A stretch of DNA of 42,430 nucleotides. It comes from a virus. The DNA lies in the IMG/VR virus record IMGVR_UViG_3300050821_004187, positions 1-42,430 of that record, one strand, 5' to 3'. Position 1 is the first letter of the stretch. Each line of letters starts with the position of its first letter. This document shows, piece after piece, positions 1 through 42,430 of this stretch. The position numbers were made by a program, and so were the translations under genes. The notes under the pieces were generated by a model. That model ran no database searches and had not been told where the DNA came from. It worked only from the letters and a program-made list of their open reading frames with translations.

Positions 1-97
1 AGCAGCCCGCCGGCGCCGCCGACCGCCTGAGCGACATCCTCCGCACCCGGATCAGGGCCCGCTTCGACGCGCACGGAGAAGGCGACTGGGCCCCGCA
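1..97. repeat. Terminal direct repeat, left copy (identical to 42334-42430)
   Basis: Bases 1-97 match 42334-42430 base for base. The repeat lies inside a continuous reading frame that runs from 42264 over the junction to 341. This is the pattern left by assembling a circular or circularly permuted molecule, where contig ends share an overlap of assembler length. A true short terminal repeat is possible but less likely, because the repeat sits within a coding sequence. Confidence 0.95.
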
Positions 98-341
98 CTC
101 CGAGGCGACCGTCGCGCGCTGGGGCCAGCACGACCTCCTGCGGCACACCGGCGCGCTCGAGGCGGCACTCACCGGCGGCCACGCCCAGGCCTCGGGCACC
201 CAGATCCGGTACGCCCCCGACCTCCCGTTCTACGGCTCCCTGGTCAACGAGGACCGGCCGATCATGCCCACCGCCGACGACGAGCTCGCCGGGCAGGCCG
301 CGGAGGCGATCGCCGAGCACGTCATGGGCGGCGAGACATGA
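1..341 (+). CDS. Phage virion morphogenesis (gpG-like) protein, 3' part of junction gene
   Basis: This is the C-terminal part of a 136-aa protein whose start is at 42264 at the other end of the window; joining the 97-base overlap restores one uninterrupted frame (70 bases plus 341). The chain reads LRHTGALEAALTGG and then YAPDLPFYGSL, followed by NEDRPIMP and a C-terminal helix. This resembles the phage virion morphogenesis / P2 gpS family, in which a conserved TGxL segment precedes a Tyr/Phe-Gly segment and a proline-arginine motif. These proteins complete or join head and tail. The TGA at 339-341 overlaps the ATG of the next gene (338). Family assignment comes from motif reading only. Confidence 0.75.
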   Translation, partial: QPAGAADRLSDILRTRIRARFDAHGEGDWAPHSEATVARWGQHDLLRHTGALEAALTGGHAQASGTQIRYAPDLPFYGSLVNEDRPIMPTADDELAGQAAEAIAEHVMGGET

Positions 342-1006
342 GCGCCATCCCCGCGCGCCGCCCGGCCGGGAGCGTCTACGGGCCGATCGTCACCGGCGCC
401 ACCGTCGAGCACGCCGCCCTCGACACGATCCGCGAGCACACCCGCCGCTACCTCGACGAGACCTGCCGCCAGGCCGGACGCGACCCGCTGCCCGACCCGC
501 GCGGCTACATCGTCGCTTCGACCTTCTCGAAATGGCCCGAGGACCAGGTCCCGGTCGTCGTGGTCATCTCGCCCGGCTGGGCCGCGCGCCCCCGCCGCGG
601 CGGCGACGGTCGCGCGCTCGTCCCCTGGACCCTCGCCGCCGGGATCGTCACCTCGGCCAAGCCCGACCGCACCCGCGAGAACGCCCAGCTCTACGTCGCC
701 GCGATCCGCACCCTGCTCGCCCAGCAGCAGTCGCTCGGAGGCCTCGCCGACGGCGTCGACTGCATCGACGAGGACTACATCCCGCCGTTCGCGTTCACCC
801 GCACCCGCACCCTGCTCGCGGTCCAGGCGACGTTCGTCGTGACCGTCCCCGACGCCTTCACCTACGGCGCTGGCGGCGACGCCCGCTGGCTGCCGCCCGA
901 CCCGCCCGACCCGACCGACCCGCCGAACTGGCCGACGGTCAAGCGCACCGAGATCCGGCTCACGCTGACCGACAACCCGGCTGCCCACGCTTCCGAGGAG
1001 GAGTGA
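338..1006 (+). CDS. Probable tail terminator / tail completion protein
   Basis: A 222-aa protein of unrecognised sequence family. It lies between a gpG-like morphogenesis protein and the tail sheath, where contractile phages usually encode a tail-terminator protein that caps the sheath/tube and joins it to the head; the function is inferred from position alone. The N-terminal half has helices followed by beta-rich stretches (VPVVVVISPGW, ATFVVTVPDAF). Residues near the C-terminus are Pro/Asp-rich (PPDPPDPTDPPNWP). The ATG at 338 overlaps the upstream TGA by four bases, and the gene ends directly against the sheath start. Confidence 0.55.
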   Translation: MSAIPARRPAGSVYGPIVTGATVEHAALDTIREHTRRYLDETCRQAGRDPLPDPRGYIVASTFSKWPEDQVPVVVVISPGWAARPRRGGDGRALVPWTLAAGIVTSAKPDRTRENAQLYVAAIRTLLAQQQSLGGLADGVDCIDEDYIPPFAFTRTRTLLAVQATFVVTVPDAFTYGAGGDARWLPPDPPDPTDPPNWPTVKRTEIRLTLTDNPAAHASEEE

Positions 1007-2740
1007 ATGTCCCGCCCAGGAACCTCCGTCGTCGTCTCAGACGAGATCCCGCCCGTCCCCGCGGCGACCGACACGTCGGTCGGATTCATGGTCGGCGAGG
1101 CCGAGCACGGCCCCACCGACACCGTGCTGATCCGATCGGCCGAGAGCTGGCGCAGCCGCTACGGCAACCGCGTGGTCCCGACGGCGGTCTTTGACGCCGT
1201 CGACTCGTTCTTCCGCGACCGAGGCAGCCGCCTCTACTTCAAGCGGCTCGTCGACGGCGCCGTCGGCGCCAGCGCCGACGCCGGCGACTTCACCGCGACC
1301 GCCCAGGACCTCGGCGCGTGGGGCGACGGTCTCAGGCTCGTCCTCTCGGGCGGGATCCGCGCCGCCGCCCCGCCCGCCCGCCGCCGACTACGGCTCGGCC
1401 GCGCCGCCGGCGAGCTCACGGTCGACCTCTGGTCTGGCGTCACCGACGGCAAGACGATGGTCGGCCAGATCGTCCTCATCGCGGTCGAGAACGAGGACGG
1501 CGACCCGCTCGGGCCCGGAGACCTCGCGTCGATCGACTGGGGCGACGGCTCGAGCGAGGTCAGCCTCGGACACGGCTACACGACCGCCGCCGAGGGCATC
1601 CAGATCGAGGTCGAGGACAACGACGGCAACACCGGCACCTCGGATGCCTTCGACGTCGTCGCCGCCCCGCCAGGCGAGCTCGTGATCTCCGCGGTCGTCT
1701 ACCACAGCGGCCAGGTCGTCGAGCGCTCCTCGCAGCTGCAGACCGTCGGCGACCTCGTCGCGTGGTCCGCCGGGTCGGCGTACATCCGGGTCACCGCCGA
1801 TGACGAGGACGCCGAGCTCCAGCCGGGCCTCTGGGCCTTCACCGGCGGCAGCGACGGCACCGTCCCCGTCGTCGACCCCGACGTGCTCCTCGAGGCCTGC
1901 CTAGAGATCGACCCCGCCCTCGGGCCCGGCCAGCTGAGCGCCCCCGGCAAGACCGCCCTCGGCCAGCACGAGGCGCTGCTCCGCGGCGCCGACTTCGGCA
2001 ACCGCGTCGCGTTCCTCGACGCCGACCCGACCGCCGACGAGGCCGAGCTGACCGCGCACGTCAAGCAGCTGCGGACGCTCGAGGTCGACCGGTGCGGAGG
2101 CCTGTTCGCGCCCCGCGCCGTGATCCCCGGCCTCGCGATCAACACCCGCCGGATCGTCCCCTGGTCCGGGATCCAGTCCGGCCTCACCGCGCACCGCGAC
2201 ACGTTCGGCAACATCGCCCAACCCGCCGCTGGCCGCTACGGCATCAGCCGGGCCGCATTCGCGCTCGAGCGCGAGTACGACGACGACGAGCGCGAGCGGC
2301 TGATGCTCGCCGGCGTCAACACCGCCCGCGTCATCCAGCAGTCGGTCCGCGCCTACGGCTTCCGGTCGCTCGTCGACCCCGAGGGCCCCAGGCGGGCGTG
2401 GCTGCAGCTCTCCGGGGTTCGGACCGCGATGGCGATCAAGGCCGAGGGCGACGCCGAGGCCGAGAACTACGTCTTCGCGGTCCTCGACGGTCGGCTCCGC
2501 AAGATCGCCGAGTTCGGCGCCGCCCTCTCGGGCATTTGCCTGCGCTACTGGCAGAACGACGCGCTGTTCGGCCTGACCTCCGAGGACGCGTTCCGGGTCG
2601 ACGTCGGCGACGCCGTCAACACCCCCGAGACCATCGCCGACGGCCAGCTCCGCGGCGCGCTCCTGCTCAAGGTCGCGCCGTTCGCCGAGTTCGTCGAGGT
2701 CCTGATCGTCAAGCAGGCCATCACCGAGTCCCTCGTTTAG
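1007..2740 (+). CDS. Contractile tail sheath protein with inserted PKD-like domain
   Basis: A 577-aa protein forming the contractile outer tube. The N-terminus (residues about 1-90) has the sheath-like opening (RPGTSVVV, TSVGFMVGEAEHGP, YFKRLV). The C-terminal third (about 330-577) shows the conserved core with RYGISRAAFALEREYDDDER, VNTARVIQQSVRAYGFRSL and a final strand ending VEVLIVKQAI, typical of myophage sheaths whose terminal arms interlink. Residues about 148-225 read as a PKD/Ig-like insertion (IDWGDGSSE, then HGY, then a strand with EDNDGN), probably a surface decoration. The start has a strong GAGGAGGAG Shine-Dalgarno. The tube gene follows after 11 bases. Identity as sheath is strongly supported by the tube and baseplate genes downstream. 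Confidence 0.92.
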   Translation: MSRPGTSVVVSDEIPPVPAATDTSVGFMVGEAEHGPTDTVLIRSAESWRSRYGNRVVPTAVFDAVDSFFRDRGSRLYFKRLVDGAVGASADAGDFTATAQDLGAWGDGLRLVLSGGIRAAAPPARRRLRLGRAAGELTVDLWSGVTDGKTMVGQIVLIAVENEDGDPLGPGDLASIDWGDGSSEVSLGHGYTTAAEGIQIEVEDNDGNTGTSDAFDVVAAPPGELVISAVVYHSGQVVERSSQLQTVGDLVAWSAGSAYIRVTADDEDAELQPGLWAFTGGSDGTVPVVDPDVLLEACLEIDPALGPGQLSAPGKTALGQHEALLRGADFGNRVAFLDADPTADEAELTAHVKQLRTLEVDRCGGLFAPRAVIPGLAINTRRIVPWSGIQSGLTAHRDTFGNIAQPAAGRYGISRAAFALEREYDDDERERLMLAGVNTARVIQQSVRAYGFRSLVDPEGPRRAWLQLSGVRTAMAIKAEGDAEAENYVFAVLDGRLRKIAEFGAALSGICLRYWQNDALFGLTSEDAFRVDVGDAVNTPETIADGQLRGALLLKVAPFAEFVEVLIVKQAITESLV

Positions 2741-2751
2741 GAGGAGGAGCA

Positions 2752-3168
2752 GTGCTCACCAAGAACTACAACGTCACCGCGTGGCTCGACCACATCGGCG
2801 CGCTGGGGACGTTCGACACCCTGTCCGGGGGCGGCGTCGATTCCGACGAGCTGAAGTACCACCTCGGCGGGATGAGCGGCGTGATCTCGCTCGGCGGCCT
2901 GAGCGAAGTCGACAACGTCGTGATCGGCCGGATCTACCTGCTCGAGCGGGACCACGGCCTCGTCGGCCCGCTGCTCGACTCGCCCGGCAAGGTCGGGATG
3001 GTCATCGCCAAGCAGCCGCTCGACAAGGACGGCAACGTCTGGGGCCGACCGCTGATCTACATCGGCACCCACAAGCGCACCACCCCGCCCGAACACGACT
3101 CCAACGCCGCGGCCGACGCCGCGCTCATCGAGCTTGAGATGACGCCGAGCTACGTCGGGCTCGGCTGA
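2752..3168 (+). CDS. Tail tube protein
   Basis: A 138-aa protein, beta-rich, directly after the sheath: the standard sheath-tube pair of contractile tails. It opens LTKNYNVTAWLD, and the central part contains GGLSEVDNVVIGRIYLLERD and a charged loop KQPLDKDGNVWG. The size fits myophage tube subunits that stack as hexameric rings inside the sheath. The GTG at 2752 is chosen because GAGGAGGAG lies seven bases upstream and the frame upstream of it is the shadow of the sheath gene. The stop overlaps the next ATG (TGATG). Assignment rests on size, fold impression and gene order. Confidence 0.8.
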   Translation: MLTKNYNVTAWLDHIGALGTFDTLSGGGVDSDELKYHLGGMSGVISLGGLSEVDNVVIGRIYLLERDHGLVGPLLDSPGKVGMVIAKQPLDKDGNVWGRPLIYIGTHKRTTPPEHDSNAAADAALIELEMTPSYVGLG

Positions 3169-3809
3169 TGCCAGACACACCCCCCGAGATCCGCGACGTC
3201 CTCGAGCGCGCCCGCCAGGACATGCCCGAGCTCGCTGGCGTCACCCCGAGCGCCGGTCTCGCGCAGGCCGCGATCGACGCGGGGATCGCCCCCGACCCGC
3301 GCGCCAGCAACGGCGAGGCGCCCAACTCCCTCATCGCCGGGCTGCGCGAGCAGCACCACCGGATCGGCCTCGCCAAGACCACCACGATCCCGCTGCCCTG
3401 GTGGGATGGGAAGCTCGGCGTCCGCTTCCACTACCTCGACGACCGCGGGTTTGATCGGCTGCTGGAGATCGCCGCCGGGTCCGGCACCCCCGACGAGATC
3501 AAGCGCGCCAACCGCGACCTCGTGATCGCCGGATGCGACGAGGTCGTCGCCCGCCGCGACTCGAGCGAGGACTGGGGCCCGCTGATGGAAGGCGAGCACC
3601 TCCGATTCGACCGGCGCCTCGCCGACCTCCTCCAGCTCGGCGGCGTCAGGGACAGCGCCCGGTCGGTCCTCGAGGGACTCTGGGACGACCCGGTCAAGGC
3701 CCAGCTGGCGATCGGCCAGCTCGCCGGCGACTACTCGACATGGCTTCGCGGCCAGGCGCCGGGGGTCGCCGACCGACTCGTGGGGGAATCGCGAAGGCCG
3801 GATCGGTGA
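3168..3809 (+). CDS. Tail assembly chaperone candidate (upstream ORF)
   Basis: A 213-aa protein between tube and tape measure, the position of tail assembly chaperones that coat the tape measure protein during tail building. Residues about 64-105 (TTTIPLPWWDGKLGVRFHYL, then a helix) resemble the globular domain of actinophage chaperones; the C-terminal half is helical with Asp/Arg-rich segments. In lambda-like systems the chaperone is made in a short form and a -1 frameshifted long form. Here the next ORF (stop 4012) is in the -1 frame and open from 3533, and G-runs at 3761-3765 and 3782-3786 lie just before this stop. Confidence 0.65.
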   Translation: MPDTPPEIRDVLERARQDMPELAGVTPSAGLAQAAIDAGIAPDPRASNGEAPNSLIAGLREQHHRIGLAKTTTIPLPWWDGKLGVRFHYLDDRGFDRLLEIAAGSGTPDEIKRANRDLVIAGCDEVVARRDSSEDWGPLMEGEHLRFDRRLADLLQLGGVRDSARSVLEGLWDDPVKAQLAIGQLAGDYSTWLRGQAPGVADRLVGESRRPDR

Positions 3810-4012
3810 GCACGGTCGCAGCCGCGTGCCTGCTCGGGATCCCGGCCGAACGGCTGGCCTACGGCGACACGCTCGAGCGCCTCTACTGGAGCGCGGTAAC
3901 CGAGAGCGCGCTCGAGCAGGACACCGTCCGCCGAGACAACCTCGCCAACGCGATCGCCAACGCGATCGGCGAGCTCCTGCGCCGCATGTTCCGGAGGCGC
4001 CGTGCCCGATAG
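3806..4012 (+). CDS. Second chaperone ORF or -1 frameshift extension
   Basis: If translated from the GTG at 3806 (overlapping the previous TGA as GTGA) this is a 68-aa helical protein containing LLGIPAERLAYGDTLERLYW and ending in an arginine cluster. Its reading frame is -1 relative to the gene before it and has no stop back to 3533, so it could instead be the extension of a frameshifted chaperone, as in the G/GT proteins of lambda. The GTGA coupling seen throughout this phage makes independent initiation equally plausible. It overlaps the tape measure start by 11 bases. Confidence 0.65.
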   Translation: MSTVAAACLLGIPAERLAYGDTLERLYWSAVTESALEQDTVRRDNLANAIANAIGELLRRMFRRRRAR

Positions 4013-5558
4013 CCGGTCCACGCTCGAGGTCCTCGTCGACGTCAAGAACGCCCAGCAGGGCGCGTCAGACATCCGCGGCGTCGGGAAGGCCGCGACCGAC
4101 ACCGGCCAGAGCGCCGAATCGGCTGGCGGCGGGTTCAAGCAGATGGCGGGCCAGATCGCCGTCGCCGCTGGCGGCGCCCGCGTCGCGCGGAAGGGGTTCG
4201 ACTTCCTCAAGGGCGCCGCGGACAACGCCGCGCAGCTCGCCCGAGACACGGCCAAGCTGACCCGCCAGACCGGGATGGACACCGAGACCGCGAGCGCGTG
4301 GGTCTCGATGGCCAAGAGCCGCAACATCGAGACCAGCCAGCTAACCCGCGCGTTCACCGCGTTCTCCCAGAAGCTCCGGGGCGCGGAGGGCGGCAGCAAG
4401 GCCGCGGTCAAAGCGTTCGAGGACCTCGGCCTCTCCCAGGAGCAGCTGAAGGGGATGAACTTCGACCAGACGCTGGCGGCGACCGCCGACGCGTTCGAGA
4501 AGCTCCCCGCCGGCGCCGACAAGGCCGCGCTCGCCCAGCAGCTATTCGGCCGCGGCGCCCAGGACCTCCTCCCGCTCCTCAACCTCGGCTCCGAGGGCCT
4601 CCGGGAGCAGATGGACGTCATGAAGAAGTACGGCCTGACGATGGACGAGGCCGGGGTCAAGAAGGGCCTCGAGCTCGCCAAGGCCCAACGCGAGATCACC
4701 AGCACCGTCGAGGGGTTGAAGCTCCAGATCGGGACGGCGCTGATCCCGGTGATGGTCGCCCTGGCCAACGTCTTCAAGCCGGTCATCGCCGCGTTTAGCT
4801 GGGGGATGCAGAACATCCCCGGGTTCAGCGCGATCGTGATCGCCCTCGCCGCCGCGCTCGGAGGCCTCCTGATCGCCTCGGTCATCGCCAGCGCCTTCGG
4901 GGTTCTCGCCGGTGCGTTCGGCCTGACCAGCGCCGCGCTCCTCGGCCTGATCGGCACCGCCCTGGTCGCCGCCGCCCCGTTCATCGCGATCGCCGCCGCC
5001 GTCGCGCTGCTGGTCGCCGGGCTGGTGATCGCCTACAACAAAATCGGGTGGTTCCGCAACGGCGTCAACGCCGCCTTCGGCGCCGTCAAGAGCGTCGCCC
5101 TCGCCGTCTTCGGCGCGATCAAGGGCCAGGTCGACGGGATGGTGTCGGCATTCACCACGGCGGTCGGCGCAGTCAAGTCGGCGATCGACGCGATCATCGC
5201 CGCGGTCAAAGCGATGGTCGCGCCGATCGAGAGCGCGATCGGCAAGGTCAAGGACGTCATCGGTGGGGTCGGAGGCGCGATCAGCGGCGCCGCTGGCGCC
5301 GTCGGCTCCATCCTTCCGTTCGCCGCCGGTGGCGTCACACCCGCCGGCGGCACCCTCGCGCTGGTCGGCGAGCGCGGCCCCGAGCTGATGAACCTGCCCG
5401 GCGGCACCCGCATCACCCCGCTCCAGGCGGGCACCCAGCAGCCGGTCGACATCGGAGCGCTCGGCGGCGGCGACATCCACGTCCACCTCGACGTCGACGG
5501 TCGCGAGCTCGCGCACGTCGTCGCTCGCGAGACCGACCTCCAGAAGAACCGCCGATGA
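4002..5558 (+). CDS. Tape measure protein
   Basis: A 518-aa protein that sets tail length and is ejected with DNA. Residues 1-30 are charged; about 30-240 are Ala/Gln-rich amphipathic helices; about 255-350 contain several strongly hydrophobic stretches (IVIALAAALGGLLIAS, ALLVAGLVIAY) fit to insert in a membrane; then helical repeats of AVGAVKSAIDAI type. The C-terminus has FAAGGV, VGERGPELMNLPGG and ITP, a signature near the end of many tape measure proteins. At roughly 1.5 angstrom per residue the tail would be about 75-80 nm, short for a myophage. The GTG at 4002 overlaps the preceding stop. Confidence 0.93.
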   Translation: MPDSRSTLEVLVDVKNAQQGASDIRGVGKAATDTGQSAESAGGGFKQMAGQIAVAAGGARVARKGFDFLKGAADNAAQLARDTAKLTRQTGMDTETASAWVSMAKSRNIETSQLTRAFTAFSQKLRGAEGGSKAAVKAFEDLGLSQEQLKGMNFDQTLAATADAFEKLPAGADKAALAQQLFGRGAQDLLPLLNLGSEGLREQMDVMKKYGLTMDEAGVKKGLELAKAQREITSTVEGLKLQIGTALIPVMVALANVFKPVIAAFSWGMQNIPGFSAIVIALAAALGGLLIASVIASAFGVLAGAFGLTSAALLGLIGTALVAAAPFIAIAAAVALLVAGLVIAYNKIGWFRNGVNAAFGAVKSVALAVFGAIKGQVDGMVSAFTTAVGAVKSAIDAIIAAVKAMVAPIESAIGKVKDVIGGVGGAISGAAGAVGSILPFAAGGVTPAGGTLALVGERGPELMNLPGGTRITPLQAGTQQPVDIGALGGGDIHVHLDVDGRELAHVVARETDLQKNRR

Positions 5559-6262
5559 CCGGCACCGGCGTCCTCCCACCCCCGAGCGTCCCGCCGATCC
5601 TCGGCGTCCGCGCCGGTTGGCTGTGGCCCGGCCACCACGTCATCATCCAGAGCTGGGAGGGGCAACTCGCGCTCGTTTGCCTGATCGGCCCCGACGGCGT
5701 CAAGCCGACCGGATCCGGCGCCGAGTGGGAGGTCCTCGACCGGCCCCGCGCCGCCGGGATCACCGAGTGGAAGGGGCGCCGCAACAAGCGCCTCGAGGCC
5801 GACCTGATCATCGACGGCTGGGTCACCCGCGACGGCGGCGGCCTCTGGATCGAGGACCACATCGCGACGCTCGAGGAGATCCTCGACACGCCGCTAACGA
5901 TCCGGATGATCGGCCCGATCCCGCACTGGGGACGCCAATGGGCGATCGAGCAGATCGACTACGGCGAGGAGCTCCGCGACATCGTCACCGGACGCCGGAT
6001 GCGCCAGCGGCTCACCCTGCACCTCGTCGAGTACATCCAGCCCGACGAGCTCGCCAAGCTGCCGCGCGCCGCCGCGACCCCGGCCCAGGCCCGCCAGTAC
6101 ACGATCGTCAAAGGCGACGACCTCCAGAAGATCGCCCAGAAAACACTGGGTAAGGCCGCGCGCTGGCAGGAGATCGAGAAGCTCAACCCGGGGATGCGGG
6201 GGATCAAGCTCGACGCGAAGAAGTTCCCCGCCGGCAAGAAGATCAAGGTGCCCGCGAAGTGA
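5555..6262 (+). CDS. LysM-containing baseplate/tail protein (gp53-like)
   Basis: A 235-aa protein. The N-terminal about 170 residues are a beta-rich domain (WEVLDRPRAAGITEWKGR, LEADLIIDGWV). The C-terminal about 50 residues form a LysM domain: YTIVKGDDLQKIAQKTLGKA, then W, then LNPGM and a final IKVP. LysM domains bind peptidoglycan or act as assembly modules, and such proteins follow the tape measure in many myophages and tailocins. The ATG at 5555 overlaps the TGA of the tape measure gene (ATGA). The frame upstream of 5555 is only a shadow of that gene. Confidence 0.85.
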   Translation: MTGTGVLPPPSVPPILGVRAGWLWPGHHVIIQSWEGQLALVCLIGPDGVKPTGSGAEWEVLDRPRAAGITEWKGRRNKRLEADLIIDGWVTRDGGGLWIEDHIATLEEILDTPLTIRMIGPIPHWGRQWAIEQIDYGEELRDIVTGRRMRQRLTLHLVEYIQPDELAKLPRAAATPAQARQYTIVKGDDLQKIAQKTLGKAARWQEIEKLNPGMRGIKLDAKKFPAGKKIKVPAK

Positions 6263-6723
6263 GCCCGGCGGTCAAGCTCCAGGTCGCCGCCCTGCCCGCC
6301 AAGCCGCTCGAGCAGCAGGACCTACGGCTCCACGGCGACAACAAGGTCGTCGCCGCGATCAACCGCGCGATGACCAGCGCCACCCAGGACGAAACGCTCG
6401 AGGGCGCCTCGACCGTCGTGATCACCGTCCGCGACCCCGCCCGCGGCCTGCTCCGCTCCAACATCGTCAAGACCAAGGCGACCCTCACCCTCGACCGGGT
6501 CCTCTACCGCCTCGTCCGGGTCGCCCGCGACGGCAACCAGCTCACCCTCACGTTCGAGGAGGCCGCGGTCAACGTGCTGCGGGAATTCGACGAGCCGCGG
6601 AAAGCCAACCGCGAGAACACGACCCGCGCGCAGTTCGTCGAGACCCTGGTCCGGGAGCCGAAGGCGTTCGTGATCCCGTTCCGCTGCCCCGAGCTCAAAG
6701 AGCGCCAAGCGATCGCGATCTGA
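6259..6723 (+). CDS. Baseplate hub protein, N-terminal half (XkdQ/gp27-like)
   Basis: A 154-aa, beta-rich protein. The run [20 protein letters not shown], followed by a helix with [18 protein letters not shown], resembles the first half of XkdQ/gp27-like hub proteins of contractile tails, where a beta domain is followed by a conserved Arg-Ala-Gln-Phe helix. The matching second half is not here but in the middle of the next gene, so the hub appears to be split over two polypeptides. The GTG at 6259 overlaps the previous TGA; the stop overlaps the next ATG. Placement between LysM protein and fibre supports a hub role. Confidence 0.65.
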
Positions 6724-8096
6724 TGCCGAGCTGGAGCGAACACGCCAACCAGGGGAACCTGACCGTCAAGGGGAAGCGCGCCAACGCCCACCAGGCGGAG
6801 ATGATGGCGCTGATCGCGACCCGCACCCGCGCCAAGGGCGGCGACCTCGAATCCGCCGCCGGGGCGATCGCCACGGCGATCCAAGAGAGCGGCGTCACGA
6901 ATATCAACTTCGGCGACCGCGACAGCCGCGGCCTCTACCAGCAGCGCCCGAGCATGGGCTGGGGGACGGTCGCGCAGATCACGACCCCGAGCTACGCGAT
7001 CGACAAGTTCCTGTCGATCTACCTGCCCTACCGCCGCCAAGGCCTCGGCTGGCTCACGGCGTCGCACAAGACCCAGCGATCCGCGTTCGCGAGCGCCCCC
7101 GCGAAGTGGTACCCCGAAGCGCTCCGCGCCGCCTCCTACTTCATCGGCGGCGGCGGCGCCGGCGCCGGGGAGAGCGCAGGCGTGACCGGCGACGGCGGCA
7201 CCTCCTACACCGAGGTCCGCGACAAGCCCTACGAATTCAGCCGCGGCACCGCGGACAAGAAGGAGGACAGCTGGACCTGCATCGGGCGCCTCGCCGAAGA
7301 GGTCGGCTGGCGCCGGTTCACCAAGCGCGGCGAGCTGTGGTTCGTCACCGAGGAGTGGCTCGGCAAGCAGGACGCCAAGTACCGGATCTCGGAGACCTCG
7401 CGCGGCGTCGTCGGTCTCAACTTCGAGTTCGAGACCCGCCAGGAGGCCGCAGAAGCGAACCTCAAGGTGATCACCGGCCGGTACGCCCTCGGGCCCGGCG
7501 ACGTCGTGCAGTTGTTCGACGAGGGCCCGGCCGACGGGAAGTGGTTGGTCGCCTCGACCCGCCGGGACCTGTTCTCCGTCACCCAGGACATCACGCTCAA
7601 ACGGGTCGGCGTGAAGCTCCTCGAGCCCGCCCCCGAGCGCGAGACCAGAACCATCACCGTCGCCGGGAACGACGTCGAGATGGCCGGGAGCGGCGCCGCC
7701 AGCGGCGACGGGTCGCTCGGCTCCCGCATCTACGCCGCCGCCCAGGCGGCGACCGCCAAGAACTGGATCTATTCGCAAGGACAGCGGAACAACTTCTCCC
7801 GTTATGCCGACTGCTCGAGCGGCGTCTCCTGGGTGCTGACCAGCGCCGGGATCGCGGTCCCGAACGGCTGGCGGCCGGGGAGCGGCAACGCCCCCGTCTC
7901 GGGCAACTTCCTCAGCTGGGGGCAGGCCGGCCGAGGGTCACGCGTGACCGTGTGGACGAACAGCGGCCACATCTGGATCCAGTTCCACGGGTTCCCGATG
8001 TGGCGGTTCGACACCGGCGGCGGGTCCGGCGGGAAGCTCCACTCGAGCGCGCGGTCGACCGGCAGCTTCGTCGCCCGCCACTGGCCGGGGACCTGA
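6723..8096 (+). CDS. Baseplate hub C-terminal half fused to two cell-wall hydrolase domains
   Basis: A 457-aa multidomain protein. Residues about 25-135 resemble an actinobacterial lytic-transglycosylase-type module: [33 protein letters not shown] and a PSYAIDKFL helix. Residues about 160-305 resemble the C-terminal half of a gp27/XkdQ hub ([41 protein letters not shown]). Residues about 330-457 look like an NlpC/P60-type domain with a nucleophile motif [10 protein letters not shown] and a histidine in SGHIWIQF. Role: penetration of the wall by the baseplate during infection. The ATG at 6723 directly abuts the preceding stop (TGATG). Confidence 0.8.
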
Positions 8097-10540
8097 TGCC
8101 CGGAGACCTCGACCAGCTCCTCACCCCGCCCGACGTCGCCTCCGCGCTCGGCAACTCGCAGGGCTGGGAGGCGCGCGTCACCCGCCTGACCCCGCGCGGC
8201 CCGATGGTCGTCATCGACGGCTTCAACCGGCAGCTGCGCTGGGGCCCGTGCGCGCCGGCGGACGTCAACGTCGAGGTCGGCCAGCGCGTCCTCGTCACCC
8301 TGACCAACCGCGGACGACCGTGGATCTCGCCGAGCGTCGGAGATCCCGCCGCCGTGGGCCCCCCAGGGCCCCCAGGACCGGACGGGCCGCGCGGTCCCGA
8401 AGGCCCGCAAGGGATCCAGGGGACGCGCGGCCCAGGCGGCGCACAGGGCCCCCAGGGCGACCAGGGCGACGACGGCCCGATGGGCCCCCACGGCGGCGCC
8501 GAGATGCTCGATACGCAAGTGGTCTACGGGCGCCAGGACGCCTACTCGCCGCAGCTGGGCGCGCTGACCGCCGTGCTCGTCGACGACGTCGAGCCGCTGG
8601 CGCTGGACATCACGCCGATCGTTGACGCGTGGTGGGAGCTGACGGTCAGCATCGGCCTGCTCGAAAAGTCCGACTCCTCCTACGGCTACTGCTACGCGCA
8701 GGTCACCCTCGACCCGCCAGACGAGGACGGGCGCGCGACCGCTTCGGCGATCGCGACGCAACACCTGGACGTCAACCGCTACGACGCTCGCGTCCTGGCC
8801 CCGCTGTTCAAGCTCAAGGAGGGGGTCGCCTACCGCGCCGCCGTGTTCCTGTCGCCGAGTTCCGGGCTGTGGACCTACTACCGGGGCCAGCAGCAGCTGA
8901 TGATGAGCGGCAAGGCGTGGGGTCGCGGGCTGGGCACCGACCCACCGCAGGGCCCGCCCGGCCCGCCCGGCCAGGACGGCATCGACGGCATCGACGGCGC
9001 CCCCGGCCTCCCGGGCCCCGCCGGTCCAGACGGCCCGATCGGCCCCCGCGGCGACCCCGGCCCGCAAGGCGACCGCGGCGAGGCCGGCGTCGGCCACGAG
9101 ACCACCCCGATCGGCGGCGTGATCGCGTGGACCGGCCGCACGATCCCCGAGGACTTCGTCCTCGCCGACGGTCGCCGCCTCGAGCAGTTCGACTACCTGC
9201 AGGGGTTCAACTTCGCCGTGACCGAGTGGTTCGCTGGCAACCCGCTCTGGTCGGTCGACCTCAACAGCGACCCGCGGACGTTCACCGTCCCCGACCTGAC
9301 CGACCAGTTCGTCCTCTCGGGCCCGGCGATCGGCACCCGCGGCGGCGAGCGCGAGCACACCCTCACCGTCGACGAGATGCCCCGCCACGACCACGTGGGC
9401 ACCGATAACGACTACTACTTTCGCGCCTCGTCGACGGAGGTCGGCGACCTCGAAGTCGCGCTTTACAACCCGGCCAACACGCCGCAGGCGTGGGCCTACA
9501 ACCGCCTCATCCCCGCCGGCGGCGGCCAGCCGCACAACAACATGCCGCCCTGGGTCGCGCTGGCCTACATCGTCAAGGTCCGCGGCGTCGTCATCGACGG
9601 CGACCACCTCGTCGGCCCACCAGGCGCCCAGGGCCCGCGAGGCGCGCAAGGCGATCGCGGCGACCCCGGCCCGGACGGCCCCGTGGGCGCTCAGGGGCCC
9701 CCCGGTGACCTCGGGCCCCCGGGTCCCGACGGTCCGCCCGGCCCGACCGGCGACACTGGCCAGCGCGGCGACGTCGGCCCAGACGGCCCGCCCGGCGAGA
9801 CCGGCCCCGAGGGCCCCCAGGGCGTCAAGGGCGACCCCGGCGATCTTGGCCCCGTGGGCCCGCAGGGGCCCGCTGGGCCGCAGGGCGACCGCGGTCCCGA
9901 GGGTTTCCCCGGCGAGCCCGGGATCGGCCTCCCAGGCGCCCAGGGCCCCAAGGGCGACCCCGGCGAGAAGGGCGACGTCGGCGAGAAGGGCGACAAGGGT
10001 GACCGCGGCGACGAGGGGCCCGCCGGCGCCGGTGTCAACCCGCGCTACGCCCGCCGCTACCGGGCGGCCGCGTTCACGATCCCGTCCGGCAACTTCACGC
10101 GCCTGCCCTATGACACGCCCGGCGGCGGCGACGCCTCGCTGTTCGTCGGCGAGGAGTACGTCGCCCCCGTCGACGGCTACTACCGGGCGATCGTCTCGTG
10201 GGCGATCTCGCACAACGTCGGGCAGCCGGACACCTACTTCTTGCTGGGGGTCGCGGTCGACGGCGGCTTCCAGCTGGTCAGGATGGGCTACGTCCCCGCG
10301 CAGGTCGCGGGCAACCCGCTGCCGTTCGCGACGTTCGCGATCGACGGGACCGTGCCGCTCCGCGCCGGGCAGCGCATCGGCGGGATGGGCGGCTACTCGA
10401 ACCGCAACACCGACATGGCGACCAACGTCGGCGGCGGCGAGATGCACACCTACATCGAGGTCGCGATGGTCGCCCCGCTCGCCCCCGGCACCGTCATCGA
10501 ACCCGGCCCGACCTCGATCGAGGAGCTGCTGCATGCCTGA
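8096..10540 (+). CDS. Chimeric spike/tail fibre: OB-like head, three collagen blocks, collar domain, C-terminal knob
   Basis: An 814-aa structural protein. Residues 1-85 look like a small OB-type spike/gpV domain. Collagen Gly-X-Y blocks lie at about 87-134, 283-332 and 505-645. Between them are a globular beta domain (135-281) and a phage tail-collar domain (335-498: [20 protein letters not shown], then DEMPRHDH and [12 protein letters not shown]). The C-terminus (647-814) is a beta-rich knob reminiscent of C1q/TNF-like folds ([23 protein letters not shown]), expected to trimerise and bind receptor. The ATG at 8096 overlaps the hub stop; everything in this frame before it is shadow. Confidence 0.85.
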
Positions 10541-10877
10541 CCCGCGCCACTTCGCGTACCCGTTCCGGTTCGAGAAGCTCCGCACCGGCCAGGCCCGCGT
10601 CGCCAGCACCCTGCAGGACACCCCGGAGGAGGTCGCCGACGCGGTCGAGGTCATCGTCCGGACCACCGCCGGTGAGCGCGCGACCCTGCCCGGCTTCGGG
10701 CGCCCCGACTCGTTGGAGTTCGGCACCGGCGTCGACCTCGCCCGCGCGCAGCTGCAGACCGCGATCGACGAGTCCGAGCCGCGGGCCCGAGCGATCGTCG
10801 AGGGCGACTACGACCCGAACGACCCCGGCGTGATGCGGCTCCGCGCCATGTACGAGCTGACCTGGGAGGCCTCATGA
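10533..10877 (+). CDS. Baseplate wedge protein, gp25/gpW-like
   Basis: A 114-aa protein with the pattern of the gp25-like lysozyme/gpW baseplate family: FAYPFRFEK near the N-terminus, then [33 protein letters not shown] and a helix at about 72-90. It is followed by gpJ and gpI, the conserved W-J-I order of P2-like contractile tails. The protein joins wedge to hub and links to the sheath. The ATG at 10533 overlaps the end of the fibre gene by eight bases; the much longer open frame upstream is a shadow of the collagen-coding region. Confidence 0.88.
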
Positions 10878-12136
10878 GCTGGCTAGACGGCGCTGGCGCC
10901 GCATTCGACCCCGAGGAGGTCTGGGACCCCAACCGCGAGCTCGCCGCGGCCGACGTCGGGTTCACCGGCCCCGACATCGAGACCGACGAGCAGGAGATCT
11001 CCCGGCAGGTCTTCAACCGGCTCGCGTACCTCGTCCCCGGCTGGGAGGCCCACGACGCCAACCCCGACACCTGGCTGATCGAGGCGTTCGCCGCGATCGC
11101 CGCCGAGCTCCGCGCGCTGATCCGCGACGTACCCGAGGCGATCTTCATCACCCACGGCACCGAGGTCCTCGGCCTCCCGATCCGCCCGCCCGCCCCGGCG
11201 CTCGGCTACTCCAACTGGACCGCGGTCGACGACCGCGGGTACGTCGTCCGCACCGGCGCGCAGATCACCCTGGCCAGGACCGGCGACGAGCTCGTCGGGT
11301 TCGAGGTCCTCGCGGGCGTCGAGATCCCCGCCGGCGAGACCGTCGCCGTCAACGTCCCGATCCGCGCCGTCGACGACGGCGCCGCCGGGAACGGCCTCGT
11401 CGGCCCGGCCGAGGTCTCCGACCCATTCGACTGGGTCGAGTCCGTCGTCGTCGTCCGCCCGACCACCCAAGGCGACGACGGCCAAGACCGGACCATGTAC
11501 CTCGACCAGCTCTCGACCCTGCTCCGGGTCGTCGCGTTCCGGCCCGTCCTCCCCGGCGACTTCGCCGTGCTGGCGCTCACGATCCCCGGAGTCGGCCGCG
11601 CCGTCGCGATGGACGGCTTCAACCCGCTCGACGGCACCTGGGGCCACCAGCGGCGGGTCGCCCTGATCGTTTGGGGCGTCGACGGCCGCCCGCTCGAGGA
11701 CGCCGTCCGCGCGCAGGTCCGCGCCTACCTCGAATCGATCCGCGAGGTCAACTTCCTGGTCGATGTGATCAGCCCGCTGTTCGAGACCGTCGACGTCGAC
11801 TTCAGCGTGACCATGTTCGGCGAGCAGGACCCCGACGTCGTCCACTCGATCTGCATCGACGCGATCAAGCAAGAGCTCGACCCCGCCAACTTCCGCCTCG
11901 GGACCACCTCCCCGGCCACCGGCGCCGGCGAGGTCATCCCGCCCCCCGAGACCGACGAGATCCCGGGTCGCCAGACGATCTGGATCAACAATCTCATCGG
12001 CCTGCTCGACCGATGCCGCGGCGTCGACCGCGTCGACTGGGTCACGATCAACGGCGATGCCGAGGACCTCGAGCTCGGCGGCCCGTTCACCCTCCCGCGC
12101 CCAGGCGAGATCACCGGGACGGTCAACACGCCGTGA
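10874..12136 (+). CDS. Baseplate protein J
   Basis: A 420-aa gpJ-family wedge protein. Residues about 40-85 include PDTWLIEAFAAIAAELRAL, matching the conserved helix of gpJ proteins; the middle has PIRAVDDGAAGNGLVG, corresponding to the characteristic loop with a Gly-Asn-Gly element; about 240-330 contain GVGRAVAMDGFNPLDG, VRAYLESIREVNFLV and VDVDFSVTMFGEQDPD. Together with the gp25-like protein and gpI it forms baseplate wedges. The ATG at 10874 overlaps the previous TGA, and the gene overlaps the next GTG. Confidence 0.92.
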   Translation: MSWLDGAGAAFDPEEVWDPNRELAAADVGFTGPDIETDEQEISRQVFNRLAYLVPGWEAHDANPDTWLIEAFAAIAAELRALIRDVPEAIFITHGTEVLGLPIRPPAPALGYSNWTAVDDRGYVVRTGAQITLARTGDELVGFEVLAGVEIPAGETVAVNVPIRAVDDGAAGNGLVGPAEVSDPFDWVESVVVVRPTTQGDDGQDRTMYLDQLSTLLRVVAFRPVLPGDFAVLALTIPGVGRAVAMDGFNPLDGTWGHQRRVALIVWGVDGRPLEDAVRAQVRAYLESIREVNFLVDVISPLFETVDVDFSVTMFGEQDPDVVHSICIDAIKQELDPANFRLGTTSPATGAGEVIPPPETDEIPGRQTIWINNLIGLLDRCRGVDRVDWVTINGDAEDLELGGPFTLPRPGEITGTVNTP

Positions 12137-12849
12137 GCTACCAGCCCGCACCCCGCCGCCAAGCGCCGCTCCCCGACAAGATCGTCGAGCCACCCGCCGA
12201 GCTCGGCATGGGCGAGACCGGCCGCGACCTCTACGCCGCGACACCGACGATGGCGGCGCTCGACCCCGAGAACGACTTCTCCTGGGCCAAGTTCCTCGCC
12301 GCCCTGTCCGAGCTGCTCGACGTGATCGCCGTGATGGTCCGCGACGACGCCGACGGCAACGAGGGGTGGACCGCGCTCGCCAGCCCGACCCGCTGCCCCG
12401 AACCGTTCCTCCGGGTCCTCGCCCAGTGGGCCGGGATCCGCCGCTGGGACGCCCTCGACCCGCCCGACCTCCGCGCGCTGATCGGCCCGCGCGCCCCCGG
12501 CCTCTGGCGAGGCACCCGCGAAGCGATGATCGCCGCCGTCCGCCGGTTCTACCCGCCCCACCAATTCGACCCGAGCTGGATCTACTTCGAGGAGCGCGCC
12601 GACGGCGACCCCTACCTGCTCCGGGTCTTCACGTTCGACTTCATCGAACACGACGAGGCCGGCGTCCGCGCCGCGCTCCAGGCCAACAAGCCCGCAGGCC
12701 TCAACCTCATCTACGAGGTGAGACACGGCCAGACCTGGGGGATGCTCCGCGACAGCGGCCTCACCTGGGGCGAGCTCGAGGGCGCCTACGGGACCTGGGC
12801 TGGCGTGCTCGACGGCCAGCCGACACAAAGCACCGAGGAGGAGGCGTGA
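12133..12849 (+). CDS. Tail protein I (baseplate wedge)
   Basis: A 238-aa gpI-type protein that sits between gpJ and the fibre gene, as in P2. The region CPEPFLRVLAQWAGIRRWD followed by a helix ending in LWRGTREAMIAAVRRF matches the conserved pattern of phage tail protein I (terminal helices joining wedge to fibre). C-terminal repeats of WGMLRDSGLTWGELEGAYGT are a segment often seen in these proteins. The GTG at 12133 is preferred because it gives the usual GTGA overlap; the frame is also open farther upstream but that is a shadow of gpJ. Confidence 0.85.
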   Translation: MSYQPAPRRQAPLPDKIVEPPAELGMGETGRDLYAATPTMAALDPENDFSWAKFLAALSELLDVIAVMVRDDADGNEGWTALASPTRCPEPFLRVLAQWAGIRRWDALDPPDLRALIGPRAPGLWRGTREAMIAAVRRFYPPHQFDPSWIYFEERADGDPYLLRVFTFDFIEHDEAGVRAALQANKPAGLNLIYEVRHGQTWGMLRDSGLTWGELEGAYGTWAGVLDGQPTQSTEEEA

Positions 12850-13532
12850 TGCCCGACGAGACCCCCGGCCAGCGCCAGGAGCAGGACAACCGGCCAGCGC
12901 GCGAGACCCCGAACTACAAGCTCCCCGTCCCAGGCGACGCCGGGCCCGCCGACTACGTCGAGGACACGGGTCGCCTCGCCGACCGCCTCGACGAGCTCGG
13001 GGCGATGTTCTTCCCCGGCGACTACCGGTTCAGCGGGTCCCGCCGCGAGCGGCCCGGCTGGCTGCTGTGCGACGGTCGCGAGATCCGCCGCGATCTCTAC
13101 CCCGACCTGTTCGACGAGATCGGCGAGGACCACGGCGCCGGGGACGGCCAGGAGACCTTCAACCTCCCCAACTTCCTCGACGGCCGGTTCCCGATGGGCC
13201 TCCCGGCAGCGAGGCTCGGCGAGCGCGGCGGCGCCGCAACGGTCGTCCTCTCTGGCGCCGAGATGCCCTACCACGCCCACGGCGGCACGACCCACGCCGC
13301 CGACCGGAGCCTCGACCACGCGCACGCCGTCCCCGCCGGGTACGCCCCGATGAACATGTGGACCGCCGGCGGCGACATTCACCAGGGCGCGTTCAACTTC
13401 TCCGTGCCCGGCCACAGCTCCGGCTTCGACCGCCAGATCGACCACCTCCACGGCATCACCCCCGAGGGCGGCAACGCCCCGCACAACAACCTGCCGCCCT
13501 ACGTCGGCGTCAACGTGTTCATCAAGACCTGA
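12849..13532 (+). CDS. Phage tail-collar domain fibre protein
   Basis: A 227-aa protein with a proline/Asp-rich N-terminus (about 1-50) and a tail-collar domain: RPGWLLCDGREIRRDLYPDL, then FNLPNFLDGRFPMG, LSGAEMPYHAHGG, and the terminal GGNAPHNNLPPYVGVNVFIK. Such domains occur in short tail fibres and tail tips where histidine clusters may bind metal ions. It shares this domain with the central part of the large fibre (8096-10540), so the two are probably paralogous modules. The ATG at 12849 overlaps the TGA of gpI. Confidence 0.85.
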   Translation: MPDETPGQRQEQDNRPARETPNYKLPVPGDAGPADYVEDTGRLADRLDELGAMFFPGDYRFSGSRRERPGWLLCDGREIRRDLYPDLFDEIGEDHGAGDGQETFNLPNFLDGRFPMGLPAARLGERGGAATVVLSGAEMPYHAHGGTTHAADRSLDHAHAVPAGYAPMNMWTAGGDIHQGAFNFSVPGHSSGFDRQIDHLHGITPEGGNAPHNNLPPYVGVNVFIKT

Positions 13533-13542
13533 GAGGAGCCAG

Positions 13543-13779
13543 ATGGCCACCGAATCCAGAGCCGAACTGCCCGCCGGCGACTTCACCTACACGATCGTCA
13601 TCGGCGGCACCGTCGCGACCTACGAGGAGCTGGTCGACCTCGTCGCCCAGTGGGAGCTCCACCCCGGCGCGCAGATCCTCGGCGCGACGATGGCAAAGTC
13701 GCCGCCGCTGGGCACGCTCCCGTACGTCGTGCCCGAGGACCGCCACCCCCGCCTCGACGCCACCCCGCGCGAGCCGTGA
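13543..13779 (+). CDS. Small protein of the lysis/tail-fibre boundary, unknown
   Basis: A 78-aa protein that I do not recognise. It has alternating beta and helical segments (FTYTIVIGGTVATYEELVDL) and no membrane segment. It sits between the collar fibre and the holin candidate, with a clear Shine-Dalgarno (GAGAGGAG) before ATG 13543. Its stop overlaps the next GTG, so it is translationally coupled to the lysis genes. It could be a fibre chaperone or a lysis regulator; nothing in the sequence decides. Confidence 0.75.
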   Translation: MATESRAELPAGDFTYTIVIGGTVATYEELVDLVAQWELHPGAQILGATMAKSPPLGTLPYVVPEDRHPRLDATPREP

Positions 13780-14189
13780 GGAACCGGGACTTCGCCGGCG
13801 TCGCCGCCGTCGTCCTCGCAACGGGCGTGGTGCTCGCGGTCGTCGTCGCGACGGCCGGGGCGGCGATCTCCCACCGGGAATTCAGCCCCGACGAGACCAC
13901 GCTCCTGTCGACCGTGCTCGGTGCTGCAATTGGCGCCGTGGCCACGTACCTCGGCACCCACGGGCGCCACCCCGAGGCGCCGCCCTACCCGACCCAGGAG
14001 GACCCAGCGATGACCACCGAGACCCCGCCCACGCCGCCCGAGCGCGACGAGCCGCTCGAGGCCGAGCCCACGCCGGCGCCGCCGGACGAGGAGTCAGACC
14101 AGCAGGCCCAGCAGGAGCCGACCCCGCCCGAGTCCGAGGAGGAGGAGCTCGAGGCCATGACGGGCGGGAAGGACCCGGCCGATCTCTGA
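13776..14189 (+). CDS. Holin candidate with two membrane segments
   Basis: A 137-aa protein with two predicted transmembrane helices, about residues 7-31 (VAAVVLATGVVLAVVVATAG) and 42-60 (TLLSTVLGAAIGAVATYLG), joined by a short loop and followed by a long Pro/Glu-rich acidic tail (77-137). It lies immediately before the amidase with ATGA-type overlap. Size, topology and position match class II holins; the acidic tail is longer than usual. Holins open the membrane at a set time so the endolysin can reach the wall. The GTG at 13776 is chosen for its GTGA overlap and because it places the first helix at the N-terminus. Confidence 0.72.
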   Translation: MRNRDFAGVAAVVLATGVVLAVVVATAGAAISHREFSPDETTLLSTVLGAAIGAVATYLGTHGRHPEAPPYPTQEDPAMTTETPPTPPERDEPLEAEPTPAPPDEESDQQAQQEPTPPESEEEELEAMTGGKDPADL

Positions 14190-15067
14190 TGGCCGCGCAA
14201 CCACGCATCGTCTCCCGCTCCCAATGGGGCGCGCGGACGTCGATCCCCGGCGGCCGCGGCGTCGCGCACTCACAGCGCCGGTTCTTCGTCGTCCACTGGC
14301 CCGTGATGAGCGCCCGAGACCCCTACCAGTGGTGCCGCGACATCGAGTCGATCCACCGCAACCAGGGGTACGCCGCCGCCCCCGGCTACAACTTCCTGGT
14401 CGCCCAGGACGGCCAGATCATGGAGGGCGCCGGGCTGACCAACCGCGGGATCCACTGCCCGGACCGGAATACCGACGGCTTCGGCGTCTGCATGCTGCAG
14501 CCGTCGACGGCTGGCGGGACCCCGACCGCCGCCGTTTCGCAGGCGGCCAAGAATTCGAGTCGCGCGCTCTACGACTGGCTGTGCTCCGTCACCGGCCGCA
14601 CCCTGACCCGGACCTGGCACGGCGCGCACTTCGCCACCGCCTGCCCCGGCCCGGACCTCCGCGCGTGGGTCCAGGCGGGGATGCCCGCGACCGGCGGAGC
14701 ACCCGGTGGACCCTCTCCCGAACCGTCACCCCCGGAGGTAGTCGAAATGATGGCATCGGCCCTAGCCGAAGATGGGACCCTGCACGTCTGGACCGTTGGA
14801 CCGGCCCGCGAGACCGCGTGGCTGACGTTCCAGAAGCCCAACCAGAACGCGTGGTGGGGCGGGGAGGCCGGGAAGCGCCTCGCTGGCTTCTTCAAGTTCG
14901 CCGACGCGCCCAAGGGCCGCACGATCCGCGGGATCACCAGCGAGGTCGCCGCCAACGGCAACCTCCACTTCTTCATGACCCTCGACAACGGCGACGTCCA
15001 CTACCGCTGGCAGGGGAAGGGCCGCGACGATTGGTCGAACCTCTCGCTGTTCGCCCCGTGGGGCTAG
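14189..15067 (+). CDS. Endolysin: N-acetylmuramoyl-L-alanine amidase with C-terminal beta-repeat domain
   Basis: A 292-aa PGRP/amidase_2 enzyme that cleaves the amide between muramic acid and the stem peptide. The zinc ligands expected for the family are visible: H36 (FFVVHW), H144 and C152 (THTWHGAHFATACPG-type segment, spacing of eight as in T7 lysozyme); Y67 is in the expected catalytic region. Residues about 195-292 form two beta-repeat units (DGTLHVWTV, NGNLHFFMT, GDVHYRWQG) that resemble lectin/propeller repeats and probably bind the wall. The ATG at 14189 overlaps the holin stop. It is the last gene of the late operon; its stop lies in a terminator arm. Confidence 0.9.
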   Translation: MAAQPRIVSRSQWGARTSIPGGRGVAHSQRRFFVVHWPVMSARDPYQWCRDIESIHRNQGYAAAPGYNFLVAQDGQIMEGAGLTNRGIHCPDRNTDGFGVCMLQPSTAGGTPTAAVSQAAKNSSRALYDWLCSVTGRTLTRTWHGAHFATACPGPDLRAWVQAGMPATGGAPGGPSPEPSPPEVVEMMASALAEDGTLHVWTVGPARETAWLTFQKPNQNAWWGGEAGKRLAGFFKFADAPKGRTIRGITSEVAANGNLHFFMTLDNGDVHYRWQGKGRDDWSNLSLFAPWG

Positions 15068-15079
15068 CGCCCTAGCCCC
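15060..15079. terminator. Bidirectional hairpin between convergent amidase and repressor
   Basis: GGGGCTAG (15060-15067) pairs perfectly with CTAGCCCC (15072-15079) around a four-base loop. Each arm contains the stop codon of one convergent gene: TAG 15065-15067 for the amidase and, on the minus strand, TAG 15074-15072 for the repressor. On the plus strand it is followed by GATTT. The T-tract is weak, but the position suits a shared terminator. Confidence 0.6.
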
Positions 15080-15356
15080 GATTTGCCGAGAGGCGAGCGG
15101 TCGCCGCCGCCCAGAGCTCGACCGGCTCGACCTCGAGCGCGTCGGCGTAGGCGACGACGAACGCGTCCGGGTCAGACGGCCAGTGCGTCCCCTTCTCGAA
15201 CCGCGAGATCGTCGACTCTGACACCCCGACCCGCCCGTCGCCCTTGCGCACCCGCACCGCGATGTGCGCGTAGGTGAGCGCGGCGCCCATCCGCGCGGTC
15301 TTCAGCACGTCTACGAGGTGCGGGAGCAACAACTCATGCACGTCTGGGACCTCCAT
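15072..15356 (-). CDS. XRE-family repressor candidate
   Basis: A 94-aa protein with a Cro/C1-type helix-turn-helix in the middle: THAHIAVRV-like helix (YAHIAVRVRK), VSESTISRFEKGTHWPSD (recognition helix plus the following conserved ERG-like segment) and a helix ending PVELWAAA. It is the only leftward gene in this half of the genome and faces the rightward early operon over a 345-bp control region, the arrangement of a lysogeny repressor. The ATG at 15356 is preceded on the minus strand by CGGAAGAAG. A promoter with 17-bp spacing lies at 15400-15428. Confidence 0.75.
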   Translation of the reverse strand: MEVPDVHELLLPHLVDVLKTARMGAALTYAHIAVRVRKGDGRVGVSESTISRFEKGTHWPSDPDAFVVAYADALEVEPVELWAAATARLSANRG

Positions 15357-15399
15357 CTTCTTCCGGGGTCGACCGGCCTGCCCGCCGGCGACTGACGCA

Positions 15400-15428
15400 A
15401 GGATAGGTCACCTGCGGGACGCGCACAA
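15400..15428 (-). promoter_or_regulatory. Leftward promoter of the repressor gene
   Basis: Reading the minus strand, TTGTGC (15428-15423) is followed after 17 bp by TATCCT (15405-15400). This matches the sigma-70 pattern with an actinobacterial TAnnnT -10. The predicted transcript starts about 35-40 bases before the repressor ATG. Confidence 0.5.
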
Positions 15429-15433
15429 TTCTG

Positions 15434-15443
15434 GTGCATGCAC
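15434..15443. promoter_or_regulatory. Operator candidate, palindrome GTGCATGCAC
   Basis: A perfect 10-bp palindrome located six bases beyond the leftward -35 box. It shares the core GCATGC with the palindrome at 15523-15530 in the rightward promoter spacer, so both may be repressor sites. Confidence 0.4.
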
Positions 15444-15516
15444 GCCCCGCAGTTGGAGGCCAGCATGTGTCAGAGCCATTACCAAGAGAGTTCTCATCTA
15501 CCCAGACTGACCGTGC

Positions 15517-15545
15517 GTGACACGCATGCGCGCCGCGCGTAGAGT
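15517..15545 (+). promoter_or_regulatory. Rightward early promoter
   Basis: GTGACA (15517-15522) and TAGAGT (15540-15545) are separated by exactly 17 bp, close to the sigma-70 consensus with a TAnnnT -10. It would transcribe the early operon from 15702. The spacer holds CGCATGCG (15523-15530), and the palindrome GTTGCGCAAC (15544-15553) overlaps the -10 end and start site; both are operator candidates. Confidence 0.55.
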
Positions 15546-15590
15546 TGCGCAACCGCAGCTCGCCCACGAGGGAAGGGGAGACCGGGCACC

Positions 15591-15623
15591 GGGCGGCGCA
15601 CCCCTGCCCGGGAGGCGCCGCCC
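15591..15623 (+). promoter_or_regulatory. Leader hairpin before first early gene
   Basis: GGGCGGCGC (15591-15599) pairs perfectly with GCGCCGCCC (15615-15623) in the untranslated leader, about 80 bases before ATG 15702. The sequence after it (ATATTCGG) has few T residues, so it could be an attenuator, a stability element or chance in GC-rich DNA. Confidence 0.35.
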
Positions 15624-15701
15624 ATATTCGGGGCCTTCCTATCGCGCGGCGGGCTGCGGACGGGGGGAGCCACCGTGTAGGGCCGAGGACCGGAGGTAGC
15701 A

Positions 15702-16196
15702 ATGGGAAGGTTTGGGCAACCCGACGATTCGTCGTCCGTTGGCACGCGCCGACACTGGGTCGAGGTCGACGCCGAGCACCTGCGGACCGCGGCCAAGTTC
15801 CTGACCAGCGCGGATCGCAACGGCCGGGAGCTCCGCTGGATGTTCCCCGTCGAAATCCCGGTTCGGAAACAGCCGCAAATAGCGAACCCAGACGGGACGG
15901 TCCGGCAGTCTCGGACTTATGAAGATCGCCCGGACGTACAACCCTCCCGGACCGTGCAAGCGATCAGCGAAACGCCCTACAAGGCGCGCGTCGCGGCCCG
16001 GATCCGCACCGCCCGCAAGAACGCCGGCTTCACCCAGCAGACCCTCGGCGACCGGATCGGCAAGCGCCGCAACCACGTCAACGAGTGGGAGAACGGGAAG
16101 GTCACCCCGACGCTCGCGCACCTCGAGCTGATCGCCCAGGCGACCGGCGTCACGGTCGAGTGGCTTCTGGCCGAGGACACGCACCACCATGAGTGA
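15702..16196 (+). CDS. HTH (XRE) regulator, first gene of the early operon
   Basis: A 164-aa protein. The C-terminal 75 residues are an XRE helix-turn-helix: IRTARKNAGFTQQTLGDRIG, then RRNHVNEWENGKVTP and a helix ending GVTVEWLLAED. The N-terminal about 85 residues are unrecognised and polar. ATG 15702 has a perfect GGAGGT six bases upstream, so the long N-terminus is probably real. Being the first rightward gene after the switch promoter, it may play a Cro-like or activator role, opposing the leftward repressor. Its end overlaps the next gene by eight bases. Confidence 0.75.
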   Translation: MGRFGQPDDSSSVGTRRHWVEVDAEHLRTAAKFLTSADRNGRELRWMFPVEIPVRKQPQIANPDGTVRQSRTYEDRPDVQPSRTVQAISETPYKARVAARIRTARKNAGFTQQTLGDRIGKRRNHVNEWENGKVTPTLAHLELIAQATGVTVEWLLAEDTHHHE

Positions 16197-16395
16197 CGTC
16201 GCGTTCCTGGTGATCGTCCTCGGCCTCGCGATCGTGCTCCTCGCCGCGACAGTCGCCGGCCTCGTCGCGATCGCGCTGATCGCGATCCGCTGGCGCCGCG
16301 ACGAGAGCGGCCTCGGCGACGAGGACGTCGCCAGCATCCTCGGGTACCCGATGTGGCCCGTCCACACCCCGCGCAACGGCTCGACGCATGAGTGA
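16189..16395 (+). CDS. Small membrane protein
   Basis: A 68-aa protein with a long hydrophobic N-terminal segment (about residues 4-32, VAFLVIVLGLAIVLLAATVA continuing to IALIAIRW) then a positively charged stop-transfer RWRRD and a polar tail. One long or two short membrane helices are possible. It overlaps genes on both sides by eight bases. Position next to the switch allows a superinfection-exclusion role, but this is only a guess. Confidence 0.7.
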   Translation: MSDVAFLVIVLGLAIVLLAATVAGLVAIALIAIRWRRDESGLGDEDVASILGYPMWPVHTPRNGSTHE

Positions 16396-16594
16396 CACCC
16401 CGGGCGACCTGGCGAGCATGGCCAGGCTCGCGCCCGGGGTCTACGACGACGGCAAGGGCGGCCTGCACCTCGAGGTCAACGAGCTGCTCGAGGCCAACGG
16501 CTTCGAGCCGACCCCCGAGAACATCCGCCGCCTCGACGACGAGATCAAGACGATCGCTGGCGCCTACGGCATCGACTACGTCGCCGAGGGATGA
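16388..16594 (+). CDS. Small acidic protein, unknown
   Basis: A 68-aa acidic, probably helical protein (LHLEVNELLEANGFEPTPEN, LDDEIKTIAGAYG). It is not recognised. It overlaps both neighbours by four to eight bases and has codon use like the surrounding genes, so it is almost certainly translated as part of the early operon. Confidence 0.7.
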   Translation: MSDTPGDLASMARLAPGVYDDGKGGLHLEVNELLEANGFEPTPENIRRLDDEIKTIAGAYGIDYVAEG

Positions 16595-17181
16595 ACGGCA
16601 CCGACGTCACCCCCGTCCACCTCGGCACCGGCGAGGTCCTCGAGCGCCTCAACGAGCAGCCCGCCGACACCCTCGCCGAGGCCTTGCACCTCGTGCTCGA
16701 GCGGGAGGCCGAGGCCAAGCGGTGGGCCGACGCGCTCGCGGTCGAACTTCGCCGCCGCCTCGCGATCCGCCAGACCAAGCTCGCCGTGTTCGGCGAGTGG
16801 GAGGTCGAGGCCTCGACGAGCCGCGAGAGCGTCTGGGACGGCGACGAGCTCGAGGCGGCGCTCCAGCAGCTCGTCGACGAGGGCGTGGTCCGCGCCGCGG
16901 ACGTCGCCGACGTGATCACCCGCGAGCCAGTCGTCGCGCGGAGCAAGGCCAAGGCGCTGCTCGCCCGCCTCACCGGCGACGCGCACGACGCCGTCCAGGC
17001 GACCTGCAGCTGGCGGGAGAAGCCCGGCAAGTTGACCGTCGTGCGATCGGTCCAACTGCCCGCGCCCGCGCCGCCGGACCCATCACCCGACGGCAGCGGG
17101 CGCACCCCTGACGCCGCGTCCGCCCCCGTGTCGGAACCGGCGCCCTCCCCAACCCTGACCCCCGAGGAGTTGTTCTCATGA
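16591..17181 (+). CDS. Unknown early protein upstream of recombination module
   Basis: A 196-aa protein. The first half is helical and charged (ALHLVLEREAEAKRWADALA, LRRRLAIRQTKLAVF); the middle has GEWEVEAS and VWDGDELEAALQQLVDEGVV; the C-terminal 40 residues are Pro/Ser-rich and probably disordered. It occupies the position where phages often place a protein paired with a ssDNA annealing protein, but I do not recognise the family. Starts at ATG 16591 overlapping the previous TGA; ends overlapping the next ATG. Confidence 0.7.
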   Translation: MNGTDVTPVHLGTGEVLERLNEQPADTLAEALHLVLEREAEAKRWADALAVELRRRLAIRQTKLAVFGEWEVEASTSRESVWDGDELEAALQQLVDEGVVRAADVADVITREPVVARSKAKALLARLTGDAHDAVQATCSWREKPGKLTVVRSVQLPAPAPPDPSPDGSGRTPDAASAPVSEPAPSPTLTPEELFS

Positions 17182-18128
17182 CCTCCACCGCGCTCGAGCG
17201 CGCCCACGACCCCGACGTCGCCCTCTTCGCCGGCGCCACCGCTGGCGAGATCATCGGCGCCGCGACCGACGCCGCCAACGAATTCATGGCGGTCGTCAAG
17301 GCCAAGAGGATGTCCCGCCGGATCGGCGACAACGATCACATCCAGATCGAGGCGTGGCAGACGATCGGAGCGCTGACCGGCGTGCTCGCCGACGACGGCG
17401 AGGTCACCGAGCTCCCCTGGCCCGCGATGGAGCCGATCGACCACGAGCCGCCCCCGCCCGGGCCCGAGCCCAGGCGCCGGGAGTCGGCCGAGTGGCAGAC
17501 GTGGAAGGACGCCGACACCGTCCACCGCGCGTGGGCGCTGCACCGCGACATGCTCGCCGCCCGCGCGAGAGGCCTCGCGTTCGGCTTCAAGGCCTCCTTC
17601 CACGCGACCAAGAACGGCAACCCCGTCGGCTGGGGCGAGGGCCGCTGCACCCGCGGCGAGGCGAGCAAGGTCCATCAGGACGACTACGCGCTGTCGTCGA
17701 TGGCCCAGACCCGCGGGCAGTCCCGCGCGCTCGGCGCCCCGCTGAAGTTCGTGGTCAAGCTCGCCGGATACGAGACGACGCCAGCGGAGGAGCTGGACGG
17801 CGCCACCGGTTCGAGCGCCCCCGCGGCGGGCGACGGCGCCCCCGTTCCGCCGTGGGGGCCAGTGGCCGACGACGCCGCCGAGAACGCCGCCGCCGAATCG
17901 GTCAAGCAGATCGGCGGCGTCGACGGCGCCCCGTTCATCCTGGCCATGGGCCAGTACTTCGACGGCGTCCCGCAGGCCTGCGTCGTGATGCTCCGCGGTC
18001 TCGCCCGGTACATCAGCGACGCTCGAGCGGCCGGCGGCGGCACGGCTGAGAATGCCCCGCCGCCAGCCGCGCAGTCTGCCTACCACAACCCGCCCGCGCC
18101 GACACCCGGAGAGGGGGCCCAGCCGTGA
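17178..18128 (+). CDS. Conserved phage protein, probable ssDNA recombination factor
   Basis: A 316-aa protein. Two segments recall a family I have seen in actinophages: DHIQIEAWQTIGALTGVL (about 54-71) and DDYALSSMAQTRGQSRALGA (about 170-190) followed by VVKLAGYETTPAEE. The second segment has the Ala-Gln-Thr-Arg...Arg-Ala pattern seen in Rad52/ERF-like annealing proteins, but no firm homology can be claimed. A Pro-rich linker lies at about 90-105 and the C-terminal 110 residues are less conserved-looking. Immediate coupling to an SSB-like gene supports a role in homologous recombination or replication. Confidence 0.6.
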   Translation: MTSTALERAHDPDVALFAGATAGEIIGAATDAANEFMAVVKAKRMSRRIGDNDHIQIEAWQTIGALTGVLADDGEVTELPWPAMEPIDHEPPPPGPEPRRRESAEWQTWKDADTVHRAWALHRDMLAARARGLAFGFKASFHATKNGNPVGWGEGRCTRGEASKVHQDDYALSSMAQTRGQSRALGAPLKFVVKLAGYETTPAEELDGATGSSAPAAGDGAPVPPWGPVADDAAENAAAESVKQIGGVDGAPFILAMGQYFDGVPQACVVMLRGLARYISDARAAGGGTAENAPPPAAQSAYHNPPAPTPGEGAQP

Positions 18129-18631
18129 GCTTCGACGACTTCAAGACCGAGGACGGCGGCGAGCCCGTCGACGGCGAGCACACCGCGTGGCTCGAGCACG
18201 CCGTGGTCCGCGACACCCGCAACGGCAAGGCGATCAAGTGCGAGTGGCGGACCACCGACCTCGCCTACTACTGGGAGTCGTGGCACAACACGTCCGGCGG
18301 CGGGAAGGCCCGCACCCAGGACCTCCTCGGCAAGCTCGGGATCGACCTCGAGCAGCTGAGCGGCTGGGACGAGCTCGAGGACGAGCTCGCCCAGACCGAG
18401 GACCGCGCCTACATCGTCAAGGTCTCGCGCAACGGCAGCTTCGTGAACACCGCGATCGTCGAGCGCAGCACCGGGGTCCAGACCGACCTGCCGATCAACA
18501 CCACCGGCCTCCCGGAGCCCCGCACCGCCGCACCTCCCCCCGGCCCCGCTGGCGGACTATTCGACGAGGCGTCCCCCGCGGCGCCCGTCCCCGCCGGCGG
18601 GATCTTCGACGACGACGACATCCCGTTCTGA
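18125..18631 (+). CDS. SSB-like protein with acidic DDDDIPF tail
   Basis: A 168-aa protein. The first about 110 residues form a beta-rich domain (WLEHAVVRDTRNGKAIKCEW, RAYIVKVSRNGSFVNTAI). A Pro/Gly/Ala linker follows (about 125-155), and the last residues are FDDDDIPF. This closely matches the C-terminal tip of bacterial SSB (DDDIPF), which recruits repair and replication enzymes. The fold of the N-terminus cannot be confirmed as OB by eye; it may be a phage-type substitute as in DUF669-like proteins. It overlaps the upstream recombination gene by four bases. Likely role: coating ssDNA and recruiting host SSB partners. Confidence 0.75.
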   Translation: MSFDDFKTEDGGEPVDGEHTAWLEHAVVRDTRNGKAIKCEWRTTDLAYYWESWHNTSGGGKARTQDLLGKLGIDLEQLSGWDELEDELAQTEDRAYIVKVSRNGSFVNTAIVERSTGVQTDLPINTTGLPEPRTAAPPPGPAGGLFDEASPAAPVPAGGIFDDDDIPF

Positions 18632-18634
18632 GCC

Positions 18635-19192
18635 ACGGGCGGTCCGGGACCATGCCCGAGGTGCGGCCAGGAGGCCGACGAGCTCCAGTTCTCGTTCGCC
18701 GCCGGACAGGTCGTGTGCGAGCGCTGCCACTGCCGCGCCGCGCCGCCCGCGAGCCCGGCGGCCAGGCGGTACCGGCGCCCGAAGCCACCGCCCCCGCCGA
18801 AGCCGAGCCGCTACGCGCAGCTCGTCGAGGACGTCCTGACCGTCCTGAAGCGCTCGAGCATGGAGGTCACCGGCTGGGAGTGGTCGATCGGCGGGCTCGG
18901 CACCGGAGAGGGCGTCTTCACCGGCTGGTGCCCGGTCTGCACCCGGGGACTCGTGACCTTCCAGCTGCTCAACACCGACCCGCCGCGCGCCCGCCTCGCC
19001 GGGTGCGACAACGGCTGCGTCCCTGAGCTGATCCGCGAGGCGATATGGCCCCAGCCGAACGAACCATCGACATCACCGCCGACGACGTCGACCGACGCAA
19101 GCGCCGACGAGACCTCGGGAAGGCCCGCCCCAAGGGCGTCCTCCCACGCCTCCCCGGAGGTCGCGACCTCGAGCAGCTCCGCGACTGGCTGA
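18635..19192 (+). CDS. Zinc-ribbon protein with non-canonical or missing start
   Basis: In this frame, directly after the SSB-like stop (18629-18631), the chain reads CPRCGQEADELQFSFAAG and CERCHC, a plausible four-cysteine zinc ribbon, and later WCPVCTRGL and CDNGC, a second cysteine cluster. No ATG, GTG or TTG precedes the first cluster; an ACG lies at 18635, where ATG would be expected. The first standard start is GTG 18713, inside the ribbon. Downstream of about 19045 the frame overlaps the next gene and reads like shadow (Ser/Thr/Pro-rich). The paired zinc clusters suggest nucleic-acid binding, possibly replication. Confidence 0.55.
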   Translation, partial: TGGPGPCPRCGQEADELQFSFAAGQVVCERCHCRAAPPASPAARRYRRPKPPPPPKPSRYAQLVEDVLTVLKRSSMEVTGWEWSIGGLGTGEGVFTGWCPVCTRGLVTFQLLNTDPPRARLAGCDNGCVPELIREAIWPQPNEPSTSPPTTSTDASADETSGRPAPRASSHASPEVATSSSSATG

Positions 19193-19956
19193 ACCTCGCG
19201 TTCCGCCCAGGCGACGAGTACCGCGTCGATGTCTTCGAGCGCGCCGGGCGCCAGCGCGCCGACCCGTGCTCACTCACGTTCCGATCGGGCCGCGACACCG
19301 CGACCTACCGCTGGTCGTTGCAGTCGCAGCTGATCGGCCCGCAGCTGCGCGCCAACGTCCTCGCGATCACCGACGGCTGGTGTGACATGCCGCACCTCAC
19401 CGGCTCGGAGCAGGACGACGTCTGGGCGGCGCTGGTCAAGCTCGGGAAAGTCATCAGCGAGGTCGACGACCGCGACGAGGCGCGCAAGTGGGTCCAGAAC
19501 ATCCTCGATGCCGCGAGCCCGCTGCGCGGGTACACGCTCGTCCCCGACGGTCGCCACGACGCGCTGATGGCGCTCCGCAACCACGGCGAGTTCAAGCGCC
19601 CCGACGCCGAGCTGTTCGTCCGCCCGAGCGAGGAGAACGGCCTACGGCGCCCCGTGCGGTTCGTCGATGAAAAGACCGGCGACCAGTTCATCCGCGCCGG
19701 GGAGACCATCACGTTCATTCGCTACGTCGCCGGGGAGCGCAACCTGCAGGGCTCGACCCTCCGGGCCCGGCTGGCCGAGATCGGCGTCGAGGCGGTCCGG
19801 TTCGAGCACCACCTCAACCCGCACCCGAAGGCGATCCTCTACCAGCTGCCCGCGGACCTCGTCGAGTACGTCGAGGCGGTCTCCCCGACCCCGGCGCGGA
19901 GCCCGAAGCAGCAGTCGCTGATCGACAACGAGAGAGCAAGCAGATGGCCCGCTTAG
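19045..19956 (+). CDS. Unknown early protein, possible replication factor
   Basis: A 303-aa protein of unrecognised family. It starts with a basic, polar stretch (DDVDRRKRRRDLGKARPKG), continues with LRDWLNLAFRPGDEYRVDVF, a mixed alpha/beta middle (DDVWAALVKLGKVISEVDDR) and a C-terminal domain with TITFIRYVAGERNLQG and IGVEAVRFEHHLNPHPKAIL. It follows SSB and zinc-ribbon genes, so a replication role is plausible by position; no Walker or primase motif is visible. ATG 19045 overlaps the preceding frame by 148 bases; the two could also be one product joined by frameshift. Confidence 0.65.
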   Translation: MAPAERTIDITADDVDRRKRRRDLGKARPKGVLPRLPGGRDLEQLRDWLNLAFRPGDEYRVDVFERAGRQRADPCSLTFRSGRDTATYRWSLQSQLIGPQLRANVLAITDGWCDMPHLTGSEQDDVWAALVKLGKVISEVDDRDEARKWVQNILDAASPLRGYTLVPDGRHDALMALRNHGEFKRPDAELFVRPSEENGLRRPVRFVDEKTGDQFIRAGETITFIRYVAGERNLQGSTLRARLAEIGVEAVRFEHHLNPHPKAILYQLPADLVEYVEAVSPTPARSPKQQSLIDNERASRWPA

Positions 19957-19966
19957 CCAGCAAGCA

Positions 19967-20071
19967 GCTCTCCCGCTCTCCCGCGTACACCCCAACTAGC
20001 TGTAAAGGAGAGATGACGGATGTCGACTTCTAGCCCCTTAACTCCTGGGGTACGCGGGAGAGCGGGAGAGC
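19967..20071. repeat. 22-bp perfect inverted repeat around AT-richer loop
   Basis: Bases 19967-19988 (GCTCTCCCGCTCTCCC then GCGTAC) are the exact reverse complement of 20050-20071. The 61-base interval between them is clearly less GC-rich than the genome and contains AACTAGCTGTAAAGGAG and CTTCTAGCCCCTTAACTCC. It sits between two early genes. Possible roles are a replication origin, a protein-binding cruciform or an RNA switch that hides the Shine-Dalgarno at 20005-20010. Confidence 0.85.
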
Positions 20072-20109
20072 CCGCTAGCCCGAACCCAGCTAACGGCAAG
20101 CGCTCATGA
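20020..20109 (+). CDS. Possible 29-aa leader-type peptide
   Basis: ATG 20020 has AAGGAG at 20005-20010 with a good nine-base spacing, and the frame ends with TGA 20107-20109 overlapping the ATG of the next gene (20106), the coupling style used throughout. The product is Ser/Pro/Gly/Arg-rich (MSTSSPLTPGVRG at the start). It uses TTA and AGA codons, unlike neighbours, because it runs through the right arm of the inverted repeat. An alternative six-codon ORF starts at 20013. It may be a coupling leader rather than a functional peptide. Confidence 0.4.
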   Translation: MSTSSPLTPGVRGRAGEPASPNPANGKRS

Positions 20110-20462
20110 GCGGGATCGTCGCCAGGATCCTGACCGCCCTCGCCTCGATCGGCGGCGCGCTCCACGCCGCCCCCCGGAAGCTCGACCCGCCGGCGCCGCC
20201 GATGGCGACGGCGATCGCCTCGTGGTACGACGAGGACGGCCCAGGCGCCTGCGGCTACGGCGCCCAGGAGGGCCTGCGGTTCGCGAGCTTGATCCTCACG
20301 TGCGGCACGAAGATCTGGATCTGCCACAGCGGGTGCGTGACCGCGACGATGGCCGACCACGGCCCCTACGTCGCCGGGCGCACGTTCGACCTCAACGTCA
20401 ACCTCCGCGACGCGATCAGCTGCACCGACCTCTGCACCGTCCGCTGGAGGGTCATCCCGTGA
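20106..20462 (+). CDS. RlpA-like double-psi beta-barrel protein with signal segment
   Basis: A 118-aa protein. Residues about 1-22 are a hydrophobic N-terminus that could be a signal peptide (IVARILTALASIGGALHAA). The rest resembles the RlpA double-psi beta-barrel: ATAIASWYDEDGPGACGYG, then GLRFASLILTCG, and TATMADHGPYVAGRTFDLN, with the Asp-His-Gly-Pro and Arg-x-Phe-Asp-Leu elements of the family. Four to five cysteines may form disulfides outside the cell. RlpA proteins act on peptidoglycan lacking stem peptides. It is unusual to find it in the early region rather than with lysis genes. Confidence 0.72.
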   Translation: MSGIVARILTALASIGGALHAAPRKLDPPAPPMATAIASWYDEDGPGACGYGAQEGLRFASLILTCGTKIWICHSGCVTATMADHGPYVAGRTFDLNVNLRDAISCTDLCTVRWRVIP

Positions 20463-20728
20463 GCGAGTTCTGCACGACCTGCAAGGCGCCGATCCTGTGG
20501 GCCATCACCAGCGGCGGGCACCCGATGCCGATCAACCCCGACCTCGTCGCCGACGGCAACCTGCGCCTTGAGCACGGCCCCGGCGCGATGCCGCACGTCT
20601 TCGTGGTCCCGCCGTCGCAGCGCGAGCCCGGGGAGATGCTCTACGTCGCGCACTTCCGAACCTGCCCCTACGCCGACCAACACCGGCGGCCACGACGAGG
20701 AGGATCAGATGTACCCCGCACCACCTGA
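20459..20728 (+). CDS. Small zinc-ribbon protein
   Basis: An 89-aa protein. FCTTCKAPILWAITSGGHPM (about residues 4-23) matches the very common phage pattern Cys-x2-Cys...Trp-Ala-x-Thr...Gly-x-x-Met-Pro; two later candidate ligands lie in HFRTCPYADQH. Function is unknown; zinc and nucleic-acid binding are likely. GTG 20459 gives a GTGA overlap with the previous stop. The last 20 bases overlap the next gene. Confidence 0.72.
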   Translation: MSEFCTTCKAPILWAITSGGHPMPINPDLVADGNLRLEHGPGAMPHVFVVPPSQREPGEMLYVAHFRTCPYADQHRRPRRGGSDVPRTT

Positions 20729-21575
20729 TCACGATCCCAAGTACGACATCGGCGACGGTCGCCACCGGTGGTGCGCCGCCGTGATGCGCGGCGAGCCGCG
20801 AGACCTCCGCTGCGACGTGATCAGCCCGACCGGCCACGCGCTGCGGATCATCCCGGTGCGCGAGCTCCGGATCGACGATGACGTTCAGTTCGACTTCGCC
20901 TACGAGGAGCGGCGAGCCCGCGCGATGGCGATCAACTGGGACGAGCGGCTGGTCGGCGTGCTTACGGTCTTCCCGCTCGGGAACGGCGGGTTCAGCACCC
21001 CCGTCAAGATGGCGATCAAGCTCGGCCTCGACCGCGACCGCCGCCGGGTCCGCGCCGTCGAATCGTTCCTCGCCGCCACGGTCAAGGGCGAGCCCGTGCC
21101 GCTGACGATCCAGCGCCTCTGGGCCAACGCCGGGTTCACGATCGGGAAGGGCAACAGCACCCGGGACGAGAAGGGCATCATCGAGGCGGTCAGCGCCCTC
21201 GAGGGGATCTGGGCGCGGGCCGGCGAGAACGGGACGCGACGCACGGCGCTGCTGGCCGCGAACTGGAAAGGCGAGGCGAGCTCGACCAACGCCGACTGGC
21301 TCACCGCCCTGTCGCTGCTTGTCCGGGACGGGTACGACGAGCGGCTCACCGACGCCGCCCAGGCCCGGCTGTTCGAGAGCATCCCCGCACTCGAGCTCAG
21401 ACGAGCCCGGGGCACGGTCGCCGCCGCCCAGCAGAGCATCAGCCACACCGGCAGCCGACACGGCGCGGGGCCCGTGGCCTACGCGATCGCGACGGCGCTG
21501 CGGAAGCGCACCGGCCTACGCCAACGCCCGGTCCAACGGACCAACCCCAAGGGCGGGAACGCGAAGCCGATCTGA
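20709..21575 (+). CDS. ParB-like / DGQHR-type protein with rearranged motif order
   Basis: A 288-aa protein. Near its N-terminus it reads YDIGDGRHRWCAAVMRGEP and then RCDV, equivalent to the strand-turn-helix with DGxHR that normally follows the first part of a ParB-like domain. The normally preceding part comes after it: IPVRELRIDDDVQFDFAYE, MAINWDERLVGVLTVF. The C-terminal region (KGEPVPLTIQRLWANAGF) fits the usual extension. So the conserved elements appear in swapped order. ATG 20709 has GAGGAGGAT upstream. ParB-like phage proteins are often nucleases or regulators; the activity here is unknown. Confidence 0.65.
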   Translation: MYPAPPDHDPKYDIGDGRHRWCAAVMRGEPRDLRCDVISPTGHALRIIPVRELRIDDDVQFDFAYEERRARAMAINWDERLVGVLTVFPLGNGGFSTPVKMAIKLGLDRDRRRVRAVESFLAATVKGEPVPLTIQRLWANAGFTIGKGNSTRDEKGIIEAVSALEGIWARAGENGTRRTALLAANWKGEASSTNADWLTALSLLVRDGYDERLTDAAQARLFESIPALELRRARGTVAAAQQSISHTGSRHGAGPVAYAIATALRKRTGLRQRPVQRTNPKGGNAKPI

Positions 21576-21811
21576 TGACCCAGACCGGCTACACCACGGC
21601 CCGGGAGCACGCGATCCGCGCGAGCGAGCTGCTGAACGGCGTCGACCACCTAGACGACCGGCTGCAGAACATGAGCGAGGACGAGCGGCTCCGGGTCTAC
21701 ATCGCCGGCGGCAACGCCAAGGCCAACGCGCAGATGACCTTCTGGCGAGATCTCGCGCTCGCGCACGCCCAGACTGCGCTCGCGCTCGCCGCCACCGAGG
21801 ACCCGCAATGA
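21575..21811 (+). CDS. Small helical protein, unknown
   Basis: A 78-aa, mostly helical protein (AREHAIRASELLNGVDHLDD, WRDLALAHAQTALALAA). I do not recognise it; it resembles in general character the small phage proteins with a hydrophobic heptad pattern. TGATG coupling with the previous gene, ATGA with the next. Confidence 0.7.
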   Translation: MTQTGYTTAREHAIRASELLNGVDHLDDRLQNMSEDERLRVYIAGGNAKANAQMTFWRDLALAHAQTALALAATEDPQ

Positions 21812-22041
21812 CCCAGACACGCCTGATCGGATTCGAGGCGGCGGCGCTGCGCGGCGCCGACCTCCTGAGCGACGAGGAGCTCGCCGGGAAGCTCGCCGAG
21901 CTCGTCGACATCGTCGCGACCGGCGACGACGACCACGAGCGCGTCCAAGACCTCCGCGAGCTCGCCGCCGTCTGCCTCGTCGCCGCCCGGCGCCTCGGCG
22001 CCGACCGCGACGCCGCCGTCCGGCCGAGGACCCCGAGATGA
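21808..22041 (+). CDS. Small helical protein, unknown
   Basis: A 77-aa acidic helical protein (SDEELAGKLAELVDIVATG, VQDLRELAAVCLVAARRLG). Its opening MTQT is the same as that of the preceding small gene, which may mean an old duplication, but the rest does not align by eye. ATG 21808 overlaps the previous stop by four bases. Confidence 0.7.
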   Translation: MTQTRLIGFEAAALRGADLLSDEELAGKLAELVDIVATGDDDHERVQDLRELAAVCLVAARRLGADRDAAVRPRTPR

Positions 22042-22391
22042 CCGGCGGCAGCCGATCCCGGGACAAGGGCGCCGCCGGCGAGCTCGAGGTCCTGCAGCTG
22101 GTCCGAGTGTGGTGGCCTCGCGCGACCCGCAACTTCGCGTCGGGCGCCGCCGGGAACAGCGACATCGCGAACGGGCCCGCGCACACCGTGATCGAGTCCA
22201 AGCGGACCGAGCGGCTGCGACTCCGGGACGCGTGGCGGCAGGTCGCCGCGGACGCCCAGGCGGCGGGGGTCGGGACGCTGCCGATCCTCGCGACCCGCTG
22301 GTCGGGGAACCGATACGAGATGCCGCCGTGGCTCGCGATCACCGAGCTCGAGGAGCTCCTCTCGCTGATCGCGCTCCGGGAGCAGCGGTGA
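22038..22391 (+). CDS. Holliday-junction-resolvase-like PD-(D/E)XK nuclease
   Basis: A 117-aa protein. Motifs of the archaeal/phage Hjc-type resolvase fold are visible: an N-terminal RSRDKGAAGELEVLQL with the conserved Lys-Gly...Glu, FASGAAGNSDIAN with an Asp in the first strand, HTVIESKRTERL containing the Glu-x-Lys pair, and a helix with DAWRQVAADAQAAG. Length suits the family (about 110-140 aa). It would resolve branched DNA during recombination or before packaging. Coupled to small genes on both sides by four-base overlaps. Confidence 0.8.
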   Translation: MTGGSRSRDKGAAGELEVLQLVRVWWPRATRNFASGAAGNSDIANGPAHTVIESKRTERLRLRDAWRQVAADAQAAGVGTLPILATRWSGNRYEMPPWLAITELEELLSLIALREQR

Positions 22392-22564
22392 AGATCACCT
22401 GCAGCTGGACCGGCAAGCAGGCCTACGGCTCGATCGAACGGGCCCTGGTGTTCGCCGCCAAGATCAGCACCCAGGAGGGGAAGCCGTACCGGCCCTACAA
22501 GTGCAACCGATGCGGCTGCTACCACCTCAGCTCGAAGCCGAACCGGTGGTGGCGGGCGTCGTGA
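22388..22564 (+). CDS. Tiny zinc-finger protein
   Basis: A 58-aa basic protein. The C-terminal half YRPYKCNRCGCYHLSSKP is a compact Cys-x2-Cys-x-Cys...His arrangement found in many small phage proteins; an additional Cys sits near the N-terminus. Nucleic-acid binding is likely; function unknown. The GTG start overlaps the previous TGA. Confidence 0.72.
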   Translation: MKITCSWTGKQAYGSIERALVFAAKISTQEGKPYRPYKCNRCGCYHLSSKPNRWWRAS

Positions 22565-22815
22565 TCGACCCGGCGATCGCCAGCCTGTTCGTCGAGCTCG
22601 CCGGGGAGGTCGAGCGCCAGGACGGCAAGCACGGCCCGTTCGAGGGGACGCGCCTCGGCGCCTCGAGGCTGGCGCTGGCATGCATCGAGGACGAGCTCGA
22701 CGAGGCCTACGACGCTTGGCGCGACGAGCGGCAGGCGGTCGTGTGGGACCACACCCGGACCGAGGTCCTGCAGATCGCCGCGGTCGCGATCCGCGCCCTC
22801 CGGGACGCGCTGTGA
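22561..22815 (+). CDS. MazG-like / all-alpha NTP pyrophosphatase-type protein
   Basis: An 84-aa, all-helical protein. The pair of helices with CIEDELDEAYDAWRDE and RTEVLQIAAVAIRALRD shows the Glu-x2-Glu-x3 and Glu/Asp pattern of small phage MazG-like proteins, which may bind metal and hydrolyse nucleotides. It is shorter than classical MazG, so catalysis cannot be assumed. GTG 22561 overlaps the TGA of the zinc-finger gene; the frame upstream is shadow. Confidence 0.65.
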   Translation: MIDPAIASLFVELAGEVERQDGKHGPFEGTRLGASRLALACIEDELDEAYDAWRDERQAVVWDHTRTEVLQIAAVAIRALRDAL

Positions 22816-22816
22816 C

Positions 22817-23716
22817 GTGCGGGTCGGCTCCCTGTTCACCGGGATCGGCGGGTTCGATCTCGGCCTCGAGCGCGCCGGGATGCGAGTCGTCTGGCAGTGC
22901 GAGAGCGACCCGTGGGCCCGCGCCGTCCTCGCCCGCCACTGGCCAGGCGTCCCGTGCTACCCCGACGTCGCCAAACTTGCCGGCGCCGACATCGAGCCCG
23001 TCGACGTCCTCTGCGGCGGATTCCCCTGCCAGGGCCTCTCGGACGCCGGGCTGCGGCTCGGGCTGCTCGACCCGCGCTCGGGTCTTTGGTCGGAGTTCGC
23101 CCGCCTCATTCGCGAGCTACACCCCGGATGGGTCGTCGTGGAGAACGTCCCAGGCCTCCTTGTTCGGGGGATGGGCCGAGTTCTCGGAGACCTGGCCGCG
23201 AGCGGGTATGACGCGGAGTGGGACTGCCTACCCGCTAGCGCCTTCGGCGCCCCCCATCGCCGAGACCGGGTCTGGATCGTCGCCTACCCAGCCGCAGCTG
23301 TGGCCGACCCCGAAGTCGAGCCCGTCGGGCCCGGACTACGCTCGAGCGCGGCGGCCGCGGTCCGGCAGCGACGACCTCGCCACGGCGGTCGCCCGGCTGG
23401 TGCCGACGCCGACGGTCTCGGACAGCAAGGGCGCCTCCCCGGGTTTGAAGCGGGAGGGGTCGGACAACCTCGCCGAGTTCGTGATGTTCCTGACGCCGAC
23501 GGCTTCGAACCGCGACTCCGCGGGCGGGACCAACAGCCGACGACGCCAGGACCGGGACGGCACCTACATCAGTGGGCAGCTGAACCCGACGTGGGTCGAG
23601 TGGCTGATGGGGTTCCCGCTCGGGTGGACCGACTTAGGGGTCTCGGCAACTCGCTCGTCCCGCAGATCGCCGAGTGGATCGGCGGGCGGATCATGACCTG
23701 GGAGAACGCCGCATGA
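22817..23716 (+). CDS. DNA (cytosine-5) methyltransferase
   Basis: A 299-aa C5 methyltransferase. Motifs in order: I, LFTGIGGFDLGLERAG (6-21); IV with catalytic C71 in GGFPCQGLSDAG; VI, VVVENV (106-111); VIII, HRRDRVWIVA (147-156); and X, LGNSLVPQIAEWIGG (276-290). The segment between VIII and X (about 160-265), where target recognition should lie, is low in hydrophobic residues and reads poorly. In the +1 frame the same DNA encodes a better-looking chain (see the overlapping feature). Likely role: protecting phage DNA from host restriction. GTG 22817 follows the MazG-like stop by one base. Confidence 0.8.
   Translation: MRVGSLFTGIGGFDLGLERAGMRVVWQCESDPWARAVLARHWPGVPCYPDVAKLAGADIEPVDVLCGGFPCQGLSDAGLRLGLLDPRSGLWSEFARLIRELHPGWVVVENVPGLLVRGMGRVLGDLAASGYDAEWDCLPASAFGAPHRRDRVWIVAYPAAAVADPEVEPVGPGLRSSAAAAVRQRRPRHGGRPAGADADGLGQQGRLPGFEAGGVGQPRRVRDVPDADGFEPRLRGRDQQPTTPGPGRHLHQWAAEPDVGRVADGVPARVDRLRGLGNSLVPQIAEWIGGRIMTWENAA
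23118..23696 (+). other. Overlapping +1-frame reading within the methyltransferase gene
   Basis: The +1 frame is open from 22680 to TAG/stop at 23696. From about 23118 it encodes a protein-like chain: SSWRTSQASLFGGWAEFSET, WPRAGMTRSGTAYPL, LWPTPKSSPSGPDYARARR, VARLVPTPTVSDSKGAS, ISGQLNPTWVEWLMGFPLGW. I recognise this style from C-terminal regions of many phage methyltransferase-like proteins, where it is the main frame. No own start or Shine-Dalgarno was found. It may be a frameshifted C-terminus, an overprinted ORF or a relic. Confidence 0.4.
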
Positions 23717-23961
23717 GCATCGAGCTCCACCTCGACGACGCCGGCGTCGAGCGCCTCGCCGACGCGATCGCGCGCCGCCTCGAGGGGCGCCTCGGCGTCG
23801 CGAGCCCGTGGCTGACCGCCGAGGACGCCGCCGCCTACATCGGCGCCCCGGTCTCCCGGATCCGGCAGCTGACGATGGGCGACGAGATCCCGGTCCACCG
23901 CGACGGCCGGCGCGTGCTCTACAACCGCGACGAGCTCGACCGCTGGCTCGCGTCCCATTAG
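23713..23961 (+). CDS. Excisionase candidate (HTH_17/MerR-type)
   Basis: An 82-aa protein. After an acidic first helix, SPWLTAEDAAAYIGAPVSRI, then IPVHRDGRRVLYNRDELDRWL, is the winged-helix pattern of excisionase-type DNA-binding proteins. It is the last gene before the integrase, the usual place of the recombination directionality factor. ATG 23713 overlaps the methyltransferase TGA. A 90-bp gap follows, containing GGGGTAAGGTCGTGCGACCCC then TTAATTT in pieces that could form a weak hairpin. Confidence 0.78.
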   Translation: MSIELHLDDAGVERLADAIARRLEGRLGVASPWLTAEDAAAYIGAPVSRIRQLTMGDEIPVHRDGRRVLYNRDELDRWLASH

Positions 23962-24051
23962 CGGCCCAGCGGGGTAAGGTCGTGCGACCCCTTAATTTCG
24001 GGCCCGCACCGTGTCACCGGCCGGGCCCCGACCCACCAGGAGGACCCCCTG

Positions 24052-25203
24052 ATGAGCACCCAGAACCCTAACCCGCCTCGGACGACCGCGGTCGACGGCG
24101 AGCCCGGCATCTACCTGCTCGCCAACGGCAAGTACCTGATCCGGTTCCGCGACGAGACCGGCAAGGTCCGCGACCGGCGATTCCCCAACCTCACGCTCGC
24201 CAAGCGCGCCAAGGGCAAGATCGACGGCGGCGAGAAGCGCGCCGAGAACCGCCAGACATTCCGGGCCTACGCCCAGCACTGGCTCGACACCTACACCGGC
24301 CGGAAGGCCCACGGCGCCACCGACGAGACCGTCGAGAGCTACCGCGACTCGATCGAACGGCTCGCGATCCCCTTCTTCGGCTCCATGCGGCTCGACCGGA
24401 TCGACCCGCCCAAGGTCAAGGCCTTCATCGCCCACCTCGAGGACCAGGGGTACGCGCCCGCCACGATCCGCCGGTACTTCGCGCCGGTCCGCGCGCTCTT
24501 CAAGACCGCGTTTGAGGACGGGATGATCGGCCGCGACATCAACGTCCGGGTCGTCCTCCGGAACCCGCAGGAGCGCGCGCCGCGCCTCCCGCTGACCGCC
24601 GACGAGACCGCCGCGATCCTCGCCGAGATCCCCGTCAAGCACGCCGACGTCGCGCTGCTCTACGCCACGACCGGCGCCCGGCTGCAGGAGCCCTTCGCGG
24701 TCCGCTACTCAGACCTCGGCCACGACGACGAGGGGTGCCCGACGATTCGGTTCCCGCGGTCCAAGACCCCGGCCGGGCTGAAGCCGATCCGCCTCACCCC
24801 GGAGATGGCGCAAGCGCTCACCCGCCGCCGCGCGGAGACCGGCGCCGGGCCTAACGACCTCGTCTTCCCCTCGGCGACCGGCACCGAGATGAGCGGTCGC
24901 AACTGGCGCCGCCGGGTCTTCCGGCCCGCCGCCGAGCGCGCCGGTGTGCCCACGGCGACACCGCACCAGCTGCGGCACGGCGTCGCGACCCTGATGGCCA
25001 ACACCGGCGCCACCGCCAGCGACATCGCCCGGGTGCTGCGCCACGCCGACGGCGGGCGCCTCGCCATGCAGACCTACATCCACAGCGACGCGCCCGACGT
25101 CACCTTCCTCGACGACGTCTTCCGCGCCGCCCGCGAGCACAACAGCACAACGGGTAGCACAACACCCCTACAAACCTCGGCCGATGTGGGCCAAACTCGA
25201 TAG
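24052..25203 (+). CDS. int: Tyrosine recombinase integrase
   Basis: A 383-aa integrase. Residues about 18-60 form an N-terminal arm-binding-like domain (GIYLLANGKYLIRFRDETGK); 68-165 the SAM-like core-binding domain; 180-365 the catalytic domain. Catalytic residues are visible: R210 (TTGARLQE), H305 and R308 (HQLRHG), H331 (LRHADG) and nucleophile Y342 (MQTYIH). It inserts phage DNA at a chromosomal tRNA-Thr gene, judging from the attP just downstream. ATG 24052 has AGGAGG upstream. The last codons contain three copies of the GCACAAC repeat, so the 3' end doubles as part of attP. Confidence 0.95.
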   Translation: MSTQNPNPPRTTAVDGEPGIYLLANGKYLIRFRDETGKVRDRRFPNLTLAKRAKGKIDGGEKRAENRQTFRAYAQHWLDTYTGRKAHGATDETVESYRDSIERLAIPFFGSMRLDRIDPPKVKAFIAHLEDQGYAPATIRRYFAPVRALFKTAFEDGMIGRDINVRVVLRNPQERAPRLPLTADETAAILAEIPVKHADVALLYATTGARLQEPFAVRYSDLGHDDEGCPTIRFPRSKTPAGLKPIRLTPEMAQALTRRRAETGAGPNDLVFPSATGTEMSGRNWRRRVFRPAAERAGVPTATPHQLRHGVATLMANTGATASDIARVLRHADGGRLAMQTYIHSDAPDVTFLDDVFRAAREHNSTTGSTTPLQTSADVGQTR

Positions 25204-25212
25204 GCGCGATTT

Positions 25213-25243
25213 GCGGGGGTTTCTCGACCCGAGCAACCCCCGC
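25213..25243 (+). terminator. Long hairpin after integrase
   Basis: GCGGGGGTT (25213-25221) pairs with AACCCCCGC (25235-25243), and inside it CTCG (25223-25226) pairs with CGAG (25230-25233), giving a near-continuous stem. No T-tract follows. It may terminate the early transcript or be a structural part of attP. Confidence 0.5.
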
Positions 25244-25260
25244 CGAACCCCCTGACTAAA

Positions 25261-25303
25261 CTCGTAATGAAGATGTCCCCGGTTCGAGTCCGGGCGTCGG
25301 CTT
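25261..25303 (+). other. attP: attP core: 3' part of a tRNA-Thr(CGU) gene
   Basis: The segment reads as a tRNA from the anticodon loop onward: loop CTCGTAA (anticodon CGT, Thr), 3' anticodon stem TGAAG, variable loop ATGTC, T-arm CCCGG-TTCGAGT-CCGGG, acceptor 3' strand CGTCGGC and T discriminator. The 5' half is missing: the preceding bases (CTAAA) cannot pair with TGAAG. So it is not a functional tRNA but the identity block that restores the host tRNA after integration. Confidence 0.85.
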
Positions 25304-25310
25304 CACACAA

Positions 25311-25334
25311 ACCCCCCGGAAACGGGGGGTTTTT
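25311..25334 (+). terminator. Intrinsic terminator
   Basis: ACCCCCCG (25311-25318), loop GAAA, CGGGGGGT (25323-25330) and then TTTTCG. It lies directly after the tRNA-derived block, so it might be the terminator of the host tRNA gene carried along by the phage. Confidence 0.85.
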
Positions 25335-25643
25335 CGTTGGCCCACCGACACGGCGCCCGTGGGGCCAGCACAACACGTCGCACAACAGGCCCGCACAACG
25401 GGCACAACGGCTACCCCAGCCGTGACGCGCCGTGTGCCCGCGTGCGCCCGCCAGGCGGCGCCTCGACGCAACCCCCGCCTCGACGCCGCGGGGCCCGGCA
25501 GATGGCCGCACAACGCGGGAGGGCAAGCATCGTTTTGCGTCCCGATCTTGCGCAATACGCACGCGCCCGACGCACGATGTGTCTCCCGACAGGCGTAGAG
25601 TCAGCGCGCGACGCACCAGCCACCCCCCAGGAGGTCCAGCCAC
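25335..25643. promoter_or_regulatory. Gene-free right arm of attP and upstream region of HTH operon
   Basis: About 310 bp without a credible gene. It contains five of the GCACAAC repeats, the palindrome TTGCGCAA (25548-25555; the same 8-mer is found at 15545-15552 by the early promoter), and a -10-like TAGAGT (25596-25601), identical to the -10 of the early promoter but without a clear -35. A promoter for the operon beginning at 25644 is likely here. Confidence 0.45.
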
Positions 25644-26096
25644 ATGCCTGCCGCTCGCACGAACGGCCTCATGCCTGATTCGGCAGAGGCCCAGCTAACC
25701 GCGCTTCTCGACGCCACCGTCGACGAGCTCCAGACTCGCCACGACGTGCTCAAACTCGAGCTCACCCAGGTCGCCGAGAAGTTGAAGCGCTACAAGCAGA
25801 TGCAGCGCGCCGGGCAGGGCCCGGCGCCCACGGCCCCGAAAGCAGCGGACAAGCCGACGATGAAGTCGTCGCCGAAGATGCGCGAGCGCGTGCTCGCCGC
25901 CCTGCGCGACGCCGGCGAGCCGCGCACCGTGAAGGCGATCGCCGAGACCATTGGCGCCAGCCGCGGGATCGTCGACGCCGCCGTCAAGCAGCTTCGCGAG
26001 GATGACCTCGTCCGGTTCGCCGGGAAGGACACGAGCGTCACCAACGGGGTCGCCCCGGCGACGTGGGCGACCTTCCCCGAGGCCGCTGATGCCTAG
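25644..26096 (+). CDS. Coiled-coil winged-HTH protein
   Basis: A 150-aa protein. Residues about 20-52 form a coiled coil (TVDELQTRHDVLKLELTQVA), followed by an Ala/Pro/Lys linker (56-78), and a winged helix (80-140: MRERVLAALRDAGEPRTVKA, IGASRGIVDAAVKQLREDDL). It probably binds DNA as a regulator of this accessory operon. GGAGGT lies ten bases before ATG 25644. First gene after attP, so in the prophage it would be at one end. Confidence 0.7.
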   Translation: MPAARTNGLMPDSAEAQLTALLDATVDELQTRHDVLKLELTQVAEKLKRYKQMQRAGQGPAPTAPKAADKPTMKSSPKMRERVLAALRDAGEPRTVKAIAETIGASRGIVDAAVKQLREDDLVRFAGKDTSVTNGVAPATWATFPEAADA

Positions 26097-26511
26097 AACG
26101 CACTTCGCGCTCGCCGACGCGAGCGACCGCGAGCTGCTCGCGCTGCTGCTGGACGCCGCCGGACGCGAGGGTCAAGCCTCGACGGCGGACGTCGCCGACC
26201 TGGCCGGTCTGAAATCGAAGCGACCCCTGGTGAATGTGGGCGTCAGGCTTGGGTACCTCCGCAAGATCGGGCTCGTAGAGCGCGATCCCGAGACCCGCGG
26301 CTGGTATTTGACGGCCACCGGGGAGTCGTTCGTGGCTGGTCGACTCTCGGCCGCTGCCCGCCGCGCCCTCGACGATCTCGACGGGGGCGCGGCTTGGGTA
26401 GCGACAGAACAGCTCGGCGAGCTGCTCCGTCTCGCCGGCGACACCCAAGCAACGATGATGCGCCGCCAGTGGCAGCACGCATGGCTGCGCCGCAACGGAT
26501 ATCGGCGGTGA
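26089..26511 (+). CDS. Winged-HTH protein
   Basis: A 140-aa protein. The first half is a winged helix (LLLDAAGREGQASTADVADL, LVNVGVRLGYLRKIGLVERD and a strand GWYLTATGE). The second half is helical with a basic end (MMRRQWQHAWLRRNGYRR). It overlaps the preceding HTH gene by eight bases, and the pair may form a regulatory unit. Not assigned to a named family. Confidence 0.68.
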   Translation: MPRTHFALADASDRELLALLLDAAGREGQASTADVADLAGLKSKRPLVNVGVRLGYLRKIGLVERDPETRGWYLTATGESFVAGRLSAAARRALDDLDGGAAWVATEQLGELLRLAGDTQATMMRRQWQHAWLRRNGYRR

Positions 26512-26699
26512 CCCCGAGCGACGGGGATCGACTGCTGGCGGCGATCGACGACGTCGTGCGCTTCATCGTCGGCCTCGACCTACCGGAGCTGCCCGACGAC
26601 GAGACCGAGCAGCTGGTCGGGCACCTGACCGGCGCCGTGTTCATCCGGGTGAACGATCTCCTGCCGCTCGAACCGACGACCGCGGGCCGACCCGGATGA
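26508..26699 (+). CDS. Small acidic protein, unknown
   Basis: A 63-aa acidic protein with a helical core (LLAAIDDVVRFIVGLDLPEL) and no recognisable motif. GTG 26508 overlaps the previous TGA by four bases; its end overlaps the next ATG by four. Coupling and codon use support translation. Confidence 0.62.
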   Translation: MTPSDGDRLLAAIDDVVRFIVGLDLPELPDDETEQLVGHLTGAVFIRVNDLLPLEPTTAGRPG

Positions 26700-26998
26700 G
26701 CCCGCACCTCTCCCGGACCGACCGCGTCGGCGAGGCCCCCACCGACCGGCTGGGACGAATCGCCGCCGCGATGCTCGAGGCGGCGGAGGCCCACCCGGAG
26801 TACCGGGACGGCGACCGGGTGATCGTGATGCTCGACGACGACGTCGAGAAGCGCGGGATGCTCGCCCACGGCGGCTACGGCGAGGACGAGGGCGCCGACG
26901 CGTTCGTCAACCTGCTGGGGCACGTCGACGCGATCGCGCAGGGGAACGGGGTGCGGCTCGACTTCATACCGATGGCGGAGCCGCCAGGACAGGGATGA
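26696..26998 (+). CDS. Small alpha/beta protein, unknown
   Basis: A 100-aa protein with a helix (RLGRIAAAMLEAAEAHPEY), a strand (DRVIVMLDDD), a Gly-rich loop and a final helix-strand (LLGHVDAIAQGNGVRLDFIP). I do not recognise it. Four-base overlaps on both sides. Confidence 0.68.
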   Translation: MSPHLSRTDRVGEAPTDRLGRIAAAMLEAAEAHPEYRDGDRVIVMLDDDVEKRGMLAHGGYGEDEGADAFVNLLGHVDAIAQGNGVRLDFIPMAEPPGQG

Positions 26999-27204
26999 CC
27001 GCCGCCGCCGACCTCGAGGCCCGGCGCGCTACGGCGCCCGAGCACATCGACAACGGCACCCTGCCCGCCGGGAGCGAGATGTTCTACTACTGCCAGTCGT
27101 GCGGGCACCTCGTCGCCGTCCTGCACGAGGACTGGTGGCGGGACGAGGACGTGCCGCCGAGGCAATGCGACTGGTGCGTCGAGCACGGGATCGAGCTGGA
27201 GTGA
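26995..27204 (+). CDS. Small zinc-ribbon protein
   Basis: A 69-aa protein with two cysteine pairs, YYCQSCGHLVAVLHEDWW and QCDWCVEHG, spaced 27 residues apart as in a zinc ribbon. Function unknown. GTG/ATG-coupled to both neighbours by four bases. Confidence 0.7.
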   Translation: MTAAADLEARRATAPEHIDNGTLPAGSEMFYYCQSCGHLVAVLHEDWWRDEDVPPRQCDWCVEHGIELE

Positions 27205-27629
27205 GCGCCTGCAACCAGCGCCCGCCTGAGGGTCACCCGTTCCACGGGACGCTGGTTGCCTGCCACCTTGCCGCCGGGCACCGCGAGCCGCACAGCTGGG
27301 AGATCCGGACCCCGCACCCGTGGGCGGCCAAGCTGATGGGCGGTCCCGCTGGCGACGGGCCCGACCACCTCTGGGCCGTTGGTCCGGTCTGGGCCAAGAT
27401 CATCGTCCGCCGCCTGCCCGGCCCGTTCGGCTGGCAGATCATCGGCGGCGACGGGATCCCCGACGACGGGTACGTCCCCGAGCCCGGCGACGCGACCTAC
27501 CTGCTGGCCGAGATCGCCGAGGCGTTCGACCCCGACCGCCCCGGGCTGGAGTGGATCGGCTTCTACCGCTGGACCCGGCCGCGGTCCGAGTGGCGCGACC
27601 CCGACGCCAACCGGTACTGGGGCGACTGA
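27201..27629 (+). CDS. Small phage protein, unknown
   Basis: A 142-aa protein. The N-terminus has HGTLVACHLAAGHREPHSW, a Cys/His-rich stretch seen in small phage proteins (CxLxxGHxxxH), possibly zinc binding. The rest is alpha/beta with GWQIIGGDGIPDDG and ATYLLAEIAEAFDPDRP. No function assigned. Overlaps both neighbours. Confidence 0.68.
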   Translation: MSACNQRPPEGHPFHGTLVACHLAAGHREPHSWEIRTPHPWAAKLMGGPAGDGPDHLWAVGPVWAKIIVRRLPGPFGWQIIGGDGIPDDGYVPEPGDATYLLAEIAEAFDPDRPGLEWIGFYRWTRPRSEWRDPDANRYWGD

Positions 27630-27937
27630 TGTCCGGGACCTACTACGACTTCGAGGGCAACCCGATCGACGTGCTGGAGTGGGCGCGGCTGTTCGAGTCG
27701 GCCGACAGGGTCCTCGCCCGGACCCGCGTCGGCGACGGCTCCGAGGTCTCGACCGTGTGGCTCGGCCTCGATTACTCGTTCGGTCAGGGCACCCCGCTGA
27801 TCTACGAGACCATGATCTTCGGAGGCCCGCACGACGAGTACCAGGACCGTCACCCGAACCGCGACGCCGCGCTCGCGGGGCACGACCAGGCGGTCGCGCT
27901 CGCCCGCGACGCCGCTCGAGCCGATGCCGCGCGCTGA
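27629..27937 (+). CDS. Conserved small phage protein, unknown function
   Basis: A 102-aa protein. The segment VSTVWLGLDYSFGQGTPLIY and then ETMIFGG, followed later by a helix beginning AALAGHDQAV, matches a small protein widespread in actinophage and proteobacterial phage accessory regions; its function is not known to me. TGATG coupling with the gene before it. Confidence 0.75.
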   Translation: MSGTYYDFEGNPIDVLEWARLFESADRVLARTRVGDGSEVSTVWLGLDYSFGQGTPLIYETMIFGGPHDEYQDRHPNRDAALAGHDQAVALARDAARADAAR

Positions 27938-28106
27938 CGACGAGCACATGGCGGTCCCGACCTGGCGGATGCGCCAGCTCCAGGACATCGAGCAGGCGGC
28001 GCTCGAGGTCGTCGAGATGATCGGCCAGACGGAGTACTCGAAGCGCTCCGAGTTCGAGCGGGAGATCAGCGCGCTCCTGAGCGACGCGATCGAGGGGCCG
28101 CGATGA
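27924..28106 (+). CDS. Small helical protein, unknown
   Basis: A 60-aa helical protein (MRQLQDIEQAALEVVEMIGQ, EFEREISALLSDAIE). ATG 27924 overlaps the previous gene by 14 bases; ATG 27948 (MAVPTWRM) is an equally possible start. The stop overlaps the next ATG (28103). Function unknown. Confidence 0.62.
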   Translation: MPRADDEHMAVPTWRMRQLQDIEQAALEVVEMIGQTEYSKRSEFEREISALLSDAIEGPR

Positions 28107-28213
28107 CCAGCGGTCGACCAATCTGTCTGGTGTGTTTCGGCGCGGCGGTATTGATCGCGCCTTGCGGAATCCCGGTCTGTGCGCGCTGCGCCCCGAAGGT
28201 CTGGAAGTTGTGA
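28103..28213 (+). CDS. Tiny zinc-ribbon ORF, 36 aa
   Basis: The product contains ICLVCFG and, 12-15 residues later, CGIPVCARCA, a four- to five-cysteine arrangement typical of micro zinc ribbons. ATG 28103 overlaps the previous TGA (ATGA) and the stop overlaps the next GTG (28210), so both borders follow the operon's pattern. Too short for normal ORF cut-offs but well supported by context. Confidence 0.6.
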   Translation: MTSGRPICLVCFGAAVLIAPCGIPVCARCAPKVWKL

Positions 28214-28470
28214 GGGCCCCCCGCCGGTTCTACGCCGCGCACCGCCGCGCCTACGTCCCGCGCCTCTGGCCGATGCTGATCGGCACCGGCCTGCTGGTGC
28301 TCGCGGCCTGCCTGCTGACCAACCCGACCGTCCTCGAGGGGATCGCGATCGGCGCCGGCGTCGCCCTCGTCGTCGGCGTCACCCGCTGGGAGATCTGGAA
28401 GCACCGCCACCCGGTCATCACCCCGGCCGAATACATCACCGACCTCCAACGAAAGGCGCGCTGGAACTGA
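28210..28470 (+). CDS. Small two-TM membrane protein
   Basis: An 86-aa protein. A basic N-terminus (RAPRRFYAAHRRAYVPR) is followed by two hydrophobic helices (about 23-41, MLIGTGLLVLAACLL; about 46-63, LEGIAIGAGVALVVGV) and a basic tail. Topology suggests both ends in the cytoplasm. Function unknown; a membrane protein of the accessory region could modify the host envelope. GTG 28210 chosen for the GTGA overlap. Confidence 0.68.
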   Translation: MRAPRRFYAAHRRAYVPRLWPMLIGTGLLVLAACLLTNPTVLEGIAIGAGVALVVGVTRWEIWKHRHPVITPAEYITDLQRKARWN

Positions 28471-28745
28471 TGCCCACCGTCCCGCACGGCCGCTGGGAGG
28501 GCGCCGAGGCCTACCGCGTCAACCTCAGCCGCGAGGACGACGACTACCAGGTCTTCGGCCCCAACGAGCGGATCAAGGTCCTTCGGATCTCGATCGGCGG
28601 CACCGACGAGATCGGCTACTACCTCAAATTCCGCGGCGACCCCGACGACGTCGTCAAAGTGCTGGAGATCATGCTCGAGGCCGCGCGCCGGCAGCTGCCC
28701 CGCGGCCGATACCGCGACGAACGGACCCACCGCCATGAGCGCTAG
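28470..28745 (+). CDS. Small protein, unknown
   Basis: A 91-aa protein with beta strands (YQVFGPNERIKVLRISIGG, IGYYLKFRG), a helix (VVKVLEIMLEAARRQLP) and a basic end. Not recognised. TGATG coupling upstream and an 11-base overlap downstream. Confidence 0.68.
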   Translation: MPTVPHGRWEGAEAYRVNLSREDDDYQVFGPNERIKVLRISIGGTDEIGYYLKFRGDPDDVVKVLEIMLEAARRQLPRGRYRDERTHRHER

Positions 28746-29139
28746 CGAACGCCGCATCGCCGAGCTCGAGCGCCAGCTCGAGGAGGCCGAGATGAAGAAC
28801 CGCGAACTGCGCCACCTCCTCCAGCGCCAGCTCCAGACGACCGACACCCTGTGGTTCGAGTCCGGGGTCTCGGGCCGCACCGGCGAGCCGTTCGTCCACA
28901 TCCGCTGGGGCGACGAGTCCGGCCAGCTCGACGTCGACGTCGCCCGCGAGCACGCGCTGCACATGCTCGAGGTCACGAACGCCGCCGAGTTCGACGCCGC
29001 CTTCATCCGCGGCCTGACCACGCCCGAGCCCGAGGGCCCCGGGCTCGAGCTCGACACGGCGATGGGGATGCTCATGATCGTCAGGAAGGCGCGCACCGGC
29101 GACGTCGACTCGAGCCTCGCGACCCCGCGCGACCCCTGA
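28735..29139 (+). CDS. Coiled-coil protein, unknown
   Basis: A 134-aa protein with an N-terminal coiled coil of about 30 residues (RRIAELERQLEEAEMKNREL) followed by an alpha/beta part (EPFVHIRWGDESGQLDVDV, HALHMLEVTNAAEFDAAF). It ends this operon; a terminator hairpin follows 25 bases later. Function unknown. Confidence 0.7.
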   Translation: MSASERRIAELERQLEEAEMKNRELRHLLQRQLQTTDTLWFESGVSGRTGEPFVHIRWGDESGQLDVDVAREHALHMLEVTNAAEFDAAFIRGLTTPEPEGPGLELDTAMGMLMIVRKARTGDVDSSLATPRDP

Positions 29140-29164
29140 CCCCAGCCCGCCAAGGACGGCCCGC

Positions 29165-29197
29165 GCGCCCCCGGCCAACACCCCAGGCCGGGGGCGC
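29165..29197 (+). terminator. Terminator hairpin, 12-bp perfect stem
   Basis: GCGCCCCCGGCC (29165-29176) pairs with GGCCGGGGGCGC (29186-29197) over a nine-base loop, followed by CCCTCTTAG. The T-tract is short, but the stem is very stable and it separates two transcription units. Confidence 0.7.
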
Positions 29198-29279
29198 CCC
29201 TCTTAGCACGTTCGTAGCGTTACCTTCGGCCCCGCGTGGTGGTGTGTGTGGTGCAACTCACAACCACCCAGGAGGCAAC

Positions 29280-29762
29280 ATGCCCGCCGCACGCAAGACC
29301 ACCAAGACCACCCCCGCCAAGACCCCGCGCAAGCGCGCCGCCGCGGCGGCCGCGCCCACGGCCACGGCCACCACGAAGAGCGCCAAGTCGCTCGACGAGG
29401 CGATCGCCCGGATCACCTTCAAGGACGCCGCCGAGCAGGTCCTCCGCGCTGCGGACGGCCCGATGAAGGTCAAGCAGATCGGCGAGCTCGCGATCCCGCT
29501 GGTCACCCCGACCCCGCAGGGCAAGACCCCGGCCGCGACGCTGGGCGCGCACCTGATCACCGACGCCAACAAGGGCGGACGGTTCATCAAGACCGCACCC
29601 GGCACCTTCGACGTCCGCGAGCTGAACCCCCGCGGCGCCGCGAAGCGCCCTACCGGACGCAAGGCCAAGGTCGAGGCGACCTCGGCGGCGATCGCCGAGG
29701 ACGCCAGCACCGACCCGACCGCGGGCCCCGCGCTGGCGCTGGTCCCCGAGACCGCCGCGTGA
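29280..29762 (+). CDS. HARE-HTH domain protein with histone-like N-terminus
   Basis: A 160-aa protein. The first about 35 residues are Lys/Ala/Thr/Pro-rich (ARKTTKTTPAKTPRKRAAAA), like histone H1 tails. Residues about 42-118 read as a HARE-HTH domain (TFKDAAEQVLRAADGPMKVK, IGELAIPLVTPTPQGKTPA, GGRFIKTAPGTFDVREL), found in RNA polymerase delta, ASXL and some restriction systems. The C-terminus is Ala-rich. ATG 29280 has AGGAGG upstream and the gene has its own leader after a terminator. Likely a DNA-binding, perhaps nucleoid-type, protein. Confidence 0.75.
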   Translation: MPAARKTTKTTPAKTPRKRAAAAAAPTATATTKSAKSLDEAIARITFKDAAEQVLRAADGPMKVKQIGELAIPLVTPTPQGKTPAATLGAHLITDANKGGRFIKTAPGTFDVRELNPRGAAKRPTGRKAKVEATSAAIAEDASTDPTAGPALALVPETAA

Positions 29763-29980
29763 CCAACCTCGCGACGGTCGACGAGATCCGCCAGATGCTC
29801 GGGCGGGGATGGACGATCAGACGCTGGGAGCCGCGCCCCGACGAGGGGCGCGTGCTCGTTCTGCTCCACCACCCAGACCAGTGGCTCGGCACCGGCGCCG
29901 ACCGGTACCGGACCGCAGTCGAGACCCACCGCAGCCTCCCGATCGACACCCCCGAGTTCGACGACCTCACCCTGTTCTGA
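29759..29980 (+). CDS. Small protein, unknown
   Basis: A 73-aa protein (EIRQMLGRGWTIRRWEPRP, RVLVLLHHPDQWLG) with mixed alpha/beta character. It is coupled to the HARE-HTH gene by GTGA and followed by a strong terminator, so the two form a two-gene operon. Function unknown. Confidence 0.68.
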   Translation: MTNLATVDEIRQMLGRGWTIRRWEPRPDEGRVLVLLHHPDQWLGTGADRYRTAVETHRSLPIDTPEFDDLTLF

Positions 29981-29997
29981 GAACCCCCTAACACCCC

Positions 29998-30030
29998 GGA
30001 CGCCCCGCCCCGACGGGGCGTCCGTCGTTT
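29998..30030 (+). terminator. Intrinsic terminator
   Basis: GGACGCCCCG (29998-30007), loop CCCCGA, CGGGGCGTCC (30014-30023), then GTCGTTT. A perfect ten-base stem with a short T-tract ends the two-gene operon. Confidence 0.85.
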
Positions 30031-30171
30031 AACAATCCGGCGGGCCCCCGGCCGCCTATGCTGCGACCTTCGGATGGGGCGACAACCTAGAGGGGGCCAC
30101 ACGACGAGAACGCCTGCGCGCGAGCACCGACGCCTGCGAGGTATCCACCTCGACCCTCAAGGAGGGTTCAC

Positions 30172-30870
30172 ATGAAGTACGTCAAGCGCGGCGGGTTCGT
30201 AGTCCTCGCCGCCACAGCTGCCGCGTTCATCGGCAGCGTCGGGTTCGCCGGCGCCCAGCCGATCGGCGGCGCCCAGGCCCACCCCGCCAAGGCAGGGAAG
30301 GTCGGCCCTCGAGGCCCGCGCGGCTTCCCCGGCCCGGCCGGTCCCGCTGGCCCCGTGGGCCCCGCTGGGCCCGCTGGTGCCACTGGTCCCGCTGGCCCAA
30401 TGGGTCTAACCGGCCTCGCCGGTCCGGCAGGCCCAGTCGGCCCTGCTGGCGCCACAGGCCCCGCCGGTCCGGCCGGCGACACGAACACGTCCGAGTTCAC
30501 GTTCAAGGGCGACACCGGCACGCCCAACACTGACGTGAGCAGCCTCGACGGGATCAAGCTCGACGCGACCTGCGACGCCGTCGGTCGCCTGACCCTGACC
30601 GCCGTGGCGACGAACGTCGCCCCGGGGATCCTCACCGAGCGCGACGGGATCAACTTCGCGATCGTCCCGCGGTTCGGCGAGGCCAACACGACGGCCCACG
30701 TCCTGATCTCGCCGCTGAGCTCGGCGAGCTCGCGCGCCGACGTGACCGTCCACTACGTGTCCAACGCCGGGCAGGACACGACGATCAACCTCGCCGCAGT
30801 CGACCTCGCCGACGGCCCCAACGGCCTCGGCCAGGCCTGCGTGGTGTTCGGCACCGCCACCACGTTCTAG
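30172..30870 (+). CDS. Secreted collagen-like protein (moron candidate)
   Basis: A 232-aa protein with a typical Sec signal peptide: basic MKYVKRGG, a hydrophobic core ([18 protein letters not shown]) and a cleavage site near AGAQP. Residues about 43-103 are about 20 Gly-X-Y triplets (mostly GPA), followed by a beta-rich C-terminal domain of about 125 residues with two cysteines (LDATCDAVG and GQACVVFG). It stands alone between two strong terminators, with AAGGAGG before ATG 30172 and a -10-like TATGCT at 30057-30062. Unlike the virion fibre it carries an export signal, so it probably acts on the lysogen's surface. Confidence 0.82.
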
Positions 30871-30882
30871 CCGTTAACGCGA

Positions 30883-30906
30883 AACGCCCCGCTTCGGCGG
30901 GGCGTT
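30883..30906. terminator. Bidirectional terminator between convergent units
   Basis: AACGCCCCGC (30883-30892), tetraloop TTCG, GCGGGGCGTT (30897-30906). It is placed between the rightward collagen-like gene and the leftward operon and can act in both directions. Confidence 0.82.
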
Positions 30907-30933
30907 CGCAACTTCGAGGGCGGCGGCGCGTTC

Positions 30934-31146
30934 TTAGGACTGGAGCCACTCCCGGTCGCGCCGGAAGTGCAGCGCCCGGATCTCCTCCTCGGTCTTGCCG
31001 ACGAGATCGCCCTCCGAGATCAAGATCTCGTCCCGGTAGTACCGCAGCGCCACGCCCTCGGTCCCGTCGGACCACCGGACCCGCACCGCGCTCTGCCCCA
31101 GCGGGTGAACGACCTCGACGACCTCCTCGACCACCGGCGCGCTCAC
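30934..31146 (-). CDS. Small beta-rich protein, unknown
   Basis: A 70-aa protein, last gene of a six-gene leftward operon. It has a small beta-rich part (VEVVHPLGQSAVRVRWSDG, LRYYRDEILISEGDL) and a charged helix at the end (EEEIRALHFRRDREWL). Starts with GTG at 31146 overlapping the preceding stop. Function unknown. Confidence 0.7.
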   Translation of the reverse strand: MSAPVVEEVVEVVHPLGQSAVRVRWSDGTEGVALRYYRDEILISEGDLVGKTEEEIRALHFRRDREWLQS

Positions 31147-31376
31147 GACGACGGCACCTTAGGGCGCCCAACGGACCGATCCGCGGACGCCGCCCAGGCG
31201 GCGATGTCCTCGGGGCGCCACAGCCGCTGACCGGAGTCGCGCTGCATCCCGCGGGTCACCGCGTACGGGCGCGGGAAGTCCGCGCGGCGCTCGAGCAGCT
31301 GCGAGACCCGCCGGCGGGACACCCCGAGTTCGGCGGCGACGGCGGCCGCGGTCAGCAATTCCCGGGGCGCGCTCAT
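31143..31376 (-). CDS. Small HTH DNA-binding protein
   Basis: A 77-aa protein: LLTAAAVAAELGVSRRRVSQ is a helix-turn-helix of the AlpA/excisionase kind, followed by FPRPYAV and RLWRPEDIAAWAAS, the wing and third helix of that fold. ATG at 31376 is preferred, since the region before it in this frame is shadow. It may regulate its own leftward operon or act as a second directionality factor. Confidence 0.75.
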   Translation of the reverse strand: MSAPRELLTAAAVAAELGVSRRRVSQLLERRADFPRPYAVTRGMQRDSGQRLWRPEDIAAWAASADRSVGRPKVPSS

Positions 31377-31630
31377 GGCCGCACCCCGGGGTACTGGTCC
31401 TCGAAGTCGAGGAGCAGATCGACGGCGACGCCAGCGGCCCGCTCGGCCTCGTGGTACTCGCCCATGATCCGCTGGACCCGCCGGTCGGCGTCGACCTTGC
31501 GGGGGTCGCCGTCCGGGCACTCATCCAGATAGCGCACCGCGCGCTCGAGGTACTGGCGCTTGCGGTCGAGCGTTCCCTGCGCTTGGTCGACGGCCGCGTT
31601 CAGGTCGGCCCACTTCTCGGCAGCGGTCAT
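31373..31630 (-). CDS. Small coiled-coil protein, unknown
   Basis: An 85-aa acidic, mostly helical protein with coiled-coil character (AAVDQAQGTLDRKRQYLERA, RIMGEYHEAERAAGVAV). No function recognised. Coupled to neighbours by four-base overlaps. Confidence 0.7.
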   Translation of the reverse strand: MTAAEKWADLNAAVDQAQGTLDRKRQYLERAVRYLDECPDGDPRKVDADRRVQRIMGEYHEAERAAGVAVDLLLDFEDQYPGVRP

Positions 31631-31830
31631 GACTGCACCTCCTCGGCTTCGCGAGCGGCGCGCGACGCGGCGCGCATCTCATCGGGGGTTTTGCCTGCCA
31701 TCGCGGCGCGGAGCACCGCGAGGGTCCCGGCTTGGGCGACGGCGTCGCCGCGGTCGCCCCGGGCGCGGGCCTTGTCGAGGGCGTGCGCCACGGCGCCAGC
31801 GACCTCGGGGGTGGTGGGCTGATCGGCCAT
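31627..31830 (-). CDS. Small helical protein, unknown
   Basis: A 67-aa, Ala-rich helical protein (EVAGAVAHALDKARARGDRG, KTPDEMRAASRAAREAEEV). ATG at 31830 is chosen; the longer frame before it is Arg-rich shadow. Function unknown. Confidence 0.66.
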   Translation of the reverse strand: MADQPTTPEVAGAVAHALDKARARGDRGDAVAQAGTLAVLRAAMAGKTPDEMRAASRAAREAEEVQS

Positions 31831-32120
31831 CAGACGACCTCGCCGGTCAGCGCGATGGTGAGCGCCTCGTCGCGGCTCCAGACCCAGTCGCCGTCCGGCG
31901 CGTGCCAGCGGCGGGAGGTCTCGGGGAAGCGCGCCTCGTACTTCCACCCGCGCGCCGCCAGAAGCATCTCGGCGATGTCGCCGTTCAGGTGAACGGTCAC
32001 GACGCCCGGCTCCGACAGCGGCTTCTCGCCGAGGTGCTCCTCGGCGTCGACACCGGCGTGCCCCTCGAGGAAGTCGTCGCTCGCGAGCATCAGGCGGGCG
32101 AGATCCAGATCGCCGGTCAT
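31830..32120 (-). CDS. Small protein, unknown
   Basis: A 96-aa protein: helix LDLARLMLASDDFLEGHAGV, a strand GVVTVHLNGDIAEMLLAA, and an aromatic stretch WKYEARFPETSRRWHAPDGD. Not recognised. ATG at 32120; the frame could extend to 32348, but that part is Arg-rich and overlaps the next gene. Confidence 0.68.
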   Translation of the reverse strand: MTGDLDLARLMLASDDFLEGHAGVDAEEHLGEKPLSEPGVVTVHLNGDIAEMLLAARGWKYEARFPETSRRWHAPDGDWVWSRDEALTIALTGEVV

Positions 32121-32290
32121 CAGACGGTCTCCCCGGCGCGCAGGGCGCCCATCAGGGTCTCGACGAGATCGTGGACGGCGTCGGTGGTGAGCCGGACCGT
32201 GGCGATCGTCGAGCCGTCCCCGTCGATCAGGTCGAGCTCGAGCGCGTCGGCTGCGACGGCGGCGGCTTGGAAGTTGAAGGCGTAACGCAT
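32120..32290 (-). CDS. Small protein, first gene of leftward operon A
   Basis: A 56-aa alpha/beta protein (MRYAFNFQAAAVAADALELD, IATVRLTTDAVHDLVETLMG). ATG at 32290 is chosen over the upstream ATG at 32323 because AAAGGA lies eight bases before it and because 32323 falls at the expected transcription start of the repeat promoter. Function unknown. Confidence 0.68.
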   Translation of the reverse strand: MRYAFNFQAAAVAADALELDLIDGDGSTIATVRLTTDAVHDLVETLMGALRAGETV

Positions 32291-32319
32291 TTGGTGGTTC
32301 CTTTGGGTCGTGGCTGGCA

Positions 32320-32358
32320 TCACTAATATATACCCATGTGGGAACCAATAGTTACACC
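32320..32358 (-). promoter_or_regulatory. 39-bp AT-rich repeat, copy 1: leftward promoter A
   Basis: Identical to 32939-32977 except for one base. On the minus strand it ends in TATATA, a good -10, with GTAACT 17 bp earlier as the best -35; the first start codon with Shine-Dalgarno (32290) lies about 30 bases on. The inner CCCATGTGGG is an interrupted palindrome. It is far less GC-rich than its surroundings. Confidence 0.7.
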
Positions 32359-32375
32359 CCCCCCCGGAACGACCA

Positions 32376-32398
32376 AGCGCCCCGGAGACCGGGGCGCT
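32376..32398 (-). terminator. Terminator of leftward operon B
   Basis: AGCGCCCCGG (32376-32385), loop AGA, CCGGGGCGCT (32389-32398). On the minus strand it is followed by TGGTCGTTCC. It lies between operon B and the promoter of operon A, the right place to end leftward transcripts. Confidence 0.7.
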
Positions 32399-32423
32399 CG
32401 TCCAGCGGTTATGTCCCCGGCGC

Positions 32424-32693
32424 CTAACGGACCCGGTAGAGCGGGAGGGTCTCGCTCCAGTCGTCGAGATCGAGGAGATCCCACTCGCTCGACCCGATGT
32501 AGTCCCGGAGGCGCTGGTCGAAGTGCAGGCACTCCTTCCAGTCGATCCGGAGAACCCCCGGCAGCCGCGCGGGGACGACCTCGCCGATCGCGCCGTGCTC
32601 GGCGCTCTTCACGCGCGCCCCGGCCTCGAGCTTTCCGGCCTCGTCGATCGTGAGCAGGGTGGTCGACACGAAGTCGATGCGGTCGATGTGCAT
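32424..32693 (-). CDS. Small protein, unknown
   Basis: An 89-aa alpha/beta protein (MHIDRIDFVSTTLLTIDEAG, GAIGEVVPARLPGVLRIDW, DYIGSSEWDLLDLDDW). On the minus strand AAAGGAG precedes ATG 32693. Second gene of leftward operon B, followed by a terminator. Function unknown. Confidence 0.72.
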   Translation of the reverse strand: MHIDRIDFVSTTLLTIDEAGKLEAGARVKSAEHGAIGEVVPARLPGVLRIDWKECLHFDQRLRDYIGSSEWDLLDLDDWSETLPLYRVR

Positions 32694-32717
32694 GGGGTCT
32701 CCTTTCGGGAGGTTGGG

Positions 32718-32912
32718 TTAGCGGCTCATCGCGAGCTTCAGCAGCGCCTGACCGGCGTCGGCCTCGGCGAGCGACTCGAACGCGTAGAGGAGGTTCTCGT
32801 CGAGCTCGACGTCGTCGTGGTCGCCCTGGAATCCGAGGACGCCGGCGACGCCACGCGCGCCCAAGCGGTCGAGCTCTGCGACGAATTCTTCTTGCTGGCT
32901 GATGGTGGACAT
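32718..32912 (-). CDS. Small acidic protein, first gene of leftward operon B
   Basis: A 64-aa acidic protein (QQEEFVAELDRLGARGVAGV, ENLLYAFESLAEADAGQALL). ATG at 32912 has AAGGAG five bases upstream; the longer version starting at 32942 would begin inside the repeat promoter. The acidic character could suit a DNA-mimic or anti-host protein, but there is no direct evidence. Confidence 0.7.
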   Translation of the reverse strand: MSTISQQEEFVAELDRLGARGVAGVLGFQGDHDDVELDENLLYAFESLAEADAGQALLKLAMSR

Positions 32913-32938
32913 TTGGCTCCTTGGCTCCGTTTGCGTTC

Positions 32939-32977
32939 TCACTTATATATACCCATGTGGGAACCAATAGTTACACC
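32939..32977 (-). promoter_or_regulatory. 39-bp AT-rich repeat, copy 2: leftward promoter B
   Basis: 38 of 39 bases match copy 1. It stands about 28 bases before the ATG of operon B. Its plus-strand right end, TTACAC (32971-32976), may also serve as -35 for the rightward -10 TACCCT at 32996-33001, so opposite promoters would overlap here. Confidence 0.7.
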
Positions 32978-32995
32978 GGCGGCGCCGCCCAGGCG

Positions 32996-33001
32996 TACCC
33001 T
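32996..33001 (+). promoter_or_regulatory. -10 box of a leaderless rightward transcript
   Basis: TACCCT is followed after exactly seven bases by ATG 33009, with no Shine-Dalgarno between. TTACAC lies 19 bp upstream. The same -10/seven-base/start geometry is seen at 34225 and 37679. Confidence 0.5.
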
Positions 33002-33008
33002 TCGCCGC

Positions 33009-33326
33009 ATGGCAACCCGACGCTCCACACCCCGCTCGCGCAACCGCGCCCCCGGCACCGCCAAGCTCTCGACCCGGGAGTACCGCCTCCCCACAACCGC
33101 CAGCGCCAGACGCGCCAACTACGCGTACCCGCGCGGCGCCGGGAAGGACCGCGGCAAGCGGCCCTCGTACCCGATCAACAACCTCAAGCGCGCCCGCGCC
33201 GCCCTCAGCTACGCCGCCCGCGCCAACACCGCCGGGAGCGTCGGACACGTCCGCGCTGCCCTGCGCGCCAAGGGCGGCGCCTACGCCGCGCTCGCCAAGC
33301 GCTCGACCGCCCGGGCCCACAAGTGA
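33009..33326 (+). CDS. Basic small protein, unknown
   Basis: A 105-aa, very basic protein. After an Arg/Ser/Thr-rich N-terminus it has EYRLPTTASARRANYAYPRG, then SYPINNLKRARAALSYAARA and GHVRAALRAKGGAYAALAKR. The second half resembles a small actinophage family with a conserved Pro-Ile-(N/D) turn followed by an Ala-rich helical repeat; function unknown. The ATG has no Shine-Dalgarno but a -10 box seven bases upstream of it. Confidence 0.7.
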   Translation: MATRRSTPRSRNRAPGTAKLSTREYRLPTTASARRANYAYPRGAGKDRGKRPSYPINNLKRARAALSYAARANTAGSVGHVRAALRAKGGAYAALAKRSTARAHK

Positions 33327-33421
33327 AGTTCGGCACCCTCACCGTTTCGATCGCCGACGTCTGCCTCGTCGTAATCGCCCTGTTCGTCGTCCTGGCCTAC
33401 TTCAACGGCTGGGGCACCTGA
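33323..33421 (+). CDS. 32-aa membrane peptide
   Basis: GTG 33323 overlaps the previous TGA. The product is almost entirely one membrane helix (ADVCLVVIALFVVLAYF) with a short polar N-terminus and C-terminus NGWGT. Single-helix micropeptides of this kind may be membrane regulators or lysis helpers; the function here is unknown. Confidence 0.55.
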   Translation: MKFGTLTVSIADVCLVVIALFVVLAYFNGWGT

Positions 33422-33427
33422 CCGCGC

Positions 33428-33538
33428 GTGGTCGTCGGATTCGTCGCCGGCGCCGTCGTGGCGATCGCCGCGATCGCGCTCGTCGCCCGGCGCCGAGAGC
33501 GCGCGATCCAAGAGAACCGCCGCCAGCGCCGCCGGTGA
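33428..33538 (+). CDS. 36-aa membrane peptide with basic tail
   Basis: From GTG 33428 the chain has one hydrophobic helix (GFVAGAVVAIAAIALVA) followed by a strongly basic end (RRRERAIQENRRQRRR). Signal-anchor topology with the tail in the cytoplasm is expected. No strong Shine-Dalgarno is seen; support comes from frame, operon position and the neighbouring membrane peptide. Confidence 0.5.
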   Translation: MVVGFVAGAVVAIAAIALVARRRERAIQENRRQRRR

Positions 33539-33547
33539 GGCGGGACC

Positions 33548-33919
33548 GTGCTGCGGCCCTGCCTATACCCCGGATGCGGCGAGCTCGTCCCCGACGGCTA
33601 CTGCACCCGCCATGACACCGGCGACTCATCCGCCCGGGGATACGGCCACCGGTGGGCCGAGGTCTCCCGGGCCTACCGCAGAGCGCACCCCCGGTGCGAG
33701 CGCTGCCAGCGGCGGCCGTCGAAGATCGTCCACCACGTCGACGGCCTCGGCCCACACGGCCCCAGGGGGTACGACCCCACGAACCTCGAAGCGGTCTGCC
33801 GCAAGTGCCACGGCGAGCTCCACTCGACCAGGGGGTCCCTGGCCGGCGGGAGGGGACCCACCCCCACCACCCCCGCACCCCGGCACCCCAGGCACCCCCA
33901 CCCCAGCCCCACCGGGTAG
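33548..33919 (+). CDS. HNH endonuclease
   Basis: A 123-aa protein. Zinc-binding Cys pairs (CERCQRR and CRKCHGELH) frame the HNH core: KIVHHVDGLGPHG (first His residues), then NLEAVCRKCHGELH containing Asn and final His. An additional CLYPGCGELV...CTRH cluster lies at the N-terminus. The C-terminal 30 residues are Pro/His-rich. HNH proteins next to terminase genes help packaging-related cleavage in many phages. GTG 33548 is the start; it precedes the methyltransferase and terminases. Confidence 0.88.
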   Translation: MLRPCLYPGCGELVPDGYCTRHDTGDSSARGYGHRWAEVSRAYRRAHPRCERCQRRPSKIVHHVDGLGPHGPRGYDPTNLEAVCRKCHGELHSTRGSLAGGRGPTPTTPAPRHPRHPHPSPTG

Positions 33920-33927
33920 CCCAGGCC

Positions 33928-34140
33928 ATGCGGTACCGGCACAACCTGTACGGGCGGGAGGCGATGGCACTGCTCGCCGCCACCCGCCTCGGCGACGACG
34001 AGCTCGTCGCCGAGCTGCTCGCTCACCACGAGCTAGCCCACGCCGGGTACAGCGACGCCGACGGTTTACGTCAGCTCGCTGCGTTGTCGCTCACGCTCGC
34101 ACGACGCATCGACGAGCGCACACGCTCGAGCGCGACGTGA
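33928..34140 (+). CDS. Small helical protein, unknown
   Basis: A 70-aa helical protein (REAMALLAATRLGDDELVAE, LRQLAALSLTLARRIDE). It shows similar character to the small helical protein at 21808-22041 (both have a Leu/Ala-rich helix ending LAARR/LARRI), which may be a shared small phage family. ATG 33928 follows the HNH gene by eight bases. Confidence 0.66.
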   Translation: MRYRHNLYGREAMALLAATRLGDDELVAELLAHHELAHAGYSDADGLRQLAALSLTLARRIDERTRSSAT

Positions 34141-34224
34141 CCGCGACGTCGACCCCCGGGGGAGCCAGGGTTCCAGCACACCCCGGGGCACTACTGGCCC
34201 AAGTTCGCGAAAAAAACCGCGCCG

Positions 34225-34230
34225 CATAAT
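34225..34230 (+). promoter_or_regulatory. -10 box CATAAT of a leaderless transcript
   Basis: CATAAT is followed after seven bases by GTG 34238. An A-tract (34210-34216) lies upstream and could act as an UP-like element; no good -35 is visible. Confidence 0.5.
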
Positions 34231-34237
34231 GCCGGGG

Positions 34238-35674
34238 GTGGCGTCCGAAAACCCGCCGGGACTGCAGGTCCGCCAGATCCCGCTCGTCCGGCTCCACGAG
34301 GCGCCGTGGAACGCCAACGTGATGTCGCCGGCCATGCTCGCGCGGGTCCGCGAGTCGATCCGCCGGTTCGGCGTCGTCGAGAACCTCGTCGTCCGGCCGC
34401 TCGCGCGCCGCGGCCACTTCGAGGTCCTCTCCGGGAACCACCGTCTGCGCCTCTACGAGGAGGAGGGGTTCGAGACCGCGGGCGTCCACGTCGTCGACCT
34501 CGACGACGCCCAGGCGCGACTGCTCGCGCAGACCTTGAACCGCACCCGCGGCCGGGACGACCCCGAGCGGTACGCCGACCTCCTGCGCCGCGTGCTCGAG
34601 GACTTCGCCCCGGCCGACATCACGCAGCTGCTCCCGGAGACCGAGCAGGCGATCGCGAAGCTCGTCGGCGACCTCGGCGGCCCCGAGCCCGACCTCGCGC
34701 TCCCGCCGCCCGAGAACCCGCGGTCGCAGCCCGGCGAGATCTACGAGCTCGGCCCGCACCGCCTCCTGTGCGGCAGCGCCCTCGACGCCGGCGCCGTCGC
34801 CGAGCTCCTCGCGGGCGCCGAGCCGACGCTGATGGTCACCGACCCGCCCTACGGCGTCCGGCTCGACCTCCTCTGGCGCGACATCCGGCTCGACAACACC
34901 CACACCCGCGGCAACCCGCTCTACCAGCGCGACGTCAAGTTCCGCGAGAAGGTCGCCAAGACCGCCCCGAGCCTGAAGCACTACATGACCGACCGCGGGC
35001 CCGAGCACCAGACCGGGAGCCTCAGCGGCGACACCCGCGCCGACTGGGCCGACGCCTACGCCCTCGCGCCCTCGCTCACCGTCGCCTACGTGTGGCACGC
35101 CGGGCAGTGGTGCGACGAGGTCGGCGCCGGGCTGCGCCGCACCGGCTGGGAGATCGCCCAGCAGATCATCTGGGACAAGGGCCTCTTCGCTCTCTCGCGC
35201 CAGCGGTACCACTGGCAGCACGAAGGCTGCTACTACGCGTTCCGGGTCGGCGCCGAGGTCCCCTGGTACGGCCCGACGCACGTCCCCGCGTTCTTCGCCC
35301 GCAAGCCCGGCACCGGCGCCCCGTGGCTCGGCGGCGCCGACCAGTCGACGGTCTGGCAGGCCGCGAGCCCGAAGATGATCATGGGCCCGCACGGCGGCGA
35401 CGAGGACGCCAAGTACGACCACCCGACCCAGAAGCCCGTCGAGCTCTACGCCCGCCCGATCCGCAACCACCTCGAGCCCGGCGCGTGGATTTACGACCCG
35501 TTCGTCGGGTCGGGCACCGCGATCATCGCCGCCGAGCTCACCGGCCGGCGCTGCCTCGCGATCGACGTCGACCCCGCCTTCTGCGACGTCGCACGGCAGC
35601 GATACGCGATCTACACCCGGCGCCCCGACCTTGCACCCGACAGGACGCGCCGTGGGCCCCTGTCCGCCGTCTGA
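34238..35674 (+). CDS. ParB-domain / DNA adenine methyltransferase fusion
   Basis: A 478-aa fusion. Residues about 8-110 are a ParB-like domain (VRQIPLVRLHEAPWNANVMS, a helix, HFEVLSGNHRLRLYEEEGF). Residues about 160-475 are an N6-adenine/N4-cytosine methyltransferase: motif IV DPPYG (202-206), motif I FVGSGT (422-427), and the segment KYDHPTQKPVELYARPI, giving beta-class motif order. Such fusions are common next to terminase genes. GTG 34238 is preferred to ATG 34229, because that ATG overlaps the -10 box CATAAT; the difference is three residues. Role: modifying phage DNA, possibly at packaging. Confidence 0.9.
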   Translation: MASENPPGLQVRQIPLVRLHEAPWNANVMSPAMLARVRESIRRFGVVENLVVRPLARRGHFEVLSGNHRLRLYEEEGFETAGVHVVDLDDAQARLLAQTLNRTRGRDDPERYADLLRRVLEDFAPADITQLLPETEQAIAKLVGDLGGPEPDLALPPPENPRSQPGEIYELGPHRLLCGSALDAGAVAELLAGAEPTLMVTDPPYGVRLDLLWRDIRLDNTHTRGNPLYQRDVKFREKVAKTAPSLKHYMTDRGPEHQTGSLSGDTRADWADAYALAPSLTVAYVWHAGQWCDEVGAGLRRTGWEIAQQIIWDKGLFALSRQRYHWQHEGCYYAFRVGAEVPWYGPTHVPAFFARKPGTGAPWLGGADQSTVWQAASPKMIMGPHGGDEDAKYDHPTQKPVELYARPIRNHLEPGAWIYDPFVGSGTAIIAAELTGRRCLAIDVDPAFCDVARQRYAIYTRRPDLAPDRTRRGPLSAV

Positions 35675-35682
35675 CCCCCGGG

Positions 35683-36186
35683 ATGACCCAACCCCGCAAG
35701 CCCGCCACGAAGCCCCGCCCAACGCCGCGTGGGCGCGCCCCAGGCGCCAAGAAGAAGCGCCCGCCGGGGCGCCCGTCGAAGCTTTCGCCCGACGCGATCG
35801 CGCAGCTCGAGCAGCTCATCCGCGCCGGGACCACGATCGACGTCGCGGCGGCCGCGATCGGCGTCAGCCGCAGCACGATCTACGGCTGGCTCAAGCAGGG
35901 GGAGAAGGCCCGACCCGGGACCGCGGCCCGCACTCTCCGCGACCGGGTCGAGCAGGCCCGCGCGGAGAGCGAGTCGCTCCTCGTCGCCCGCGTCGGCCAG
36001 GCCGCGGCCAAGGGGAGCTGGCAAGCCGCCGCGTGGCTCCTCGAGCGGCGTTGGCCCGAGCGCTGGATGAAGCCGACCGAGCGCCCGCTGCCAGAAGCGG
36101 CGCCGACCCCCGCCGCGGATGAGCGCGACCTCGACCAAGACCCGTTCGCCGAGATCGTCGACCTCGCACAACGCCGCCGGCGCTGA
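35683..36186 (+). CDS. terS: Terminase small subunit
   Basis: A 167-aa protein. A basic, Pro-rich N-terminus (about 1-35, with PGRPSKLS) is followed by a helix-turn-helix (DAIAQLEQLIRAGTTIDVAA, then GVSRSTIYGWLKQGEKARPG), a coiled-coil-like helix and an acidic end. The sequence RPSKL...GWL is typical of small terminases, which recognise the packaging site. The ATG at 35683 follows the methyltransferase stop by eight bases, and the gene overlaps the large-subunit ORF by 68 bases. Confidence 0.85.
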   Translation: MTQPRKPATKPRPTPRGRAPGAKKKRPPGRPSKLSPDAIAQLEQLIRAGTTIDVAAAAIGVSRSTIYGWLKQGEKARPGTAARTLRDRVEQARAESESLLVARVGQAAAKGSWQAAAWLLERRWPERWMKPTERPLPEAAPTPAADERDLDQDPFAEIVDLAQRRRR

Positions 36187-37585
36187 ACTGCGCGACTTCG
36201 CGCGCTTCACCGCCAAGCTCATCCTCCCGAATAACAAGCCCGCCGTGATGGTCCCGCACCAGCGGCTGATGCTGACCGAGCACTTCAACGGGGCGATCGA
36301 GTCGCTCCTGCTCCTCCCCAAGAAGAACATCAAGACGACGACCCTCGCCGAGCTCGGCCTGTTCGCGCTGATGACGTGCGACGACGCCGACATCCCGATC
36401 GTCGCGACCTCGCGCGACCAGGCGACGCTCCTCCTCGACGAGGCGATCGGATTCGTCCGCCGCACCCCGGGCCTCGATCGGCACATCGACGTCAAGCGCG
36501 GCTACCGCGAGCTCCGCGCCCGCCACGAGGCGGGCGGTCGCCTGCGGGTCCTCGCCTCCGACGTCGACACCGCCGACGGGATCACTCCGTGGCCGCTCGC
36601 GCTCGTCGACGAGCTCCACCGCGCCCGCAGCGCCGAGTTGTACGCCGTGCTCCGCGCCGGGCTCGAGGCGCGCGGCGCGCAGATGATCGCGATCAGCACC
36701 GCCGGGACCAGCCTCACCTCCCCGCTCGGCGTGATGCGCCGCGCCGCCTACCGCCTCCCGATCCTCGAGCACGACGGCAAACACCGCCGCGCCGCCACCG
36801 AGGACGGCAGCTACGTCATGCACGAATGGGCCCTCGACCCCGACGACGACCCCGATGACATCCGCACCGTCAAGCTCGCCAACCCGGCGCCCTGGCACAC
36901 CCTCCAAGCCCTCGCGCGCCGCCACGACTCCCCGTCGATGACCCCGTGGACCTGGCGCCGGTTCGCCTGCAACCTCTGGCAGGCCACCGCCGACCCGTGG
37001 CTCCCCGCCGGCGCGTGGGAGGCGATCGCCCGGCCCGGGATGGTCATCCCCGCCCGCGCCCCCGCATGGCTCGCCGTGTTCCGCCACCGCGAGACCGTCA
37101 GCGCCCTGACCGCGATCGCGCACGACCCCCGCCGCCGCGGCGGGTGGGCGGCGTGGTCCGAGTCCCTGCGCCCCGAGACCGGCCCCGTCCCCCTCGGCGA
37201 CGTCGAAGAGGCAGTCCGCCGCGCCGCGGTCCGGTTCGACCTCAAGGCGGTCGTGTTCGACCCCCAGCAGTTCGGCCGGTCCGCGGAGATCCTCGCCGAC
37301 GAGGGGATCTTCATGGTTCCGATGCCGAACACCAACGCGCGCATGGCCCCCGCCTCCGACGAGCTCTACCAGGCGATCGTCGGCGGCGACCTCGTCCACG
37401 ACGACGACCCCGCCCTCGCCGCCAGCGTCGCGGCCGGCGTCATCGCCCGAACCGAGCGCGGCTGGCGCCTCACCGCCCGCGGCGCCGACGGCGACGTCGA
37501 GCTCCTGATGGCCCTCGTGATGGCCCTCGACGCCGCCTCGAGCGGCCTCGAGCGCCCCCGCGGGAAGCGCGCGATCGCCGTCTGA
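36119..37585 (+). CDS. terL: Terminase large subunit
   Basis: A 488-aa packaging ATPase-nuclease. The ATPase domain has a Walker A variant PKKNIKTT (67-74) and Walker B ALVDE (161-165), with the adenine-binding PHQRLML (46-52). The C-terminal nuclease region includes AVVFDPQQFGRSAEILADEG, but where the first catalytic Asp is expected the sequence reads AWLAVFRHRET (316-326). The start is uncertain: ATG 36119 lacks a Shine-Dalgarno and overlaps the small subunit by 68 bases; the conserved part begins near residue 22. An actinophage-like terminase of the DUF/Terminase_1 type seems closest. Confidence 0.9.
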   Translation: MSATSTKTRSPRSSTSHNAAGAELRDFARFTAKLILPNNKPAVMVPHQRLMLTEHFNGAIESLLLLPKKNIKTTTLAELGLFALMTCDDADIPIVATSRDQATLLLDEAIGFVRRTPGLDRHIDVKRGYRELRARHEAGGRLRVLASDVDTADGITPWPLALVDELHRARSAELYAVLRAGLEARGAQMIAISTAGTSLTSPLGVMRRAAYRLPILEHDGKHRRAATEDGSYVMHEWALDPDDDPDDIRTVKLANPAPWHTLQALARRHDSPSMTPWTWRRFACNLWQATADPWLPAGAWEAIARPGMVIPARAPAWLAVFRHRETVSALTAIAHDPRRRGGWAAWSESLRPETGPVPLGDVEEAVRRAAVRFDLKAVVFDPQQFGRSAEILADEGIFMVPMPNTNARMAPASDELYQAIVGGDLVHDDDPALAASVAAGVIARTERGWRLTARGADGDVELLMALVMALDAASSGLERPRGKRAIAV

Positions 37586-37654
37586 TTTGTCATCTGCTCA
37601 CAGTTTGTGTGCGCCGGGCGCCCCCGGCGGCTTAGTACACCGCCCTCTTTCCTG

Positions 37655-37684
37655 TTGGTGATCGGCACACAGGGCGCGCATAAT
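37655..37684 (+). promoter_or_regulatory. Promoter of a leaderless head operon transcript
   Basis: TTGGTG (37655-37660), 18 bp, CATAAT (37679-37684), then seven bases to the GTG of the portal gene at 37692. No Shine-Dalgarno precedes the GTG. GCGCG and CGCGC flank the -10 box as an inverted repeat. Confidence 0.6.
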
Positions 37685-37691
37685 TCGCGCT

Positions 37692-39125
37692 GTGGCGGCG
37701 CTCGACGCGATCGCGGATCCGACCCACCTCGCCGACCGCTGCGACCGGGAGCTCGACCGCCGCGCCGGGCCCCTGAACCGGTACTGGGACTACTACCGCG
37801 GCGAGGCCCACGTCCTCTACGCGACGATCAAGTTCCGCGAGGCGTTCGGGCAGCTGCTCAACGAGATCGCCGACAACTGGTGCAGCGTCGTCATCGACAG
37901 CGCCGTCGAGCGGCTCCGCGTCACCGGCTACCGCTTCGGCAAGGACGAGACCGCCGACGACGACGCGTGGCAGATCTGGCAGTCGAGCCAGATGGACGCC
38001 GACCAGGTCCAAGCCCACGAAGAGGCCTCGGTCACCGGCCTCTGCTACCTCCTCGTCGAACCGCCCGACGAGACCGACACCGGCCTCCCGCGGATCTCGC
38101 CGCTCTCCCCGCTCGAGGCGGTCACCGTGAACGACCCCGCCAACCGGCGCCGCCGGATCGCCGGGTACCGCCGGTTCGTTAACGAGTTCGGGATCCCCGA
38201 GGCCCGGCTGTACCTCCCCGACCGGGCGATCGTGCTGATGCAGAACCCCGACCAGCGGCCCGCCTCGAGCGGCGACCTCGGCGACGACCACGTCGAGTAC
38301 GGCAACTGGGAGGTCGTCGGCGACATCGCCAACCCCGCCGGCGTCGTCCCGATGGTCGAGATGGTCAACAAGGAGCACCTCGGCCGCGGCGGCGAGTCCG
38401 ACCTCGCGCCGATCCTCAGCAAGCAGGACATGATCAACAAGTTCCTCGTCGACGCCGTCGTCAACTCCGAGTTCAGCGCCTACTTCCAGCGGTGGGCGAC
38501 GGGGATCGAGCTGGAGACCGACACCCGCGGCCACGCCGTCCCGCCCGAGCGGCTGATGGCCGGGGTCGCGAGCCTGTTCGTGAGCGAGAACGACGGCGCC
38601 CGCTTCGGCGCCTTCCCCGCCTCGGACGGCAAGACGTTCGTGGCGCTGATCGAGATGCTCGTCCAGCACATCGCCGCGCAGACCCGCACCCCGCCGCACT
38701 ACCTCACCGCCGGGCTCGGACAGTGGCCCAGCGCCGACTCGCTCCGCGCCTCCGAGGAGGGCCTCGTCCAGAAGTGCCGCCGCAAGATCCTCGGGTTCGG
38801 CGAGAGCCACGAAGAATCGATGCGGATCTCGTTCCTGATGCTCGGCGATCGCGAGCGCGGCACCGCCTACCAGCTCGAAACGATCTGGGCCGAGCCGCAG
38901 CGCGTCAGCCTCGCGCAGATCACCGACGCCGCGGTCAAGGCCCGCCAGTCGCTCGACGTCCCGCGCCTCGCGACCTGGCGGATGATCGGCGCCAGCCCGC
39001 AGGAGATCGAGGAGTGGGAGGAGGAGCTCGAGGAGGAGCGCGCCGCCGAACCGCCCGAGCCCGTCGCGCCGGCGTCGCCGCCCCCGACGGCTGCGCCCCC
39101 CGGCGCTACTGTTCCCGCTAGCTGA
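37692..39125 (+). CDS. Portal protein (SPP1 Gp6-like)
   Basis: A 477-aa portal. The N-terminus has RYWDYYRGEAHVLYATIKFR and LNEIADNWCSVVIDSAVERL, the start of the Gp6-like portal family; the middle has a clip/wing region (VVPMVEMVNKEHLGRGGESD, KQDMINKFLVDAVVNSEFSA), followed by helices including PPHYLTAGLGQWPSADSLRA. The C-terminal 40 residues are acidic then Pro/Ala-rich. The dodecameric portal is the entry point for DNA and the site of tail attachment. GTG 37692 lies seven bases after a -10 box, so translation may start leaderless. Confidence 0.92.
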   Translation: MAALDAIADPTHLADRCDRELDRRAGPLNRYWDYYRGEAHVLYATIKFREAFGQLLNEIADNWCSVVIDSAVERLRVTGYRFGKDETADDDAWQIWQSSQMDADQVQAHEEASVTGLCYLLVEPPDETDTGLPRISPLSPLEAVTVNDPANRRRRIAGYRRFVNEFGIPEARLYLPDRAIVLMQNPDQRPASSGDLGDDHVEYGNWEVVGDIANPAGVVPMVEMVNKEHLGRGGESDLAPILSKQDMINKFLVDAVVNSEFSAYFQRWATGIELETDTRGHAVPPERLMAGVASLFVSENDGARFGAFPASDGKTFVALIEMLVQHIAAQTRTPPHYLTAGLGQWPSADSLRASEEGLVQKCRRKILGFGESHEESMRISFLMLGDRERGTAYQLETIWAEPQRVSLAQITDAAVKARQSLDVPRLATWRMIGASPQEIEEWEEELEEERAAEPPEPVAPASPPPTAAPPGATVPAS

Positions 39126-39703
39126 TGGCCGACGCGCCCGCCCCGCCCGCGAACACACCGCCGCCCGCGGACCCACCGCCCCCAGCCGACCCGCCGCAGG
39201 ATCCCGCCGCCCCGTCGACCGACGACGTGATCAAGAACCCGCAGGTCGTGCTCGACCTGCTCTCCCAGACCCGCGATTCCGAGCGACGGCTGAACCGGCG
39301 GATCAAGGACTTCGAGCGCGCCGAGCGCGACCGCTCCGAAGCGGCCAAGACCGAGCTCGAGCGCGCGACCGACCGCGCCACGACCGCGGAGACCTCGCTC
39401 CAGGGGGAGCAGCTGGGACGGCTGCGGCTCGAGGTCGCGCTCGAGCAGCTCGCCGGGGACAACCCCGCCGTCAAGATGGCGATCGCGATGGCCCCCCGCC
39501 TCCAGGGGTCGACCCGGGAGGAGCTGATCGCCGACGCCGGGAACATGCGCGCTCTCCTCGGCCAGACTGGCCCGCCGCCCAACGGCACCCCGCCCGGCGG
39601 TTTCGACTTCGGCTCCGGGAGTCGCCTGCCCGCCGCAGGTGCCCCCGCACCCGGCTCAGACGCCGGATTCAGCGCCGCGCTACGTCGCGCCGCCGGACGC
39701 TGA
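39125..39703 (+). CDS. Scaffolding protein
   Basis: A 192-aa protein: a Pro/Ala-rich N-terminus (about 1-34), a long charged coiled coil (about 38-115, DSERRLNRRIKDFERAERDR, TELERATDRATTAETSLQGE), then a Gly/Pro-rich linker and a small C-terminal basic helix (FSAALRRAAGR) that could bind the capsid protein. This is the composition of phage scaffolds; it lies between portal and capsid. No protease was found, so scaffold may exit whole. ATG 39125 overlaps the portal stop by one base. Confidence 0.82.
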   Translation: MADAPAPPANTPPPADPPPPADPPQDPAAPSTDDVIKNPQVVLDLLSQTRDSERRLNRRIKDFERAERDRSEAAKTELERATDRATTAETSLQGEQLGRLRLEVALEQLAGDNPAVKMAIAMAPRLQGSTREELIADAGNMRALLGQTGPPPNGTPPGGFDFGSGSRLPAAGAPAPGSDAGFSAALRRAAGR

Positions 39704-40000
39704 GAATCACCCCGCCAGGCGAGCCAGGACGCGCCGTGGGCCCCACCGCGCCGACTTACGCCCGGTAAGCCGCTTACGACTCCCCAGGCGGGAGAACGCC
39801 TCCTGTGGCGTCTGGGCGAGGTGTACGATTTCCGGCGTCGATGACTTGATCTGAGCGGCGGCGCCCGCCGCGGACGCGGTCCGGAGGGTGCGACGCCCTC
39901 GACGCCGAAGCGCAGATCTCGGAGTTGGCCCTCCTCAGCCCGCAGGCGCGACGCCGGCGGGCGAGCGACACAAGTTCATCGCTCGCCCCAAGGAGGGCCC
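39704..40000 (+). promoter_or_regulatory. 297-bp leader of the capsid gene
   Basis: No gene of its own. It holds CTTAC...GTAAG (39755-39759 with 39765-39769), a -10-like TACGAT at 39824-39829 without a clear -35, and a perfect hairpin just before the Shine-Dalgarno. It probably gives the capsid gene its own promoter and leader for high expression. Confidence 0.5.
39959..39988 (+). promoter_or_regulatory. Hairpin directly upstream of the capsid Shine-Dalgarno
   Basis: GGGCGAGCGA (39959-39968) pairs perfectly with TCGCTCGCCC (39979-39988) around the loop CACAAGTTCA. The Shine-Dalgarno AAGGAGGG starts two bases later. Such a structure may protect the mRNA 5' end or keep the ribosome site open. 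Confidence 0.65.
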
Positions 40001-41053
40001 GTGTCCTTCACCGACGTACCGATCAACCGCGGCGACGCTGCGGCGCTGATCCCCCAGGAGCAGGCCCGGGAGATCATCCAGCTCCTGCCGCAGTCATCCG
40101 TCGCGCTGCGGCTCGCGCGCCGCGCGCCGACCATGAGCGCGCACCAGCGCCAGGTCCCGGTCCTGTCCGTGCTCCCGATGGCCTACTTCGTCAACGGCGA
40201 CGGCGGCCTCAAGCAGGTCACCAAGACCGGCTGGGAAGGCCTGATGCTGACCGCCGAGGAGATCGCGGTCATCGTCCCGATCCACGAGTCGGTGCTCAAC
40301 GATTCGGCGTACCCGCTGTGGCAGGAGATCCGGCCGCAGATCGCCGCCGCGATCGGGCTCACCCTCGACCGCGCCGTGTTCTTCGGCACGAACCGACCGG
40401 CCTCGTGGCCGCTGTCGGTCGACCAGGGCGCCCGCGCCACCACCCCGGCCAACTCGATGATCATCACCCGCGGCGGCAACACGCCGGACAAGGGCGGTGT
40501 CTCGGGGGACCTCTCCGACCTCTACAGCGCGGTCGAGAAGAAGGGGTACGAGGTCAGCGGCCTGCTGCTCAACCCGATCTGGCGCGGATTCATTCGCCAG
40601 GCCCGCAACACCCAGGGCGACCAGCTCGCCGAGCTCCTGGGCGGCGCCGTCTACGGCTTTGAGCCGACCTTCGGCCTCCGCGGCGGATGGTCCGCCGGCG
40701 CCAACGTGACCGAGGGGTTCGCTGGCGACTTCTCGCAGATGATCATCGCGATCCGCGAGGACCTGAACTGGCTGATCAGCCGCGAGTCGGTCATCTCCGA
40801 CGACGACGGCAAGGTCGTCCTGAACCTGTTCCAGCAGGACAGCGTCGCGCTCCGCGTCGTTTTCCGCGTGGCGATGCAGATCGCTCAGCCGGTCACGCCG
40901 GAAGTGGGGGTCAAGGCCAGCCGTTACCCGTTCGCGGTCATCCAGGGGACCGGCGCCGTGGCCTACGAGGAGGACGAGGACGCCGAGACCGCCGCGGCCG
41001 AGGAGACCGAGGAGGAGGAGAGCGGCTCGAGCCGCTCCCGTAGCAAGCGGTGA
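40001..41053 (+). CDS. Major capsid protein, HK97 fold
   Basis: A 350-aa capsid protein. The N-terminal region is short (EQAREIIQLLPQSSVALRLA), followed by conserved features of the HK97-like family: VPVLSVLPMAYFVNGDGGLK (N-arm to E-loop), TAEEIAVIVPIHESVLND and a spine helix IRPQIAAAIGLTLDRAVFFG; then the P-domain and A-domain with VALRVVFRVAMQIAQPVTPE near the end. The C-terminal 30 residues are very acidic then Ser/Arg-rich. No delta-domain as long as in HK97 is present, in line with a separate scaffold. GTG 40001 has AAGGAGGG seven bases before it. Confidence 0.95.
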   Translation: MSFTDVPINRGDAAALIPQEQAREIIQLLPQSSVALRLARRAPTMSAHQRQVPVLSVLPMAYFVNGDGGLKQVTKTGWEGLMLTAEEIAVIVPIHESVLNDSAYPLWQEIRPQIAAAIGLTLDRAVFFGTNRPASWPLSVDQGARATTPANSMIITRGGNTPDKGGVSGDLSDLYSAVEKKGYEVSGLLLNPIWRGFIRQARNTQGDQLAELLGGAVYGFEPTFGLRGGWSAGANVTEGFAGDFSQMIIAIREDLNWLISRESVISDDDGKVVLNLFQQDSVALRVVFRVAMQIAQPVTPEVGVKASRYPFAVIQGTGAVAYEEDEDAETAAAEETEEEESGSSRSRSKR

Positions 41054-41610
41054 CCGCCGAGCCGACCATCGCGTGGCTCCCCGACCCGCAGCAGGTCGCG
41101 AACCTCCTGCGCGCCCGGACCAAGGACGACGAGTCCAACGAGGTCGGCAGCTGGACGGCCAACACCCGGCCTACGGAGTTCGAGGTCCGGGGGCTGATCA
41201 CGACGGCGGCGGGCGACCTGCTCGCCGCCGTCGACATGCTCGACCCCGAGTGGGAGGACCCGAACGGGTCCGCGGCGGCGCTGTGCGCGCGACGCGCCGC
41301 GATGCTGATCGAGCTCAGCTACCACCCGGAGGACGCCTCCCAGGCCGGGTCCGTTTACACCGAGTACCGCGACCAGTGGAACGACGGCGTCAAGGCGCTG
41401 ATCAACATGCTGGCCGGTCCGCCAGGCGGCGGGTCGACCTACAGCGTCCAGTACCCCACCTCGACCGCCCAGCTCGCGTTCGACCGCTTCCGGCCCTGGT
41501 GGGTCCTCAACCTGCCCGAGCCCGAGACCACCCAGCCGATCTTCGAGTTCCCGCCCGACCCGCCCGGCGGGAAGGTCGTCATCGGCGGATCGCCCCCAGG
41601 GGACTGGTGA
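41050..41610 (+). CDS. Head-tail connector (gp6/adaptor-like) protein
   Basis: A 186-aa protein. The N-terminal about 110 residues are helical and acidic (IAWLPDPQQVANLLRARTKD, LCARRAAMLIELSYHPEDAS, YTEYRDQWNDGVKALINML), as in HK97 gp6/SPP1 gp15-type adaptors that sit under the portal. The C-terminal 60 residues are Pro/Gly-rich and probably disordered. GTG 41050 overlaps the capsid stop. Position directly after the capsid supports the role. Confidence 0.78.
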   Translation: MTAEPTIAWLPDPQQVANLLRARTKDDESNEVGSWTANTRPTEFEVRGLITTAAGDLLAAVDMLDPEWEDPNGSAAALCARRAAMLIELSYHPEDASQAGSVYTEYRDQWNDGVKALINMLAGPPGGGSTYSVQYPTSTAQLAFDRFRPWWVLNLPEPETTQPIFEFPPDPPGGKVVIGGSPPGDW

Positions 41611-41613
41611 CAC

Positions 41614-42267
41614 ATGACCGTGATCGGGAACCGCTTCACCCCGGCATTCGCCGGACGCCGCCCCAACGAGCCGACGCCGGCGCCGCCCGGGCCCGACATC
41701 CGGTTCGCGACCGTCACCGAGACCAGCACCGGGCGCCTCAGCGTCACGCTCCAGATCGGCCCTGACGCGCCCCCCATCGCCACGATCGACATGGACTGGG
41801 GCGACGGCACCCGCGACGCCCTCGGCGGGCTCATCGCCACGCACAGCTACACCGACCGCGGCGTCTACGAGCTCCGCGCGATCGCCCGCTCCGACGCTGG
41901 CCGCACGTCGGTCAACTCGATCCGCGTTCAGGTCCTCGAGGGCGCCCCCGCGATCGACGACCCCGTCGCCGACTTCACGATCACGCCGGCCGCGCCCACC
42001 GACGCGGACCCGGTCACGCTCGCCTCGACCTCGACCCCGGCCGAGTACGTCCAGATCAACGAGTGGACCCAGATCATGCCGCCGGGGAGCACCCAGGAGG
42101 GGCCGCCGGTGATGAACCTCGGGATGCTGACGCCGGGCGCGTACGTGTGGCAGCTGCGCGTCCGCCTGATCGACGGGCGATGGTCTGCGCCCCGGAGCCG
42201 CGGCGTCCAAGTCACCGCCTCCGAGGATCCCGAGGAGCCGCCGCCCGACCCGGAGGCCGAGGCGTGA
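41614..42267 (+). CDS. PKD/Ig-like domain protein of the head region
   Basis: A 217-aa protein. Residues about 59-108 form a PKD-like domain (IDMDWGDGTRDALGGL, then HSYTDRGVYELRAIARSD); about 119-205 a second Ig-like domain (VADFTITPAAPTDADPVTLA, GAYVWQLRVRLIDGRW). The WGDG motif is also found in the sheath insertion. Such domains decorate capsids or tails and bind carbohydrate weakly. Placed between connector and the gpG-like gene, it may be a head decoration or connector accessory. Its TGA overlaps the GTG of the junction gene. Confidence 0.72.
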   Translation: MTVIGNRFTPAFAGRRPNEPTPAPPGPDIRFATVTETSTGRLSVTLQIGPDAPPIATIDMDWGDGTRDALGGLIATHSYTDRGVYELRAIARSDAGRTSVNSIRVQVLEGAPAIDDPVADFTITPAAPTDADPVTLASTSTPAEYVQINEWTQIMPPGSTQEGPPVMNLGMLTPGAYVWQLRVRLIDGRWSAPRSRGVQVTASEDPEEPPPDPEAEA

Positions 42268-42430
42268 GCCCGATCATCGTCCGCGGCGCCCAGGAGCTCG
42301 CCGCCAAGACCAACCGCATCGCCGGACGGCTCGAGCAGCCCGCCGGCGCCGCCGACCGCCTGAGCGACATCCTCCGCACCCGGATCAGGGCCCGCTTCGA
42401 CGCGCACGGAGAAGGCGACTGGGCCCCGCA
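42264..42430 (+). CDS. Phage virion morphogenesis (gpG-like) protein, 5' part of junction gene
   Basis: From GTG 42264 (GTGA overlap with the previous stop) the frame runs off the window end and resumes at position 1, since 42334-42430 equals 1-97. The joined protein has 136 aa; its start reads SPIIVRGAQELAAKTNRIAG, followed by a helix ending DILRTRIRARFDAHGEGDW, which matches the N-terminal helices of the family. Confidence 0.75.
   Translation, partial: MSPIIVRGAQELAAKTNRIAGRLEQPAGAADRLSDILRTRIRARFDAHGEGDWAP
42334..42430. repeat. Terminal direct repeat, right copy (identical to 1-97)
   Basis: Exact copy of bases 1-97; see the left copy. It shows that the window ends overlap and the molecule is circular or permuted. 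Confidence 0.95.

Follow-up and report, generated by a model that had tools for sequence, protein, structure and literature searches.

Eight exact copies of the heptamer GCACAAC, all in the same orientation, flank a tRNA-derived attP core and reach back into the 3′ end of the adjoining integrase gene (int). From the sequence we consider it very probable that the integrase uses these repeats as its arm-type binding sites. This reading is supported by the position of the repeats, by their symmetry about the core, by a DNA-level constraint on the tail of int, by the exchange of the repeated word in a sister phage and by the recurrence of the same plan elsewhere. The first-pass annotation of this DNA had already proposed arm-type sites, and this is the best-supported reading, with the binding itself predicted. 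The window, that is the whole stretch of DNA analysed, is an entire IMG/VR virus record of 42,430 bases.

GCACAAC repeats on both sides of the attP core

An exact word search of the 42,430 bases found 14 copies of GCACAAC, every one on the + strand, against 2.5 expected (sd 1.6); 14 copies were reached in 0 of 100 shuffles. Eight of the 14 fall between 25137 and 25514 (Table 1), the same number on the same strand as first annotated. Three are in the last int codons (362-371), four lie past the core and one is isolated, in agreement with the earlier placing of three copies at the end of int and five beyond the core. The steps between successive copies are 8 and 12 bases in the first cluster, 211 bases across the core, 12, 13 and 9 bases in the second cluster and 106 bases to the last copy. 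The spacing of 8-13 bases claimed inside the clusters was correct, and the eighth copy stands apart; it may be a chance occurrence and not an arm site. The other six copies are scattered through the record. The word is not equally common elsewhere in the genome, which the first-pass annotation had named as a finding that would count against arm sites.

No other 7-mer in the record is as strongly clustered as GCACAAC, which has 8 copies within 400 bases. In 100 block-wise dinucleotide shuffles, scored for any word, the best word per shuffle reached 4-7 copies and never 8. With the density of the six other copies taken as background, a Poisson model gives a probability of about 2e-15 for at least 8 copies in 378 bases, uncorrected for the choice of word and place. 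The extended consensus of the copies is GCACAACRS, which adds two loose positions, and no further exact copy or strong near-copy was found in the region. The repeats are present on both sides of the core (three and four, plus the isolated one). Measured from the mid-point of the anticodon loop in the core, the centre of one main cluster lies 114 bases upstream and that of the other 124 bases downstream; relative to the anticodon region, their copies span -124 to -104 and +107 to +141.

The core was identified by eye because the half tRNA was not called by ARAGORN. Its T-stem, CCCGG/CCGGG, encloses TTCGAGT, and the hairpin and T run that follow are placed as after a tRNA gene. A search with Rfam gave no tRNA and only a weak tRNA-like sRNA and terminator match below the cut-off. 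Strand exchange probably occurs at the anticodon loop; att cores at this loop have been described as common for mycobacteriophages (PMC10865867). No exact match to the core that could mark the host attB was found in a genome collection of 84,980 species, and none was found in viral contigs. The window also carries two DNA methyltransferase genes (22817-23716 and 34229-35674), a pair made up of a C-5 cytosine methylase and a fusion of ParB-N with an N6/N4 methylase, and the ORF list includes collagen-like Gly-Pro-rich repeat proteins at 30172-30870 and about 8080-10540.

Table 1. Features of the integration region (positions in the window, or residues of Int where so marked).
Feature	Position	Strand	Basis or remark
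Probable excisionase (Xis/RDF), HTH_17 / excise family	23674..23961	+	PF12728 E 4.8e-10; TIGR01764 above cut-off; directly upstream of int
int, tyrosine integrase, 383 aa	24052..25203	+	PF00589 E 2.8e-13; PF13102 E 3.4e-9; phrog_1 integrase E 1.1e-52
Int, predicted N-terminal arm-binding fold	residues 19-76		Fold predictions
Int, core-binding SAM-like domain	residues 69-164
Int, catalytic domain	residues 185-346		Catalytic Tyr342
Int, tail	22 codons		Read through P arm
GCACAAC, all eight starts	25137, 25145, 25157, 25368, 25380, 25393, 25402, 25508	+	Exact word
Putative arm site P-1	25137..25143	+	Exact GCACAAC, inside int
Putative arm site P-2	25145..25151	+	Exact GCACAAC, inside int; reading frame differs from P-1
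Putative arm site P-3	25157..25163	+	Exact GCACAAC, inside int
attP core, 3′ half of tRNA-Thr(CGT)	about 25260..25302	+	By-eye reading; anticodon loop to discriminator base
Core anticodon loop CTCGTAA	25261-25267
Terminator-like hairpin, then T run	25309..25336	+	10-bp perfect inverted repeat 25309-25318/25323-25332
Putative arm site P′-1	25368..25374	+	Exact GCACAAC
Putative arm site P′-2	25380..25386	+	Exact GCACAAC
Putative arm site P′-3	25393..25399	+	Exact GCACAAC
Putative arm site P′-4	25402..25408	+	Exact GCACAAC
Isolated eighth GCACAAC	25508..25514	+	Exact word, 106 bases beyond P′ cluster; distal arm site or chance
HTH regulator genes after attP	25644-26096 and 26092-26511

The integrase and the 3′ end of its gene

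In an alignment of seven integrases (A1), Int residues R210, K238, H305, R308, H331 and Y342 were invariant, and the R-K-H-R-H-Y set is complete. Single-sequence AlphaFold gave a fairly confident strand-strand-strand-helix prediction for residues 19-76; the remainder was poor in the full-length prediction, in which only the N-terminal domain was good. The closest solved folds to this domain in Foldseek included the N-domain of Tn916 Int (1b69 and 1bb8, DNA-bound), with a weak E of 0.58, and a plant AP2-type DNA-binding domain (1gcc), again with weak E-values. No Pfam arm-domain match was found in Int, even at E up to 1. Given the weak Foldseek E-values and a domain without a Pfam name, we grade the predicted arm-binding fold of the N-terminus as likely.

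Int is about 25% identical at best to phage and plasmid integrases. Searches of viral_contigs and genome_contigs found no close relatives of the whole protein and no close Int relative with an intact attP, and no DNA similar to the window was found among annotated phages. A query with an Int fragment returned six loci, none with GCACAAC in the same layout; the closest, L273, ends at a contig edge. A profile of distant integrases contained no block conserved enough for scanning.

The end of int differs in composition from the rest of the gene. The share of G+C at third positions falls from 96% in codons 1-361 to 55% in codons 362-383, the lowest stretch of the gene, and this drop in codon bias sets in at the first repeat. 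Of the 419 Thr codons in 22 window genes, 8 are ACA, and three of these eight sit in the repeats. Furthermore, the int-internal copies occupy two reading frames, and AlphaFold predicted the end of the Int tail, at low confidence, to be without structure. Together these features support the view that the last 22 int codons act as attP DNA and are translated only incidentally. The earlier suggestion that the end of the int coding sequence is shaped by DNA binding is thus supported by the collapse of codon bias, the ACA codons and the two frames. The putative arm sites in the 3′ end of int, also pointed out earlier, are present in the window; the arrangement has a precedent in lambda, whose record has an annotated Int-binding stretch (27814-27854) overlapping the 3′ end of int (27812-28882).

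Sister-phage, unrelated and known integration cassettes

A sister phage, IMGVR_UViG_3300050821_003880 (G003/L136), was reached via the terminase gene. Its terminase is 85% identical to that of the window, the structural genes are related and the aligned DNA pieces are 70-94% identical, while its integrase shows 31% identity to Int in the matched part. As in the window, there are an int gene, a terminator, a tRNA core and direct repeats at nearly the same distances, here two plus two. The core is tRNA-Arg-like and oriented opposite to that of the window, and the repeats begin just after the int stop. They have a different word, GTTTGCTCC, found twice just past the stop and twice beyond the core, at -119, -108, +126 and +137 from the anticodon region. 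No GCACAAC cluster was found at this cassette, and a search for GTTTGCTCC pairs matched only the sister phage itself and one unrelated tandem array. The putative arm word differs with the integrase and the geometry stays the same. The neighbouring genes differ too, so the exchange is one of the cassette and not of the integrase alone; between L136:14576-16010 and window:23674-25514 the whole integration cassette differs and the arm-to-core distances are kept.

The same plan was seen in unrelated elements. In L147, a low-GC element, two copies of TGCAACACG lie in the end of int and two more past a tRNA 3′ end, and in VWB GATGCCAC occurs three times after int with an 11-base period. When viral contigs were scanned for GCACAAC in the window geometry, many loci came up, most of them with no integrase close by; by a rough estimate, about half a match beside an integrase was expected by chance. 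Among these loci was L229 (IMGVR_UViG_3300042299_000585), which like the window has a GCACAAC pair in the last int codons and a pair past a tRNA-like core. Unlike the window it has an unrelated int from another integrase subfamily and four sites only, at -112, -101, +105 and +116; the spacing is 11 bases, and the two sites beyond the core are GCACAAC and GCACAAG, the latter being the last. Because L229 was selected by the word, the word in it is not independent evidence; its integrase, its tRNA-like core and its fourth, near-copy site are.

After the last P-arm copy, window:25157-25180 and L229:5494-5515 both read GCACAAC.CCCCT..AAA, and the int tails are alike (TTPLQTSA in the window, TTPLKSNA in L229), by shared arm ancestry or by chance. 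Pairs of GGCACAAA with 11-base spacing lie downstream of int at L275:3480-3505 and L276:3480-3505, and the N-termini of these two integrases look similar, by eye, to that of the L229 integrase. The pairs suggest that GGCACAA-type words may be common in the L229/L275/L276 integrase family. GCACAAC had been put forward as a new motif. It does differ from the words of the known systems named below, but it is also found in the attP-like region of L229 with the same geometry.

The plan of the arm sites is already known, and the word and the three-plus-four count are this phage's own. In mycobacteriophage Pixie, the putative arm sites of attP comprise a pair on the left and three on the right, all direct, and a sixth that is inverted (PMC3203893). 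Pixie is like the window in its tyrosine integrase, its tRNA-derived core and its direct putative arm sites on both sides, and unlike it in the inverted sixth site, an attP 5′ of int, another arm sequence and a lysogeny shown experimentally (PMC3203893). Lambda Int binds its arm sites via the N-domain (PMC4880445). Lambda shares with the window the heterobivalent plan, in which the N-domain is on the arms and the C-terminal part on the core (predicted in the window), as well as arm sites, putative in the window, in the 3′ end of int; the word is different, the lambda core is not a tRNA gene and the lambda arms involve IHF, Xis and Fis. In pSAM2/pACPL, a tRNA core is flanked by 21-nt repeats of tandem short words, and pSAM2 Int binds the repeats, which were reported to be needed for efficient recombination (PMC3364876). 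These conjugative elements differ from the window in their word and in having fewer copies.

Other possible roles for the repeats and a proposed mechanism

Another phage protein could bind the repeats, which would then form an operator or an Xis array for the probable excisionase or for one of the HTH regulators. Suitable HTH genes do lie close by, Xis proteins also bind repeats in attP, the P′ cluster is upstream of the gene at 25644, and in the KplE1 class int promoters overlap the att sites. Such a role is nevertheless very unlikely. The copies stand at matched distances on both sides of the core, three of them are in the 3′ end of int and far from any promoter, and the same two-sided plan is found with other words beside other integrases; the Xis sites of lambda, moreover, lie in one arm. 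We give still less weight to chance, or to a coding repeat in the int tail accompanied by unrelated downstream copies. Six scattered copies do occur elsewhere in the record, but the cluster statistics contradict this explanation, and the two reading frames, the sudden fall in codon bias where the repeats begin and the two-sided symmetry all speak against it; its probability is close to negligible.

A role as replication-origin iterons, adjoining attP by coincidence, is also highly improbable. In other phages, GCACAA/TTGTGC arrays do lie outside att sites, close to replication genes of the Prim-Pol or DUF3987 type. Several of those arrays, however, mix the two orientations, and no tRNA core was seen in them, whereas the window copies are direct and core-centred, and none of 10 further window proteins scanned with Pfam was a Prim-Pol, several of them having no Pfam match at all. 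Iterons beside an initiator gene were rejected, the array flanking a tRNA core and int instead.

Most loci returned by a scan for three close GCACAAC copies were not att sites but coding repeats or arrays of replication type. GCACAAC/TTGTGC arrays, partly in both orientations, were seen at L014:3944-4193, L012:1038-1200 and L037:4676-4925, and the L012 layout recurs in L019, L059, L060, L093, L100 and L111. These arrays belong to unrelated phages, lie no more than about 1.5 kb from Prim-Pol or DUF3987 replication genes and look like replication-origin iterons that share the word.

If the repeats are arm sites of Int, its small N-terminal domain (a predicted three-stranded sheet and helix) would bind GCACAACRS on both arms, at three sites in the P arm inside the end of int and at four, perhaps five, in the P′ arm. 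The core-binding and catalytic domains would hold the core at the tRNA-Thr anticodon loop, about 115 bases from the arm sites. Both arms would bend, and Int would bridge core and arms to form an intasome. The host tRNA-Thr(CGT) gene would be restored upon recombination, since the phage carries the 3′ half of the gene and a terminator. The HTH_17 protein encoded upstream would be the excisionase that reverses integration.

The array may say something further about arm recognition, at a much lower probability. We think it unlikely, though worth stating, that Int binds cooperatively along the three-plus-four array, whose direct sites are tightly packed (8-9 base steps), in a row that differs from the lambda arms, and that the unrelated integrases of the window and L229 reached GCACAAC independently. 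If true, the independent arrival of unrelated integrases at one word would hint that arm words follow a limited code. For finding such cassettes, two tests on raw sequence are suggested: arm words at matched distances on either side of a tRNA anticodon loop, and a fall in the codon bias of int where the arm starts. The window thereby provides an int-attP cassette with clear putative arm sites for an uncultured, probably actinobacterial, phage lineage.
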